Shown one piece after another: positions 1 to 58,004 of a stretch of DNA of 58,004 nucleotides; positions within the stretch are counted from its first letter, which is position 1, and each line of letters begins with the position of its first letter. This stretch comes from Pelagibacteraceae bacterium AG-325-C10 (lineage in GTDB: Bacteria > Pseudomonadota > Alphaproteobacteria > Pelagibacterales > Pelagibacteraceae): contig QBYD01000006.1 of assembly GCA_003282975.1 (NCBI GenBank), positions 1 through 58,004 on the forward strand, given 5' to 3'. Under the pieces are notes generated by a model that saw nothing but the letters and a program-made list of their open reading frames with translations, did no database searches and was not told where the DNA came from. Made by a program: the position numbers and the translations under genes.

Positions 1-786
1 AACGTTTATGAAAATATGTCTTTTGGATTAAAGATAGAGAAGAGACCAAAAAATGAGATTGAAGAAAAGGTAATGCATGCAGCAAAAATTTTACAAATTG
101 AAGAATTGTTAGAGAGAAAACCGAAACAATTATCTGGAGGCCAAAGACAAAGAGTTGCAATAGGTAGGGCAATAACAAGAAATCCTAAAATTTTTCTATT
201 TGACGAACCTTTATCAAATCTTGATGCCGCTTTAAGAGCTGAGACAAGAGTAGAGATTTCAAAACTACATAAGAAAATAAAAACTAACATGATTTATGTT
301 ACTCACGATCAAGTTGAGGCAATGACGTTAGCTGATAGAATTGTAATTTTAAACCTTGGTAATATTGAGCAAGTAGGTAGCCCAGATGAGATATATAGTA
401 ACCCATCAAATATTTTTGTAGCGCAGTTTATTGGGACACCAAAAATGAATATTTTAAGAATTTCTGAACAGGATATTATTTCAAATAAAGAGGTTAAATT
501 TCTTGGAAATAATATTAAATTCAATGAAATAGATTTATCAAAAAAGAATTACTATTTTGGTATACGTCCTGAGCATTTTACTATTTCTGATGATTGTAAA
601 TACAAATTTAAACCTCAGATAGATTTAACTGAAAATTTAGGTAATGAAAAAATTGCGTATATCAAGATAGATGGTCATGATATAAGTGCAAAAATTCCAA
701 CCCAATACAATACTATTGATCAAATTGGATTTAATACAAAAAATATTTTTGTATTTGATGAAAATGGAAATAGAGTTAGATCTTAG
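1..786 (+). CDS. ABC transporter ATP-binding protein, MalK/UgpC type (5' truncated)
   Basis: Energises an ABC importer, probably for a sugar, polyol or glycerol-phosphate-like solute. The reading frame is open from base 1 ([11 protein letters not shown]), so the Walker A part lies outside the window. Counting from the ATG at 16, the signature LSGGQRQR is at about 39-46, Walker B FLFDEP at 60-65 and the switch histidine (THDQ) at about 97. The C-terminal ~120 residues look like the TOBE regulatory domain of the MalK/UgpC/PotA group. The TAG stop shares bases with the stop of the convergent HisD-family gene (TTAG at 783-786). The substrate cannot be read from this fragment. The convergent neighbour suggests, but does not prove, a sulfonated or hydroxylated substrate. 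Confidence 0.9.
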
Positions 787-2069
787 TTAGAAAAACCATA
801 TTTTCTTAGTCTTGAGTCACCCGTTCTTGCGTGAGCTTCCATTCCTTCATATCTTGAAATTCTCGCACAAGCAGCCCCAACAGTTTTAGTGGCTTCTTTA
901 GACATTCTTTGAAAACTAAGAGTTTTAATAAATTTTCCAACAAACAAACCACCAGTGTAACGACCAGCACCTTTTGTTGGTAAAATATGATTTGTACCTG
1001 AGCACTTATCACCATAAGCAACAGTAGTTTCCTCTCCTATAAATAAAGATCCATAATTTTTTAATCTTTTGTGAAACCATTCTAGGTTTTGTGTCTGTAC
1101 TTCTAAGTGTTCAGGAGCATATTCATCACTAATAGTTGCCATCTCTTCATCGGTGTCACATAAAATAACTTCACCATAGTCTCTCCATGCTGCTCCTGCA
1201 TTTTCTCTAGGTAAATCAGGAAGTTCAGCTATTAATTCTGGAACTCTTTTTATTGCATATTCTGCAATTCTTTTACTTGTTGTATATAGCCATGCTGGTG
1301 AATTGTATCCATGTTCAGCCTGACCAACTAGATCAACTGCTACTAACTCTTCATCAGCTTTGTCATCTGCAATTACTGCAATTTCAGTAGGACCTGCAAA
1401 TAAATCTATTCCTACTTTTCCAAATAATATTCTTTTTGCTTCTGCAACAAATTGGTTTCCTGGTCCAACCAACATATCAGCTGGAGCATTACCAAATAAT
1501 CCATTTGTCATTGCTGCGATTGCTTGAACTCCTCCAAGATTTAAAATTGAGTCTGCACCACAAAGATCTGCAGTATAAATAATAGCCGGATGAACTCCAA
1601 TATTTGGTTTTGGAGAACTTGCTACAATAATATTTTTTACACCTGCAACTTTTGCAGTTGTTACACTCATAACAGCAGAGGCAATATGGGCATATCTTCC
1701 AGCAGGTACATAACAGCCAGCTGTATTGACTGGGATTAATTTTTGTCCAGCAAACAATCCATCTGATAATTCAACTTCAAAATCTTGCCCATAATTTTTA
1801 AGTTGGGCTTCAGCAAATTTTCTAACTCTTTCATGAGAAAATTGAATATCATCTTTAGTTTTTTGATCTAAATTTTTTTTTATCTCTTCAATTTTTTCTT
1901 TTGATACAACTACATCACCTTCATATTTATCTAATTTTTTTGAATATTCTTTACAGCCTTCTTCTTTAGTTTGTTCGATATCTTTAAGAATATTTTCAAC
2001 TATATCTCTAGTTTTTGTATCATCTGTTGATGATGTTTTTGGTGATTTTTTTAAATATTGTATAGCCAT
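783..2069 (-). CDS. HisD-superfamily zinc dehydrogenase, sulfopropanediol-dehydrogenase-like
   Basis: NAD-dependent, zinc-binding dehydrogenase of the histidinol dehydrogenase superfamily (428 aa). The expected zinc and catalytic residues are visible: GQAEHG (Gln and His ligands), APEHLE (Glu-His pair), [10 protein letters not shown] (Asp ligand) and EGMEAH (C-terminal His). From memory, the stretches [25 protein letters not shown] and GKFIKT fit HpsN (2,3-dihydroxypropane-1-sulfonate 3-dehydrogenase) better than biosynthetic HisD, and no other his genes are nearby. I start at the ATG at 2069 rather than the TTG one codon earlier. It is probably co-transcribed with the phosphate acyltransferase upstream. 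Family assignment is firm; the sulfonate substrate is inferred. Confidence 0.85.
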
Positions 2070-2129
2070 CAATTATTATTTTATTTTAAGATGTTCTTAA
2101 TAAAGTAAAAATAGATTTTGTTCAATGAT

Positions 2130-2219
2130 TTAAAAATATAATCTATATGCAATATTAACGCTTGCAATACACAGTATGATTACCAAGCAATATAAACTGA
2201 TATAATCAAACGGTTTCAT
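2130..2219 (-). CDS. Candidate 29-aa single-span membrane peptide
   Basis: A short ORF starting ATG at 2219 and stopping TAA at 2130-2132, lying in the same direction between the phosphate acyltransferase stop (2233) and the HisD-like start (2069). The peptide begins MKPFDYISLYCLVIIL and ends NIAYRLYF. It has a short charged N-terminus, about 18 hydrophobic residues and a single Arg near the C-terminus, as expected of a one-helix inner-membrane peptide. The 13-bp gap from the upstream stop suggests operon membership. No clear Shine-Dalgarno is seen, which is common for genes in this window. Function unknown. It could be chance, since AT-rich DNA easily encodes hydrophobic residues. Confidence 0.4.
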   Translation of the reverse strand: MKPFDYISLYCLVIILCIASVNIAYRLYF

Positions 2220-2232
2220 TTATTATTTAGAA

Positions 2233-3144
2233 TTAATCTAAAGCAACAACGGCTGCGGCTATAGATGCTAATCTAGCTTGTGCCTCATCAGATCTACTTG
2301 TAATTACGACTGGAACTTTTCCACCTACCACAACACCAGCAGCACAAGCTCCCATAAAGTAAATCATCATTTTAACTAATGCATTTCCAGTTTCAACACT
2401 TGGAACTAAAAGTACATCTGCTTCTCCTGCAACTATATTTTTAATTCCTTTAATTCCAGCAGATTTTTTTGAAATACTATTGTCAAATGCTAGTGGCCCA
2501 AAAACATCGGCCTCTAAATTATCTTCCTTTGCTAGTCTGGTTAATTCTGCAGCTTCAAGTGAACTTGGAACACTATCTAAGACTTCTTCAGTTGCTGATA
2601 ATACTGCTACTTTTGGTCTTGATATTCCTATTCTATTAGAAAAGTTTATTACATTTCTAAGAATATGCATTTTTGTTTTAATATTGGGCAATACATTTAA
2701 GGCACCATCAGTGATAATTAAAGGTTTGTCATCTTTTTCAATCGTCATATGCCAAATATGACTTAATCTAGTTTTACCTAATAGATCATATTCTCTTTTA
2801 AGAACTTCTTTCATTAAAACGTCAGTATGGATATGACCTTTAACAATTATTTTAATTTTACCTTCACTTGCAAGTTTTGCAGCTATTTTTGCAGTATTAT
2901 TTTCAATAGGTTCGTCAATAATTTCGTATTGAGAAATGTCCCACTGTAAATCATCCGCACACTTCAAGATTTCTTTTTTGTCTCCAATAAAAATTGGCTC
3001 AATCAAATTTTCATTAACTGCATCTTGTACTGAAAGCATGGGTAATGGTTTTCCAGCATTCACAACTGCAACTTTCACACCTTTTTTTTTATGAGCAACG
3101 TCTAAAAGGTTGTTAGGACAGATAATTTCTTTATTTGAAAGCAT
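2233..3144 (-). CDS. Phosphate acetyl/butyryltransferase family protein
   Basis: Member of the Pta/Ptb family that moves an acyl group between CoA and inorganic phosphate (303 aa, a usual length for stand-alone Ptb-type enzymes). Visible features are the N-terminal KVAVVNAG segment, the central ITDGALNVLPN motif typical of the family, and the glycine-rich GACAAGVVVGGKVPVVITSRSD near the C-terminus. The start chosen is the ATG at 3144; a TTG two codons upstream is less likely. It lies upstream of the HisD-like dehydrogenase on the same strand. Sulfonate-degrading bacteria need such an enzyme to convert the acetyl phosphate made by sulfoacetaldehyde acetyltransferase (Xsc). A link to sulfonates is therefore plausible, though xsc is not in this window. 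Confidence 0.85.
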   Translation of the reverse strand: MLSNKEIICPNNLLDVAHKKKGVKVAVVNAGKPLPMLSVQDAVNENLIEPIFIGDKKEILKCADDLQWDISQYEIIDEPIENNTAKIAAKLASEGKIKIIVKGHIHTDVLMKEVLKREYDLLGKTRLSHIWHMTIEKDDKPLIITDGALNVLPNIKTKMHILRNVINFSNRIGISRPKVAVLSATEEVLDSVPSSLEAAELTRLAKEDNLEADVFGPLAFDNSISKKSAGIKGIKNIVAGEADVLLVPSVETGNALVKMMIYFMGACAAGVVVGGKVPVVITSRSDEAQARLASIAAAVVALD

Positions 3145-3217
3145 GAACAATAATTATAAATAATATTCAAAATGTATATAGTTGTTTTTGAAATTATTGA
3201 TAATAAAATAACTAAAA

Positions 3218-4357
3218 ATGATTAAAGAATTTACAATTAATGTATCAGAAGACCAAATTTCTAACATAAATAATAAGGTTAAGAATTATCCATGGCAATC
3301 TATTGAAGATATGGAAGGGTGGATGCATGGAACTAACAAAATATATTTAAAAGAAATTTGTGAATATTGGGTTTCAGGATTTAATTGGAAGAAACATGAG
3401 GAATTGATTAATAGTTTTTCTAATTTCAAAACAAACGTAGAAGGTATGAATATTCATTTTATTAAAGAAGAGGGAAGTGGAAAAAATCCTAAACCATTAC
3501 TTTTAATGCATGGATGGCCTGGATCAATTGTTGAGTTTTTAGAAATTATTAAACCATTAGCCCATCCTGAGGAATTTGGAGGCAATATTGAAGATGCCTT
3601 TACAGTTATAGCACCTTCGTTACCTGGTTTTGGATTTTCTGACGCTCCTAAAAATCCAATGGGTCCAAGAAAAATTGCAAGTATTATGAATAAATTGATG
3701 AGTGAAAATTTAAATTATAAACAGTATTTTGCTCAAGGAGGAGATTGGGGTGCCACTATAGCTAATTGGTTGGGATACGATCATCATAAAAATTGTATTG
3801 CAATGCATATTAATTGTTTGACGATGAGACATCCTGATGGTCCAGAAACAAATGAGGAAAAAAAATGGTTAAGTGATTTTGATAATGATCAAATCATTCA
3901 AGATGGATATAGAACTCAACAAGCAACCAAACCACAAACATTAAGTTATGCTATGGTTGATAGTCCCGTAGGAATTGCTGCATGGATTATTGAAAAAATG
4001 CATGGATGGTCAGACTTAAAAAATAATGATATTGAAAGTGCTCATTCAAAAGATACATTGTTAGCAAATATTATGGTTTATGTTTTAACCAATACTTTTA
4101 ATACAGCTGCTTGGATTTATTTTGGAAGAAGAGAGGAGGGTGGGCGTTATTTTCCTAATGATTTTGAAAAGATTAAGATTCCTACTGGTATAGCAATGTT
4201 CCCAAAAGAAATGTCAGCTTGGCCTCCGAGATCCTACATTGAAAAAATTTTTAACATAAAACAAATTAGTATAATGAACGAAGGTGGTCATTTTCCCGCT
4301 TTAGAAAAACCTAGACTTTTAATTGGAGATATAAGAAAGTTCTTTAAGAGTTTATGA
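3218..4357 (+). CDS. Epoxide hydrolase family alpha/beta-hydrolase with EHN domain
   Basis: Cytosolic alpha/beta-hydrolase of the microsomal-type epoxide hydrolase family (379 aa, normal). The N-terminal ~105 residues form the EHN lid domain, with the WMHG segment. The core follows with HGWPGS (oxyanion hole, about 98), the nucleophile Asp in GGDWGAT (about 177) and the C-terminal catalytic His in GGHFPALEKP. The paired Tyr in QDGYRTQQATKPQTLSYA fits the lid tyrosines that protonate the epoxide. It would convert an epoxide to a vicinal diol; the physiological substrate is not evident. It is divergent from the phosphate acyltransferase, with a 73-bp AT-rich gap, and is followed 24 bp later by a BASS transporter that may carry its substrate or product. 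Confidence 0.88.
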   Translation: MIKEFTINVSEDQISNINNKVKNYPWQSIEDMEGWMHGTNKIYLKEICEYWVSGFNWKKHEELINSFSNFKTNVEGMNIHFIKEEGSGKNPKPLLLMHGWPGSIVEFLEIIKPLAHPEEFGGNIEDAFTVIAPSLPGFGFSDAPKNPMGPRKIASIMNKLMSENLNYKQYFAQGGDWGATIANWLGYDHHKNCIAMHINCLTMRHPDGPETNEEKKWLSDFDNDQIIQDGYRTQQATKPQTLSYAMVDSPVGIAAWIIEKMHGWSDLKNNDIESAHSKDTLLANIMVYVLTNTFNTAAWIYFGRREEGGRYFPNDFEKIKIPTGIAMFPKEMSAWPPRSYIEKIFNIKQISIMNEGGHFPALEKPRLLIGDIRKFFKSL

Positions 4358-4380
4358 TATAAATTTAAGAGTAAGTAGAT

Positions 4381-5226
4381 ATGGAGATTGTAACAAAGAT
4401 TGCGCCGATTGTTTTAGCAATAATTATGTTAGGGTTAGGTCTTGGATTATCTGTTAAAGATTTTACAAGAATTTTAAGAAACCCTGGAGATTTTTTTGTT
4501 GGCTTTATTTCTCAATTAGTAATTTTACCAATTATTGCCCTAGGAGTAGCGTTAATATTAAATTTATCTGCACCATTAGCAGTTGGTTTGATGATCATTG
4601 CTGCTGCACCAGGGGGAGTTACTTCAAACGTACTAACAAAATTTGCTGATGGAGATGTTGCTCTTTCTATTTCTTTAACAGCTATTGTAAGCTTAATTAG
4701 TATTATATCTGTTCCACTAGTTGTCATTAATTCAGCTAATTTTTTAGGAGTTGAAATTGCAAAAGATATTTCAATGACTGGTATAGCTTTAAAGATGGCA
4801 TTAGTAGTTACTGTCCCAGTAATTCTAGGTATGATTATAAGAGGTTTTGCTGAAAACTTTATTTCCTCTAAAATTAATATCATAAATAAATTAACTGGTT
4901 GGTTATTTATAGTTGTCTTTGCAGCGATTTGGATTGAAGAAAAAAATAATATCTTAAATTATCTTACAGAAGCAGGTTTGGCAGTTTTGATTTTAAATGT
5001 AACAATGATGGCACTGGCATACTTTATTGCAAAAAAATTTGTTTCGGGAATACCACAACAAAAATGTATCGCTCTAGAGTGTGGTCTGCAAAATGGTACA
5101 CTAGCAGTGTTTGTAGCAACATTAATTTTTGATGATGTTGCATTTGTTATTCCAACAGGTGCATATGCACTTTTAATGTATATAACTGGATTTATATTTA
5201 TATATATTCTTAGAAAATCTAATTAA
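4381..5226 (+). CDS. Bile acid:sodium symporter (BASS) family transporter
   Basis: Inner-membrane secondary transporter of the BASS/SBF family (281 aa) with about nine hydrophobic helices. Family landmarks are the early glycine-rich GLGLGLSVKDF, the APGGVTSNVLTKFADGD motif, and CGLQNGTLA in the second repeat, which in known members form the sodium and substrate sites. Members carry organic anions such as pyruvate, pantothenate or taurocholate; the substrate here is unknown. It starts 24 bp after the epoxide hydrolase and is probably in one transcript with it. Its TAA stop is read within a TTAA tetranucleotide that also provides the stop of the convergent winged-helix gene. Confidence 0.9.
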   Translation: MEIVTKIAPIVLAIIMLGLGLGLSVKDFTRILRNPGDFFVGFISQLVILPIIALGVALILNLSAPLAVGLMIIAAAPGGVTSNVLTKFADGDVALSISLTAIVSLISIISVPLVVINSANFLGVEIAKDISMTGIALKMALVVTVPVILGMIIRGFAENFISSKINIINKLTGWLFIVVFAAIWIEEKNNILNYLTEAGLAVLILNVTMMALAYFIAKKFVSGIPQQKCIALECGLQNGTLAVFVATLIFDDVAFVIPTGAYALLMYITGFIFIYILRKSN

Positions 5227-6188
5227 GAATTAATAATCTTAATTTGATTAAATAACCTATAAATAAAATTACTTAAACTTAACATATTTCTATTTTGAAG
5301 ATCTGCAGTTCTTTTAAATGCACTTTCTTTAACATTAAATGAAATTAACTTTTTTTCATTAATACTTAGAAATTTATTATCTATCAAAAATTTTAATTTT
5401 CTAACAACAGTTGGTCTGGGTATTCTAGTTATTTCTGCAATAGACATAGCGTTAACACCTTTAAGATCAGATCCCATAAGTTCTTTTCTGTATGAGCTCA
5501 AGTTTTTCCTTTTAGGTTGAAAGTCTTTATTAAGTGTAGCATTAATCACTACAACCATCCCAATGCAAAAAGTTTCTAAATCTTTAAGCTCTGTTCTCCA
5601 TCTATTAGTGTAAATAAACAAAAATTTATAAAATTGATACCAGCAAAAAGAGAAATTTTCTTTTATCGACTGACTTATGTTTTTAACATCAAAAATATTG
5701 CTAACTAATTTATCTTTTTTTAAAAGTTTATTAAATTCAAACAATAAAGTACTGAGATCTGCGAGTGTTTTATTTGCTTGGGCTGCATAAAATGCAGATC
5801 TATCAACAAATATCTTTTTTCCAGTTTTTTTAATAACGCCTTTTTTTTCTAATTCTAATACTTTTCTTCTCACACTTTCTTTGGGTATTTGAAGATCTTT
5901 TGAGATATCTGTTATATTAATTTTTTCAATTTCTAATGTTTTGTCTTTATAAAAGGTCTCATAATCAATCTTTAAGCCATTTTTTCTAAAGAAAATTAAG
6001 TCTGTATTTATTAAATATATAATTATGATGAACTTATCGATGTCTTTGTAATGTTCATATGCTCTAATAAGCCAATTGCTTATAAACAAGGTTACATAGG
6101 GAGCTAACACAGCAAAGTTTTTTTGAATTACTTTATTAATAATTTGTTCATCAATTTGAGATGAAATGCTAGGTAATGTTCTAATCAT
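5223..6188 (-). CDS. Internally duplicated winged-helix DNA-binding protein, unknown family
   Basis: I do not recognise a named family. The protein (about 321 aa) is two copies of a ~150-residue unit. Each has a hydrophobic helix (FIIIIYLINTDL and FCIGMVVVINATL), then a winged helix (LQIPKESVRRKVLELEKKGV and TRIPRPTVVRKLKFLIDNKF), then a tail with SAF followed by a helical segment. The HTH pattern IP..(T/S)V.RK...L resembles IclR/MarR-type winged helices, so transcriptional regulation is likely. A promoter-like TTGACA (6227-6222) with TCATAT (6205-6200) at 16-bp spacing puts transcription start near 6193. I therefore prefer the ATG at 6188 (leaderless) over the ATG at 6209. Targets may be the flanking BASS/epoxide hydrolase genes or the small membrane protein. 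Confidence 0.75.
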   Translation of the reverse strand: MIRTLPSISSQIDEQIINKVIQKNFAVLAPYVTLFISNWLIRAYEHYKDIDKFIIIIYLINTDLIFFRKNGLKIDYETFYKDKTLEIEKINITDISKDLQIPKESVRRKVLELEKKGVIKKTGKKIFVDRSAFYAAQANKTLADLSTLLFEFNKLLKKDKLVSNIFDVKNISQSIKENFSFCWYQFYKFLFIYTNRWRTELKDLETFCIGMVVVINATLNKDFQPKRKNLSSYRKELMGSDLKGVNAMSIAEITRIPRPTVVRKLKFLIDNKFLSINEKKLISFNVKESAFKRTADLQNRNMLSLSNFIYRLFNQIKIINS

Positions 6189-6199
6189 AAAAAAACCCA

Positions 6200-6227
6200 A
6201 TATGAACATCAGTTGAGCCTATGTCAA
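6200..6227 (-). promoter_or_regulatory. Sigma70-type promoter for the duplicated wHTH gene
   Basis: On the minus strand TTGACA (6227-6222) and TCATAT (6205-6200) are separated by 16 bp. Start of transcription would fall about 5 nt before the ATG at 6188, giving an essentially leaderless mRNA. An inverted pair ATGTC/GACAT (about 6221-6241) overlaps the -35 and could be an operator, but it is short. Confidence 0.4.
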
Positions 6228-6283
6228 CCCATTATGGACATTAGACTTATTTTAATATTTAAATTCTATGGTTTATTACGGTC

Positions 6284-6511
6284 ATGAGTACAGAAAGCTT
6301 AAATAGAACATCTAATAATATTGAGACCCCAAGTATAAACTTAGATGTTCTAAAGCAAAAAAAAGAAACTCAAAAACCAAAAAGAAAAGTATGTGTTAAT
6401 CAACTTAATCACAGACTTCATGTTTCTCAACAAAAGGACAAATTAAGAAATACTGTAATTATTTGTTCAGTTTTTTTAACCATAGGTGTGCTGGGATTTA
6501 TTGTTGGCTAG
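6284..6511 (+). CDS. Small tail-anchored membrane protein, unknown
   Basis: A 75-aa protein with a hydrophilic, Asn/Lys-rich N-terminal ~50 residues and one C-terminal transmembrane helix (TVIICSVFLTIGVLGFIVG). There is no signal peptide, so a tail-anchored topology with the N-terminus in the cytoplasm is expected. It starts with ATG in a divergent arrangement with the winged-helix gene and ends in a CTAG shared with the convergent dehydrogenase stop. The segment VNQLNHRLHV followed by a basic stretch and the helix resembles the small protein at 16463-16669, so the two may be paralogues. No function can be assigned. Confidence 0.65.
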   Translation: MSTESLNRTSNNIETPSINLDVLKQKKETQKPKRKVCVNQLNHRLHVSQQKDKLRNTVIICSVFLTIGVLGFIVG

Positions 6512-7515
6512 AAGTTCTTTAAATATTCTAAATCCTTTTTAATCAAATCAGAAATAGATATTCTTTTATTTAAATTATTTTTATAGCGATTAAATTTATT
6601 TTGTCCTGGATACATTATTTCGTTGATACCTTTTATTTTTGGAAGTTTTTTTATCGTTTTAATATTATCTTTTATTCTTTGATTATAATTTTTTTGAAAC
6701 AAATTTGCTTTAAAAGTTATAAATAAATGACCAATGTTTTGCGGACCTGTAAAATCATCAAAAGGATCTTTGACACGTCCTGCATGATTTCCACCAGTCA
6801 ATACTCCGCTTAAGATATCAACCATCCAAGCAAGACCTGATCCTCTAAATCCTGCAATTGGAAGCTGAACTCCCTTTAATGCTTTTTTTGCATCTGTTGT
6901 TGGTTTTCCAAATTTATCTAATGCAACACCCTCAGGAATTTTCTGATTATTCCTCGCCGCAACTCTAATCTTACCTCTGTTAATGACAGATATAGATGTA
7001 TCTAATATAAAAGGTATTTTTGATCCAGTTGGAGTTCCAAAACAAATAGGATTAGTTCCAAATAAACTTTTTAAAGCACCATGGGGTGCAACCGCTGGAG
7101 GCGCATTTGTATAAATCATTGCTATTAAATTTTTTTTAACAGCTTGCTCTGCGTAATAACCTGATAATCCATAATGACCACTATTTTTAACAGCAACCAT
7201 TCCTATGCCTGTTTTTTTTGCATTTTTAATAGCTGTTTTAATTCCAATATCTGCAGCCACAAAACCAATACTGTTATTTGCATCTATATGAGAAATTGAT
7301 TGAGATATTTTTTTTATTTTAATTTTAGGCTTAGGATTTATTACTTTTTTTGAAATTCGATCACAGTACATTTTTAGTCTTGATAAACCATGACCATAAG
7401 CCCCAACTAATTCTGCATTAATTAATGCATTAGCTGAAATTAAAGCATGTTCTTTGCCAAGACCATGTTTTTGAAAGATTTTTATGATTTCTTTTTTTAG
7501 AACAGGAGTTTTCAC
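6508..7515 (-). CDS. LDH2/MDH2 family NAD(P)-dependent 2-hydroxyacid dehydrogenase
   Basis: Member of the Ldh2/YlbC/ComC family (335 aa), which reduces or oxidises 2-oxo/2-hydroxyacids such as malate, ureidoglycolate, sulfolactate or cyclic imino acids. Visible motifs are NAELVGAYGHGLSRL, NSGHYGLSGYYA with the conserved His, TNAPPAVAPHG and LFGTNPICFGTP. It ends the tauA-tauB-tauC transcript, 2 bp after tauC. That position makes a sulfonated hydroxyacid (as for ComC-type sulfolactate dehydrogenase) an attractive but unproven substrate. The stretch after DTSIS reads NRGKIRVAARNNQKIPEG, with Asn where many members have a small residue. The stop overlaps that of the small membrane protein in CTAG. 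Confidence 0.85.
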   Translation of the reverse strand: MKTPVLKKEIIKIFQKHGLGKEHALISANALINAELVGAYGHGLSRLKMYCDRISKKVINPKPKIKIKKISQSISHIDANNSIGFVAADIGIKTAIKNAKKTGIGMVAVKNSGHYGLSGYYAEQAVKKNLIAMIYTNAPPAVAPHGALKSLFGTNPICFGTPTGSKIPFILDTSISVINRGKIRVAARNNQKIPEGVALDKFGKPTTDAKKALKGVQLPIAGFRGSGLAWMVDILSGVLTGGNHAGRVKDPFDDFTGPQNIGHLFITFKANLFQKNYNQRIKDNIKTIKKLPKIKGINEIMYPGQNKFNRYKNNLNKRISISDLIKKDLEYLKNF

Positions 7516-7517
7516 TA

Positions 7518-9443
7518 TTATCCTTTACCACGCCATGGAATATATCTGTCTATAAGTTTTCTTAAAGTTACATCAAATAAAAGACCAAGAAGACCCATAA
7601 TAATTATCGTTATCCAAATAACCTCCCACTGAAAGTATTTTTTAGCCACGTTTTCAACAAAACCAATACCAGTGGTTCCAGCTAAAAATTCAGCTGCAAC
7701 TAATGTTCCCCAACACATACCAACAGCAACCCTTATTCCAGTTAGAATTTCTGGAAGAGAATTAGGAAAAATAACGTGTCTTAAGATTTGTTTTTTTGAA
7801 GCTCCTAATGAGTGGGCAGCATGAATTTTTGATAATTGGGTTCCTGATGCACCAGCTCTAGCAGAAATAATCATAATAGATAACGAGACCATAAATAATA
7901 AAAATACTTTTCCAGAGTTATCAATTCCAAGTACAGAAATAATCAAAGGAGCCCAAGCAAGTGGCGGAACAGGTCTGTATAATTCTATTAATGGGTCAAA
8001 GAAACCTTTTGCAAATCTATTTAGACCCATAAATAATCCTAAAGGCACACCGATAATTATTCCAAAAACTAATCCTAAAAATACTCTCATAAAAGAGTCC
8101 CAAATATGCCCGTATGGAACGGGAACTTTAAATAATTTAAAGTCACCTGTAACAACTTTTAAAACGTTACTTTTAAAGTTTTCTTTAACTATACCTTCTT
8201 TAGTATGAACTGGATATTTACCTGGTAAGATATCAGCTATCCAATCTGGTAAAATGAAGCCTATCATTTTACTTACATCAACCATTTCAACCCATAAAAG
8301 AGGAACATTTTTATATCCAACACTTGGTTTCGACAGCAAAACAAATTTGTTAAAAGTGTCAGATGGTTTTGGAAGCCATCTTCCTGAACCTTGTTCAGAA
8401 CAAGTTGCTCCACTAGCCACAATTGTTCCTGCAGGAAATAAAAGTATATCTATTAATTTTAGCCCACCTTGTTCTTTACCTTGCAATTTATCAAACTCAA
8501 GTATTGCTGCTTGCATTTCGTTTAATGCGTTAGGAGGGTAGATGCTTGCAAACTCTATTCTTCTTGCAATTTTTACAATGTTTTTACCATAATCAGATGC
8601 CATCTCTTCACTATCGTCCAATCCTTTTCTGTAAGCTTTAATGTCATCTTTTAGTTGTTTGATTGAGCTTTTGAATTGTGGGTTATGGTTTCTTAACTTA
8701 AAAAATTTATCATTAATTAATTTTAATTGTTTTGCAGCTACATGAAATTTTAAACCTTTTTTGGTTTGCGGTGCTGTTGGTATTTCAATAGTATTTTCAA
8801 TAGAACCACTTCCAGAATCTATTGTGATAATTCCCCATCCACCTTGTTTATCAATAAGTTTTTGTCTTTCAATTTTTTGAGTATCTGTTTCATTAGGATA
8901 ATCTTTCTTTTGAAAATTAATACTAAGTTGCTTTATTTGCTCAGTCATTTCTTGAATTTTTATTTTGGTATCCATTTCCATTAACTCTTCACTAGTTAAG
9001 AATGGAATTAATTTAGAGGTTCTATCAATGTAACTTACTAGGATTGTTTTTTGTTGATCATTTAAGTTAAGTGAACCTTTTATTTCATTTGCAATTTTTA
9101 CAAGATTTTTATTTTCAATTTTAATAATGGACGTGCTTTTGAATTCTCTTTCTTCAATAGGGAACTGATATTTTAATCCTAATAATGACTCATTTATTTT
9201 AGCAACTTGACATAATTCATTAGCTGATTTTGGATAAAAACCTCTTGCAATATCCCATGAATAATAAAGCCACAGCATTAATATTACACTGCTACCAACA
9301 ATTACCCAGTGCGTTCCACCTTTAGCTCTTTCTGGGTTACCAAAAACAGCATCTACTTTTTCAGTTCTGATTAATCTTCTTCCATAAAGAATACATCCAA
9401 TAATTGAGAGGATAATAAGTATTGTTACAGTTTGAGTTAACAT
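7518..9443 (-). CDS. tauC: Taurine-type ABC transporter permease with large extracytoplasmic insert
   Basis: Membrane permease of a taurine/sulfonate ABC importer. The C-terminal ~210 residues are a normal TauC/SsuC domain with an EAA-like loop (AHSLGASKKQILRHVIFPNSLPEI) and about five helices. It is 641 aa instead of the usual ~270. Before the permease domain are two helices (about 3-22 and 48-66) and some 360 residues that should lie outside the membrane, rich in Lys, Asn and helix-forming segments. These could capture or gate the binding protein. ATG directly abuts the tauB stop codon, so translation is coupled. The insert is not a recognised substrate-binding fold by eye. Substrate is inferred from the adjacent tpa and ald genes. 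Confidence 0.87.
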   Translation of the reverse strand: MLTQTVTILIILSIIGCILYGRRLIRTEKVDAVFGNPERAKGGTHWVIVGSSVILMLWLYYSWDIARGFYPKSANELCQVAKINESLLGLKYQFPIEEREFKSTSIIKIENKNLVKIANEIKGSLNLNDQQKTILVSYIDRTSKLIPFLTSEELMEMDTKIKIQEMTEQIKQLSINFQKKDYPNETDTQKIERQKLIDKQGGWGIITIDSGSGSIENTIEIPTAPQTKKGLKFHVAAKQLKLINDKFFKLRNHNPQFKSSIKQLKDDIKAYRKGLDDSEEMASDYGKNIVKIARRIEFASIYPPNALNEMQAAILEFDKLQGKEQGGLKLIDILLFPAGTIVASGATCSEQGSGRWLPKPSDTFNKFVLLSKPSVGYKNVPLLWVEMVDVSKMIGFILPDWIADILPGKYPVHTKEGIVKENFKSNVLKVVTGDFKLFKVPVPYGHIWDSFMRVFLGLVFGIIIGVPLGLFMGLNRFAKGFFDPLIELYRPVPPLAWAPLIISVLGIDNSGKVFLLFMVSLSIMIISARAGASGTQLSKIHAAHSLGASKKQILRHVIFPNSLPEILTGIRVAVGMCWGTLVAAEFLAGTTGIGFVENVAKKYFQWEVIWITIIIMGLLGLLFDVTLRKLIDRYIPWRGKG

Positions 9444-10241
9444 TTAGATATCTTTTCCCATTATTTCTTCTTCCATGTTCCAAATCATGGATAAAATTTC
9501 TTCTCTGGTAGATGAAAATTCTTTATTTTTTTTAATTTCTCTCAAGTCTTGTGTAAGACCCATTTCTGCAAATGGAAGATTATACTCTTTATGTATTCTT
9601 CCCGGTCTTGGCGCCATTACATACAATCTCTCACCAAGTAATAATGCTTCTTCAACTGAGTGAGTAATTAGAATGATAGTTTTTCCTGTTTCTTTCCAAA
9701 TTTTTAAAACTAAAGATTGCATTTTTTCTCTAGTTAAAGCATCCAATGCTCCCAAAGGCTCATCCATTAAAATTAAATCAGGATCGTTTATTAAACATCT
9801 AGCGAGAGCTACCCTTTGCTGCATACCACCAGATAATTGGTAAGTAGGAGTGTTACCAAAGCCTTTTAAACCAACTATATCTAACCACTCTTCAACTTTT
9901 TTTGCTGTCACTACGGACTCTTCTTTTTTCATTCTAAGTCCAAAGTTCACATTTTCAGCGACAGTTAACCATTCAAATAATGCTCCCTGTTGAAATACCA
10001 TTCCTCTTTCAACACCAGGTCCATCTATTTCATTATTATTTAAAGTAATCTTTCCAGAAGAAGGTCTTAAAAATCCAGCAGTAATATTTAGTAAAGTTGT
10101 CTTTCCACAACCGGATGGGCCAAGAACAGTAAGTAGCTCTCCTTTTTTTAAAGTAAAACTTACATCTTTTAAAGCATGAACGGTTTCTCCTTTTGGAGTT
10201 TTAAAAATCATATTAAGATTTTGAGAAACTAGATCACTCAT
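9444..10241 (-). CDS. tauB: Taurine-type ABC transporter ATP-binding protein
   Basis: Cytoplasmic ATPase of the taurine/sulfonate importer (265 aa). Walker A GPSGCGKTT is at 41-49, the Q-loop at FQQGALFEWLTV, the signature LSGGM at 136-140, Walker B LILMDEP at 156-162 and the switch His in LITHSVEEAL. The sequence follows the SsuB/TauB/NrtD pattern, with APRPGRI near the C-terminus. It lies between tauA (86 bp upstream, with an intervening terminator-like hairpin) and tauC (0 bp downstream), so its level probably depends on read-through from the tauA transcript. Confidence 0.93.
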   Translation of the reverse strand: MSDLVSQNLNMIFKTPKGETVHALKDVSFTLKKGELLTVLGPSGCGKTTLLNITAGFLRPSSGKITLNNNEIDGPGVERGMVFQQGALFEWLTVAENVNFGLRMKKEESVVTAKKVEEWLDIVGLKGFGNTPTYQLSGGMQQRVALARCLINDPDLILMDEPLGALDALTREKMQSLVLKIWKETGKTIILITHSVEEALLLGERLYVMAPRPGRIHKEYNLPFAEMGLTQDLREIKKNKEFSSTREEILSMIWNMEEEIMGKDI

Positions 10242-10260
10242 AGCGCACTTATATTAAAAA

Positions 10261-10304
10261 TTTTTTAAAAAAAATAGGCACTAATATTTAAATCAGTGCC
10301 TATT
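10261..10304 (-). terminator. Attenuator/terminator between tauA and tauB
   Basis: On the minus strand an 11-bp stem (AAATAGGCACT, loop of 11 nt, AGTGCCTATTT; arms 10294-10304 and 10272-10282) is followed by a run of T. This is a good intrinsic terminator immediately downstream of tauA and upstream of tauB. It would let the binding protein be made in excess over the membrane complex. Confidence 0.75.
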
Positions 10305-10327
10305 TAAAAAGTTTTAAACCTTTAAAA

Positions 10328-11269
10328 TTATAAAGGTAAGAAACTAGTATCTACGTTTCCTTTTGGAGTTCCCATTCCATCTAAGAAACCACTTAGATTA
10401 CCATTAGTCATAGATTTTTCTGTCTCTTTTGGAGTTAAGAATTTAAATCCTTCTAAAGTACCTTTCATTTTTCCTACGTCCATAGCAGATGCTTTAGACA
10501 TAGAATTCATATCGCTTTTACCAGAATTATATCTTGCATTAGCTTCATGAGTAACTTCAACAAAAGTTCTTACCATACCAGGATTTTCATTCATAAACTT
10601 ATTAGTTACAGAAGTAATATCTATACCCATAATACCTCCAGCTTTAGCTTCATCAACTGAGATTAATCTAGAACCAACCTCTGTAGCCGCTGCAATTGAA
10701 TTACCACCAAACAAACATGCCATTGCAACATCACCACTTACTAAAGCCGCAGCTCCATCTTCTGGGACCATATCAACAACAGTCATTTTACTTGGATCAG
10801 CACCAACAATTTCCATACTTGCAGTAAAAACATAATCAGCCATAGTACCTAAAGGCACAGCAACTTTTTTGCCTTCTAATTCAGAGGCATTTGCTTTTGT
10901 AATTCCAGAAGCGTTTGATGTAACACATGTAGTTCCACCCATTCCGTATTCCATTGCAACATCAATTAGTTTTATAGGCGCATTGGATTTTACAGCATTG
11001 ATAAAGGGCACTAAACCCTGAGAGTAAGAGATATCAATATCTCCTGCTAACATGGCTTCTGTCATTTCTACACCAGTATTGAAGCTCGTCCATTTAACTG
11101 GAACTCCTAGAGCTTTTGAGTAATTTTTCTTCATCATGTCCTCTAAATTTGGACTTGGCCATTCTAGAAAGTAAGCAACTCTCACTTCATTAGCTGCAGA
11201 ATTTGCAACCGACATTGAAAGATTAAGAGCTACAAAACATCCAAGAATAAAACTTAATATTTTTTTCAT
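10328..11269 (-). CDS. tauA: Taurine-type ABC transporter substrate-binding protein
   Basis: Periplasmic binding protein (313 aa) of the TauA/SsuA/NMT1-like group. It has a clear signal peptide (MKKILSFILGCFVALNLSMS, cleavage probably near ANSA). The mature part begins VRVAYFLEWPSP and has the group's AGDIDISYSQGLVPF and VPLGTMADY segments. It is the first gene of a leftward operon with tauB, tauC and an LDH2-family gene, and is divergent from taurine:pyruvate aminotransferase and alanine dehydrogenase. That context supports taurine as ligand, although related proteins bind other sulfonates. Ribosome-binding sequence GAGGG lies 8-9 nt before the ATG. Confidence 0.9.
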   Translation of the reverse strand: MKKILSFILGCFVALNLSMSVANSAANEVRVAYFLEWPSPNLEDMMKKNYSKALGVPVKWTSFNTGVEMTEAMLAGDIDISYSQGLVPFINAVKSNAPIKLIDVAMEYGMGGTTCVTSNASGITKANASELEGKKVAVPLGTMADYVFTASMEIVGADPSKMTVVDMVPEDGAAALVSGDVAMACLFGGNSIAAATEVGSRLISVDEAKAGGIMGIDITSVTNKFMNENPGMVRTFVEVTHEANARYNSGKSDMNSMSKASAMDVGKMKGTLEGFKFLTPKETEKSMTNGNLSGFLDGMGTPKGNVDTSFLPL

Positions 11270-11461
11270 TATTATCCCTCTGTTTAATTAATTAAATTAG
11301 CGACATTAAAATTCAATTCGGAAGCGATGTAAAACAAAAAGTAAGAAATTTACAATCTCGGGTTGTGTCAATATTATTCTTTTATTGTGTTTATTTTAGT
11401 CTAAAGAGGCCATAGATTTAGTGTTAACAAAATAATATTTTATTTAAGGAAAGAATTTTTT
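11270..11461. promoter_or_regulatory. Divergent promoter region of the taurine transport and catabolic operons
   Basis: A 192-bp gene-free region between tauA (-) and the aminotransferase (+). It must hold both promoters. A TTGACA on the minus strand (11371-11366) and a TAATAT on the plus strand near 11432 are candidate elements, but neither has a convincing partner. TTTAATTAATTAAA (11283-11296) is palindromic, though low in information. No regulator gene is adjacent, and I see no riboswitch fold. Confidence 0.4.
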
Positions 11462-12808
11462 ATGAGCTCAGAAAATAGAACTTCAGTTCCAAATTCATTA
11501 AATGAACATTGGATGCCATTTACATCTAATAAAGATTTTAAGGCTAATCCAAGATTAATTACTGAAGCAAAAGGAGTTTATCTAAAAACTCATCATGGAA
11601 AAACACAAATTGATGCAAGCTCAGGATTATTTTGTAATCCATTAGGACATGGAAGAAAAGAGATTACTGAGGCAGTTACTAAACAATTAGAAACTTTAGA
11701 TTACGCACAACCTTTCCAACAAGGTTTTGGTGGATCATTTGAATTAGCCTCAAAAATTGCAAAACATACACCAGGTGATTTAAACAAAATGTTTTTTACA
11801 ATTTGTGGATCTACAGCTGTTGAAACAGCAATCAAAATTGCTGTTGCCTATCATAGAGCAAAAGGTAATGCACAAAGATTTAGATTTGTAGGACGTGAAC
11901 GTGGATACCACGGAATGAATATAGGATGTGTTTCAGTTGGAGGAATGGTCAATAATGTAAAAACATTTGCAAGTATTTTAATGCCAGGTGTTCAACACAT
12001 TAGACATACTCATTTACCAGAACATAAATTTGTAAGTGGACAACCTGAAACAGGGGATTATTTAGCAAATGATTTAGAGACTATTTGTCAAAATTTTGGT
12101 GCTGAAAATATTGCTGCTTGTATCGTAGAACCAATTGCAGGATCAACAGGAACTTTAGTTCCACCAAAAGGTTATTTACAAAAATTAAGAGAGATATGTG
12201 ATAAACATGGAATTCTTCTAATTTTTGATGAAGTGATTACTGGTTGGGGTAGAACAGGATCTAAATTTGGAGCTCATGAGTTTGGTGTTACTCCAGATAT
12301 TATGACAATGGCAAAAGCAACTACAAATGGCGTTGTACCAATGGGTGTCGTTGCTTGTAATGATTATATTTACGATGCTGTAATGGATGCTTCACCAACT
12401 GGTGCTGTTGAATTATTTCACGGTTATACATATTCAGGAATTCCAGTTGCAGTAGCAGCTGCGCTAGCTGTACAAGATATTTTTGAAAAAGATGATATTT
12501 TTAATAGAGCAAAAAATTTAGCACCTTATTTTCAAAAAGGTTTATTTTCCCTTCAAGATTTAGAGTCTGTAGATAATATAAGAGGTTACGGAATGATGGG
12601 TGGAATTGATATGAAATTAAATACAAGACCGGGTAAAGCAGGTTTAGAAACATTTAAAGCTTGTTATGAAGCAGGGGTAAATTTCAAAGCGACTGGTGAT
12701 TGTTTAATTATTGCTCCACAATTTATTTGTGAGGAAAAACATATAGATGAGATAATTGATAAACTTAGAACTGGTATTACAAACTATCAAAAAAATCAAA
12801 AAAACTAG
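11462..12808 (+). CDS. tpa: Class III aminotransferase, probable taurine:pyruvate aminotransferase
   Basis: PLP-dependent omega-aminotransferase (448 aa, matching Tpa length). The PLP-phosphate binding stretch GSTAVETA is at 116-123, the pyridine-nitrogen Asp in LIFDEVITGWGRTG at 256, and the Schiff-base Lys in MAKATTNG at 285. With taurine and pyruvate it would give sulfoacetaldehyde and alanine. Two neighbours support that assignment: a TauABC-type importer runs divergently, and alanine dehydrogenase lies 35 bp downstream to regenerate pyruvate and release ammonium. Alternative omega-amino donors (beta-alanine, GABA) cannot be excluded from sequence alone. AAGGAAAG about 8-15 nt upstream serves as ribosome-binding site. 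Confidence 0.87.
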   Translation: MSSENRTSVPNSLNEHWMPFTSNKDFKANPRLITEAKGVYLKTHHGKTQIDASSGLFCNPLGHGRKEITEAVTKQLETLDYAQPFQQGFGGSFELASKIAKHTPGDLNKMFFTICGSTAVETAIKIAVAYHRAKGNAQRFRFVGRERGYHGMNIGCVSVGGMVNNVKTFASILMPGVQHIRHTHLPEHKFVSGQPETGDYLANDLETICQNFGAENIAACIVEPIAGSTGTLVPPKGYLQKLREICDKHGILLIFDEVITGWGRTGSKFGAHEFGVTPDIMTMAKATTNGVVPMGVVACNDYIYDAVMDASPTGAVELFHGYTYSGIPVAVAAALAVQDIFEKDDIFNRAKNLAPYFQKGLFSLQDLESVDNIRGYGMMGGIDMKLNTRPGKAGLETFKACYEAGVNFKATGDCLIIAPQFICEEKHIDEIIDKLRTGITNYQKNQKN

Positions 12809-12843
12809 TTAGTTTTTCAAAAGCTACAGAGAGAAGAGTTCAC

Positions 12844-13962
12844 ATGAAGATAGGCGTGCCTAAAGAAATAAAACCACAAGAGAATAGAATAGGACTCACT
12901 CCTGAGAGTGTTAAAACACTAGTTTCAGAAGGGCATGAAATTATAATTGAAAATAATGGTGGTTTTGAAGCTGGTTTTGAAAACGATCAATACACAAGTG
13001 CTGGTGCAAAAATAGCCAATAATGCCTCGGATATTTTTAATGATGCTGAAATAATTGTAAAAGTTAAAGAGCCTCAAAAAATAGAGGTGGATATGATTAG
13101 AGAAAATCAGATTGTATATACATATCTTCATTTAGCTGCTGCAAAAGAATTAACAGAAGGTTTGATTAAATCTAAAAGTATTAATATTGCTTATGAAACT
13201 GTAACAGATGACAACGGAAGATTACCTTTGCTTGCACCAATGAGTGCAGTTGCGGGTCGAATGTCGGTGCAAGCTGGTGCACACTGTTTGGAAAAAAATC
13301 AGAAAGGCAGAGGTCTTTTGTTGGGTGGAGCACCTGGAGTTTCGGGTGGAACAGTTGTAATTTTAGGTGGTGGAGTTGTTGGAGAAAATGCAGCTGTAAT
13401 CGCAACAGGGATGCAAGCTAAAGTTCATATCGTCGATAAATCTGAAGCAAGACTAAAGCAACTTGTTGAAATGTTTGATGATAAAATCATTCCTGAACAA
13501 AGTGATAAGATAGACTTAAATGAATTAGTTGCTGAAGCAGATCTTCTTATAGGCGGTGTATTAATTCCAGGTGCAGAAGCTCCAAAACTTGTCACAAAAG
13601 ATATGTTAAAATTTATGAAAAGAGGATCTGTAATTGTTGATGTTGCAATTGATCAAGGTGGTTGTGTTGAAACTAGTAAACCAACAACTCATGGTGATCC
13701 AACTTATATAGTTGATGATGTAGTACATTACTGTGTAGCAAATATGCCTGGCGGGGTTCCTAGAACTTCAACTATAGCATTAAATAACGCAACACTTCCT
13801 CATTTAGTAAAACTTGCAAACAAAGGATACAAAGAGGCTTTAGGTGCAGACAAAAACTTTTTAGCAGGATTAAATGTGCATAAAGGTATGGTAACTTATA
13901 AAGCAGTCGCTGATGTTTTTGGACATGAATTTGTTCCTCCAGAAAAGGCAATAATAAGTTAA
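12844..13962 (+). CDS. ald: Alanine dehydrogenase
   Basis: NAD-dependent L-alanine dehydrogenase (372 aa). The active-site residues of the family are at the expected places: Arg15 (QENRIG), Lys75 (VKVKEP) and His96 (YLHLAA). A Rossmann motif VVILGGGVVGENAA lies in the middle, and the C-terminal region has HYCVANMPGGVPRTST. It deaminates alanine to pyruvate and ammonium. Placed directly after the taurine aminotransferase, it regenerates the amino acceptor, the standard arrangement in taurine-dissimilating bacteria. GAGAGAAGAG before the ATG acts as ribosome-binding site. Confidence 0.95.
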   Translation: MKIGVPKEIKPQENRIGLTPESVKTLVSEGHEIIIENNGGFEAGFENDQYTSAGAKIANNASDIFNDAEIIVKVKEPQKIEVDMIRENQIVYTYLHLAAAKELTEGLIKSKSINIAYETVTDDNGRLPLLAPMSAVAGRMSVQAGAHCLEKNQKGRGLLLGGAPGVSGGTVVILGGGVVGENAAVIATGMQAKVHIVDKSEARLKQLVEMFDDKIIPEQSDKIDLNELVAEADLLIGGVLIPGAEAPKLVTKDMLKFMKRGSVIVDVAIDQGGCVETSKPTTHGDPTYIVDDVVHYCVANMPGGVPRTSTIALNNATLPHLVKLANKGYKEALGADKNFLAGLNVHKGMVTYKAVADVFGHEFVPPEKAIIS

Positions 13963-13968
13963 TCAATA

Positions 13969-16413
13969 ATGGAAAAAAAACTTCCAACAAGCGCAAAAGC
14001 TGTTGTTATTGGAGGAGGGGTAGTTGGTTGCTCAGTTGCATATCATTTAGCAAAATTTGGTTGGAAAGACACAATTCTTTTAGAAAGAGACCAACTAACA
14101 TCAGGAACAACTTGGCATGCAGCAGGACTTGTTAGTCAATTAGGACCCTCTGCAGCGATAACTAAGATTAGAAAATATTCATTAGATCTTTATAAAGATC
14201 TTGAAAAGGAAGTCGACCACTCGGCAGGATTAAGATTAAACGGAGCACTTTCAATTGCTCAAAACAAAGGAAGGTGGCAAGAGCTTCAAAGACAAGCAAC
14301 CACAGCACAACTATATGATGTTGATGTTAGAATTTTAGATAAAGAACAAATTAAAAGAAATTACCCAATTATAAATACAGATGAATTGTTAGGTGGAATT
14401 TTAATGCCAGGAGATGGTGCTGCAGATCCATCAGGTGTTACTTACATGTTGGCAAAAGCTGCTAAGAAAGAAGGTGCTCAAATTTTTGAAAAATCACCTG
14501 TTGATGAAATTTTGACAAAGAATGAAAAAATAACAGGTGTTAAAGTTAATGGTCAAAAAATTGATTGTGAATATATAGTTTTGGCCTCTGGAATGTGGTC
14601 TAGACAAATTGCAAAAAAAGTTGGTGTTAATATTCCACTTTATCCAGCTGAACATTTTTATATCATTACTGAGCCTATAGAAAACCTATCAAAAACTTTA
14701 CCGGTAATAAGAGATTTTGATAACCGTACCTATTTTAAAGAAGATGCAGGTAAATTATTAGTTGGAATATTTGAGGATAATTCGATACCAGCTTTTGATA
14801 AAACAAATAAGGTTCCAGAAGATTTTTCTTTTGGTGAGTTTCCAGAAAACTTCGAACATTTTGAGCCTTACTTAAATTCTGCTGTAAAGAGATTTCCAAT
14901 TTTAGAAAATGCTGGAATTAGAAAATTTTTTTCAGGCCCTGAGTCGTTTACGCCTGATACCAATACTTTGTTAGGAGAAGTGCCAGAAATTAAAAACTTT
15001 TTTGTTTGCTGTGGGTTAAATAGTATTGGGATTGGAAGTGGAGGTGGAGTAGGCAAAGTTACAGCTGAATGGATGATAACAGGTCATATAAACGAAGATA
15101 TTTTTAATTATGATATAAAAAGGTTTCAGAGCTTTCATTCGGATATAGGTTTTATTAAAAAAAGAATTACTGAGTCACTTGGAGATTTATATGGAATGCA
15201 CTGGCCTTTTAAACAACACAAAACTTCAAGGAACATTAAATTATTACCTCACCATGAAAATTTAAAAAGTTTTGGTGCTTGTTTTGGTGTATCTGGTGGA
15301 TACGAAAGACCAATGTGGTTTGCCTTAGATGGTGAGAAAGCTGAATACGAATACAGTTATAATTATCAAAACTGGTACCCATCTGCTGAATATGAAACTA
15401 ATAATGCAACTAAAAATGTTGGTTTATTTGACTTAACACCCTTTTCTAAATTTGAAATAATTTCAGATAATGCACATCAAGAATTACAAAGAATTTGTAC
15501 AGCAAATATAAAAAATGAGATTGGAAAATGTACTTACACACATATGTTGAATAGTGATGGTGGTATAGAAACAGATTTAACAGTTGTATGTTTGGATAAA
15601 AATCACTTTAGATTAATTAGCTCTGCAGCAACAAGGGAAAGAGATAAGTTTCATATTAAAAAACATTTGTCTAATGAAATTAAAATTAAAGATGTAAGTG
15701 ATAATTTTTGTGTGTTTGGATTGTTTGGTCCAAAAAGTAGAGATTTAATTAAAATCATTAGCAATGATGATTTTGAAAATGAAAACTTTAAATTTGGAAC
15801 TGGTAAAACTATTTCAATAGAAGGGGTGAATGTTTGGGCTCAGAGACTATCTTACGTTGGTGAGCTAGGCTATGAATTGTATGTGGAGTTTAATGATGCA
15901 AAAAAAGTATATGAATTAATAATTAATGAAGGTAAAAATTTTAATCTTTCAAATTGTGGAATGCATGCAATGGATATTATGAGAATGGAAAGTGGATTTT
16001 TACACTGGGGACATGATATTTCACCTAAAGAAAATCAATACGAAGCTGGATTAAATTTTGCAATCAGCTTTAAAAAAGAAACGAACTTTGTTGGAAAAGA
16101 TGCATTATTAAAAGTTAAAGATAAAAAATTAAAAAAAAGATTAGTTATGCTTACATTGCTTGATAGTACTCCCGGTAAACCTTTGCTGTTGCACGATGAA
16201 CCAATTTATTTAGATGATAAAATTATAGGAGAAACAACATCAGGTAATTATTCGTTTAATTATAAAAAAAATTTATCATTTGGTTATATTAATTCAGAAT
16301 TATCCAATGAAGATTTGATTGATAAAGTTTTAAATATTGAAGTTGAGAAAATTAAATATCCGGCTAAAATAATTTTAAAACCTTTAAAACGTACCAATTA
16401 TAAAAAAATTTAA
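13969..16413 (+). CDS. Dimethylglycine/sarcosine dehydrogenase-like flavoprotein (DAO + GcvT domains)
   Basis: Large oxidative demethylase (814 aa). The N-terminal ~380 residues are a DAO fold with the dinucleotide motif VVIGGGVVGCSVAYHLA and LTSGTTWHAAGLV, whose His50 is the covalent FAD attachment site in this family. From about 430 to the end lie FAO-M and GcvT-like folate-binding domains, including the RLSYVGELGYELYVEF segment. It removes an N-methyl group from a secondary or tertiary amine and passes one carbon to tetrahydrofolate. It starts 6 bp after ald, so it belongs to the taurine operon. Dimethylglycine or sarcosine are the classical substrates; N-methyltaurine is a context-based alternative. 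Confidence 0.9.
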   Translation: MEKKLPTSAKAVVIGGGVVGCSVAYHLAKFGWKDTILLERDQLTSGTTWHAAGLVSQLGPSAAITKIRKYSLDLYKDLEKEVDHSAGLRLNGALSIAQNKGRWQELQRQATTAQLYDVDVRILDKEQIKRNYPIINTDELLGGILMPGDGAADPSGVTYMLAKAAKKEGAQIFEKSPVDEILTKNEKITGVKVNGQKIDCEYIVLASGMWSRQIAKKVGVNIPLYPAEHFYIITEPIENLSKTLPVIRDFDNRTYFKEDAGKLLVGIFEDNSIPAFDKTNKVPEDFSFGEFPENFEHFEPYLNSAVKRFPILENAGIRKFFSGPESFTPDTNTLLGEVPEIKNFFVCCGLNSIGIGSGGGVGKVTAEWMITGHINEDIFNYDIKRFQSFHSDIGFIKKRITESLGDLYGMHWPFKQHKTSRNIKLLPHHENLKSFGACFGVSGGYERPMWFALDGEKAEYEYSYNYQNWYPSAEYETNNATKNVGLFDLTPFSKFEIISDNAHQELQRICTANIKNEIGKCTYTHMLNSDGGIETDLTVVCLDKNHFRLISSAATRERDKFHIKKHLSNEIKIKDVSDNFCVFGLFGPKSRDLIKIISNDDFENENFKFGTGKTISIEGVNVWAQRLSYVGELGYELYVEFNDAKKVYELIINEGKNFNLSNCGMHAMDIMRMESGFLHWGHDISPKENQYEAGLNFAISFKKETNFVGKDALLKVKDKKLKKRLVMLTLLDSTPGKPLLLHDEPIYLDDKIIGETTSGNYSFNYKKNLSFGYINSELSNEDLIDKVLNIEVEKIKYPAKIILKPLKRTNYKKI

Positions 16414-16462
16414 GATTTCATTAAATATTTGTCTTTTGGTAAAATAGCTGATTTAATTAAGA

Positions 16463-16669
16463 ATGAAGAAAAGTAGTCAGTATATAATATTACCTAACAC
16501 CAAAACATCTCAAAATAATGATATTGATATCAATAATATAAGAACTACAAATGTAAATATATTACTTAATAGAGTGCGACTTGATAAAAAAAATAATTTT
16601 AAAAAAAAAATATTTTTTACATTCTTAATGTTTTCAGTAATTATTATTTTTTCTTTCTTATTAATTTAG
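16463..16669 (+). CDS. Small tail-anchored membrane protein, unknown
   Basis: A 68-aa protein with an Asn-rich polar N-terminus, a basic stretch (DKKNNFKKK) and a single C-terminal transmembrane helix. It has no signal peptide or known domain. The order polar tail, VN.LL.RV-like segment, basic patch, helix matches the protein at 6284-6511, suggesting a small family. It is 49 bp downstream of the demethylase and might ride on its transcript. Coding status is supported only by length, start codon and the similarity to the other protein. Confidence 0.5.
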   Translation: MKKSSQYIILPNTKTSQNNDIDINNIRTTNVNILLNRVRLDKKNNFKKKIFFTFLMFSVIIIFSFLLI

Positions 16670-16738
16670 ATCTTTATTTCTTAATAATCATAGACGTTTG
16701 ATAAATTTTTCTATAATTGTGTAAAATAAGAAACTGAT

Positions 16739-17449
16739 TTAGTTTTTATAGATGTATATGAAATTATCTTGATCAGGATTATTTTCATTATTAATCTCTT
16801 GTATTTTGTAAAAAGGCTTGACCATGTTAAAAGGTTCTTTTAATAAATTAATTTTTCTATGTTGACCTGTTGGTATCTCTTTATTTTCAACAATACTTTC
16901 ATAGTTATTAAATGCAAAATACTTACAATTTGATTTTTTTAAATTTATTAAAATCTTTTTAATTATTGGAATTGGCAAATGAATAAAAAAATCCCTCATT
17001 AATATAAAATCATAATTATCAAATTTTTTATACTCACTTAAATCTTTACAATAAAAGTTTATATTTGATCTTGATTTAAATGATAATTCATTTTTAAATA
17101 TTAAATCTTCAACAATATCAATTCCAGTGTATTTTATGTCGGTATCAAAAATTTTACTTATCCACGCACAATCACCACAAGGTGCATCCAAAATATTTTT
17201 TATATTATTCTCTATAAAAAATTTTTCTAACTCTGAAATTAGGCTATTAGTTTGAATTGAGTTAGCAACAGAACCTGGTCCTGAATAAGATTGGTTTTGG
17301 TTAAATTTTTGACTCTTGTTCCAATGGTTAGATTTATAAATTGAGTTAAAAACAATCTTATTTATTAGTTTTTGACTTACAAGATTTGAAATAAAACTAT
17401 TAACGAATAGTTTTCTGATCCAATAATGTTTATTAAAATATTTACTCAA
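16739..17449 (-). CDS. SAM-dependent methyltransferase, class I
   Basis: A 236-aa protein with a class I methyltransferase core. Motif I is NILDAPCGDCAWISKI (about 89-104), the acidic end of strand 2 is YTGIDIVEDLI, and motif IV is FDNYDFILMRDFFIHLP. The N-terminal 80 residues are Asn/Lys-rich and unassigned. It lies alone between a small membrane protein and the broken tRNA-Met copy, in an especially AT-rich stretch. That fits accessory DNA such as surface-polysaccharide or small-molecule modification genes. The acceptor substrate is not evident. Confidence 0.78.
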   Translation of the reverse strand: MSKYFNKHYWIRKLFVNSFISNLVSQKLINKIVFNSIYKSNHWNKSQKFNQNQSYSGPGSVANSIQTNSLISELEKFFIENNIKNILDAPCGDCAWISKIFDTDIKYTGIDIVEDLIFKNELSFKSRSNINFYCKDLSEYKKFDNYDFILMRDFFIHLPIPIIKKILINLKKSNCKYFAFNNYESIVENKEIPTGQHRKINLLKEPFNMVKPFYKIQEINNENNPDQDNFIYIYKN

Positions 17450-17487
17450 AATATGAAATTTTTACTAGTCTTTTAATTAATACTATA

Positions 17488-17515
17488 TTGAAACCTAACT
17501 TAAAAGTAGTATAAA
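17488..17515 (+). promoter_or_regulatory. tRNA-type sigma70 promoter retained at the broken tRNA-Met
   Basis: TTGAAA (17488-17493) and TATAAA (17510-17515) with 16-bp spacing, 11 bp before the first base of the truncated tRNA. It looks fully functional although the tRNA is not. The sequence differs from the promoter of the intact copy. Confidence 0.6.
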
Positions 17516-17526
17516 GCTAAAAATAT

Positions 17527-17603
17527 GGCGGGGTAGCTCAGTTGGTTAGAGCGCAGGACTCATAAGCCTGAGGTCAGTGGTCGTTATCCTTGTTCCTATT
17601 ACC
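17527..17603 (+). pseudogene. Truncated/degenerate tRNA-Met copy
   Basis: Bases 17527-17581 are identical to the first 55 bases of the intact tRNA-Met at 19307, covering acceptor 5' strand, D-arm, anticodon arm (CAT) and the start of the T-arm. From the T-loop on the sequence diverges: no GTTCGA, no T-stem partner, and a 3' acceptor strand that no longer pairs. A rough echo of the lost 3' end remains, ending in TTACC. It reads as the left junction of an inserted segment, or as a decayed duplicate. Confidence 0.8.
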
Positions 17604-17608
17604 TTAAT

Positions 17609-17728
17609 TCATCTTCTATAGAATCTTGACACACTCCTGACACACCTAGGAGGAAAAAAAAAGTGACAAGGGGAAACAGAATATCTTTTTAACAAACCAA
17701 GAACCACGATCCCTAAAAATTTTTTCAT
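17609..17728 (-). pseudogene. 5' remnant of a second copy of the secreted hydrolase
   Basis: On the minus strand an ATG overlaps the TAA stop of the hydrolase gene (TAATG) and opens a 39-codon frame beginning MKKFLGIVVLGLL. This closely copies the hydrolase's own N-terminus (MKKILGIVVLSLL). After about 13 codons the similarity ends and the DNA resembles the hydrolase's upstream region (TGTGTCA repeats) instead. It is the stub of a tandem paralogue whose body was deleted. Confidence 0.65.
17627..17645. repeat. TGACACAC direct repeat pair (left)
   Basis: TGACACAC at 17627-17634 and again at 17638-17645, separated by TCC. The same pair with the same spacer occurs at 19216-19233, on the other side of the hydrolase gene. 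Short directly repeated heptamers beside a tRNA junction resemble integrase arm-type sites, but no integrase is present. Confidence 0.6.
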
Positions 17729-19164
17729 TATTTTAAAGCGTTAACAAAAAATGGGACAGCTATTTCAACAGTTTCTTTTCCATGATCTCCACCAGTTGTG
17801 ACTCCTCTTTCTCCACATTTTTTGTACGCTTTAATATATAGCTTTTTATATAATTTATTGGCTGCCCCCGGTTTTGTAGATGCCTTCTCAAATTTTTCCC
17901 TCCATTTTTTTAAATCCATATTAAAGGCTTCTTTAAAAATATCGGTTTGTTTTTCATGAATAAACCCATCATCATTCATAACCCACCCTTCAGGAACATA
18001 AATTTCACATTTATTAAAATGTACAGCATCAGCGCTGCGGTTAGGTGGTGCATCATTATAAAAGCCATGGTACCAACCTTCTTTTACAATTACCTCAACA
18101 TCGCCTCCTGCTTTTTTCATTTTGTCCGCATAAGCAACACAAAACTTTGCAAGTGTATAATCATCAGCACCTCCAAGTAAAAATAATATTTTTGCAGGAG
18201 TTGGGGTTGGTTTATCAAATGCTACATTAAAACATTCTGGAGCCATTGGAAGTGAAGCTTTGTAATAATTTTCTTCTCCAAGAATTACATCTGAGTATTT
18301 TTTCTCTACTGCCATATTTGAAGCCATTCCACCTCTTGAATGACCTGTAATACCTAATTTTTTTGCATCCACTCTTGGGTGTTTATCCAGTATTTTATAA
18401 GCTACTAAAGCATCTAGCTCTCCAGCATTTACAGAAACTTTACCTTGATTAGAACCTGTACTTTTTACTCCTCTACCTGTAAAACTATCTATTTCAAAAA
18501 TACCAATATTATTTTTTAAAAGTTGATTTTTAAAATCGTTACGCCAAGACTGAGTTGGGGATGTAAAGCTACTGGGCCCTCCGCTACCATGAGCAACTAC
18601 AACAACTGGTAAATTTTTACCTTCCTTTGGTAAAATTAATTTTCCAGATACTTCAACAGGAGAGTTTACATAAGATCCATTGATTATTGTTAAGGGAATA
18701 CCAGGATTGTAGCTAGTAAATTTTATTATTTCCTCTGTTGCTTCACTTAAATATTTTAAAGGGATAAAATGCGGAGGACGATTTACTCTAAAAAACCTTC
18801 CATTGCATTTCAAAGGAGGATTCCATGAAGTTCCACCTTTTAAGATTGCTTCTTTATCATTAATAAATTTACCCGAGTAATAAATAATGTCTTGACCTCC
18901 TTTTTTAAAGGTTAGTGATTGGGAAATTTTGATTATATTTCCTTTAATTTTTCCTTTAAATTTTATATTTCTAGCCCCATATCTATTAAATGGCCTTAAT
19001 GAAAATTCATTGTTTTCTACATTTACAACAAAAGCAGACTCATACCATTCATATTTTCCTTGTTTACATAGAATATCCATTTTCCATGAATTGGGGTATT
19101 CTTCAGCTAATAAATTATTGTTAAACAATAAACTTAGAACCACGATCCCTAAAATTTTTTTCAT
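17728..19164 (-). CDS. Secreted two-domain alpha/beta-hydrolase (dienelactone-hydrolase-like)
   Basis: A 478-aa exported protein with a signal peptide ending near LLAEE, a beta-rich N-terminal domain (about 25-130) and a C-terminal alpha/beta-hydrolase domain. The oxyanion segment is VVVVAHGSGG (187-196) and the nucleophile elbow GHSRGG has Ser276. An Asp in GGADDYT and a His in WYHGFY complete a plausible triad. Substrate unknown; an ester, lactone or small peptide in the periplasm is likely. It is the only intact gene in the segment between the broken and intact tRNA-Met copies. Downstream lies the stub of a second copy. Confidence 0.82.
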   Translation of the reverse strand: MKKILGIVVLSLLFNNNLLAEEYPNSWKMDILCKQGKYEWYESAFVVNVENNEFSLRPFNRYGARNIKFKGKIKGNIIKISQSLTFKKGGQDIIYYSGKFINDKEAILKGGTSWNPPLKCNGRFFRVNRPPHFIPLKYLSEATEEIIKFTSYNPGIPLTIINGSYVNSPVEVSGKLILPKEGKNLPVVVVAHGSGGPSSFTSPTQSWRNDFKNQLLKNNIGIFEIDSFTGRGVKSTGSNQGKVSVNAGELDALVAYKILDKHPRVDAKKLGITGHSRGGMASNMAVEKKYSDVILGEENYYKASLPMAPECFNVAFDKPTPTPAKILFLLGGADDYTLAKFCVAYADKMKKAGGDVEVIVKEGWYHGFYNDAPPNRSADAVHFNKCEIYVPEGWVMNDDGFIHEKQTDIFKEAFNMDLKKWREKFEKASTKPGAANKLYKKLYIKAYKKCGERGVTTGGDHGKETVEIAVPFFVNALK

Positions 19165-19189
19165 AATCTCTAAACGTTACTATAAATCC

Positions 19190-19233
19190 TGACACACTAA
19201 AAATACATAAATACCTGACACACTCCTGACACA
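19190..19233. repeat. TGACACAC repeats (right)
   Basis: TGACACAC at 19190-19197 and 19216-19223, and TGACACA at 19227-19233. The last two reproduce the TCC-spaced pair seen at 17627-17645. They lie between the hydrolase start and the promoter of the intact tRNA-Met. Confidence 0.6.
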
Positions 19234-19262
19234 GTAAGAAGGAAAACAAGGCAAATACTTGA

Positions 19263-19290
19263 TTGCAGAAAAAAATAAAACTATTATAAA
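19263..19290 (+). promoter_or_regulatory. Promoter of the intact tRNA-Met
   Basis: TTGCAG (19263-19268) and TATAAA (19285-19290) with 16-bp spacing, 16 bp before the tRNA. It differs in sequence from the promoter at the broken copy, as expected if this promoter arrived with the inserted DNA. Confidence 0.5.
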
Positions 19291-19306
19291 TCAACGATAA
19301 TTAAAC

Positions 19307-19383
19307 GGCGGGGTAGCTCAGTTGGTTAGAGCGCAGGACTCATAAGCCTGAGGTCAGTGGTTCGATCCCACTTCCCGCTACCA
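19307..19383 (+). tRNA. tRNA-Met (CAT), elongator type
   Basis: A 77-nt cloverleaf. The acceptor strands GGCGGGG/TCCCGCT pair with G-T closures, the D-arm is GCTC...GAGC, the anticodon loop is CTCATAA, the T-arm is AGTGG TTCGATC CCACT and CCA is encoded. Position 31/39 of the anticodon stem is A-G. G1 pairing with position 72 and the absence of three G-C pairs at the anticodon stem argue against initiator tRNA. A lysidine-modified tRNA-Ile (CAT) is less likely. The convergent apt stop codon begins one base after the CCA. Confidence 0.93.
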
Positions 19384-19384
19384 A

Positions 19385-19912
19385 TTAATGTCCTGGAAAC
19401 TTTATTAAATTTTCAACTTTATAATTTTTTTTAATTAAATTATCAGATCCTTCTAGATCAAATAAATCAATAACAAATACAAAAGCTGAAACCTTACTTT
19501 TTGACATTTCAACAAGTTTTGCGGCAGCTTCTGCTGTACCTCCAGTTGCAATTAGATCGTCAATTATTAAAACACTATCGTTTTTATCCAATGAATCTTT
19601 ATGAACCTCAATTGTGGCTGTTCCATATTCAAGTTTAAAATCAATTGAATGAACATCGGCAGGTAATTTATTTTTTTTTCTAAGCATTATAAATGGTTTT
19701 TTTAAAATGTAGGAAACTGCTGAAGCAAAAACAAATCCACGAGACTCGATTGCAGCAATTTTTGTAAAATCATATTTTTTGGATCTTTCAACTATTTGAT
19801 TAATTGTTTCTGCAAAAGCATTTTCATCTTTTATTAAAGTTGTGATATCTCGAAAAAGAATTCCTTTTTTAGGATAATCTGGTATTGATCTGATATATTT
19901 TTTTAAATCCAT
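19385..19912 (-). CDS. apt: Adenine phosphoribosyltransferase
   Basis: Cytosolic enzyme converting adenine and PRPP to AMP (175 aa, typical). The N-terminus MDLKKYIRSIPDYPKKGILFRDITTL is diagnostic in pattern, IESRGFVFA carries the adenine-site segment, and the PRPP loop VLIIDDLIATGGTA lies at about 114-127. It is divergent from a nucleosidase-like gene with only 5 bp between the two ATGs. Together they recover adenine released from methylthioadenosine, a by-product of the spermidine synthase encoded just beyond. Confidence 0.96.
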   Translation of the reverse strand: MDLKKYIRSIPDYPKKGILFRDITTLIKDENAFAETINQIVERSKKYDFTKIAAIESRGFVFASAVSYILKKPFIMLRKKNKLPADVHSIDFKLEYGTATIEVHKDSLDKNDSVLIIDDLIATGGTAEAAAKLVEMSKSKVSAFVFVIDLFDLEGSDNLIKKNYKVENLIKFPGH

Positions 19913-19917
19913 TTTTT

Positions 19918-20442
19918 ATGAATAAATTATTTGTTGCAGCTTTGAAAGAAGAAACTGTTGGTTTAGATTATTTTTATCATATTGGTGTGGGTAAGATTAA
20001 TGCTACTTACAATTTAACAAAATTAATTTATAAATATAAACCATCAGAAATTATTAATTATGGTACAGCAGGTGCTGTCAAAAAAAGATTAACAGGTATA
20101 GTTGAGTGTACAAAATTTTATCAAAGAGATATGGATGTTAGAAGTTTATTAGATCTTAAATTAGGTGAAACCCCTTTTGATGAAATTAATGAAATTATAA
20201 ATTCTGATGAGGGATATTCATGTGGAAGTGGAGATAGTTTTGTAAATAAAAAAATTGAAATGGAGGTAGACCTAGTAGATATGGAAGCTTATGCTCTAGC
20301 AAAAGTTTGTAAATTAGAGGGTTTAAAATTTAGATGTTTTAAATATATTTCAGATAATGCTGATAGTGATGCTTCATCAGACTGGATAGAGAATTGTAAA
20401 AAAGGTGCGAAATTATTTCAAATAAGTGCAAAGGATTTCTAG
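19918..20442 (+). CDS. MTA/SAH nucleosidase-like (PNP/UDP family) protein, short form
   Basis: A 174-aa protein of the nucleoside phosphorylase superfamily, about 50 residues shorter than typical MtnN. The ribose/phosphate region INYGTAGAV is present. DLVDMEAYALAKVC holds the ribose-binding Met-Glu pair, and YISDNAD holds the catalytic Asp found in nucleosidases. It probably cleaves 5'-methylthioadenosine and/or S-adenosylhomocysteine to adenine, feeding the divergent apt gene. The compact size suggests loss of loops rather than truncation, because both ends look native. Only 5 bp separate its ATG from that of apt, so the mRNA is likely leaderless. Confidence 0.8.
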   Translation: MNKLFVAALKEETVGLDYFYHIGVGKINATYNLTKLIYKYKPSEIINYGTAGAVKKRLTGIVECTKFYQRDMDVRSLLDLKLGETPFDEINEIINSDEGYSCGSGDSFVNKKIEMEVDLVDMEAYALAKVCKLEGLKFRCFKYISDNADSDASSDWIENCKKGAKLFQISAKDF

Positions 20443-20523
20443 TTATACGATCATATTAATTTGATTGAAAATAGTATTAATTTATATATCAAGACTTTTT
20501 TTAAATAAAATAAATTATTTATT

Positions 20524-21564
20524 ATGACTAAAGTTGGTGAACATATAACATTAGACATCATTGGTACTACCAAAGAATACGATCCCACTATATATGAAAG
20601 AGTTATTCAAGATATTGCTAAAGCAGCAAAAGTTACAATTTTAAATATTTCAAAATATAAATTTGAACCGCAAGGTTTTACTATTTTAGCCTTATTAGCA
20701 GAGAGCCATATTAGCTTTCACACATTTCCAGAAAAAGGAATAATTAGTTTTGACTTTTTTACATGTGGAAAAGTAAATCCATCAATTGCAATTGATATTA
20801 TAAAAAAAGAATTTCCACACAAAAGAATTGTAAAAAAAGAATTTAATAGAGATACAAAATCTCTTTATCATGACATTTATAGTTCACCAGGATTACAAAA
20901 ATCATATGTGGTAAACGATGTACTTGAAGATTTTAAATCAAAAGTTGGTCAACACATTGAAATTTTAGAATTAGAGCAATTTGGAAAATCATTATTTATT
21001 GATGGTGAAATACAAGTGGCTTCAACCGACGAACATTTATATAGCTCTACATTTGTTGGTGCAGGTTTACATTTAAATAAAAATAATGAAAGAGCAGCAA
21101 TTATTGGTGGTGGAGACGGGGGTGTTGCTAGAGAATGTATCTCTAAAAATTTTAATTTTTTAGATTGGTTTGAACTAGATCCAGAAGTTGTAGATGTTTG
21201 CAATAAACATCTCGGAGATATAGGAAAAAAAACTACAGAAAAAAATTCAGTAAAATGTGTTTGGGGTGATGCCTTTGAAAGTATCAAATCAATAGAGGAT
21301 GATACATATGATCATATTTTTGTTGATCTTAATGATGATCAGTTTTGTATCGATCTTGCTGCAAAAAATATGGACTCTATGATTAGAATTTTAAAACCAA
21401 AAGGCGTGATCACTGCTCAAGTAGGTAGTCAAGATAAAAAACCAAAGCAAGTAGATAGCTGGCTAAATGTATTTAATCATCATTTTGGAAATACTAAATT
21501 ATCCAGAGTTTACATCCCAAGTTTTGATTGTTCTTGGAATTTTTCTTCGTCAATAAATCATTAA
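20524..21564 (+). CDS. SpeD-SpeE fusion: AdoMet decarboxylase + aminopropyltransferase
   Basis: A single 346-aa polypeptide. Residues 1-~112 are a bacterial S-adenosylmethionine decarboxylase with the self-cleavage site LLAESHISFHTFPE (Glu60-Ser61, Ser becoming the pyruvoyl group) and Cys81 in FFTCG. Residues ~122-346 are a spermidine-synthase fold with GGGDGG (195-200) for decarboxylated SAM. It makes the aminopropyl donor and transfers it to a diamine, releasing MTA that the neighbouring nucleosidase and Apt recycle. Compared with the usual DE..YHE and D.(S/T)DP signatures, this protein has DEHLYSS (169-175) and VDLNDD (267-272). The amine acceptor may therefore differ. Confidence 0.92.
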   Translation: MTKVGEHITLDIIGTTKEYDPTIYERVIQDIAKAAKVTILNISKYKFEPQGFTILALLAESHISFHTFPEKGIISFDFFTCGKVNPSIAIDIIKKEFPHKRIVKKEFNRDTKSLYHDIYSSPGLQKSYVVNDVLEDFKSKVGQHIEILELEQFGKSLFIDGEIQVASTDEHLYSSTFVGAGLHLNKNNERAAIIGGGDGGVARECISKNFNFLDWFELDPEVVDVCNKHLGDIGKKTTEKNSVKCVWGDAFESIKSIEDDTYDHIFVDLNDDQFCIDLAAKNMDSMIRILKPKGVITAQVGSQDKKPKQVDSWLNVFNHHFGNTKLSRVYIPSFDCSWNFSSSINH

Positions 21565-21623
21565 TTTTTCTTTTTAAATTATTAAATCTGTGAAATAATT
21601 GCTCTAATTTAAAGGAGAAAATA

Positions 21624-22475
21624 ATGAATATATTCAAAAAAACTATTTTAACAGTTCTAGTTTCATTATTTGTTATCGGAAATGTTTACGCTGACAAAAT
21701 AAAAATTGGAACTGAAGGCGCTTATCCTCCATGGAATTCAAAAGATGCTTCAGGTAATCTTATTGGTTTTGAGGTTGAGTTAGCACAAGAACTTTGTACA
21801 ATCATGAAAGCTGAGTGCACTATCGTTGAACAAGATTGGGATGGAATGATACCAGCTTTGTTGATGAGAAAGTTTGATGCGATTATGGCTGGAATGTCAA
21901 TTACAGCTGAAAGACAAAAAACAATTACTTTTTCACAAGGTTATGCAGATGAAGTTGCATCTCTTGCAGTTATGAAAGGTTCTAGCTTAGAAGGAATGGA
22001 TACACCAGAAGGTGTGAACTTAACTTTAGGCGGATCTTCAGTTAAAAAAGCTCTTAAAACTATCACAGGAGCACTTGCTGGAAAAACTGTATGTACTCAA
22101 ACAGGAACAATTCACCAAAACTTTTTAGAGTCAGGCGATGTTGGTAAAGTTAATGTAAGAACTTACAAAACTCAAGATGAAGTAAACTTAGATTTAACAT
22201 CTGGAAGATGCGATGTTGCTTTAGCTGCAGCAGTTGCATTTACAGACTATGCTGACAAGTCAGGTAAACCAGTTGTATTAGTTGGACCAACTTTTTCAGG
22301 TGGAGCATTTGGTAATGGTGTTGGAGTTGGAATTAGAAAAGGTGGAGATGATGCGATTGGTAAAAGAGACGCAAAACTTCTAAAAGATTTCAATAAAGCA
22401 ATTGATAAAGCTAGAAAAAAAGGAATTATTAGCAAACTTGCTATTAAGCACTTTGGTTTCGACGCTTCTATGTAA
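21624..22475 (+). CDS. Polar amino acid ABC transporter substrate-binding protein
   Basis: Periplasmic binding protein of family SBP_bac_3 (283 aa). The signal peptide ends near VYADK, and the mature protein starts KIGTEGAYPPWNSKDASG, the usual ArgT/HisJ/ArtI opening. The ligand carboxylate/amine residues are in GFEVELAQEL, WDGMIPALLMRKFDAIMAGMSIT and the conserved Arg of SITAERQKTI. Cationic amino acids (arginine, lysine, ornithine, histidine) or octopine-like opines are the likely ligands. A strong AAAGGAG ribosome-binding site precedes the ATG. It heads an operon with two permease genes; no ATPase gene is nearby, so it must share one encoded elsewhere. Confidence 0.92.
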   Translation: MNIFKKTILTVLVSLFVIGNVYADKIKIGTEGAYPPWNSKDASGNLIGFEVELAQELCTIMKAECTIVEQDWDGMIPALLMRKFDAIMAGMSITAERQKTITFSQGYADEVASLAVMKGSSLEGMDTPEGVNLTLGGSSVKKALKTITGALAGKTVCTQTGTIHQNFLESGDVGKVNVRTYKTQDEVNLDLTSGRCDVALAAAVAFTDYADKSGKPVVLVGPTFSGGAFGNGVGVGIRKGGDDAIGKRDAKLLKDFNKAIDKARKKGIISKLAIKHFGFDASM

Positions 22476-22487
22476 TTAATTTCAGAT

Positions 22488-22514
22488 TTGGCGACTATAA
22501 TATATAGTCGCCAA
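22488..22514 (+). other. Perfect hairpin between binding-protein and permease genes
   Basis: TTGGCGACTATA, loop ATA, TATAGTCGCCAA: a perfect 12-bp stem ending 5 nt before the permease ATG at 22520. There is no T-run, so it is better read as an mRNA processing/stability or translation-lowering structure than as a terminator. It probably keeps the binding protein more abundant than the permeases. Confidence 0.75.
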
Positions 22515-22519
22515 TCTAT

Positions 22520-23212
22520 ATGGAACTTCTTGCATTCGGCAAAACAGGTTGGGGCGATGAATTATTTTACGCAACCTTAATGACTATTGCTGTATCTGTT
22601 ACAGCAATGTTAGTTGGTTTTGTCTTTGCACTAATATTTACACCTTTAAAATTATCTAAATATAAATCATTAAATCTAATTGGTAATTTTTACACAACAG
22701 TTATTCGTGGTGTTCCTGAACTTTTGGTAATTTACCTTTTCTTTTTTGGAGGCAGTGGTGCAATTATGTATGTGGCCTCAATTTTTGGTTATTTTGAGTA
22801 TATTGAAATTAATGCATTTATAACAGGTTCATTAGCTATTGGAATTATTTCTGGTGCCTATTCAACAGAAGTTTTTCGTGGAGCTATTCAATCGATTGAT
22901 AAAGGTCAGTTTGAAGCTGCAAAAGTTCTTGGTGTTAGTAAATTTGCTCAGTTTTACAAAATAATATTACCTCAAATGCTAAGACTAGCAATTCCAAATT
23001 TAAGTAACGTTTGGCAAATAACTTTGAAAGACACTTCTCTTATTTCAGTGACAGGGTTAGTTGAGATTATGAGACAATCTTATATTGCAGCAGGATCAAC
23101 AAGAGATCCTCTTTTCTTTTACTCATTCGCAGCAGTTTTATATTTGATGCTTACATATTTAAGTATGAAGTTAATTAATAGATTAGAAGCAAAATATAGT
23201 AGGGGTTATTAA
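22520..23212 (+). CDS. Polar amino acid ABC transporter permease (HisQ/ArtQ type)
   Basis: Inner-membrane permease (230 aa) with about five helices. IRGVPELLVIYLFFFGG is the family's N-terminal signature, and the EAA loop EAAKVLGVSKFAQFYKIILPQMLRLAIP contacts the ATPase. It pairs with the next gene to form the heteromeric channel. No Shine-Dalgarno is seen; the preceding hairpin ends 5 nt before the ATG. The last base of its stop overlaps the ATG of the next permease (TAATG). Confidence 0.93.
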   Translation: MELLAFGKTGWGDELFYATLMTIAVSVTAMLVGFVFALIFTPLKLSKYKSLNLIGNFYTTVIRGVPELLVIYLFFFGGSGAIMYVASIFGYFEYIEINAFITGSLAIGIISGAYSTEVFRGAIQSIDKGQFEAAKVLGVSKFAQFYKIILPQMLRLAIPNLSNVWQITLKDTSLISVTGLVEIMRQSYIAAGSTRDPLFFYSFAAVLYLMLTYLSMKLINRLEAKYSRGY

Positions 23213-23886
23213 TGGATTTTGATTTAATGATCACTAGTTTTCCAAAATTACTTAGTGCTGCTGTAATTACATTAAAACTTTTATCTGTATCTTTAATAGC
23301 AGGAATGTTTCTAGGTTTATTTTTTGCTGTTTTAAGAATGAATAAGAATATTTTTATTAATAAATTTGCTTATGGATATTCTTATATTTTTAGAGGAACA
23401 CCTCTTTTAGTTCAAATTTTCATTATTTATTTTGGCTTAGGACAAATAGAATATCTAAGATCTACGTTTTTGTGGGTAATATTGAAAGAGCCATATTGGT
23501 GTGCAATCATAGCTTTTGCTTTAAATACAGGTGCTTATACATCTGAAATTTTAAGGTCAGCATTTCAAACAATTAAACCAGGTGTAATAGAGGCAGGTAA
23601 AAGTTTAGGAATTTCAAACAAAATTATTTTTTATAAAATTCAGATACCAATAGCAATCAGACAATCATTACCTGCGTATGGTAATGAAATAATCTTAATG
23701 ATGAAGGGAACCTCTTTAGCAAGCACAGTAACTTTAATGGACTTGACAGGAGTAGCTAAATATATCATTTCAACAACATTTAAACCAATTGAAGTTTTTA
23801 TTGTGGCTGGTAGCATTTATTTATTTATGACTTTTTTAATTCATAATTTAATTAAATACTTAGAAAAAAAATATAGTTTTCAATAA
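23212..23886 (+). CDS. Polar amino acid ABC transporter permease (HisM/ArtM type)
   Basis: Second permease (224 aa) of the same importer. FRGTPLLVQIFIIYFGLG and the EAA loop EAGKSLGISNKIIFYKIQIPIAIRQSLP mark the family. ATG overlaps the upstream stop, giving tight translational coupling and 1:1 synthesis. No ATP-binding protein follows; the next gene is a PhyH-family oxygenase 10 bp downstream. Confidence 0.93.
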   Translation: MDFDLMITSFPKLLSAAVITLKLLSVSLIAGMFLGLFFAVLRMNKNIFINKFAYGYSYIFRGTPLLVQIFIIYFGLGQIEYLRSTFLWVILKEPYWCAIIAFALNTGAYTSEILRSAFQTIKPGVIEAGKSLGISNKIIFYKIQIPIAIRQSLPAYGNEIILMMKGTSLASTVTLMDLTGVAKYIISTTFKPIEVFIVAGSIYLFMTFLIHNLIKYLEKKYSFQ

Positions 23887-23895
23887 ACAATTGAT

Positions 23896-24684
23896 ATGCA
23901 CCTTTCAAAAAAACAAGTTGATGATTACCAAAAATATGGAGTTATTGTTGTTAAAGATGTTTTTAAGAATTGGATAGAAGCATTAAGAGAAGGTTTTAAA
24001 AAAGTTTTAGAAAAACCAAGCAAACATGGAAGGGAAAATGTTACTGATAATAAAGGAAGTTTCTTTGAAGATTATTGTAATTGGGGAAGAATAGAGGAAT
24101 TTAAAGATTGTATATTTAATTCACCTGCTGCACAAATTTTTACTGAAGCTACATCATCTTTTACATCGCAAATATTTCACGATCACATCTTTATTAAAGA
24201 GCCAGGTACTACGAAAGAAACTCCTTGGCATCAAGACATGCCGTATTATTGTGTAGATGGAAATGATACAGGTAGTTTTTGGATACCTTTAGATAACGTA
24301 GATAGAGAAAATAATCTTAAATTAATTTTAGGATCACATAAATGGAAAAAATTAATTAGACCAACAAAATGGTCAAATAATCAATCTTGGTACAAGGAAG
24401 ATAGTATATTTATGGAGCTACCCAATTTTAAAGAATTCAAAGATGATATATTCATACCAGAATTAAATTTAGGAGATGCTGTACTATTTAATTTTAAAAT
24501 TGTTCATGGCTCAACTGGAAATAATACTTTTAAATCTAGAAGAGCTTTTTCAATGAGATTTATTGGTGATGATGTAAAGTATATTGATAGAGGTGGGCCT
24601 ACATCTCCACCATTTGATGGAATTAACCTAAAAACTGGAGATTTAATGAGAGAGGATTGGTTTCCTAGAGTTTTTAATAACTAG
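23896..24684 (+). CDS. Phytanoyl-CoA dioxygenase (PhyH) family protein
   Basis: Fe(II)/2-oxoglutarate-dependent oxygenase (262 aa). The metal facial triad is His112 and Asp114 in TPWHQDMPYY and His204 in KIVHGSTGNN; the 2-oxoglutarate-binding Arg is at 215/216 (SRRAFSMRF). Soluble, probably cytosolic. Bacterial PhyH proteins hydroxylate varied small molecules such as amino-acid derivatives or phosphonates. Its position directly after amino acid permeases hints at a nitrogenous substrate brought in by that importer, but the link is only positional. Its 3' end overlaps the convergent DUF6165-like gene by 11 bp. Confidence 0.88.
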   Translation: MHLSKKQVDDYQKYGVIVVKDVFKNWIEALREGFKKVLEKPSKHGRENVTDNKGSFFEDYCNWGRIEEFKDCIFNSPAAQIFTEATSSFTSQIFHDHIFIKEPGTTKETPWHQDMPYYCVDGNDTGSFWIPLDNVDRENNLKLILGSHKWKKLIRPTKWSNNQSWYKEDSIFMELPNFKEFKDDIFIPELNLGDAVLFNFKIVHGSTGNNTFKSRRAFSMRFIGDDVKYIDRGGPTSPPFDGINLKTGDLMREDWFPRVFNN

Positions 24685-25063
24685 TATATTCTTTTATCTC
24701 TTTAATCTTAGAGCCTGTGTGATTATTAATTTCTAATTTAATTTTAGCTCTATCGTCATTTAAGAAATGAACATCTCTAGAAAGTTTAATAAAAGAATCT
24801 GTAAAATCTTTTTCTTTTTCACATTGTCTCTTATCATCTTCAATTACCCACAATTTTTCATTTATTTGTTTTAAAGAATCAAAAAGTTCAGTTAGCTTTT
24901 GATCAGATTTGACCTTGCTATTTAATTGATCTCTTAGAATTGAATGTTCTTCGTTAATATATTTTAATTTGACTGGATCTTTGATTTTTTCTTGTTTAAT
25001 TTCAAGAATAGAAATTTTGTCTATTAATTCTCCAACTGATACTTCAACTAGAATTTTATTCAT
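24674..25063 (-). CDS. DUF6165-like small helical protein
   Basis: A 129-aa soluble, charged, mostly helical protein beginning MNKILVEVSVGELIDKISILEIKQEKI. The SVGELIDK.SILEIK opening matches, from memory, DUF6165, a family often found beside lipopolysaccharide glycosyltransferases. That fits here: a heptosyltransferase-like gene starts divergently 32 bp away. The middle is coiled-coil-like with many Lys/Glu/Asp. No biochemical role is known to me. It overlaps the convergent PhyH gene. Confidence 0.7.
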   Translation of the reverse strand: MNKILVEVSVGELIDKISILEIKQEKIKDPVKLKYINEEHSILRDQLNSKVKSDQKLTELFDSLKQINEKLWVIEDDKRQCEKEKDFTDSFIKLSRDVHFLNDDRAKIKLEINNHTGSKIKEIKEYTSY

Positions 25064-25095
25064 TAAAAAATATACTATGTTAAATTGTTAAAAAA

Positions 25096-26037
25096 ATGTC
25101 TAATATTTTAATCATTAAACATGGATCATTAGGTGATATAGCTCAAGCATGTGGTGCAATTCAAGATATTTCTGAAAATCACAAAGATGATGAAGTTCAT
25201 TTGCTAACAACTAAACCATATTTTGATCTATTTAAAAAAAATCCTCATATTTCTAATGTCATTTTAGATAAGAGATTACCAAGATTTAATTTGATTTATT
25301 TATATTCATTGATGAAAAATATAAAGAAATTCAAATTCTCAAAGATATATGATTTACAAAACTCTAGCAGAACGTCATTTTATAAAAAAATATTATTTCC
25401 TAAAGCTACAAAAGATATTTGGTCATCTACAGAAACCACATTACCTGAAGGAACCACAAAAGAGGATTTTGATAAAGACTCAGTCCTATCTAGATTTGAC
25501 CATCAATTAAAAAGTTCTGGAATTAATACCAGTCACACTTTAAGCCCTGATTTCTCATGGAGTCCATCAGATATATCTCAAATAAAAAATTACCATCAAT
25601 TGGAAAAATATATTGTTCTTTTTCCTTTTTGTTCTCCTCATTTAACTTCTAAAAAATGGCCTTCCTATAACGAATTAATAAACTTGATTAATGAAAAATA
25701 TAAAAACACTTACAAGGTAGTCATTGCACCGGGACCTAACGAGATTAAAGAAGCAAAAAATATTAATGCACTTTGTGTTTTAGATAATGGCAAAGCATTA
25801 GATATTTCTCAGTTAGCTGCATTAATTATAGACAGCTCATTTGTTGTTGCTAATGATACTGGACCTGCTCACATGACAGCTCATTTGGGATCAAAAGGAT
25901 TAGCTTTATTTGGATCTCATACTAGTCCTTTTAAAGTTAGCATTGAAAGAGAAAATTTTAAAGCAATACAAGCACCAGAATTATCAAAACTTTCAGCAGA
26001 AAAAGTTTTTGAAAGATTATCTAATTCAATTTCTTAA
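25096..26037 (+). CDS. Glycosyltransferase family 9 (heptosyltransferase-like)
   Basis: A 313-aa GT-B fold protein of the ADP-heptose:LPS heptosyltransferase family. The N-terminal ILIIKHGSLGDIAQACGAIQDI is the family's acceptor-side signature, and VVANDTGPAHMTAHLGSKGLALFGSHTSP is the C-terminal nucleotide-sugar site, with the conserved Asp-Thr-Gly-Pro-x-His. It probably adds a sugar to a surface glycolipid at the inner face of the inner membrane. The divergent DUF6165-like gene is a common partner. Its end overlaps the convergent membrane gene by 17 bp. Confidence 0.9.
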   Translation: MSNILIIKHGSLGDIAQACGAIQDISENHKDDEVHLLTTKPYFDLFKKNPHISNVILDKRLPRFNLIYLYSLMKNIKKFKFSKIYDLQNSSRTSFYKKILFPKATKDIWSSTETTLPEGTTKEDFDKDSVLSRFDHQLKSSGINTSHTLSPDFSWSPSDISQIKNYHQLEKYIVLFPFCSPHLTSKKWPSYNELINLINEKYKNTYKVVIAPGPNEIKEAKNINALCVLDNGKALDISQLAALIIDSSFVVANDTGPAHMTAHLGSKGLALFGSHTSPFKVSIERENFKAIQAPELSKLSAEKVFERLSNSIS

Positions 26038-27103
26038 ATTTACTTAATACTCTTAGAATAATTGGAACGGTAAAAAGGATAAAAAGTAACCTTATTATAT
26101 GATGAAATGCAACAAAGTCTGGATCTAGGTCAAATGCTATTGCTATGACAGCTATTTCATAAATACCACCAGGACTAAATGACAAAATTAAAGTTAAGAT
26201 ATCTGTATCAACAAAGAATGAAGCTATATAAGCTGCAACCAAACCAAGTAAAATTAAAATAATTGTTGCAACCACACTATGTAATGAATTATTAGCAATT
26301 TCTCTGAAAGTTTTTTCAGCAAATTTACAACCAACAGAGGCACCAAGAATTAATAAACAAAAATTAATAGTTGCATCTGGGAGTTTATAAGACGCAATAT
26401 CGGTCACTTGTAATAAACCACTCGCAAAAAGTGTTCCAGACATTAAAACAGCTGGAATTTTAATTTTACCAAAGATGAATATAAAAAAAAGAGAAGCAGA
26501 GATTAATAAAATCAAATTAAGATGATTTTGCGACATATAATTAAATTCATTTTTTATTAAAATCTCTGAACTAGGATTGTTAACTACAATAAATGGTATA
26601 ATTGTAATAATTATTATTAATCTTATTAAATGGGAGGTAGCAACTTGAGATAAATCTGTTTTTTCATTTTCAGCTAAAATTAACAAAGGACCTAGAGCGC
26701 CTGGGGCAGCTGAAAATATTGATGCTTTTTCACCATATCCAGAAAATCTTTGAAGATATTTTGCAACTGTTAAAATACAAACAATAATGTAAATAAGCAT
26801 TATGATCGAGGTCCAAATCCAATTAATCATTTGATTGAAAAGGTTTTGATCAATGTAATTACCGATGTGAAGTCCTAAAATAATCAAAATTGAACTTAAT
26901 ACTAATTTTGGCATTTTTATTCTTAAACCAGATAAAGCTAAGATTGATGTAACAATCATGGGTCCTAACATCCAAGCAAGTGGTATATTAAGATAATCTG
27001 CAACAACAGCGCTTGGAATAGATATAATAACTACAGTAATAAAGTTTTTAGAAAAAAGTTCTTTTAAATTATTTAAATAAAAAGAGGCATCATACTTGAT
27101 CAT
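26021..27103 (-). CDS. AbrB-family (PF05145) integral membrane protein
   Basis: A 360-aa membrane protein with about 10 hydrophobic helices in two related halves, each opening with an amphipathic Leu-Gly-Pro element (LAWMLGPMIV and KIPAVLMSGTLFASG) and each carrying an H(L/I)IRL motif (SHLIRLIIII and FHHIIRLLFIL). This is the family annotated as AbrB or, misleadingly, ammonia monooxygenase; members may transport small molecules. It is unrelated to the AbrB transcription factor of Bacillus. The EamA transporter gene ends 4 bp upstream on the same strand, so they likely share a transcript. Confidence 0.83.
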   Translation of the reverse strand: MIKYDASFYLNNLKELFSKNFITVVIISIPSAVVADYLNIPLAWMLGPMIVTSILALSGLRIKMPKLVLSSILIILGLHIGNYIDQNLFNQMINWIWTSIIMLIYIIVCILTVAKYLQRFSGYGEKASIFSAAPGALGPLLILAENEKTDLSQVATSHLIRLIIIITIIPFIVVNNPSSEILIKNEFNYMSQNHLNLILLISASLFFIFIFGKIKIPAVLMSGTLFASGLLQVTDIASYKLPDATINFCLLILGASVGCKFAEKTFREIANNSLHSVVATIILILLGLVAAYIASFFVDTDILTLILSFSPGGIYEIAVIAIAFDLDPDFVAFHHIIRLLFILFTVPIILRVLSKFKKLN

Positions 27104-27107
27104 ATAC

Positions 27108-27995
27108 TTAAGATTTAATATCTACTCTTTTTCTAATTATTTCTTTATCTAGTTTTATCTCTCTATAAGAAATTATAAGCACACCTGTAAATATTATAAG
27201 AGCACCAATCCAGGTATAAAGATCTGGAATTTCACCAAACACAAAATACCCAATAATTGATGCAAAAACTAAATTTAAAAAAGAGTAGGGTTGAGTCATG
27301 CTAACATCTACTAATTTAAAAGCATGGTTAAGTGTTAGATGTAATACAGTTCCACAAATAGCTGCTAAAATTAAGTAAATAAAAGTTTTTAAACTAGGCA
27401 TCTCCCAAAAAAATAAAACAATTACAAAACTTAATAAGCTCATAAATATAGATTGATGTGCTAAAATTGTAATAGCACTATCATCTTTTGAGATTTTTTT
27501 AGTTATGATTATATTGATTGACCATAGTAATGCTGAAAATAAAATCATATAGACCCCAATCGATATATCTACATAACCAGGTCTAATGATTACTAGCATT
27601 CCACCAAAACCAAGAATTAAAGCTAAAGTTCTATAAATATAAATCTTCTCACCTAAAAAAAATACTGCAAGTATTGTAACAATTAATGGTACAACAAAAG
27701 ATATTGCTGTAACTTTTTCAATAGGAAGCAATACTAATGAAGAAAAGTATAAAAGCATTGCAGGCAAACCAAGTATCGCTCTTAAGAAATGCTTTTTCAG
27801 ATGTTTTGTTTTTAATACAACAAAATTTGTTTTGATTAGATAAGGCATGATAATTACCAAACCTAAAAAAAACCTAAAAAAACCTGCAACGTAAACATTA
27901 ACATCTTCTTGAGCTATTCTTAAAAAAGAGAGCATTACGGTTCCAAAAAAAACAGAAATAATTATTAAAAAAATAGCTAATTTATTATTAGACAT
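27108..27995 (-). CDS. EamA/DMT-family transporter
   Basis: Ten-helix drug/metabolite transporter (295 aa) with two EamA repeats. The first ends in the glycine-rich helix LILGFGGMLVIIRPG and the second in YTWIGALIIFTGVLIISYRE. Substrate unknown; relatives export amino acids and other metabolites or act in uptake. It lies between a glycosyltransferase gene and the AbrB-family membrane gene on the same strand. Two further EamA genes occur in this window (42027 and 45630). Confidence 0.9.
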   Translation of the reverse strand: MSNNKLAIFLIIISVFFGTVMLSFLRIAQEDVNVYVAGFFRFFLGLVIIMPYLIKTNFVVLKTKHLKKHFLRAILGLPAMLLYFSSLVLLPIEKVTAISFVVPLIVTILAVFFLGEKIYIYRTLALILGFGGMLVIIRPGYVDISIGVYMILFSALLWSINIIITKKISKDDSAITILAHQSIFMSLLSFVIVLFFWEMPSLKTFIYLILAAICGTVLHLTLNHAFKLVDVSMTQPYSFLNLVFASIIGYFVFGEIPDLYTWIGALIIFTGVLIISYREIKLDKEIIRKRVDIKS

Positions 27996-28034
27996 TAATA
28001 AATTACTATAAGTATAACTGAGGTATAAACAATA

Positions 28035-29117
28035 TTAGTTTAGAATATCTTTATATTTTTTAACAATATTTGACCAATAGAACTTTGTAACAAACTCTTT
28101 TGCATTTTTTCCATATTCTAAATATTTTTTGTTCTCTAAAATTGAATTCATTGAAAAATAAATTGCATCTAGATTATTCCCATCACAAATTAAACCTGTC
28201 TTTTCATGTTCTATGGCATCTGAGGCGCCACCGTCTTTTCCACCAATCGATGGAACGGCATATTGAGCAGCTTCTGTATAAGCTATTCCAAAACCTTCAA
28301 CTGAGGATTTATGAATAACAGATGGCATTACAAATACATTTGATTTTGCAATCAAAGCATTTTTTAAATCATCAGTAATATCTTTAAAGAACATTACTTG
28401 AGCCTCTAAGTCCAATTCTTTTATAAGGTTTTTAATATTCTCTTCTTCATCACCAGAACCAATACAAATATAAACTATATCTGGATAAATCTGTTTTAGA
28501 TTTCTTAGAGCCATTATTACTTTTTCATGATTTTTTCTTTTATCAAATCTTGAAACAGTAATTAATCTAGGTGTTTTTACTTTAAGTAAACTTTCAACTT
28601 TATCTAATGATTTTTGACTTAGGTCTTTTATTGGATCAATTCCTGGGTTAATTACAATAATCTTATCTTGATTTATGCCAATCTCAATTGCTAAATTTTT
28701 TGTATATTCAGAATTTGCTATGACTTTTTCAACTTTATCAAAAACTTCTAACAAACGCTTATTAATTCTTGATCCTTTTGTATGATTAATTTCTTTTCCA
28801 TGAATTAAGCAGATTTTTTTTTTATTTGTTTTTAAATGTTCTAAACTTTTCCAGTGATCTGCAACAATCCCATTAACTTTACTATCTCTAACAAATTCAT
28901 CAATTAGGTGAGCTTTTCTGTATTTTCTAAGAAATTTAGGTCCACCAACTCTTTCAATTGAAAAAGATGCCTGTTCATCAAAAGATTTATGATTTTCAAT
29001 ATAATCTGCAAAAACTTTAATCATAAATTTTTTAGATAGTTCTTTTGAAAGTCCCCACATTAAACTTTGCATGCCTCCAAGTTCTGGAGGAAAAGATCTA
29101 GTAACAATTAAAAACAT
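28035..29117 (-). CDS. Glycosyltransferase family 4 (GT1-type)
   Basis: A 360-aa GT-B glycosyltransferase. The N-terminal TRSFPPELGGMQSLMWGLSKEL is the typical acceptor-domain opening. ITVSRFDKRKNHEKVIMAL starts the nucleotide-sugar domain, and VMPSVIHKSSVEGFGIAYTEAAQYAVPSIGG carries the E-x7-E motif. It probably builds a surface polysaccharide or glycolipid. It overlaps the upstream thioredoxin-fold gene (TAATG), an unexpected functional pairing that may only reflect compaction. Confidence 0.9.
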   Translation of the reverse strand: MFLIVTRSFPPELGGMQSLMWGLSKELSKKFMIKVFADYIENHKSFDEQASFSIERVGGPKFLRKYRKAHLIDEFVRDSKVNGIVADHWKSLEHLKTNKKKICLIHGKEINHTKGSRINKRLLEVFDKVEKVIANSEYTKNLAIEIGINQDKIIVINPGIDPIKDLSQKSLDKVESLLKVKTPRLITVSRFDKRKNHEKVIMALRNLKQIYPDIVYICIGSGDEEENIKNLIKELDLEAQVMFFKDITDDLKNALIAKSNVFVMPSVIHKSSVEGFGIAYTEAAQYAVPSIGGKDGGASDAIEHEKTGLICDGNNLDAIYFSMNSILENKKYLEYGKNAKEFVTKFYWSNIVKKYKDILN

Positions 29118-29671
29118 TAATCAAACTTCCATTTAATGCCACAACCAGCACTTGGAATTTGATTTTCTGGTCCTTTACCAGTTTCTGCTATTTGTCTCAT
29201 AGCTTTTAATAGATCACTTTCACCATCATTAACTGGTACAAATTTTTTCAATTCTCTTAATCTACCTCTGTATTGAAGTTCTAAATTTTTATTATAACCA
29301 AAAAAATCAGGTGTACACACAGCGTCATAAGATTTTGCAATTTCCTGAGTATCATCATGCAAATATGGAAAACTAAATTGATTATTATTTGCAAATTTTA
29401 TCATGTTATCAAATGAATCATCTGGATAATTCACAAAATCATTTGAACATATTGCAACTGAATTAATTCCTATTTTTTTTAATTCATTACAATCTTCAAC
29501 AATTTCTTTAGTAACAGCTTTTACATATGGACAATGGTTACAAATAAACATTATCAAGGTACCGTTTTTACCTTTAAAATTATCTAGAGATATAATTTTG
29601 TTTTCTGTAGATTTTAATTCAAATGGTAAAGCTTTTTTACCAAAATCACATATTGGAGTTTGTATTGGCAT
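29117..29671 (-). CDS. Thioredoxin-fold AhpC/TSA-type redox protein
   Basis: A 184-aa cytosolic thioredoxin-like protein with the redox pair Cys44-Asn-His-Cys47 in MFICNHCPYVKA and a downstream cis-Pro region. There is no signal peptide. This group is annotated as thioredoxin family or alkyl hydroperoxide reductase-like, but the CNHC centre differs from both CGPC thioredoxins and peroxiredoxins. A C-terminal Cys (AGCGIKW) may also take part. It is divergent from the gamma-carbonic anhydrase-like gene across 20 bp, so both promoters are extremely short. Confidence 0.85.
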   Translation of the reverse strand: MPIQTPICDFGKKALPFELKSTENKIISLDNFKGKNGTLIMFICNHCPYVKAVTKEIVEDCNELKKIGINSVAICSNDFVNYPDDSFDNMIKFANNNQFSFPYLHDDTQEIAKSYDAVCTPDFFGYNKNLELQYRGRLRELKKFVPVNDGESDLLKAMRQIAETGKGPENQIPSAGCGIKWKFD

Positions 29672-29691
29672 ACTGTAAGAATATATAAATT

Positions 29692-30204
29692 ATGTTTTAC
29701 GATTTAAAAGATAAAAAACCAAAAAACTCTGGCGAAAATTGGGTAGCACCTAATGCTACAATTATTGGCGATGTAACTTTAGAGAAAAATACAAGTATTT
29801 GGTTTAATGCTGTATTACGAGGAGATCTTGAAAATATTCATATTGGAGAAGGTTCTAATATTCAAGATGGAAGTGTATTACATACAGATCCGGGATACCC
29901 ATTAAAAGTTGGAAAAAATGTAACTGTTGGTCATTTAGTTATGCTCCACGGATGTACCATTGGAGACAATAGTTTAATTGGTATTGGAGCTGTTATATTA
30001 AATAACACTAAAATTGGTAAAAATTGTATTATTGGCGCCAAAACTTTACTTGCTGAAAATAAAGAAATACCAGATGATTCTTTAGTAGTTGGTTCACCAG
30101 GTCGAGTAATAAGAAAAGTAACTAAAGAAGAAAAAGAAGCAGTATTAAAAAATACAAAACATTATCAAGATAATTGGAAAAGATACTCAAAATCAATATT
30201 ATGA
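29692..30204 (+). CDS. Gamma-carbonic anhydrase-like hexapeptide protein
   Basis: A 170-aa left-handed beta-helix protein of the YrdA/PaaY/CaiE group. Hexapeptide repeats run from about 20 to 135 (IIGDVTLEKNTSIW, NIQDGSVLH, VGHLVMLHGC), with the zinc-ligand histidines in VLHTD, VGHLV and LHGCT. It may bind zinc or iron and act on CO2 or acyl groups; many members have uncertain activity. ATG is only 20 bp from the divergent start. Its stop overlaps the ATG of the outer-membrane gene that follows (ATGA). Confidence 0.9.
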   Translation: MFYDLKDKKPKNSGENWVAPNATIIGDVTLEKNTSIWFNAVLRGDLENIHIGEGSNIQDGSVLHTDPGYPLKVGKNVTVGHLVMLHGCTIGDNSLIGIGAVILNNTKIGKNCIIGAKTLLAENKEIPDDSLVVGSPGRVIRKVTKEEKEAVLKNTKHYQDNWKRYSKSIL

Positions 30205-31565
30205 AAATATTTAATTTTTATTTTTTTATTTTTTTTCTTATTCTTTTTCAATCAAAATCATTTTCAGCAACAATCACTTACGAAGAAATTTTAAATAATC
30301 CAACTGATCTTGAATTAAATTTGAATTATGCAAAACAACAAGAAATTGGTGGCAATATAAAATCTACGATAGCCACTTTAGAAAGATTAAGTAAACTTTA
30401 TCCAAAAAATTCAGATATAAAAATATATTTATTATCAATCTTATTAAGAATGGACTCTAAGATTAAAGTTGATTTTATGGTCAAAACAATGCTTGAGGAT
30501 CCAAATACAGGTGAAGAAACAAAAAGATTAATAGCTAAATTATTGTCAGATAATCAACTCCAAAATACAAAACAAAATAAATGGATTGCTTATTTAGATA
30601 TAAATTATTCTCAAACAGAGGAAGACAATATTAGTGGAAGAACAAAATCTGGAAAACTACTTAAGAGCAATGGAACAACAGACTCTGAACTTCCATTTCC
30701 AGCTAATGATAGCAGACTTACATTGGAATACGATAAAACATACGTTAGAGGCACTTCTCTAACTTTAGGAAGAATTATAGATAAAAACTCTTCAATATAT
30801 TTGAATTTTGGTTCCAATATAAATACCAATAATAAAAAAGAAAAAGGAGAGAGTGATATTCATTCTTTTTCTGTAAGTTATTTAAAAATTCACAAAAACC
30901 ATTACTTCACACCATATTTTTTTTTCAACAATTTAAATTATAGAATGCAGGAAGATTATCAAAGAAAAGGTGTTGGAATTAATAATACTTATTTATTTAA
31001 TGATAAGTTAAATTTAAATTATTCATTAAGTTATACAGATAACAGATATCATTCAGAGCCATTACCAGTAGATTCTTTTGGAACTCAGTTATTTGTAGAT
31101 GCAGGTGATTTAAATAATAGTGAGGTTTATAATTCTTATATCAAATTAAATTATAATTTATCAGATAAAGTTCGGCTCAGTTCCAAATTAATTTACAGTG
31201 AAACTGATCATTCTAAAAAATTTGATAGCCACGACTCTTTAGGTGCTAATATTTCATTTTCTAAAATTTTTCCACTTGGTACAGCTACTATCTCTGCAAC
31301 ACATCTAACAAATGAATACAAGGAAAGAAAGATGACTGTATCTTCATTAAAAGATAGAGAAGATACAAGCTTAGTTACAAACTTAAGTTTTAGAGGAGAT
31401 ATAAATAAAATTTTACCCTTTTTATCTAAAATAAATAAAGATAATACTATTTTTTACACTTTAAGCTTTAGAGAATCCAATGTAAATTCAAGTATATTGA
31501 GTTATGAAAGAAAAAGGTCATTTAAAACAATTGGAATATCAAAGAGGATTAACTTTAATGGTTAG
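30201..31565 (+). CDS. Outer-membrane TPR + beta-barrel protein, Slam/type XI translocon-like
   Basis: A 454-aa exported protein. I start at the ATG at 30201, which overlaps the previous stop (ATGA) and gives a clean signal peptide (MKIFNFYFFIFFLILF, cleavage near SFSA); an upstream in-frame ATG at 30174 would spoil it. Residues ~25-115 form TPR-like helices. From ~120 to the end alternating strands suggest a 14-ish-stranded barrel, ending SYERKRSFKTIGISKRINF. This N-terminal TPR plus C-terminal DUF560-like barrel is the layout of Slam proteins, which move cargo to the cell surface. The next gene overlaps it by 8 bp and is a candidate cargo. The Slam assignment is by architecture only. Confidence 0.7.
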   Translation: MKIFNFYFFIFFLILFQSKSFSATITYEEILNNPTDLELNLNYAKQQEIGGNIKSTIATLERLSKLYPKNSDIKIYLLSILLRMDSKIKVDFMVKTMLEDPNTGEETKRLIAKLLSDNQLQNTKQNKWIAYLDINYSQTEEDNISGRTKSGKLLKSNGTTDSELPFPANDSRLTLEYDKTYVRGTSLTLGRIIDKNSSIYLNFGSNINTNNKKEKGESDIHSFSVSYLKIHKNHYFTPYFFFNNLNYRMQEDYQRKGVGINNTYLFNDKLNLNYSLSYTDNRYHSEPLPVDSFGTQLFVDAGDLNNSEVYNSYIKLNYNLSDKVRLSSKLIYSETDHSKKFDSHDSLGANISFSKIFPLGTATISATHLTNEYKERKMTVSSLKDREDTSLVTNLSFRGDINKILPFLSKINKDNTIFYTLSFRESNVNSSILSYERKRSFKTIGISKRINFNG

Positions 31566-33093
31566 AAATTTTTTTTATATTTTATTTTTTTATTTAATTT
31601 TTGTAGCTAAGTCCTTTAGTAGTGATTTTATAGGTGTAATAGGAGTAGCTGTTGGAGATATTTATAATCAAAAAAACGAAAAACTATTAAGTGGATCTAA
31701 AATTTTTTATGGAGACACTATTTTAGCTAATTCTAAATCAAATGCTCAAATACTATTTTTAGATGAAACTGTTATGACAGTTGGAGAAAATACAGAACTT
31801 ACAATTGATGATTTTATATATAATCCAATAACAAATGATGGAAATTTTGTAACTAATATAAAATCTGGAATTGTTAAGACAATTTCTGGAAAAATAAGTG
31901 AAAAAAATCCAGAGAAACTTGAGGTAAAAATACCAAACGGTTCTTTAGGTGTTAGAGGAACAGAGTTTATTGTTTCTCTTAATTCAGAAAAAGAAAGCAC
32001 TGTTTTATTATTAGGTCCGGGTCCAGATAACACTTTAGGTATGGTTCCAGGAAATATTATGCTGACAGATGGTATAAATACTACGGAAATAATTAATCCT
32101 GGTTTTCAAGCAGTGTTAGAAAATGTAGTTTCCTTAGCCTCACCTACAAATTTAGATGTTTTAACCCAAATGACTAGCTCAATGGGTCATTCAATTTTAA
32201 ACAGTAGTAATATTGTGGATAATTCAAAAGAAGTTACTTCAAATTTAATAAGCGCTGAAGATTTAAAACAAAACATCATAATAACAGCAGAAAAATTTGA
32301 TTTAAAATCTGATGAGAGTGCTTCTGAAATATTATCTGGATTATCATCAGAGTCTGAATCAAAAGAAATATTAGTTGCCATGAATGAATTACAAGACAAT
32401 ATCGAGGTATTAGATAATGAAAATTATGTAAGAACTTTAGACCAGAACACTATATTATACGACTCTGGTTGGATTGATCTTGCAAAAGTAACAACAGGTT
32501 CAAATGGTTTTTCTTACAGTGCTAATGAAGATGTATTTCAAAATGGAGGCATTCAACAAGGTCGAGCTCAAGTATATGTAAATTTTAATAAAAAAGAAAT
32601 AAGTGCAGATATATTCTCCAAAATAACATTAAAAGATGCATCTACAGTGGACTATAGTTTTACAACGCCTACAGTTGCTGTAACAACAATTCCTGTAGTT
32701 GCTTCTGTGCCTTTGGCAATGGGAACAACTGGAGGTGTATTTTTAAATCAATTGATGGATAGTGGTGGCGGTGAATGCCCAGCTGACTCGTGTTCATCTT
32801 TAATTAGAGAAGCAGATACTTTGTCGAATAGTGTTTTAACATTTAATTCCGGAGATACTGAGCTATTAATGGAAAAATACAACCACGATACAACTACCGG
32901 AGGAGCTTTAAAAGAAGTATTTCAATACGGTAAATTTATTACTGTTGATAATTCTGGATTAACGGGTGTGGGATCTTTTGTTTTTGAAGGAGCTCATGAT
33001 GAAAACGCAGATCCGGCGGACGAAGCAACTTATGTTCAATCCATTGAAAGATTGGAAGGTTCAGCTACAGTAGTTGGAAAAGCATTAGATTAA
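31558..33093 (+). CDS. Secreted FecR-domain protein, candidate cargo of the upstream translocon
   Basis: A 511-aa exported protein. The ATG at 31558 gives a signal peptide (MVRNFFYILFFYLIFVAKSF) and has AGAGGA upstream; an in-frame ATG at 31504 would bury it. A FecR domain covers about 22-150 (GSKIFYGDTILANSKSNAQI, and IPNGSLGVRGTEF). A helical acidic middle follows (~190-290). The C-terminal region is beta-rich (QVYVNFNKKEISADIF), recalling the barrel handle of surface proteins exported by Slam systems. There is no lipobox Cys at the predicted cleavage site. Two Cys pairs in ECPADSC may form a disulfide. The 8-bp overlap with the barrel gene implies co-translation and a shared task. Confidence 0.75.
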   Translation: MVRNFFYILFFYLIFVAKSFSSDFIGVIGVAVGDIYNQKNEKLLSGSKIFYGDTILANSKSNAQILFLDETVMTVGENTELTIDDFIYNPITNDGNFVTNIKSGIVKTISGKISEKNPEKLEVKIPNGSLGVRGTEFIVSLNSEKESTVLLLGPGPDNTLGMVPGNIMLTDGINTTEIINPGFQAVLENVVSLASPTNLDVLTQMTSSMGHSILNSSNIVDNSKEVTSNLISAEDLKQNIIITAEKFDLKSDESASEILSGLSSESESKEILVAMNELQDNIEVLDNENYVRTLDQNTILYDSGWIDLAKVTTGSNGFSYSANEDVFQNGGIQQGRAQVYVNFNKKEISADIFSKITLKDASTVDYSFTTPTVAVTTIPVVASVPLAMGTTGGVFLNQLMDSGGGECPADSCSSLIREADTLSNSVLTFNSGDTELLMEKYNHDTTTGGALKEVFQYGKFITVDNSGLTGVGSFVFEGAHDENADPADEATYVQSIERLEGSATVVGKALD

Positions 33094-33138
33094 AACAGCA
33101 AAAATATAGTAAGATCAAGTTTATCAAAGAGGAATGAA

Positions 33139-33429
33139 ATGACAGCAGGTTATGTAATTGCACAATTAAAGGTAACAAATCCTGAAAACTATAAAGAATA
33201 TGTTGCAAAAGTTACTGAGGTAGTAAAAAAATTTGGAGGTGAATATCTTGTTAGAAATGGAGAATATCAAGTAGTTGAAGGTGAAGATAATTTTCCAAGA
33301 TTAGTAATCATTAAATTCCCAACTTACGAAAAAGCATTAGAGTGGTATCATTCAGACGAATATAAGCCTGTAAAAGATATACGTTTACAAAATTCTGTAG
33401 GAAGCAATATCATTGTGAAAGGTGTATGA
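33139..33429 (+). CDS. DUF1330 family protein
   Basis: A 96-aa ferredoxin-like-fold protein with the DUF1330 pattern: GYVIAQLKVTNPENYKEY at the start, GGEYLVRNGEYQVVEG in the middle and FPTYEKALEWYHSDEYKPVKDIR. Members form dimers resembling small monooxygenase or stress-response dimers; no reaction is established. AAGAGGAATGAA before the ATG is a good ribosome-binding site. Its stop overlaps the next ATG (ATGA), so the secreted zincin is translationally coupled to it. Confidence 0.93.
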   Translation: MTAGYVIAQLKVTNPENYKEYVAKVTEVVKKFGGEYLVRNGEYQVVEGEDNFPRLVIIKFPTYEKALEWYHSDEYKPVKDIRLQNSVGSNIIVKGV

Positions 33430-34292
33430 AAAAAATATTATTATCATTACTAATTATATTATTTTGCTCATCTTTGCTTGCGTCTGATGAAAAGCCTGGA
33501 AGATCTTTTCAAGATCAGCCTGATGTTTCAGATGATTATCAAATTCATTTTATCTATCTCCTAGCTAAAAAAACCAAAGATAAAGAAAGAGATATTAATG
33601 GCTGGGTAGAAAAAGAAGTTAAAAAAATTGATGATCTTTTTTTTAAGATGACAGGTAATAAACAAAGATTAAAATTTGATTACCGGCAAGATGGTAAGCT
33701 TGATGTTTCATTTGTAAGAATGGATCGTAAAGCAAGGAAGGGTGGGTGGAATGTAAATTACCCAGATTATTATCTTCAAAAACAAGGATTTAATAATCCA
33801 AAAAAAATGTATTTTTCCTTCACAGATGCTTCAAGTGGTGATGGTGGACAAATGGGACCACATCATGGATATTTATTTATTAAAAGAGCTGGTTCCCAAA
33901 AAACTAAAATTGGAATACATGAATTATTACATGGGTTAGGATTCGCTATGCCTTGTACAAAGGGTGTAACTAGAGGAGCACATTTAAACACCGGTATTCT
34001 AGGTAATGACCTTTCATCAAAATTAGGAAAAGCTATCTATGAACATGGGGACTCGACATGCCCAGATCTAAAAGACTCAGTTTATTTAACACCAACATCT
34101 AAAAATTCATTTGATCCACTTCCAATAGCATGTGCTTTATCTCAAAAAGTAAGAGGCTATCCTCCAGGCAACTTTGAAATACCAGCTAGGTATACCCATA
34201 AAAAATTACTTAAAGGAAGAAAAAATGAGTGGTGTACATTTGGAGTTTATCCTAACGCTAAAGAAGAATGGTTTAAGGAATGGAAAAAATAG
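33426..34292 (+). CDS. Secreted HExxH zinc-metalloprotease-like protein
   Basis: A 288-aa exported protein with signal peptide MKKILLSLLIILFCSSLLAS. The motif HELLHGLGF (His165, Glu166, His169, Gly172) is a zincin site. The extended metzincin third His is not at the usual +3 after Gly; His186 in GAHLN is a possible third ligand. A second pair of His in GPHHGYLF (146-147) precedes it. Three or more Cys C-terminal to the site (PCTKG, TCPDL, WCTFG) suggest disulfides. I do not recognise the family. It is probably a periplasmic or secreted peptidase. ATG overlaps the DUF1330 stop. Confidence 0.75.
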   Translation: MKKILLSLLIILFCSSLLASDEKPGRSFQDQPDVSDDYQIHFIYLLAKKTKDKERDINGWVEKEVKKIDDLFFKMTGNKQRLKFDYRQDGKLDVSFVRMDRKARKGGWNVNYPDYYLQKQGFNNPKKMYFSFTDASSGDGGQMGPHHGYLFIKRAGSQKTKIGIHELLHGLGFAMPCTKGVTRGAHLNTGILGNDLSSKLGKAIYEHGDSTCPDLKDSVYLTPTSKNSFDPLPIACALSQKVRGYPPGNFEIPARYTHKKLLKGRKNEWCTFGVYPNAKEEWFKEWKK

Positions 34293-34294
34293 TT

Positions 34295-34894
34295 TTAAGG
34301 AACTAACCAACTATCTTTATTATTTTTAAGATCAAATCTAGCTCTTCTATGACCTTTGGCGGCTAGATATAACCATTCAATGGATTTAATCTTACACTGA
34401 ATCACTGTAAAGTTTTTATATCCCTCTTCACTTTGTTCTTTGGTGTAATCAAAATTATCAAGCTCAGGTTTTAAACCAGATGTTGGAATATCAGATTCTG
34501 TTCCAGGTCCATTATTAACTAAGTAACATTTTCTAGAGATATGTTGCGTTTTTGACCATGACTCTTTTGTAATTTCATTGTCCTGATTTACAATACATTC
34601 AACTTTTAATCTTACCTGTATTTTTTCCTCCTTATCATAAAAAAGCATTGCTGCATTTTTATTTCTTTTTAATTTGTCAATTTTATCTGATCTTATATCG
34701 CTATGATATTGCACAAGGTTATTTGATCTATCTGATTTTCTAAGAACTACTATTCTTCCATCAAGATCATTTTCATTACCACAGATAAACACCGGTATTC
34801 TAAAAGGGGAACTTCTATCCTTTATGGCATTGTCAAGCATAGACCAAATTTTATTTTTGATCTCATTAAAATCTTCGTAGTACGCTGGATGCAT
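34295..34894 (-). CDS. PNPOx-like FMN-binding split-barrel protein
   Basis: A 199-aa protein of the pyridoxamine 5'-phosphate oxidase-like family. The phosphate/FMN-binding stretch is GRIVVLRKSDRSNNLVQYHSDIRSDKIDKL, followed by NAAMLFYDKEEKIQVRLK and a C-terminal WLYLAAKGHRRARF, which ends with the basic residues typical of the dimer's flavin site. It could be a flavin-dependent oxidase or reductase of unknown substrate; it lacks the full PdxH signature. It converges with the zincin gene (2-bp gap) and is 6 bp from the upstream dehydrogenase. Confidence 0.82.
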   Translation of the reverse strand: MHPAYYEDFNEIKNKIWSMLDNAIKDRSSPFRIPVFICGNENDLDGRIVVLRKSDRSNNLVQYHSDIRSDKIDKLKRNKNAAMLFYDKEEKIQVRLKVECIVNQDNEITKESWSKTQHISRKCYLVNNGPGTESDIPTSGLKPELDNFDYTKEQSEEGYKNFTVIQCKIKSIEWLYLAAKGHRRARFDLKNNKDSWLVP

Positions 34895-34900
34895 ACAAAA

Positions 34901-35770
34901 TTACTTACTTAATCTTTTGATTAAGCTTGATGTATCCCATCGATTACCGCCCATTTCTTGGACTTCTCCATAATACTTATCAACAACTTCAGTTATAGGA
35001 AGCATGGAACCATTATTTTTTGCCTCTTCCATTGCAATTTTTAAGTCTTTTCTCATCCAATCAACTGCAAAGCCAAATTCAAATTTATCATCAATCATTG
35101 TTTTGTATCTATTTTCCATTTGCCAAGACTGAGCAGCACCTTTGGATATAACTTCAATCACGTCCTCCATATTTAAACCTGCTTTCATTCCAAAGTTTAT
35201 CCCTTCAGATAAACCTTGAACTAATCCCGCGATACAAATTTGATTAACCATCTTGGCTAATTGTCCGTTTCCAGCTCCACCTAATAATTTCATCTTTTTG
35301 CTATAACAATCTATTTTATCTTTTGCTTTGTCAAAATCAGCTTGATCACCACCTATCATAACTGTTAATGCACCATTTTCTGCACCAGCTTGACCACCAG
35401 ATACAGGAGCATCTAATGCACCAAACTCATTTTTTTTAGCATATTCATAGATTTCACGTGCAATAGTTGCTGAAGCAGTAGTATTGTCTATATAGATCGC
35501 ACCTTTTTTAATTGTTTTAAAAATTCCATTTTCTCCAAAAGTTACTTCTCTCAAATCATTATCATTTCCAACACAGGTAAATACGTAATCTGCTCCTTCA
35601 GTAGCTTTTGCAGGAGTATCTGCTTTAGTTCCTTTATATTCACTTATCCATTTATCTGCTTTTGCACTTGTTCTATTATAAACAGTTACATTGTGACCAG
35701 CTTTTGATATATAACCAGCCATTGGATAACCCATGACACCAAGACCTATGAAAGCAACATTACAAGACAT
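34901..35770 (-). CDS. 3-hydroxyisobutyrate dehydrogenase/tartronate semialdehyde reductase family
   Basis: A 289-aa beta-hydroxyacid dehydrogenase. Rossmann motif VAFIGLGVMGYPMAGYISKAGH is at the N-terminus, followed by the substrate segment DAPVSGGQAGAENGALTVMIGG and the catalytic Lys in GNGQLAKMVNQI. Substrates in this family include 3-hydroxyisobutyrate, D-glycerate, sulfolactaldehyde and beta-hydroxypropionate-type acids, so the exact one is open. It is divergent from an MFS transporter gene with a 14-bp gap. Confidence 0.9.
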   Translation of the reverse strand: MSCNVAFIGLGVMGYPMAGYISKAGHNVTVYNRTSAKADKWISEYKGTKADTPAKATEGADYVFTCVGNDNDLREVTFGENGIFKTIKKGAIYIDNTTASATIAREIYEYAKKNEFGALDAPVSGGQAGAENGALTVMIGGDQADFDKAKDKIDCYSKKMKLLGGAGNGQLAKMVNQICIAGLVQGLSEGINFGMKAGLNMEDVIEVISKGAAQSWQMENRYKTMIDDKFEFGFAVDWMRKDLKIAMEEAKNNGSMLPITEVVDKYYGEVQEMGGNRWDTSSLIKRLSK

Positions 35771-35784
35771 AATTTTTATTTCCT

Positions 35785-36990
35785 ATGTTTAATAGTTTGA
35801 AGTTTAAAGTAATTTTATTCGGATTTATTTTTACATTTTTTTCTAGTTTTGGACAGAGTTATTTTTTAGGATTATTTAATTCTAGTATACGAGATACTTT
35901 ATCTATTACACATGGACAATTTGGTACAATTTATGCATCTGCAACTTTATGTAGTAGCTTATTATTAATTTGGGTTGGAAAAAAAATTGATGATGTAAAT
36001 ATTTTCAAATTTGCTTTTTTTGTAATTGTACTTTTGTCCTTTGCATGTTTTTTCTTTTCAAAAATTTCATCAGTTTTACTTCTTTTTATTGCAATATTTT
36101 TAATGAGATTTTCTGGCCAAGGATTAATGTCTCATACAGCATCAACAACAATTTCAAGATATTTTACTAAAACTAGAGGAAAAGCCTTAAGTATAAGTTG
36201 GTTTGGATTATCTTCTGCAGAATTCATTATGCCAGTTTTAATGGTATACTTATTAACAATTATTAGTTGGCAAAACCTTTGGGTAATATTTTCAATTATA
36301 GTTTTAATTTTTCTACCAATAGTTTCTTTTTCATTAATTAAAAATCTAAATTTAAATTCTAGAGAGTCTCAAGATGAAAATATAAAAGATGAAGAAATTA
36401 AACAATGGAAGAGAATAGAGGTTATTAAAGATTATAGATTTTACATAATTAGCCTTAATATGCTTGCTATGCCTTGGATCTTTACTGGCTTTGCTGTATT
36501 TCAATCTTTCGTACAAACATCAAAAGGTTGGGGACCTTACACAATTGCACAATCATTTATGTCTTACTCAATTTTTTCTGTTTTAACTTTATTTTTGTCT
36601 GGATATTTAATTGATAAATTCACAAGTAGAAAATTATTAATATTCATGAATATCCCACTTTTACTCTCAGCAATTGCATTATTCTTTTTTGATACGCCAA
36701 TTATTGCTTTTATATTTTTAGGTTTAGTTGGAATATCTAATGGTTTTGCAAATATTTTAGGCTCTTCAACTTGGGCTGAGTTATATGGAGTTAAATATAT
36801 TGGATCAATAAAAGCACTAACAACAGCATTAATGGTATTTGCTACAGCTTTTGGTACTGCTTTATATGGATTTTTGATTGATATTGGTTTTACTATAGAA
36901 GAAATTGTAGCTGTTTCAGGCAGTTATATTTCTATTTCTTTAATTCTTCTTTTTTCGATCAGAAAAAAACTCAATCCAATTTATATTTAA
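35785..36990 (+). CDS. MFS transporter
   Basis: Twelve-helix major facilitator (401 aa). The loop between helices 2 and 3 reads WVGKKIDDVNIFKF, a variant of the MFS G-x3-D motif, and the mirrored one in the second half is SGYLIDKFTSRKLL. A cytoplasmic loop at about 185-215 is rich in Glu and Lys. Substrate unknown; proximity to the divergent beta-hydroxyacid dehydrogenase suggests a hydroxy- or dicarboxylate. No Shine-Dalgarno is visible in the 14-bp gap. Confidence 0.88.
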   Translation: MFNSLKFKVILFGFIFTFFSSFGQSYFLGLFNSSIRDTLSITHGQFGTIYASATLCSSLLLIWVGKKIDDVNIFKFAFFVIVLLSFACFFFSKISSVLLLFIAIFLMRFSGQGLMSHTASTTISRYFTKTRGKALSISWFGLSSAEFIMPVLMVYLLTIISWQNLWVIFSIIVLIFLPIVSFSLIKNLNLNSRESQDENIKDEEIKQWKRIEVIKDYRFYIISLNMLAMPWIFTGFAVFQSFVQTSKGWGPYTIAQSFMSYSIFSVLTLFLSGYLIDKFTSRKLLIFMNIPLLLSAIALFFFDTPIIAFIFLGLVGISNGFANILGSSTWAELYGVKYIGSIKALTTALMVFATAFGTALYGFLIDIGFTIEEIVAVSGSYISISLILLFSIRKKLNPIYI

Positions 36991-36997
36991 AAAAAAC

Positions 36998-37024
36998 TTG
37001 CATTTTAGAGGTCTCAGGTATAAA
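36998..37024 (+). promoter_or_regulatory. rpoZ promoter giving a near-leaderless mRNA
   Basis: TTGCAT (36998-37003) and TATAAA (37019-37024) with 15-bp spacing (16 if CTTGCA is taken). Only 9 bases separate the -10 from the ATG at 37034, so the 5' untranslated region would be about 3 nt. Confidence 0.5.
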
Positions 37025-37033
37025 TAATCGCCC

Positions 37034-37552
37034 ATGGCAAGAGTAACAGTTGAAGACTGCATAGATAAAGTAGATAGCCCTTACGAATTAGTTCTTGTTG
37101 CTAAAGAAAGAGCAACTCAATTAAACTCAGGTGTTGAACCCTTACTAGATAAAGATAATGATAAAAATACGGTTATCTCGTTAAGAGAAATAGCAGAAGA
37201 AAAAATTAAAGTTTCAGACTTAACCGAGAGCGCTGTTTACAAGCTAAGAAAACACGTTGAACAAGTTGATGATGGTTCTGAGGATGATGAAGAAATAGGT
37301 GATGATTTTGAAAATATGTATAAAGGTGAAATTTCAAAAAGTGGTACACCAATTTTACCATCTAAAAGAGCAAGAAAAACTCCAGAAAAAATTCAAGTAT
37401 CTCAAGAAGACTTGGCTGAAATACAAAATTCTACAGAAACAAGTTCTGCTGAACCTTTAGAAACGCCTGCTGAGGAAGGTGATGCATCTATAGAAGAAAT
37501 GAAAGCTGAAGAAATCCAATCTAACGAAGAAGATACCAATAGCGAAGGTTAA
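37034..37552 (+). CDS. rpoZ: RNA polymerase omega subunit with long acidic tail
   Basis: Omega subunit, which helps fold and hold beta-prime in RNA polymerase. Residues 1-~80 match the family: [30 protein letters not shown], then [16 protein letters not shown]. It is 172 aa, versus about 70-130 in most bacteria. Residues ~85-172 form a low-complexity, Glu/Asp/Ser-rich tail with a small Lys/Arg island ([10 protein letters not shown]). The tail is probably disordered. The gene appears to be transcribed from its own promoter and ends at a bidirectional terminator. Confidence 0.93.
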
Positions 37553-37568
37553 GATCCCCCCTAAAAAA

Positions 37569-37595
37569 AAAGGGCTCTGAAAATCAAAGCCCTTT
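37569..37595. terminator. Bidirectional terminator between rpoZ and the betaine-binding protein gene
   Basis: AAAGGGCT (37569-37576) and AGCCCTTT (37588-37595) form an 8-bp stem with an 11-nt loop. On the plus strand it is followed by TTTT-like bases, and on the minus strand by a long T-run (complement of 37562-37571). It serves rpoZ and the convergent opuAC-type gene. Confidence 0.8.
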
Positions 37596-37616
37596 TAAAT
37601 ATTTATCTAAAAATAA

Positions 37617-38621
37617 TTAATTTGGAATCCAGCTTCTCCATTTGTCAGGATTAGCATCTTTCCACTCTTTAACTACTTCTTTAAGATCTCTGTTTTTTTG
37701 CTTAACTTCAACTAGCATTACAGCTTGATCTGCATTATCAAACTTCATTTTCTTGAAGAATGCCGCAGCTTTAGCATGTTCTGATTTAGCAAAAGTTTCT
37801 GGATTACCATAATTGAAAGTGTAATCTTTTGCCCAACCTGTAGCAGGCCATGCAGCGGTTCCACAATCTTTCCAGTTATTTGCTTCCGTGAAGCTATCAC
37901 AAGTTTTATGAGCAGGTAAACCAACTCCAACCATGTCATAAGCACCAAAGAACCAATGAGGCTCCCATAGGTAAAGCAAGAAAGGTTCTTTTCTTTCATA
38001 TGCTGCTACTGCCTCAGCAATTGCTGCTGCTTCTGTTCCTAGTTCATCAGCTTGGAAATCAACTCCCAAAAGATCCAATCTTTTTTGGTCATGACAGTTC
38101 CAGCCAGCTACTGGACAAGCAATTAATCTTCCTTTGCTACCAGTTTCAATTGATGCAAATTTATCTTTATGTTTATTTAAATCTTTCCATGATTTTATAC
38201 CTAAGCTTTCCGCAGCATATCTAGGAATGTAATAATCTGAAAGTCCAATTATTCCAGTAGTACCTAAAAGCTCGATGCTTCCATCACCCTCATAATTAAA
38301 CATAGTTTTACCATCATAAACAAGTGGTCCCTTCATCATTACAGTGTCTGCCTCAGCGTAACTTGGCCAACTCTCACAAGCAAAATCAATTTCACCTGCA
38401 GCAATCGCTTCCCACAAACCTGTTCCTGATGGAAACACAACTCTCTTTACTTTATAACCTAATTCTTCCTCCAACATACTGACTGCTACTTGACAAGTAA
38501 TTTCTCCACCTGTCCAGTCTGCTACAGCCGCTGTTAATCTCTTAGCATTTGCTTGAGAAAAAGATCCAAATATAAGCACAAAAGATAATATCAGAGTTGA
38601 TATTTTTTTTGATAACTTCAT
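37617..38621 (-). CDS. Glycine betaine/proline-type ABC transporter substrate-binding protein (OpuAC family)
   Basis: Periplasmic binding protein (334 aa) with signal peptide MKLSKKISTLILSFVLIFGS, cleaved near QANA. The mature protein has the OpuAC features ADWTGGEITCQVA, GEIDFACESWPSY and YLWEPHWFFGAYD. The several Trp residues probably form the aromatic box for a quaternary ammonium or sulfonium group. Glycine betaine, choline, proline betaine or DMSP are likely ligands. A strong GAGGAGAAATA site precedes the ATG. It follows the fused permease gene after 168 bp and has a terminator after it. Confidence 0.9.
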   Translation of the reverse strand: MKLSKKISTLILSFVLIFGSFSQANAKRLTAAVADWTGGEITCQVAVSMLEEELGYKVKRVVFPSGTGLWEAIAAGEIDFACESWPSYAEADTVMMKGPLVYDGKTMFNYEGDGSIELLGTTGIIGLSDYYIPRYAAESLGIKSWKDLNKHKDKFASIETGSKGRLIACPVAGWNCHDQKRLDLLGVDFQADELGTEAAAIAEAVAAYERKEPFLLYLWEPHWFFGAYDMVGVGLPAHKTCDSFTEANNWKDCGTAAWPATGWAKDYTFNYGNPETFAKSEHAKAAAFFKKMKFDNADQAVMLVEVKQKNRDLKEVVKEWKDANPDKWRSWIPN

Positions 38622-38789
38622 TATTTCTCCTCTAAATTAATTTAAAAAAAACATACTAATTCAAAAAATATGCGCATGTAAACTCTATTAATTTGATTTA
38701 TACAATTTTTACTTGTTAAAGGGTGTGGTTTTTTGTCAATAACCTAGAATAGGCAGCGTTATCTATTAAATTTTTTATCTTTGCTTGTG
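38622..38789. promoter_or_regulatory. Gene-free spacer upstream of the betaine-binding protein
   Basis: 168 bp without an ORF. On the minus strand TTGACA occurs at 38740-38735 and TATAAA about 31 bp further on, too far apart to be one promoter; one of them may combine with a weaker partner. It probably carries a separate promoter that boosts binding-protein synthesis over the permease. I see no hairpin of note. Confidence 0.35.
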
Positions 38790-40913
38790 TTAATTTTTTT
38801 CTAATCCTAGAGCAATTCTTTGTTTTTTAGTCCAAGCCAAACTTATTCTATCAATTATAATAGCCATTAAAACTATACCAATACCTGCTGCTAATCCTCT
38901 GCCAGTATCAGATCTTGCTAATCCATTAAATACTTCAAGTCCCAAACCTTTTCCACCAATTAAAGGAGTTACGATCTGCATTGCAAAAGCCATAATCACA
39001 GTCTGATTAAAACCAATTACTAAACTTGGAACAGCTAGTGGAAACTTAACTTTATTAAGTGTTTGAAGTAATGTTCCACCAAATGATCTTGAAACCTCAG
39101 AATAACTTCCAGAAACTTGTGTAAGACCTAACGATGTAAGTCTTATAATTGGAGGGATTGAGTAAATTACTGTTGCTAACACAGCAGAAACAGTGCCTCC
39201 TCCAAAAAACATAAGTACAGGAATTAGATAACAAAAATATGGAAGTGTTTGCATTGCATCCAAAATAACATTCAAGATGTCTCTAAATCTTTGATTGTAC
39301 GAAGCTATAATTCCTAAAGGTACACCAACTGCAAAACATAAAGTTACAGAAACTAAAACAGAAGACAGAGTAATCATTGAGTGGGTCCAAATTCCACAAG
39401 CTCCTATAAACAATAATAATAATATTGTAATAACTGCAAATCTTAGGCCTACAGCAAAATATCCAATAGCAGTAATTATTCCCATAGTGTACCACCATGG
39501 AATATGTGTTAAAAAAGTATCAAGGGGTCTAAGTAAATTTAAATATACGAATGCTCTTAATCCTTTTGTAAATGCAATAAATGATGGATTAACTGTTAAA
39601 GATTTTACTGTATCAGCTATAGGTTGTCTTATAGAAAGTTTCCATTCAGATGGAAACGATCCAATATTAATTACAAAAGCATCAATTAAAACAATAATGA
39701 AAAACACTATAAAAGATGGAATTAAGTAATATCTTTTACTAATCAATTCACCAATCTCCTCAGCAGAGTCTTTATTAAATAATGAGATTAAGTATCTGAA
39801 CATATATGCAATTAAGTTTGTAGTTTTTTCACAAATATTTTTAATAATATAATGAGTAATGCTAAGTGGTTTTTCTAAAATTCTTGCTATTTGAAACTTT
39901 TCCCATGCTTGTGGAAGCAAATAGAATTTTTGAACATCAGACGGAATAATTTCCCTATCTTTGCTAAATGACATACTAAATCTGTCAAATAATATAGCCA
40001 TAAAAAGTATACACAATCCTCCTTCCATGGCCCAACCAACATCAAGGTTTCGAATTGCTAACCAAACTTGACCTCCAATTCCTTCAGCACCAATAAAACA
40101 TGCTAAAACAACAAGTGCTAATGCCATCATTATTACCTGGTTAATACCCATCATTATACTTGGTAAAGATAGTGGAATTTTTATTTTAAAGAGAAGTTGA
40201 AGTTTACTTGAACCAAATGATGTGGCTGACTCAATTGTTTCTTTTGAAACTTGTCTTATTCCTGAATTAGTTAATCTTATTACTGGAGGCATAGCATAAA
40301 TCATTGTTGCTAATATTGCAGGCGCACCTCCAATTCCAAAAAAGAATAAAGCTGGAAATAGATATACAAATGCAGGCATCACTTGCATGGTATCTAAAAT
40401 AGGCTTCATGAAATTTTCAAACCTATCACTCTGCGAACACAATATACCTAGCGTCACTCCAAAAAAAACACATAATAAAACTGATAATCCCATTAGAGCA
40501 AGTGTTTGCATGGACTCGTCCCACATTCCAACAGCTCCCCAAAAATAAATTACGAATAATGAATACAAACCTAACCTTAATCCACCTGCAATTAAGCAAG
40601 GCAAAAAGAGAATTGCAGTTATTAATAACCAAGGTGAATCAATTAAAAAATCTTCAAGAAAGTAATATCCCTCTTTAATATAGCTTGCGATTATTTTTGT
40701 TATCCACCTATAATTTTTTTTTAAATAATCCTCACCATCGTTAACCCATGCAGTAAAAGTAAATCCATCAGTTATCTCCTTTGGAAACTTAGAGGGATTT
40801 TCATTTTGGAAAGACAACCACAAAGCTACTAAAAATACAGCTAATACAATAAAATATTTGATTAAATTTTTTGAAGAATTTGGCTTTTCTAACACATTAC
40901 TCTGAGCAGTCAT
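38790..40913 (-). CDS. Glycine betaine/proline-type ABC permease, two fused permease domains
   Basis: A 707-aa membrane protein with two complete OpuAB/ProW permease units in tandem, at about residues 95-310 and 440-690. Each has the same landmarks: a (G)V(T/P)LGI(L/I) helix start, ILD(T/A)MQ..P.F.YL.P.L.FFG and an EAA loop (SATSFGSSKLQLLFKIKIP; SRSFGGTLLQTLNKVKFP). The usual homodimer of one ~280-aa subunit is here one chain, so the two halves can diverge. A linker at about 310-420 has one or two extra helices. The ATPase gene starts divergently 77 bp away. Confidence 0.92.
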   Translation of the reverse strand: MTAQSNVLEKPNSSKNLIKYFIVLAVFLVALWLSFQNENPSKFPKEITDGFTFTAWVNDGEDYLKKNYRWITKIIASYIKEGYYFLEDFLIDSPWLLITAILFLPCLIAGGLRLGLYSLFVIYFWGAVGMWDESMQTLALMGLSVLLCVFFGVTLGILCSQSDRFENFMKPILDTMQVMPAFVYLFPALFFFGIGGAPAILATMIYAMPPVIRLTNSGIRQVSKETIESATSFGSSKLQLLFKIKIPLSLPSIMMGINQVIMMALALVVLACFIGAEGIGGQVWLAIRNLDVGWAMEGGLCILFMAILFDRFSMSFSKDREIIPSDVQKFYLLPQAWEKFQIARILEKPLSITHYIIKNICEKTTNLIAYMFRYLISLFNKDSAEEIGELISKRYYLIPSFIVFFIIVLIDAFVINIGSFPSEWKLSIRQPIADTVKSLTVNPSFIAFTKGLRAFVYLNLLRPLDTFLTHIPWWYTMGIITAIGYFAVGLRFAVITILLLLFIGACGIWTHSMITLSSVLVSVTLCFAVGVPLGIIASYNQRFRDILNVILDAMQTLPYFCYLIPVLMFFGGGTVSAVLATVIYSIPPIIRLTSLGLTQVSGSYSEVSRSFGGTLLQTLNKVKFPLAVPSLVIGFNQTVIMAFAMQIVTPLIGGKGLGLEVFNGLARSDTGRGLAAGIGIVLMAIIIDRISLAWTKKQRIALGLEKN

Positions 40914-40935
40914 ATATATGCTAATTTAAATAAAC

Positions 40936-40958
40936 TATTTTACTTTTAAAGTAAAATA
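40936..40958. promoter_or_regulatory. Perfect 23-bp palindrome in a divergent promoter region
   Basis: TATTTTACTTT (40936-40946), a single central T, then AAAGTAAAATA (40948-40958): 11 of 11 arm bases match. It sits in the 77 bp between the fused permease (-) and the ATPase (+), the right place and size for a dimeric regulator's operator controlling both transcripts. It lacks a T-run, and a terminator between divergent genes makes no sense. Confidence 0.55.
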
Positions 40959-40990
40959 TTGTCTTATCGCTGCTTAGGTTTTTGATTAAT

Positions 40991-42034
40991 ATGAATAATA
41001 CTAAAATTGTTTGCTCTAATATTTGGAAATTATTCGGTCCAGATGAAAAAAGAATAAAAGATAATTTGGATCCAAATCTAACAACGAAAGAAGTTCAAGA
41101 AAAGACAGGCCATGTTGTGGCTGTAAAAAATGTTAGTTTTTCAATTCAAAAAGGAGAAACTTTTGTTGTTATGGGATTGTCAGGAAGTGGAAAATCTACT
41201 TTAGTAAGATGCATATCTAGATTAATTGAGCCGACTTCTGGTTCTGTAAAAATGGATGATGTAGATGTTACTAAAATGAGTGGAAGTGAATTACTTGACT
41301 TAAGAAGAAATAAAATGAGTATGGTCTTTCAGCATTTTGGTTTATTTCCTCACAGAACAGTTGTAGAAAATATTGCTTACGGTCTTGAAATTAGGGGGAG
41401 TAAAAGACAAGAACGTATAGATAAAGCTATGGAAGTTTTGAAAATGGTTGGACTTGAAGGTTGGCATAACAATTATCCAAGAGAATTATCTGGAGGTATG
41501 CAACAAAGAGTAGGTTTAGCTAGAGCATTAGCTGTAGATCCAGAAATATTAATATTTGATGAGCCTTTTTCTGCACTTGATCCTTTAATAAGAAGAGAGA
41601 TGCAAGATGAATTACTAAAATTACAAGAGAAATTACAAAAAACTATGGTTTTTATTACTCACGATTTTTTAGAAGCAATTAAAATGGGAGACCATATTGC
41701 AATTATGAAAGATGGTGAAGTTTCTCAAGTTGGGACTCCTGAAGAAATAGTTGCAAATCCAAAAGATCAGTATGTAAAAGATTTCTGTGAAGATGTTCCA
41801 AAATATAAAGTTTTAAGCGCAGGAAAAGTTATGCGTGAGGAATGTTGTGAAGAAACTAAAAAATTATATGAAGATAAATCGTCATGCATTCCTGATAATT
41901 CAAAAATTGAGACTTTAATAGACAAGTTAGTTGACTCAGATAAATCATTTCCAGTTATATGTTCTGATACAGGTGATTTATTAGGTGAGATAGATCGTTC
42001 AATAGTTATGAAATCTATGAAATCTGCTAGTTAA
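40991..42034 (+). CDS. proV: Glycine betaine/proline-type ABC transporter ATP-binding protein
   Basis: ATPase of the OpuAA/ProV type (347 aa). I start at the ATG at 40991 rather than the TTG at 40982. Walker A MGLSGSGKST is at 61-70. Signature LSGGMQQR, Walker B ILIFDEPFSALDP and FITHDFLEAI follow. The N-terminal extension of about 40 residues, with IWKLFGP, is usual for ProV. After the ATPase core only one short CBS-like half (SFPVICSDTGDLLGEIDRS) remains, so osmotic gating through CBS pairs may be reduced. It is divergent from its permease, with a palindromic operator candidate between. The 3' end overlaps the convergent EamA gene by 8 bp. Confidence 0.92.
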   Translation: MNNTKIVCSNIWKLFGPDEKRIKDNLDPNLTTKEVQEKTGHVVAVKNVSFSIQKGETFVVMGLSGSGKSTLVRCISRLIEPTSGSVKMDDVDVTKMSGSELLDLRRNKMSMVFQHFGLFPHRTVVENIAYGLEIRGSKRQERIDKAMEVLKMVGLEGWHNNYPRELSGGMQQRVGLARALAVDPEILIFDEPFSALDPLIRREMQDELLKLQEKLQKTMVFITHDFLEAIKMGDHIAIMKDGEVSQVGTPEEIVANPKDQYVKDFCEDVPKYKVLSAGKVMREECCEETKKLYEDKSSCIPDNSKIETLIDKLVDSDKSFPVICSDTGDLLGEIDRSIVMKSMKSAS

Positions 42035-42953
42035 ATTGATTATTACCCTTAATACTTTTTTCTTTAACTTTATCTCTCCAAATAATTATCATACCAGCTA
42101 AAATAATTGCTATCACACCTGGGAAAAGTTGTTGCCACGGAGCTTCTTTGAAAAAAATCCACCCAAGAACAAAAGAAGACGGTATTCCTAAATATTCAAA
42201 TGATGCCATCTTACTAGCAGAGATTAATCTATAAGAATAAATAAATAATATTGCTGCTGTTCCACCAAGAATACCAGTTAGAGTCATTAAAAAGAAATCT
42301 TGAATATTTTTAATTTCTACATGTCCGCTAGTAATAAAAAATAAAATTAAAGCACCCAAGACATTAAAAATTAATGTAAATAATTGTATTTTTGCAGTTG
42401 AGTGACCCTCAGGAATGAATTTTAAAATTATAACAGTCATTGCCCAAGCGATAGCAGTAAGAATTGGATAAATTGAATAAAAGTTAAATATATCACTTGT
42501 AGGCTTCATAATTAATACCACACCCAAAAAACCTAAAAATATTGCAGACCATCTATAAATTCCAATCCTGTCTTTTAAAAAAAAAATTGAAAAAATTACT
42601 ATAAAAAAAGGAGATGAAAAAGTAAGTGTCATTGCTGTTGCAAATTCAAGGTTTATTACCGAAATGAAGACAAAAATATTCATAGCCAAAAAACCTAAGC
42701 CTCTTAAAAAACTTAAAGTGACAAATTTTTTGTTAAGATTTTTAAAAATTGTTAAATGTTCTTTAGTGAATAAAATTAATAAAATTAATGGTATCACTCC
42801 AGCAATATTTCTAAAAACAGCTAGTTGAACAACAGAATATTCGTCTCCAAGAAATTTAATAACAACCATATATAAATCAACACATAAAATTGCCATTAGC
42901 ATTGTAGTTACTGCTAAATAAGTTTTTTTAATATCAATTTTCTCAGATGACAT
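42027..42953 (-). CDS. EamA/DMT-family transporter
   Basis: Ten-helix drug/metabolite transporter (308 aa). Two EamA repeats are seen, with FLGFLGVVLIMKPTSD ending the first and FPGVIAIILAGMIIIWRDK the second. A cytoplasmic basic C-terminus follows. Substrate unknown. It converges on the ProV-type ATPase and is divergent (46 bp) from the iron-type alcohol dehydrogenase gene. Confidence 0.9.
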   Translation of the reverse strand: MSSEKIDIKKTYLAVTTMLMAILCVDLYMVVIKFLGDEYSVVQLAVFRNIAGVIPLILLILFTKEHLTIFKNLNKKFVTLSFLRGLGFLAMNIFVFISVINLEFATAMTLTFSSPFFIVIFSIFFLKDRIGIYRWSAIFLGFLGVVLIMKPTSDIFNFYSIYPILTAIAWAMTVIILKFIPEGHSTAKIQLFTLIFNVLGALILFFITSGHVEIKNIQDFFLMTLTGILGGTAAILFIYSYRLISASKMASFEYLGIPSSFVLGWIFFKEAPWQQLFPGVIAIILAGMIIIWRDKVKEKSIKGNNQFN

Positions 42954-42999
42954 TTTCGTGTATTAATTTTTTCAAAATTGTATAAACCTTACAAATAAA

Positions 43000-44190
43000 A
43001 TGAATAATTTTAAACTAAATGAATCTGATATCTTATCTAACCAAGATTGGACTTTTCCAACTAATACAGCTTATGGTCCAGGAAGATTTAAAGAAATTGG
43101 TGACCAGTGTAACAAATTTGGAATAAAAAATCCTTTAATAGTTACTGATAAAGGAAGTACTGAGCTTTACTTTATTAAAGAATTAAAAGAACTTTTATTA
43201 AAAGCTAATATAAAATCAGATCTTTTTTTTGATATATCTCCTAATCCAAGAGAAGATGAAGTGTCAGTTGGATGTAAAAAATATAAAGATGGGAGCCATG
43301 ATGCAATCATTGCAATTGGTGGAGGAAGTGCAATGGATGGAGGTAAATTAATATGTCTTACTGCTAATAATGATATACCACTTAGAGATTTTGAATTTGA
43401 ATTAACTCCTCCCAAGATAAGTAAAGATAACCCTTTTCCAAAAATAATAACTATTCCTACAACTGCAGGAACAGGAGCAGAAACTGAAATTACAGCTATG
43501 GTTACTTATTTAAAAGAAGGAATGAAATTTTGTATGTGGCATCCAGATGCTAGACCAGTTTTAGCTTTAGTTGATCCAGAATTAACTTTAGGATTACCTC
43601 CCTCTCTAACCGCGTGGACAGGAGTAGATGCAATGGTTCATGCAATTGAGGGTTATTGTGTTCCTGGATTTAACCCTTTATGTGATGGATCTGCTATAGA
43701 AAGTTTATCCTTAATTTCAAAATCACTTTATCTTGCAGTTGAAGAACCTAAAAATTTAGTAGCTAGAGGTGGTATGCATGTTGGCTCTTATTTAGGTGGA
43801 GTAGCTTTCCTTAAAGGATTAGGTTTAGTTCATGCAATATCACATATGGTAGGAGCCGAATTCAATACACAACATGGTTTAACTAATGCAATTATATTAC
43901 CAGTAGTACTTAGGTATAATTTATCAGGCATGGATGAAAAAGTTAAACGTATGTCAGAAGCCATGCAATTTGAAGATCATTCAATTGAAGCATTTATTAC
44001 TAATATAGAAAAGATGCTCGACAGACTAAATATTCCAAAAAGTTTAAGTGAAATAGGAGTACCAGAAGACTGTGTTGAAAGAATTGCAAAAAAAGCAATG
44101 AAAGATCAAGCATATGCAACAAATCCAAAAATTGCAACTTTAGAAGAAGTTAAAGAAATGACACTAGCATCGATAAAAAAAGCTCGATAA
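43000..44190 (+). CDS. Iron-containing alcohol dehydrogenase
   Basis: Group III metal-dependent alcohol dehydrogenase (396 aa). The NAD-binding GGGSAMDGGK is at about 107-116 and TTAGTGAETE near 150. The metal ligands are Asp and His in GVDAMVHAIE, then His in GLVHAISH and HGLTNA. It oxidises a primary alcohol or reduces an aldehyde. This family includes DddB, which handles 3-hydroxypropionate-type products of DMSP, and the DddQ-like lyase lies 5 kb downstream; the link is only suggestive. Twelve bp separate it from the amidase. Confidence 0.9.
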   Translation: MNNFKLNESDILSNQDWTFPTNTAYGPGRFKEIGDQCNKFGIKNPLIVTDKGSTELYFIKELKELLLKANIKSDLFFDISPNPREDEVSVGCKKYKDGSHDAIIAIGGGSAMDGGKLICLTANNDIPLRDFEFELTPPKISKDNPFPKIITIPTTAGTGAETEITAMVTYLKEGMKFCMWHPDARPVLALVDPELTLGLPPSLTAWTGVDAMVHAIEGYCVPGFNPLCDGSAIESLSLISKSLYLAVEEPKNLVARGGMHVGSYLGGVAFLKGLGLVHAISHMVGAEFNTQHGLTNAIILPVVLRYNLSGMDEKVKRMSEAMQFEDHSIEAFITNIEKMLDRLNIPKSLSEIGVPEDCVERIAKKAMKDQAYATNPKIATLEEVKEMTLASIKKAR

Positions 44191-44202
44191 AAGTTTCATT
44201 GA

Positions 44203-45627
44203 ATGTTTGAGAATAAATCTATTTTAGAAATAATTTCATTAGTACAATCTAAGGAAGTTTTAGTAAAAGAAGTAGTAGAGTTTTATCTGCAACGAATAAA
44301 AAACTATAATCCTAAATTAAATGCGATTGTCTTACTAAAAGAGGAAGAAAGAATATTAGATGAGGCAAATTTAAAAGATCAAGATATTAATAAGTCTAAA
44401 CCTTTAATTGGATTACCTTTAGCTTGCAAAGATCTTTTTGATATTGAGGGAATGCCATCGACCTATGGTTTTCCAAATTTTAAAAATAATATTGCAAAAA
44501 AAAATTCATTAATTGTTGATCGTTTAAAAAATAATGGTGCAATCATAATTGGTAAAACTAATACTGCTGAATTGGGGGTAGGAGGACACACCACTAACAG
44601 ACTCTTTGGACCAACATCAAATCCTTATGATTTAAATAAATCTGCAGCAGGATCCAGTGGTGGAGCTGGTTCAGCCGTTGCCGCAGAACTTTTACCTTTC
44701 GCTGATGGCACCGATATGATGGGATCATGTAGGGCACCTGCGGCTTTTGCAAATATTTATGGATATAGACCTACTACAGGATTAATTCCAACTGATAGGT
44801 CTAATGAGAAAAATATAAATAATTTTCCAATTTTAACTTCACCTGGATGTTTTGCAAAAAATCCACAAGATATGGCCATATTATTAGATTGTATAATAGG
44901 TAGTGACCCTTTAGATCCTTTGTCTATTGATATCAATGGTTCATTCAAAGAGAATGAATTAACAGACAAACAATTTTCAAATATTAAAATTGGTTGGTTA
45001 AAAGATATGAACAATAATTATATGTTTGAAAATGGAATAATTGACATATGTGAAACAAGATTAAAAGAATTAGAAAATCATAATATATTTATAGAGACTT
45101 TGAAAACAAATATTAATTCCTCAGAAATGTGGGATAGCTGGACTACACTTAGAGCCAAAAGTATTTTTGATGATACCGAAAGCATGCAAATAAGAAATAT
45201 AGAGGAGATGACTTTTCAAGCTATTTGGGAATATAAAAAAGGTGAAAATATTAAAGATGATGAAATTGATAAAGCACTAAAGCAAAAAAATAATTGTTTA
45301 AAAGAAGTGGATGATATTTTTAAAGAGTATGATTTTTTAGTTTTACCTTCTGCTCAAGTTTTTCCATTTGATAAAAATTTACAATTTCCAAAAAAGATAA
45401 ATAATTATGAATTAGATACGTATCATAGATGGATAGAGGTTTTTATAATGTCTAGTTTATTAGACTTACCAACAATAACAGTACCAGTTGGTTTTAATGA
45501 AAATGGAATGCCAATGGGTATGCAAATTATAGCTAAAAAATATGATGATTTAAGATTATTTGCATTCACAAAAAAATATGAGGAGATATTTAATTGTAGT
45601 AAAATTAAACCAAATTTTATTAATTAA
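44203..45627 (+). CDS. Amidase signature family enzyme
   Basis: Ser-Ser-Lys amidase (474 aa). The catalytic Lys is in LACKDLFD (about 71), the cis-Ser in AAGSSGGAGSAVAA (about 147-160) and the nucleophilic Ser in GTDMMGSCRAPAAF, where MM replaces the more common TGG. It hydrolyses an amide, possibly a short-chain or ureido compound. It lies between an alcohol dehydrogenase and an EamA transporter in a rightward run of four genes with gaps of 2-32 bp. GatA is excluded because no GatB/C partners and no tRNA-dependent context are present. Confidence 0.88.
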   Translation: MFENKSILEIISLVQSKEVLVKEVVEFYLQRIKNYNPKLNAIVLLKEEERILDEANLKDQDINKSKPLIGLPLACKDLFDIEGMPSTYGFPNFKNNIAKKNSLIVDRLKNNGAIIIGKTNTAELGVGGHTTNRLFGPTSNPYDLNKSAAGSSGGAGSAVAAELLPFADGTDMMGSCRAPAAFANIYGYRPTTGLIPTDRSNEKNINNFPILTSPGCFAKNPQDMAILLDCIIGSDPLDPLSIDINGSFKENELTDKQFSNIKIGWLKDMNNNYMFENGIIDICETRLKELENHNIFIETLKTNINSSEMWDSWTTLRAKSIFDDTESMQIRNIEEMTFQAIWEYKKGENIKDDEIDKALKQKNNCLKEVDDIFKEYDFLVLPSAQVFPFDKNLQFPKKINNYELDTYHRWIEVFIMSSLLDLPTITVPVGFNENGMPMGMQIIAKKYDDLRLFAFTKKYEEIFNCSKIKPNFIN

Positions 45628-45629
45628 TC

Positions 45630-46517
45630 ATGAGACACCCACATCATTTCAAAATAGCATTTGCACTAGCAGTTTCAGCTGGTGCTTGGGGTATTTATTG
45701 GTTGCCTCAAAGAATTTTAGAAGAGGGTGGTCTTACAGGAGGTTGGGGTACAATTGCACAAATGATAATTGGTGTATTAATTTTATCACCAATTTCAATT
45801 TGGAGAAAATTTAAGGGAAGATCGTCAGGTCTTGAATTGCCACTTACTGGACTTTTAATTGGAGGCGGCTTTATCTGTTATGCATTAAGCTTTCTTTTAA
45901 CAGATGTTGTTCGTGCATTAATACTTTTTTATATGACACCAATTTGGACTACAATTTTTGAAATTTTATTTTTAAAAAAAAGACCTGGTATTGAAAGAGT
46001 ACTAACTTTACTTTTAGCCCTAGGAGGATTGTGGATAGTTTTCAGTAAACAAACAGTTTTTCCATTGCCAGAAAATTCTGGAGATTGGTTGGCATTAGCT
46101 GGAGGGGCTATATTTGCTGGTGGATTGATAAGACTTGAACTAATTAAAACTGATGGTGTGTTTCCGTTAATTTTTTCATTCTTTTTTTATGGAGCAATAT
46201 TTAATGTTTTTGCAGGTTTTGCTTTAACTGAACACCTTGGCCCAACGCCATCAATACAATCATTTATTTCAATGGCATATTTTTTATTAATTATTTCTGT
46301 TTTTTATTTTATTCCAACAGGAATAGTTATTCTTTGGTCTCCAAGTCAACTGGGAGCAGGTTTGTGTTCTATACTTTTTCTTTCAGAAATAATTGTAGGC
46401 GTTATAAGTTCTAGTATTCTTACAAATGAGCCTTTTGGTTGGAGGGAAGTTGTTGGTAGTTCAATGATAGTTGTTGGAGGAATTCTAGCTGTTGTGTTAG
46501 CTTCAAAAAAAAATTGA
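45630..46517 (+). CDS. EamA/DMT-family transporter
   Basis: Ten-helix transporter (295 aa) with EamA repeats: FYMTPIWTTIFEILFLKKRPG and a closing GSSMIVVGGILAVVLASKKN. The region LSEIIVGVISSSILTNEPF is the usual second-repeat exit. It begins 2 bp after the amidase stop, so it is in the same transcript and may carry the amide substrate or the products. Substrate unknown. Confidence 0.9.
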   Translation: MRHPHHFKIAFALAVSAGAWGIYWLPQRILEEGGLTGGWGTIAQMIIGVLILSPISIWRKFKGRSSGLELPLTGLLIGGGFICYALSFLLTDVVRALILFYMTPIWTTIFEILFLKKRPGIERVLTLLLALGGLWIVFSKQTVFPLPENSGDWLALAGGAIFAGGLIRLELIKTDGVFPLIFSFFFYGAIFNVFAGFALTEHLGPTPSIQSFISMAYFLLIISVFYFIPTGIVILWSPSQLGAGLCSILFLSEIIVGVISSSILTNEPFGWREVVGSSMIVVGGILAVVLASKKN

Positions 46518-46549
46518 TTACTTAGAATATTTTAGGATATAACAATAAG

Positions 46550-47410
46550 ATGAATTCAGATAAAATAAGCGTTAGACGTAGTTTTATTTTCACACCAGGA
46601 CTTAATCCAGATATGTTTCCAAAAGCTATTGCTTCAGGTGCAGACATGGTTTGTATTGAATTAGAGGACGGAATAGCAATTAAAGATAAAGATGAAGCTC
46701 GAAAAAATACAATTGAAGCTCTTAAAACTCTTGAAGTAAAGAGTGATGTGGAGTTAGTTGTTAGGGTTAATTGTCAACGAACTAAGTTTGGTCTATTAGA
46801 TTTAGAAGCTTTCATCTCAAGTAAATTAAAAGTTAAAGCGATAATGCTGCCTAAAGTTAAAACTCCAGATGAGATAAAATTTATAGATGATCTTTTGACT
46901 GATTGTAATTTAGATACCGATCTTCATGTGATAATGGAAACAAATCAAGCACTTCAAAACATATATGAAATTGCTCACTCAAGTAAAAGAATAGTGGCTC
47001 TTTATTTTGGCGGGGTCGACATGGCTGCAGAACTAAGGGTTCCAAATAGTTATGAGAATTTGCTGTATGCAAGATCTAAATTAGTTCATGCAGGAGCTAG
47101 TGTTGGAATTGATGTTATAGATGTGCCTTATTTAGATTTAGAAGATATGGATGGAATGAAAAAAGAGGCTGAGCTTGTTAGAGACTTAGGTTTTACTGGA
47201 AAAGGGTCCATTCATCCAAAACAAATAAATATTTTAAATGAAATTTTTACTCCTTCTAAAGAAGAAATTAATAAAGCTAAAAAAATTGTAGATCAATTCA
47301 GTGAGTCTGACACAGGTTTGGTTGTAATAGATGGTAAACTTATTGAAAAACCTGTGCTTCGAGAGATGCAAAGAAAAATATTAATAGCTGATAAAATTAA
47401 TCAAAGTTAA
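46550..47410 (+). CDS. HpcH/HpaI aldolase / CitE-like lyase
   Basis: A 286-aa TIM-barrel of the citrate lyase beta / malyl-CoA lyase group. The N-terminal RSFIFTPGLNPDMFPKAIASGAD and IELEDGIAIKDKDEAR (metal-binding Glu/Asp) are characteristic. VRVNCQRT holds the substrate Arg, and KGSIHPKQI lies near the C-terminus. It cleaves or forms a 3-hydroxyacyl-CoA such as malyl-, citramalyl- or beta-methylmalyl-CoA. It is the last gene of the run starting at 43000 and converges (2-bp gap) on the beta-lactamase-fold gene. Confidence 0.88.
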   Translation: MNSDKISVRRSFIFTPGLNPDMFPKAIASGADMVCIELEDGIAIKDKDEARKNTIEALKTLEVKSDVELVVRVNCQRTKFGLLDLEAFISSKLKVKAIMLPKVKTPDEIKFIDDLLTDCNLDTDLHVIMETNQALQNIYEIAHSSKRIVALYFGGVDMAAELRVPNSYENLLYARSKLVHAGASVGIDVIDVPYLDLEDMDGMKKEAELVRDLGFTGKGSIHPKQINILNEIFTPSKEEINKAKKIVDQFSESDTGLVVIDGKLIEKPVLREMQRKILIADKINQS

Positions 47411-47412
47411 TT

Positions 47413-48576
47413 TTAAAAATTGCTATTAACTATTTCATCCAACATATTAATCATATCTCTTTTATAATTTTCATCAGTTCCAGAGTCTGTTTCAATTACA
47501 GAAAAGTATGAGGCCACTATTCCATTTTTTAAATTTATTGCTAAAAATTGACCTCCAAGACCTGAATGTCCAATCCAATCTCCACATTTCATTGTAGAGT
47601 TCGAATAGTACAAATATTTATTTGGAGATAATTCCATATATTTAGTTCCTTTATTTTTTAGTGTTTCATCAAAAAAATTTTCTGAACCAACTTTTCTTTT
47701 TCCAACACCATGACCTTTTCTTGAAAATAAAAGACCATATCTTAAAAAGTCTCTAGAAATTAAACATCCACCACCAGATATCCAGGGCATACTAAATCTA
47801 TCAGTGCCAATATAAAGAGCATCCTCTAATCCTGCTGCTTCCACTGCTTCCAAAACCCACTGACTTAGTTTTTTTCCACTTACTTTTTCTATTAAAACAC
47901 CAATTACATCTGTATTTGCAGATTTATAATGAGATAAATCTGTTGAATTTTTTAAATCTTTATCTTCGTTAGACTCAATTGTATTTAAAAATTCCTCTTG
48001 TCCCATTTTTTCTTCTAAGTTAGATGGTAATCTCCATCCACAAACTGGTTCATGTAAAAATGATGAAGTGTAAGGGTCGGTATAATCTTCACTATATGAG
48101 TTTTCTAAATTCATGTCTAAAACCTCTTGAACTGTAGCTGATGCATAACCAGTTCCAATCTCTGGAAGATAATCAGAAATTTTTTTGTCTAATTCTATTA
48201 ATTTTTTTTCGACAAGTTCTCCAACAAATAAATTAACAAACATTTTAGTGATGGACATTATTGTTTGAGGAGTTTTATCAGTAAAATCATCCGCATATTC
48301 TTCAAAAAGTAAATCCTGATCTTTACCAACTAATAATGAACAAAAGTATTTATGATTAAGCATTTTTTGTACAGCTGGAATATTTTTAATTTTTTGATTG
48401 TAATTCTTTTTTAATTTTAAAACTAAATCAGATCGATACAATAAACCGTACCTATTTATTTTATGTAAATTTCGATAACCATCTCTTCGTGTTTCTGGTA
48501 AATACCATTTTGGCTTGTTATCTCTTATGATTGTAAGACTTGGATTTAGTTCTTCTTTTAAATCTTTGTAAGACAT
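47413..48576 (-). CDS. Serine beta-lactamase/class C-like hydrolase
   Basis: A 387-aa protein of the beta-lactamase (PBP-like esterase) family with nucleophile Ser108 and Lys111 in MSITKM. There is a Tyr-x-Ser-x-Asn stretch (HYKSANTD) in the place of the YxN motif, and HSGLGGQ near the C-terminus stands in for the KTG box. It has no signal peptide, so it is cytosolic and more likely an esterase, amidase or lactone hydrolase than an antibiotic-resistance enzyme. It is 1 bp downstream of the DddQ-like gene on the same strand and ends this leftward operon. Confidence 0.86.
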   Translation of the reverse strand: MSYKDLKEELNPSLTIIRDNKPKWYLPETRRDGYRNLHKINRYGLLYRSDLVLKLKKNYNQKIKNIPAVQKMLNHKYFCSLLVGKDQDLLFEEYADDFTDKTPQTIMSITKMFVNLFVGELVEKKLIELDKKISDYLPEIGTGYASATVQEVLDMNLENSYSEDYTDPYTSSFLHEPVCGWRLPSNLEEKMGQEEFLNTIESNEDKDLKNSTDLSHYKSANTDVIGVLIEKVSGKKLSQWVLEAVEAAGLEDALYIGTDRFSMPWISGGGCLISRDFLRYGLLFSRKGHGVGKRKVGSENFFDETLKNKGTKYMELSPNKYLYYSNSTMKCGDWIGHSGLGGQFLAINLKNGIVASYFSVIETDSGTDENYKRDMINMLDEIVNSNF

Positions 48577-48577
48577 T

Positions 48578-49180
48578 TTAAAGTCCTTTAGGATCTACTA
48601 TTTTCGATACATTTTCAAATTTATTTTTCCAAATCACAAAAGATAAAATCTTTTTATTTGTAGTGGTAATTCTATGTGGTTGGTAGCTTTTGTGAAAACA
48701 AGTATCCTCAGGCTTTAAAATTACTGGAGCCTCATTTCCTTTTTCAAATTTTGCTTCACCTGAAACTATAAAGTAAAGTTCCTCTGCTTCATGATTATGC
48801 CAAGGATAATGAGAGTTCATATCTAAAAAATTTACATATAATGCCATATCTGTTGTTTCAAAATGACCAGTAGGTCCAATGAGTTCAAAAAAACCGTATT
48901 TATTTAAAAATTCTTTACCTACTTCATTTTCATTATATCCATTATCCCAACTTACAAATGGTGACAAATTTGAAATTAAATTATGTAATTTTTCGAATTT
49001 ATGATTGTCTTCTAATTTCCAATCCAAAAGTATATTTGTAACATTTATTTTGTTATTGCATTTTTTTTTTAAAACTAATTTTTTTGGAAAATTTACAAAA
49101 TCAGATAATTTTTTATTTATAGACCATATCTTTTCAATTTCATTTATAGTCTGATTAAATAAATCTATCTTATTATGCAT
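48578..49180 (-). CDS. dddQ: Cupin DMSP lyase, DddQ-like
   Basis: A 200-aa cupin matching the size and signature of DddQ, which splits dimethylsulfoniopropionate into dimethyl sulfide and acrylate. YPWHNHEAEELYFIVSGEA supplies His128, His130, Glu134 and Tyr136, and FHKSYQPHRI supplies His163/His169. The spacing His-x3-Glu-x-Tyr, then His at +39, reproduces the metal ligands and catalytic Tyr I recall for Ruegeria DddQ. The N-terminal ~100 residues are helical, as in DddQ. Some SAR11 strains are known to carry DddQ homologues. Other cupins share part of this motif, so activity is inferred. It overlaps the upstream methyltransferase gene by 8 bp. Confidence 0.75.
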   Translation of the reverse strand: MHNKIDLFNQTINEIEKIWSINKKLSDFVNFPKKLVLKKKCNNKINVTNILLDWKLEDNHKFEKLHNLISNLSPFVSWDNGYNENEVGKEFLNKYGFFELIGPTGHFETTDMALYVNFLDMNSHYPWHNHEAEELYFIVSGEAKFEKGNEAPVILKPEDTCFHKSYQPHRITTTNKKILSFVIWKNKFENVSKIVDPKGL

Positions 49181-50102
49181 TTTGATTTTTTTTCAAAATA
49201 GAAATTGCCTTAATTTCTTCAACTCCAACGCCGCAACAACCACCTACAATATTTACACCATCTTTGACCCATGATCTTGCATTTTCTAAATATTCACTAG
49301 GAGTAATATTATCGATAAATTTCCAGTTAGGTTTTTCATAATGACCCCTATTAGGATATGCGCCCAATACACCATTAAAATTATTTCTAGCTATTTTTAT
49401 TGCTTCACCCGTTACTTTAATATCTGAATGAGCAACCAATATCGGCCCATTATGTATTTTACTGAAATTATTTATTGATAATTCAAAGTCTTCATAAACA
49501 TTTGTATCAGTGTGCAAAGTATCATTATAACCAAGCATTACTTTATTTGTTTGATCATCAATTACACAAGATATTGATAACCATACTGGCAACTTTGTTT
49601 CTTTTGTGCTTTCAACAATTGTCTCAACTATATCGGCTTGTGATGACATGGCTTCCAATATAATTAAATCTACTCCTTCGCCTGATAAAATATTTAATTG
49701 TTCCTTAAACCCAGGTACCATAGCTTCAACTCCATATTTATATAAGCTTCCAAATGTTGAAACACTTCCTGCAATAGCAACCTTTTTGTTAGAATTTTTA
49801 GCTGCTTCTTTAGCTAGTTGAACACTTTTTTTATTAAATTCATTTATTTGATCTTTAAAACCATATTGCTTCATAGCAATAGGAGTAGTTGCATAAGTGT
49901 TTGTGGTGATTATATCAGCTCCAGCTAATATATAATCCTCGTGTACTTTTTTAACTAAATCTGGACTTTCTACAGAGCAGGTGCCACACCATAAATCTTT
50001 ATGCATTTTTGCTCCTTTTTTTTCAAGCTCAGCACCTATTGCTCCATCTAAGATTATAGTATCGTTATTTTCTAACCTTTGCTTAATTGAATTATATGCC
50101 AT
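49173..50102 (-). CDS. Homocysteine S-methyltransferase family protein with altered zinc site
   Basis: A 309-aa TIM-barrel of the MmuM/BHMT family, which moves a methyl group from a sulfonium or betaine donor to homocysteine. LDGAIGAELEKKG begins the barrel, and GGCCGVG holds Cys289/Cys290. The third zinc ligand, normally the Cys of an (I/V)NC(S/T) strand, is replaced by His225 (VAHS). Homocysteine binding needs a zinc-thiolate centre, so this may be a 2-Cys/1-His site or a changed reaction. It overlaps the DddQ-like gene by 8 bp, suggesting that DMSP or a DMSP-derived compound is the methyl donor. Confidence 0.8.
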   Translation of the reverse strand: MAYNSIKQRLENNDTIILDGAIGAELEKKGAKMHKDLWCGTCSVESPDLVKKVHEDYILAGADIITTNTYATTPIAMKQYGFKDQINEFNKKSVQLAKEAAKNSNKKVAIAGSVSTFGSLYKYGVEAMVPGFKEQLNILSGEGVDLIILEAMSSQADIVETIVESTKETKLPVWLSISCVIDDQTNKVMLGYNDTLHTDTNVYEDFELSINNFSKIHNGPILVAHSDIKVTGEAIKIARNNFNGVLGAYPNRGHYEKPNWKFIDNITPSEYLENARSWVKDGVNIVGGCCGVGVEEIKAISILKKNQNA

Positions 50103-50109
50103 TCTTTAA

Positions 50110-50490
50110 TTAGATGTTTGTAAAAACACAGATCTTATTTCCATCTAGATCTCTTACATAAGAATAATATACTTTTGAACCCTCAGGTCTTTCACCAGGC
50201 GCCCCTTCACTTTTGCCGCCTAATTCAACTCCTAACTTATGAAACTTTTCAACAACATCTTTATGATCTGTAATAAAAGATATTTGTGTACCATTACCAA
50301 AATTTGCTTTGTTTCCATTAACTGGTTTTGTAATATAAAACTCAATATTTTCTGGATTATCCTTTGAAGCATATCCAGCATAATCCTTTGTAGTATCAAC
50401 TCTTTTAAGAGCCAACAATTCTAGCAAGGCATCATAAAAAGTAATTGATTTACCAAGATCGTTAGTTCCAACCATCACGTAACCAATCAT
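50110..50490 (-). CDS. VOC (glyoxalase/bleomycin-resistance) family protein
   Basis: A 126-aa vicinal-oxygen-chelate protein with paired beta-alpha-beta-beta-beta modules. It opens IGYVMVGTNDLGKSITFYDALLELL, and the second half closes YSYVRDLDGNKICVFT, where the metal Glu/His positions are weak. It could be a dioxygenase-like, glyoxalase-like or binding protein; the reaction is not predictable. It lies 1 bp downstream of the aldehyde dehydrogenase and 7 bp upstream of the homocysteine methyltransferase-family gene on the same strand. Confidence 0.82.
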   Translation of the reverse strand: MIGYVMVGTNDLGKSITFYDALLELLALKRVDTTKDYAGYASKDNPENIEFYITKPVNGNKANFGNGTQISFITDHKDVVEKFHKLGVELGGKSEGAPGERPEGSKVYYSYVRDLDGNKICVFTNI

Positions 50491-50491
50491 T

Positions 50492-51925
50492 TTATTCTTT
50501 CCAGTCTGTAACCGTTTTAACTTCTAAATATTCTTCTAAACCCCAAACTCCACCTTCACGACCGTTTCCAGATTGTTTAAATCCTCCAAAAGGTGTACCC
50601 GCATCAGGTCCAATTCCATTGACATAAATTATTCCAGCATTTAATTTTCTTGATACCCTTTTTGCTTTTTCTTTATCCTCTGTTTGAAGGTAATTCCCAA
50701 GACCATACTCTGTATCGTTTACAATTTTTATAGCCTCTTCTTCAGTTTCAAATGGAATAATGGATAATACCGGTCCAAATATTTCCTCTTTAGCAATTCT
50801 CATATCATTAGTTACATTTGTAAAAATTGTAGGCTTAATAAAATACCCTTTGTTCATTCCATTTGGTAATTCTGGACCTCCAGCTGCTAAAGTTGCGCCT
50901 TCGTCAATTCCACTTTGAATTAAATTTACAATTTTATCATATTGTGTTTTTGAAATTACTGGACCAATATGATCTCCTTTTTTAGATGCATGATCTACTT
51001 TAATTAAATTAGCTTCATCTGCTGCTTCTTTAATAGCTCGTTCATAGATAGATTTTTCAACTAGCATTCTTGTAGGAGCGTCACAAGATTGTCCTGAGTT
51101 ACTCATCACATTTCTTATGCCATCTCTAACTGCATTTGGATAAGAGTCTGCAAATACAATATTTCCACCCTTACCACCTAACTCTAAACAAACTCTTTTA
51201 ATAGTCTCTGCTGCATTTTTTGAAATAAGTCTTCCAGCACGTGTTGAACCAGTAAAGGAAACTAAATTAATATCTGGATGGCTAGAAATATCTGTTCCAA
51301 CACCAGCTCCATCACCATTTACTAAATTAAATACTCCTGGAGGAAATCCCGCTTCATCGATCATTTCAGCAAACAACATTGCTGATAATGGTGCTAATTC
51401 AGATGGTTTAAGTATCATTGTGCAACCAGTTGCAAAAGCAGGTACTACTTTTAAACCTATTTGATTAATTGGCCAATTCCAGGGAGTAATTAAACCACAA
51501 ACTCCAATTGGCTCATAACAAATGCGATTATTAGACTCTGGGCTAAATTTTTTATCAAATTCAAATTCTTTTAATCTTAAAATAAAATCTTCTATATGAG
51601 ATTGACCACTTGCAGTTTGAACATCTTTTGACCAATCTGCTGGTGCTCCCATTTCGAGTGAAATTGCATCAACCATTTCACTATATCTTTTTTTATAAAT
51701 ATTTAATAATTTTTCTAGTAGAGCAACTCTTTCCTCTTTTGAGCTTTCTTTCCAACTTTCAAAAGCTGCTTTTGCTGCACTAACAGCTGCATTAGTATCT
51801 TCTTTTGAACCTAAAGAAATTGTTGCAATAGAATCCTCAGTACAAGGATCAATTACATCCAAATCGTTAGGTTTACTGGGTGCAACCCATTTTCCATTGA
51901 TATAAAATTTTCTTTTATCTAACAT
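50492..51925 (-). CDS. NAD(P)-dependent aldehyde dehydrogenase
   Basis: A 477-aa ALDH superfamily enzyme with oxyanion Asn150 (TPWNWP), general base Glu248 (LELGGKGGN) and catalytic Cys281 (NSGQSCDAP). Family position by eye is close to broad-specificity ALDHs rather than CoA-acylating DddC/MmsA, because the PWNWP and GQSCDAPTR segments differ from the latter. It would oxidise an aldehyde from the surrounding pathway. The operon order after it is VOC, homocysteine methyltransferase-like, DddQ-like, beta-lactamase-like. Confidence 0.93.
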   Translation of the reverse strand: MLDKRKFYINGKWVAPSKPNDLDVIDPCTEDSIATISLGSKEDTNAAVSAAKAAFESWKESSKEERVALLEKLLNIYKKRYSEMVDAISLEMGAPADWSKDVQTASGQSHIEDFILRLKEFEFDKKFSPESNNRICYEPIGVCGLITPWNWPINQIGLKVVPAFATGCTMILKPSELAPLSAMLFAEMIDEAGFPPGVFNLVNGDGAGVGTDISSHPDINLVSFTGSTRAGRLISKNAAETIKRVCLELGGKGGNIVFADSYPNAVRDGIRNVMSNSGQSCDAPTRMLVEKSIYERAIKEAADEANLIKVDHASKKGDHIGPVISKTQYDKIVNLIQSGIDEGATLAAGGPELPNGMNKGYFIKPTIFTNVTNDMRIAKEEIFGPVLSIIPFETEEEAIKIVNDTEYGLGNYLQTEDKEKAKRVSRKLNAGIIYVNGIGPDAGTPFGGFKQSGNGREGGVWGLEEYLEVKTVTDWKE

Positions 51926-51949
51926 ATTTAACTCCTAACATATTTTAAT

Positions 51950-53092
51950 TTAACAAAACTCCTTAATAATTTTTTCTCTATGTTCATCAAGATCAGGAAT
52001 ATCTCCTCTAGTTTTTTCATCTTTATATGTTGACATTTTAATTGGATTTCCAGCTGATTTAAATTCACCAATAGTTTTATGAAATGAGCTAATAATCATA
52101 TTTCTCTCCTGAACCTGAGGATTTTCAACAGCTTGTTTTATATTGAAAATTGGCCCACAAGGAATTTTTAATTGTTCCATTTCCTTAACCCACTCATCAG
52201 TTTTTTTTAATGATAATTTTTCTTCTATTATCTTTTTTAGTTGATCAGCATTTTCACTCCTCAATGAATTTGTAGAAAACCTGTCGTCAGTCGAAATTTC
52301 TGGAATTTGCAAAACATCACATAAATTTTTGAATAATTTTTCATTACCTGCTGCTATAATAATGTAACTATCTTTTGTTTTAAATGCCTCAAATGGGGTA
52401 ATGGAAGGATGTCTTGATCCCATTGGTTCTGGTATTTCATTTTTTGCCAAGTATCTAGCTATTGCATTTTCTAATATAGCAATTTGGCAATCTAACATTG
52501 AAACATCAATAAACGTTCCTTTACCAGTTTTTTGTCTATCATATAAAGCTGCGTTGATGCCAATTGCTGTAAATAAACCTGCAGTTATATCTCCTATTGA
52601 TGTACCAACTCTTGTTGGTTCGGTGTTGGGTTGTCCAGTAACACTCATTAATCCACCCATGCCCTGTACAACCATGTCGTAAGCAGGCAATTCTTTGAGC
52701 GGTCCAGTTTGCCCAAAACCTGATGCTGATGCATAAATTAATTTAGGATATTTCTTATTAACTTCTTTCCAACCGTACCCCCATTTTTCTAATGTACCAG
52801 GTTTAAAATTTTCAACCAAGATATCTGCCTTTGCTAAAATTTTTTCAAATATTTTTTTATCATCATCATTTTTTAAATTTAGAGCTATACTTTCTTTGCC
52901 TCTGTTTAAGGACATAAAATAAGCAGAATAATTTTCTATAAAAGGTCCGAATTTTCTTGAGTCATCTCCTATTTCAGGTGCCTCAACTTTAATTACTCTT
53001 GCTCCAAGATCAGAAAGTATCATTGTACAGTACGGGCCAACTAATACTCTTGTTAAATCAACTACTAATAGGTTTTTTAAAGGACCGTCCAT
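51950..53092 (-). CDS. Class III (CaiB/BaiF) CoA-transferase
   Basis: A 380-aa single-domain family III CoA-transferase. VDLTRVLVGPYCTMILSDLGA and VEAPEIGDDSR open the fold. The catalytic Asp is in PAYDMVVQGMGGLMSVTG (about 143) and the family's glycine-rich SIGDITAGLFTAIGI follows. It activates a carboxylate by moving CoA from a donor thioester. DddD of DMSP metabolism contains two such domains, but this protein has one and no lyase evidence. It heads the leftward operon and is divergent from the TRAP transporter, whose imported acid it may activate. Confidence 0.92.
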   Translation of the reverse strand: MDGPLKNLLVVDLTRVLVGPYCTMILSDLGARVIKVEAPEIGDDSRKFGPFIENYSAYFMSLNRGKESIALNLKNDDDKKIFEKILAKADILVENFKPGTLEKWGYGWKEVNKKYPKLIYASASGFGQTGPLKELPAYDMVVQGMGGLMSVTGQPNTEPTRVGTSIGDITAGLFTAIGINAALYDRQKTGKGTFIDVSMLDCQIAILENAIARYLAKNEIPEPMGSRHPSITPFEAFKTKDSYIIIAAGNEKLFKNLCDVLQIPEISTDDRFSTNSLRSENADQLKKIIEEKLSLKKTDEWVKEMEQLKIPCGPIFNIKQAVENPQVQERNMIISSFHKTIGEFKSAGNPIKMSTYKDEKTRGDIPDLDEHREKIIKEFC

Positions 53093-53116
53093 AAAATTTA
53101 ATGTTATTATGCAGGC

Positions 53117-53145
53117 TTGACTCTTATCAACATCTTCATTTTAAT
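53117..53145 (+). promoter_or_regulatory. Promoter of the TRAP transporter operon
   Basis: TTGACT (53117-53122) and TTTAAT (53140-53145) with an ideal 17-bp spacer. Start near 53152 would give a ~28-nt leader containing GAGAGGAAA, the ribosome-binding site for the ATG at 53180. Confidence 0.55.
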
Positions 53146-53179
53146 GCACGAATTAAATAACAATTGAGAGGAAAAAATA

Positions 53180-54190
53180 ATGATTAAAAAATTATCTTTA
53201 TATTTTACTTCATTAGTTTTGGTGTTCACAATGATTGGCTCTGCTTATGCAGTTACTCTAAAAGCAAGTCACCAATGGCCAGGAACTCCAAGAGCTGATG
53301 GATCTTATGATCCACGTCATGAGATGGTACAAATTATAGCTGATGAAGTTAAAAAAGCTAATGTCGATATAGATATTAGAATTTATCCAGCAAAATCTTT
53401 ATACAAGCCAAAAGAACAGTGGAAACCAATGACTACTGGTCAATTAGATATTTCTGCTTTCCCGTTAGGATATGCTTCTAAATTTCATCCAGAATTTAGT
53501 GCTACTTTAATGCCAGGAACAGTTAAAAATCATGATCATGCATTGAGATTTAATAAATCTCCAATGATGACTGAGATTAAAAAAATAATTAATGATGCTG
53601 GTGTAGTTGTACTTTCTGATGCTTGGTTAGGAGGCGGTTTTGCTTCTAAAACTAAATGTATTAGAAACCCTAACGATGTAAAAGGTCAAGTGATGAGAGC
53701 TGCAGGTAAAGCGTTTAACCAAATGTTAGAAGCTGCAGGAGCTGGTATTCAAAGTATGCCATCTTCAGAAATTTATACTGGTCTTCAAACAGGTGTACTA
53801 ACAGGTGCAAATACAAGTTCGGGAAGTTTTGTAAGTTACAAAATTTACGAACAAGTAAAATGTGCAACACCTCCTGGAAATTTTGGTTTATGGTTTATGT
53901 ATGAGCCAATTCTAATGTCTAAAAAATCTTTTGATGCTCTGAGTTCTAAGCAACAAAGTGCTTTAATGGCAGCAGGAAAAGTAGCTGAACAATATATGAC
54001 TGAACAAGTAGCTAATCTTGATAAGAAATTTGAAGATGCTTATAAAGCTGCTGGTGTTGAGCTTGTATATATGAGTGCAGAAGATCATGCGGCATGGATT
54101 GAAATTGCCAAAAAATCATCTCATAAAGCATTTGCTGAGCAAGTACCAGGTGGTGCTAAGCTTATGGAAATGGCTTTAGCAGTTAAATAA
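53180..54190 (+). CDS. dctP: TRAP transporter substrate-binding protein (DctP family)
   Basis: Periplasmic binding protein (336 aa) with signal peptide ending GSAYA. The DctP pattern is seen in TLKASHQWPGTPRADGSYDP, RIYPAKSLYKPKEQW and the carboxylate-binding Arg in KGQVMRAAGKAFNQML (about 172). It captures an organic acid, possibly a hydroxy- or keto-acid or a sulfonated acid. It is first in an operon with dctQ and dctM. The divergent CoA-transferase and aldehyde dehydrogenase operon may metabolise the same acid. Confidence 0.93.
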   Translation: MIKKLSLYFTSLVLVFTMIGSAYAVTLKASHQWPGTPRADGSYDPRHEMVQIIADEVKKANVDIDIRIYPAKSLYKPKEQWKPMTTGQLDISAFPLGYASKFHPEFSATLMPGTVKNHDHALRFNKSPMMTEIKKIINDAGVVVLSDAWLGGGFASKTKCIRNPNDVKGQVMRAAGKAFNQMLEAAGAGIQSMPSSEIYTGLQTGVLTGANTSSGSFVSYKIYEQVKCATPPGNFGLWFMYEPILMSKKSFDALSSKQQSALMAAGKVAEQYMTEQVANLDKKFEDAYKAAGVELVYMSAEDHAAWIEIAKKSSHKAFAEQVPGGAKLMEMALAVK

Positions 54191-54204
54191 ATTAATATAT
54201 AAGG

Positions 54205-54236
54205 AACCCCTGTTTTTTTTAAACAGGGGTTTTTTT
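54205..54236 (+). terminator. Terminator-attenuator overlapping the dctQ ribosome-binding site
   Basis: AACCCCTGTTT (54205-54215), a 5-T loop, AAACAGGGGTT (54221-54231), then a T-run to 54236, directly before the dctQ ATG at 54237. It is a strong intrinsic terminator after dctP. The AGGGG in its 3' arm is the only Shine-Dalgarno-like sequence for dctQ, so the hairpin can lower both transcription and translation of dctQ. Confidence 0.8.
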
Positions 54237-54731
54237 ATGAAAAAAAATTATTATAAGCTTTGCAACATGATAGCCCAAGTATGTGGGGCTTTTGCTGTAA
54301 CAGCTTTACTTTTATCTATTTTGATAATTGTTGAATTAGTTTTTGAGAGATATTTTTTTCAAAGAGCAATAACTTGGCAAACTGAACTTGTAACAATGCT
54401 TTTAGTAGCCTCTACTTTTATTGGAAGTGCTTATGTTTTAAGTGAAAAGGCTCACGTTAGTATGGAATGGATTTATGATTTTTTGTCTAAAAAGAATATT
54501 TTAAGGCTTAAAATTTTTACATCATTTTTAAGTTTAATATTTTTTTTAATATTATTTTATTTTGGTTTCTTAATGGTAGAAGAGGCCTTTACTAAGAATT
54601 ATACGACTGGAACTGTATGGGATCCACCATTATGGGTACCATATTCTTCAATGATGATAGGAGCAGCATTAATGATCCTCCAGTATATAGCTGAAATAAT
54701 GAAACTAACTGATGAAAAGGATGGTGATTGA
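54237..54731 (+). CDS. dctQ: TRAP transporter small permease (DctQ family)
   Basis: Four-helix small membrane subunit (164 aa). Family features are the RAITWQTELVTMLLVASTFIGSAY stretch and AHVSMEWIYDFLS. It pairs with DctM to form the sodium-driven carrier. The ATG is immediately after the T-run of a terminator hairpin, and its TGA overlaps the ATG of dctM (ATGATGG). Confidence 0.92.
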   Translation: MKKNYYKLCNMIAQVCGAFAVTALLLSILIIVELVFERYFFQRAITWQTELVTMLLVASTFIGSAYVLSEKAHVSMEWIYDFLSKKNILRLKIFTSFLSLIFFLILFYFGFLMVEEAFTKNYTTGTVWDPPLWVPYSSMMIGAALMILQYIAEIMKLTDEKDGD

Positions 54732-56062
54732 TGGATCCTTTAATGATAGCTTTAATTGTTGCTGTTTTTACTTTGATAGTTCTATTTTCAGGAATTCCAA
54801 TTGCTTTTGGTTTAAGTTTTGTTTCTATAGTTCTGCTCGTATCGTTTGAAGGTTTTCAAATGTTAGATGTTTTTGCTGAAACATTTTATGCAGGATTAAA
54901 CTCTTTTGTTTTACTCTCTATACCTATGTTCATTTTGATGGGAATGGCAGTAGCTAATTCACCTGCAGGAAAAGATTTATATACAGGGTTGGATAGATGG
55001 CTTTGGAGAGTACCTGGTGGTTTAGTAATTTCAAATATAGGTGCGTGTTCAATTTTTGCTGCTTTAAGTGGGTCTAGTCCAGCTACATGTGCTGCTATTG
55101 GAACGATGGGTATTCCAGAGATGAGAAAAAGAGGTTACTCTGATCAGATAGCTACAGGCACAATTGCAGCTGGAGGTACATTAGGAGTGTTAATTCCACC
55201 TAGTATTGTTTTAATTGTTTATGGTATTGCAACTGGGACTTCAATTGGAAGATTATTTTTATGTGGTCTAGTTCCAGGTTTTATGTTGGCTGGAATGTTT
55301 GCTATTTGGGCATTAATTCATAGTTACTTTATTGATAAAGATGCTGCAAAGGCTTTAAGAAACAAAACACCACCTACTTTAAAAGAAAAACTAGAGGTAT
55401 TACCAAGAATACTTCCATTTTTAGCTATTATAGCTGGCGTCCTATACGTTTTATACGGAGGTGTTGCAACACCATCAGAGGCTTCAGGTGTTGGAGCATT
55501 TTTAGTTTTTGTACTAATTGCAGTTGTTTACAAAATTTATCAACCAAAAAAAATATGGAATATTGTTAAAGTTTCAATGAAAGAAAGTGTAATGATCATG
55601 TTTATCATTGCAGCCTCTTATCTGTTTGCATTTACGTTATCACAGCTTTATGTAACCCAGTCTTTAGCTCAGAGTATGGTAGAATTAAGCTCAAACAAAT
55701 GGGTTGTATTTATATTAATAAATATATTTCTTTTGATCGCTGGTTTCTTTTTACCCCCAGTTGCTGTCATTGTAATGACTTCAGCAATATTATTACCTGT
55801 TATAACAACTCTAGGATTTGACCCTTATTGGTTTGCAATTGTATTTACAATCAATATGGAAATAGGATTAATAACACCACCAGTTGGACTAAATCTTTAT
55901 ATTATTAAAGGAATTACCCCAGACGTAAGTCTTTCAGAAATTTTAAAAGGTTCCATACCATTTATGATTATAATGGCTTTGGCTATTTTAATATTATGTA
56001 TTTTTCCAGAAATAGTTACTTGGCTACCTGATAAAATAATGGGTAAACCTCTTGGATATTAA
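54728..56062 (+). CDS. dctM: TRAP transporter large permease (DctM family)
   Basis: Large membrane subunit (444 aa) with 12 or so helices and two elevator-type halves. Signatures are SGSSPATCAAIGTMGIPEMRKRGY and the mirrored GLITPPVGLNLY, which bear the sodium-site hairpins. LGVLIPPSIVLIVYGI is also typical. It completes the DctPQM importer. Its end overlaps the start of dusA by 11 bp. Confidence 0.95.
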   Translation: MMDPLMIALIVAVFTLIVLFSGIPIAFGLSFVSIVLLVSFEGFQMLDVFAETFYAGLNSFVLLSIPMFILMGMAVANSPAGKDLYTGLDRWLWRVPGGLVISNIGACSIFAALSGSSPATCAAIGTMGIPEMRKRGYSDQIATGTIAAGGTLGVLIPPSIVLIVYGIATGTSIGRLFLCGLVPGFMLAGMFAIWALIHSYFIDKDAAKALRNKTPPTLKEKLEVLPRILPFLAIIAGVLYVLYGGVATPSEASGVGAFLVFVLIAVVYKIYQPKKIWNIVKVSMKESVMIMFIIAASYLFAFTLSQLYVTQSLAQSMVELSSNKWVVFILINIFLLIAGFFLPPVAVIVMTSAILLPVITTLGFDPYWFAIVFTINMEIGLITPPVGLNLYIIKGITPDVSLSEILKGSIPFMIIMALAILILCIFPEIVTWLPDKIMGKPLGY

Positions 56063-57056
56063 TAATAAAATAAATAGAAAAGTTTCAGTTGCACCAATGA
56101 TGGATTGCACTGATAGGCATGATCGTTTTTTCTTAAGATTGATGAGCAAAAACGTATTGCTTTATACTGAGATGGTTGCAACAAAATCGGCAATACATGG
56201 TGATAGAAAAAAGATCTTGTCTTATAGCCCAGAGGAGAAACCTTTAGCATTACAAGTAGGAGGTTCTAATAAAGAGGAATTATCTGAAGTTGCAAAAATA
56301 GCTGAAGATATGGGTTATGATGAAATTAATATTAATTTAGGTTGCCCAAGTAAAAAAGTCCAAAAAAATAAATTTGGCGCATGTTTAATGAAAGAACCAG
56401 ATTTAGTTGCAGAGTGTATTAATGCAATGACTAATTCTTGCAAAATACCAGTGACTGCTAAAACACGAATTGGTTTTGATGACATGGAAGAATTTGATTA
56501 TTTAAATAACTTCATTCACAAAATGCGTGATGCAGGAGCAAAGACTTTTATTTTACATGCCAGGAAAGCTATGCTTACAGGATTATCTCCTAAACAAAAT
56601 TTGAATATTCCAAAATTAAATTACGATATGGTTTATGAAGTTAAGAAGAATAATCCAAAACTAGAAATTATAATTAATGGTGGAATTTCAAAAATTGATG
56701 AAATTAATGAGCATTTAAAAAATTGTGATGGAGTTATGATAGGTAGATCAATTTATCAAAATCCATATTCTTTAGTAGAAATAGAAAAAGAAATTTTTAA
56801 AACAAAAGATAATCCATCCAGAGAACAAGTTGCTGAACAACTATTAGAGTATTTAGATAGAGAAGTTAAATTAGGTACAAAAGTAAATCATATTATGAGA
56901 CATACTGTTGGTTTGTATCATGGACAAGTTGGGTCAAAAGATTGGAAGCGATATTTAAGTGATAATATGATGGCTAGAGACTCAGATTTTCAAAAAGCAA
57001 AACATATAATGACGATTGTCCAAAATAATGAAAAAGCTAATAAAGTAAATTCATAA
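56052..57056 (+). CDS. dusA: tRNA-dihydrouridine synthase A
   Basis: FMN-dependent tRNA uridine reductase (334 aa). SVAPMMDCTDRHDRFFLRL, ALQVGGSNKEEL, ININLGCPSKKVQKNKFGACLM (with the catalytic Cys in FGACLM) and HARKAMLTGLSPKQN are DusA-specific. It modifies the D-loop of tRNAs. No ATG is available before the APMMD motif. The TTG at 56052, inside the end of dctM, is the best start, although an ATT two codons on is possible. The next gene's ATG shares a base with its TAA. Confidence 0.95.
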   Translation: MDINNKINRKVSVAPMMDCTDRHDRFFLRLMSKNVLLYTEMVATKSAIHGDRKKILSYSPEEKPLALQVGGSNKEELSEVAKIAEDMGYDEININLGCPSKKVQKNKFGACLMKEPDLVAECINAMTNSCKIPVTAKTRIGFDDMEEFDYLNNFIHKMRDAGAKTFILHARKAMLTGLSPKQNLNIPKLNYDMVYEVKKNNPKLEIIINGGISKIDEINEHLKNCDGVMIGRSIYQNPYSLVEIEKEIFKTKDNPSREQVAEQLLEYLDREVKLGTKVNHIMRHTVGLYHGQVGSKDWKRYLSDNMMARDSDFQKAKHIMTIVQNNEKANKVNS

Positions 57057-57892
57057 TGGATAGCATTAGTATAAACGAAGTAATGTATTTATTAATAGTT
57101 TTGGCTGCTGCAGCAGCAGTTGCTGGTTTTATGGCAGGACTTTTGGGAGTTGGGGGCGGTATTATCATGGTACCTGCTTTGTATTATGCTTTTACTGTCT
57201 TAGGTTTTGATATCGTAACAAGAATGCATTTATCTGTAGGAACTTCATTGGCAATAATTATTCCAACTTCAATAATTTCTACAAAAACTCATATGGAATA
57301 TGATGCTGTAGATTTTAAAATGGTAAAATCATTTGGTATTTTTATTGTTTTGGGTGTTATTGCTGGAACATTTCTAGTGGTTAATTTGGAAACGCCTACT
57401 TTAATTTTATTTTTTTCAATTTTTGCATTTATGACAGGTTTGTTTTTTATCTTTTTAAGAGAGCAACTCGTTGAAAATCCAAAAAGAATATCTGATGCAG
57501 TAAAAAATATTTCTGGAATTCTAATAGGATTTATTTCTGTTCCACTAGGAATTGGTGGGGGTTCATTAATGGTACCTTTTATGAGAACAATTGGATATGA
57601 TATAAGAAAATCTATCGGTACTGCTGCAGCAACTGGATTTTTAATAGCGTTAAGTGGAACTATTACAATGATTATGGGTGGAAAAATTATAAATAATATA
57701 AATACACCCTATAGCCTTGGATATATAAATATATTAGGTTTTATTGTATTTGTTCCTGTGACAATGATTATGGCTAGAATTGGAGCTAAAGCTGTATATA
57801 AAATAAGCAAAAAGATATTAAGTAAGATTTTTGGAACATTTTTAATTATTGTATCTATTAGATCTTTTTTTGAATATTTAAGTTTAAATTAA
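57056..57892 (+). CDS. TSUP family permease (TauE/SafE, sulfite exporter-like)
   Basis: Inner-membrane permease (278 aa) with about eight helices in two repeats, each with the family's glycine-rich hairpin: GFMAGLLGVGGGIIMVPAL and GFISVPLGIGGGSLMVPFM. TSUP proteins move sulfite, sulfoacetate, thiosulfate or other anions. Taurine and sulfonate breakdown would release sulfite, so an export role fits the wider window. It directly follows dusA (TAATG), a neighbour without obvious functional link. Confidence 0.9.
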   Translation: MDSISINEVMYLLIVLAAAAAVAGFMAGLLGVGGGIIMVPALYYAFTVLGFDIVTRMHLSVGTSLAIIIPTSIISTKTHMEYDAVDFKMVKSFGIFIVLGVIAGTFLVVNLETPTLILFFSIFAFMTGLFFIFLREQLVENPKRISDAVKNISGILIGFISVPLGIGGGSLMVPFMRTIGYDIRKSIGTAAATGFLIALSGTITMIMGGKIINNINTPYSLGYINILGFIVFVPVTMIMARIGAKAVYKISKKILSKIFGTFLIIVSIRSFFEYLSLN

Positions 57893-57913
57893 AAAAATGT
57901 TAAAACCCAATTA

Positions 57914-58004
57914 TGTTTAATTTAAAAGAAATAATTTCCTCAATTGCAGATGTAGGTCAAAAACTATTTAAAAAGACTGATCTAAAAAAAGATGATTTAG
58001 AAAC
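57914..58004 (+). CDS. Partial gene, possible malonyl-CoA decarboxylase N-terminus
   Basis: An ATG at 57914 opens a frame that runs off the window, beginning MFNLKEIISSIADVGQKLF. The helix SIADVGQKLF followed by a charged segment resembles, from memory, the N-terminal helical domain of malonyl-CoA decarboxylases (..LADRGR.LL..). Only 30 residues are visible, so the call is tentative. If right, it would convert malonyl-CoA to acetyl-CoA. Confidence 0.4.

Follow-up and report, generated by a model that had tools for sequence, protein, structure and literature searches.

A mini-island that probably replaces the promoter and 5' half of the tRNA-Met gene in SAR11 bacteria

The closest described systems are the islands which tyrosine integrases insert into tRNA genes, here considered under the scheme of Williams (2002) as given in PMC8371274. 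The putative element described below shares with them the insertion in a tRNA gene, the restored tRNA, the direct-repeat arms beside the core and, in its complete relatives, an integrase at one end. It differs from the usual island in that the 5' half and the promoter of the tRNA are replaced, and not the 3' end; the usual, although not defining, form, with a duplicated 3' end and the original promoter, is not the one found here. Expression of the restored tRNA from an element promoter is also described for the pTN3-like elements of Thermococcales. Those archaeal elements, however, encode 'suicidal' integrases whose attachment site lies within their own gene, whereas the SAR11 integrases are uninterrupted and stand beside the site. 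With regard to marine phage satellites (VEIME/PICI-like), one relative (L187) and in part another (L188) resemble them in combining an integrase with replication/packaging genes, while our element carries a hydrolase only. Tycheposons, known from Prochlorococcus, are also reported at tRNA-Met in Methylophilaceae (PMC10872708). They too carry cargo and sit at tRNA genes in streamlined plankton, with a tyrosine recombinase in complete members and a tRNA-Met site; unlike them (reported as 4-200 kb, with a distinctive deep-branching recombinase), our element is 1.8 kb long and has no recombinase. In the literature available for searching, no description of this locus turned up for SAR11 together with tRNA-Met and islands. 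Integration through the 5' half is a known but rare mode, and the recurrent, mostly integrase-less use of one SAR11 gene by several families is undescribed to the extent that this could be checked.

The DNA analysed, referred to as the window, has 58,004 nucleotides and is one whole contig of a genome that is 80% complete and consists of 41 contigs; its assignment to SAR11 is taken from the original prediction and from overall gene content. Here, the first 55 nt of tRNA-Met occur twice with exact identity (17527-17581 and 19307-19361). The right copy (19307..19383, + strand) is the single complete tRNA-Met(CAT) and the only one detected by ARAGORN, while the left copy (17527..17581, + strand) is a 5' fragment, nt 1-55, which diverges from nt 56 onwards with faint similarity to the 3' part of the tRNA remaining (CCTTGTTCC..TACC), and which has homologous fragments in 22 relatives. 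The 5' flanks of the two copies are 0.62 identical over 60 nt and contain distinct promoter-like hexamers. Those before the left copy (TTGAAA-16-TATAAA; 17488..17515, + strand) were read by eye, as the consensus scan requires T at the last position and does not list them, and are presumed to be the former host tRNA promoter. Those before the complete tRNA (TTGATT-17-TATTAT; 19259..19287, + strand) were found by the scan and lie in a flank common to the right ends of other elements. Since the region is no richer in promoter-like matches than shuffled sequence, the hexamers alone prove nothing. The fragment may be regarded as an attL-like junction of a host 5' half with the element end, and the complete gene as an attR-like junction of the element's 5' half with a host 3' half. 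The latter is followed by apt (19385..19912, - strand; Pfam Pribosyltran), the conserved right neighbour and right edge of the hotspot, which adjoins tRNA-Met or an island in relatives as well. In all closed genomes that were checked, this tRNA-Met is present in one complete copy and no more, thus tRNA function must survive every insertion. The same fragment-plus-complete layout is present in G377, which is closed and in a single contig, and this argues against misassembly. A second copy of the window element was not found in G000.

Beyond the left copy lies a degenerate tRNA-like 3' half (17582..17625, + strand) conserved with L164 (G271), L166 (G232) and the integrase-coding L188 (G301), and TGACACA(C) repeat pairs 11 bp apart stand inside both element ends. 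On the left, the arm-type pair TTGACACACTCCTGACACAC begins at 17626 and 17637 (17626..17645, + strand; spacing 11 bp), at +98..+100 as in relatives. The right arm-type repeats (19189..19234, + strand) comprise CTGACACAC at 19189 and 19215 and CTGACACAG at 19226, and this end has homologues in L162, L163 and L164. Exact CTGACACAC is found at three sites in the 58-kb window, all within the element; if a single mismatch is tolerated, the number rises to nine, against 4.1 expected. Between the two tRNA-Met copies, about 1.8 kb apart, there is a single ORF and none for an integrase. The left end, however, retains a decayed integrase gene start (17648..17690, + strand), in which an AGGAGG and a GTG at 17663, followed by nine codons and a stop, align with the start codon of the L188 integrase and its ribosome site; L164 retains 17 codons at the same place. 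The two left ends, of the window element and of L188, align (E=1.7e-5) over a stretch that begins in the tRNA, includes the arms and reaches the integrase start. Both ends also match those of the G271 element (left 75%, right 78-83% identical), which carries different cargo. The element thus has the tRNA-derived direct repeat and the complete tRNA copy of an island with no integrase gene, and it is a member that has lost its integrase. These results bear out what the original prediction had read from the letters of the window: a 55-nt duplication with a truncated left and a complete right copy, a different promoter on each, arm-like repeats just inside both ends and no remaining integrase.

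We compared the locus across a sample of 399 genomes of the genus, most of which are drafts. The order dmgdh - small gene - tRNA-Met - apt is conserved among relatives, and cargo may stand to the left of tRNA-Met, to the right, on both sides or be absent (no cargo in G354, G112 and G055). In at least 23 of the 399 genomes, the window included, the tRNA-Met fragment (nt 1 to 42-63) is followed by 1-7.6 kb of cargo and then by the complete gene; G232 is counted among the 22 relatives although its contig stops short of the complete tRNA-Met. The resulting frequency of 6% is a minimum, as many contigs break off at the locus. The fragments end at nt 42 (G062), 49, 52-53, 55-58 or 63, the last in 7/7 TGGTCC elements. 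Most of these elements have no integrase. Among the cargo, Pfam recognised a nuclease of the HNH type in G008, a ResIII-domain helicase in G377, zinc-finger domains in G442 and, in G077, a trypsin-like protease that also has a PDZ domain, the remaining cargo genes scanned giving no Pfam match; in G468 and G382, genes resemble a type I restriction system by sequence appearance. The reversal of the usual 3'-end duplication, which the original prediction had pointed out, is seen in relatives as well, as are single-tRNA-Met sites without an insertion and sites with other cargo (e.g., G271). In the window, a methyltransferase-like gene (16739-17449) lies between the small gene and the tRNA-Met fragment. 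It may be earlier island cargo, since a 42%-identical homologue in G088 (L064) sits between tRNA-Met and apt.

A direct-repeat pair with 11-bp spacing, starting 97-102 nt past the tRNA start, is present in 19 of the 23 left ends. In a lag scan, at least 8 of 9 positions matched at lag 11 in 14/23 left ends, in comparison to 0.7% of shuffles, and at the other lags from 7 to 24 none of the 23 reached this level; a chance origin of the repeats was thus ruled out. The repeats belong to several unrelated sequence families: TGACACAC (window, G062, G271, G232), TGATCACA (G077, G447, G385, G321), TGGTCCACTG (seven genomes), GATCACACA/GAACACACA (G266, G472), GGGCACACA (G301) and a CTCCA/TTCCA pair (G416). 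This shared geometry is as expected for integrase arm sites.

The flanks of the two tRNA copies behave differently across genomes. Right ends of ~100-150 bp, containing the arms and the tRNA promoter, are conserved within a family (7/7 TGGTCC, 4/4 TGATCACA), whereas the flanks of left fragments are diverse and often equal the flank of a single-copy tRNA-Met in other genomes. The left flanks of G468 and G424 show 0.92-0.97 identity with those before the tRNA in G031/G047/G087, and the complete tRNAs of G468 and G424 carry an element-type flank. The clearest case is G468, whose left flank equals the empty sites of G047, G031 and G087 up to the end of the neighbouring gene; its complete tRNA-Met has apt directly behind and a flank shared with the G382 and G294 elements. 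Set against G047/G031, the old promoter has stayed on the fragment while the intact tRNA has gained a new one. For the window, the exact empty site is absent among the single-copy loci compared; the left flank has no close single-copy match (the best is only 0.75), hence this site could not be reconstructed exactly. The nearest cargo-free relatives, G354 and G112, already bear an element-type tRNA flank.

The cargo of the window element is a secreted alpha/beta-hydrolase of 478 aa (17728..19164, - strand; Peptidase_S9/DLH-like, Pfam), with orthologues of at least 65% in about 11 of the 399 genomes. It is 93.5% identical at the nucleotide level to that of G344, where it is located beyond apt, in comparison to ~80% for core neighbour genes, and was thus acquired horizontally. 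A feature missing from the original prediction is a truncated second copy of the start of a signal-peptide gene (MKKFLGIVVLGLL..; 17609..17728, - strand), recognised as a repeat (D2) and by translation, which overlaps the hydrolase stop. The two D2 copies, at about 17691-17728 and at 19127-19164, are 80% identical. The hydrolase has MKKILGIVVLSLL as its first dozen residues, while most of its orthologues begin with MKKII-LIILSL. A start of the MKKxLGIVVLSLL type fronts unrelated secreted cargo at several places (window 19127-19164 and 17691-17728; L164, L171, L176, L180), among them the elements of G271, G447 and G385. Because hydrolase orthologues elsewhere mostly start differently, the signal-peptide module seems to be swapped, and it seems that the element exchanges cargo behind a common signal-peptide start.

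Integrases at tRNA-Met were recovered with the L188 integrase as the query. In G301 and G266, tyrosine integrases (PHROG 1; PF00589 shown for G266) start at +134/+136 after the fragment, and in G363, G424, G294, G468 and G382 related integrases directly adjoin the complete tRNA and point away from it. The L187, L188 and L250-L253 integrases have their full length of 314-329 aa and lie beside the site. In its 5.5 kb, L187 (G266) carries a terminase small subunit and an AAA/primase-like protein next to the integrase, and L188 (G301), in 4.6 kb, an integrase with a primase-like protein; on account of these genes the two elements resemble phage satellites. Integrases beside tRNA-Met in relatives, as anticipated, were thus found, but no integrase element with exactly the TGACACAC arms of the window occurred at tRNA-Met, the nearest having GGGCACACA or GATCACACA. 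Outside the family with right-hand integrases, an ORF starts at +134 to +139 in 14/19 left ends. Eleven of these ORFs are cargo of more than 100 aa, two are full integrases and that of G472 is a truncated one. The window hydrolase, read from the opposite end, is an exception to this pattern. Over 36 genomes, a PF00589 search gave mostly one integrase per genome, remote from the locus except in G082; the remote ones are probably of the XerC/D type. In L192 (G472), the integrase start codon at about +135 and about 11 codons are followed by unrelated cargo, which looks like a snapshot of integrase loss.

Taken together, we consider it highly probable that a mobile mini-island has integrated here, reaching from within the left fragment to within the complete tRNA, and that it arose as follows. 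A tyrosine integrase would recombine an attP, composed of a tRNA-Met promoter with a 5' half, with the single chromosomal tRNA-Met; the attP would have been the right-end promoter and tRNA nt 1-55 joined to CGTTATCC..TTGACACAC. At the left junction the host promoter and 5' half would be retained without function, and at the right one the element's promoter and 5' half would be placed onto the host 3' half, restoring the tRNA. The 11-bp-spaced TGACACAC repeats would serve as arm sites of the integrase. The window element has kept of its integrase only the ribosome site and a few codons, and carries one horizontally acquired hydrolase. Comparison of the genomes shows recurrent insertion, the promoter swap, the arm geometry, the integrases of relatives and the loss of the integrase in the window element. 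As this integrase is lost, the element would have moved in trans or be a fixed relic; it is plausible that elements without an integrase are moved in trans.

Homologous recombination between incoming tRNA-Met DNA and the resident gene, with no integrase, as in replacement-type flexible islands, would agree with the lack of an integrase in most elements, the long identical stretch offered by tRNA-Met and signs of tandem accretion (both flanks are alike in L039, 0.95, and L042, 0.88). Against it stand the breakpoint at nt 63 shared by all seven TGGTCC elements, the constant distance and 11-bp phase of the arm repeats, the integrases next to several elements and the conservation of left ends over ~100-150 bp, and we regard it as unlikely.

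The three repeat pairs around the hydrolase, together with the faint tRNA similarity in the 3' part of the left copy, might suggest that a unit of tRNA and hydrolase was duplicated in tandem and that its left copy then decayed, an event which could have overturned the original prediction. But the spacings of the pairs are unequal (1780, 1589 and 1436), identity breaks off sharply after 55/55 positions, and the same ends enclose other cargo in relatives. Moreover, the blocks run D1-D3-D2 (tRNA, arms, signal peptide) on the left and D2-D3-D1 (signal peptide, arms, tRNA) on the right, all in direct orientation, and this order rules out a tandem duplication, to which we assign a negligible probability. 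Finally, a usual 3'-duplication island could have been inverted or rearranged to mimic a 5' duplication, and elements with a 3' fragment do exist at the same gene (G097, G116, G315 and G082, one copy inverted in the last). Against this, apt stays at the 3' end of the complete tRNA and the host left flank at the fragment, so there is no inversion, and a matching 3' fragment elsewhere was not found in G377, a closed genome of the 5' type; we find this explanation very improbable. Insertion by an integrase with exchange of the 5' half and promoter accounts for the locus best.

The 3'-fragment elements at the same tRNA-Met comprise nt 31-77 in G097, G116 and G315 and nt 28-77 in G082, and in G326 one fragment starts at nt 30 and another at nt 46. 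The crossover in integrase-mediated insertion would lie in the anticodon arm or the T-arm. If it is shared by both types, the 5' ends at nt 42-63 and the 3' starts at nt 28-31 confine it to nt ~31 to 42, i.e., to the anticodon arm; a hybrid 29-43 stem pair (A29, C43) in the fragment of G062, a single decayed case, points the same way. Thus, of the original prediction, restoration of the tRNA by a new 5' half and promoter holds, whereas the proposed T-loop crossover is fitted by the fragment ends no better than one in the anticodon arm. In the closed genome of G082, a complete tRNA-Met is followed by a 12-kb island with an integrase (L254, G082:C1). Its fragments of nt 28-77 (9012-9060 and 12161-12209) are in opposite orientation, each after the same ~50-bp sequence with TTGTGACAGAGTTGTGACA repeats, and it is an element of the opposite type at this gene. 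Right-side islands in L062 (G116), L073 (G097) and L201 (G315) end in a 3' fragment of nt 31-77 preceded by a nearly identical sequence of ~100 bp, and form a second family at tRNA-Met, of the usual type.

A further and tentative reading, which we hold possible though doubtful, is that SAR11 tRNA-Met hosts a cassette system mobilised in trans, where cargo replaces the integrase frame at its own start codon, integrases of satellites or islands move the cassettes, the host tRNA promoter passes to the cargo and the tRNA receives a new one. It is based on the cargo ORFs of more than 100 aa at 134-139 nt in 11/19 left ends, where others start the integrase. The position of this ORF directly behind the orphaned tRNA promoter is a possible reason why the broken copy retains its promoter.

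SAR11 cells are very abundant, and have tiny genomes, few recognised mobile elements and a strong strain-level gene turnover. One tRNA gene reused by short, mostly integrase-less, promoter-swapping elements is a concrete route for this turnover, with nuclease- and helicase-like genes, restriction systems and secreted enzymes as the cargo concerned. In addition, a rarely reported mode of tRNA integration becomes testable in many natural examples.

No circular form or excision of the element was seen. Viral contigs scanned for the TGACACAC pair gave 29 matches, some near integrase-like ORFs and none at tRNA-Met; a scan of viral contigs for TGGTCC arms gave none, and a search with the L188 integrase none that was confirmed. 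In isolate phages, integrases are only ~28% identical and the tRNA genes are unrelated. One viral contig, L262 (IMG/VR 3300030103_002951), has a complete tRNA-Met in which the 29-43 stem pair is a hybrid, together with CGTACCATATACGTACC repeats at 11-bp spacing, and its record contains no PF00589 integrase; repeats like these precede tRNA-Met in G089 (L052). In L204 (G321:C19) and L205 (G240:C3), integrases lie directly beside the tmRNA gene, another tRNA-like site of integration within the genus.
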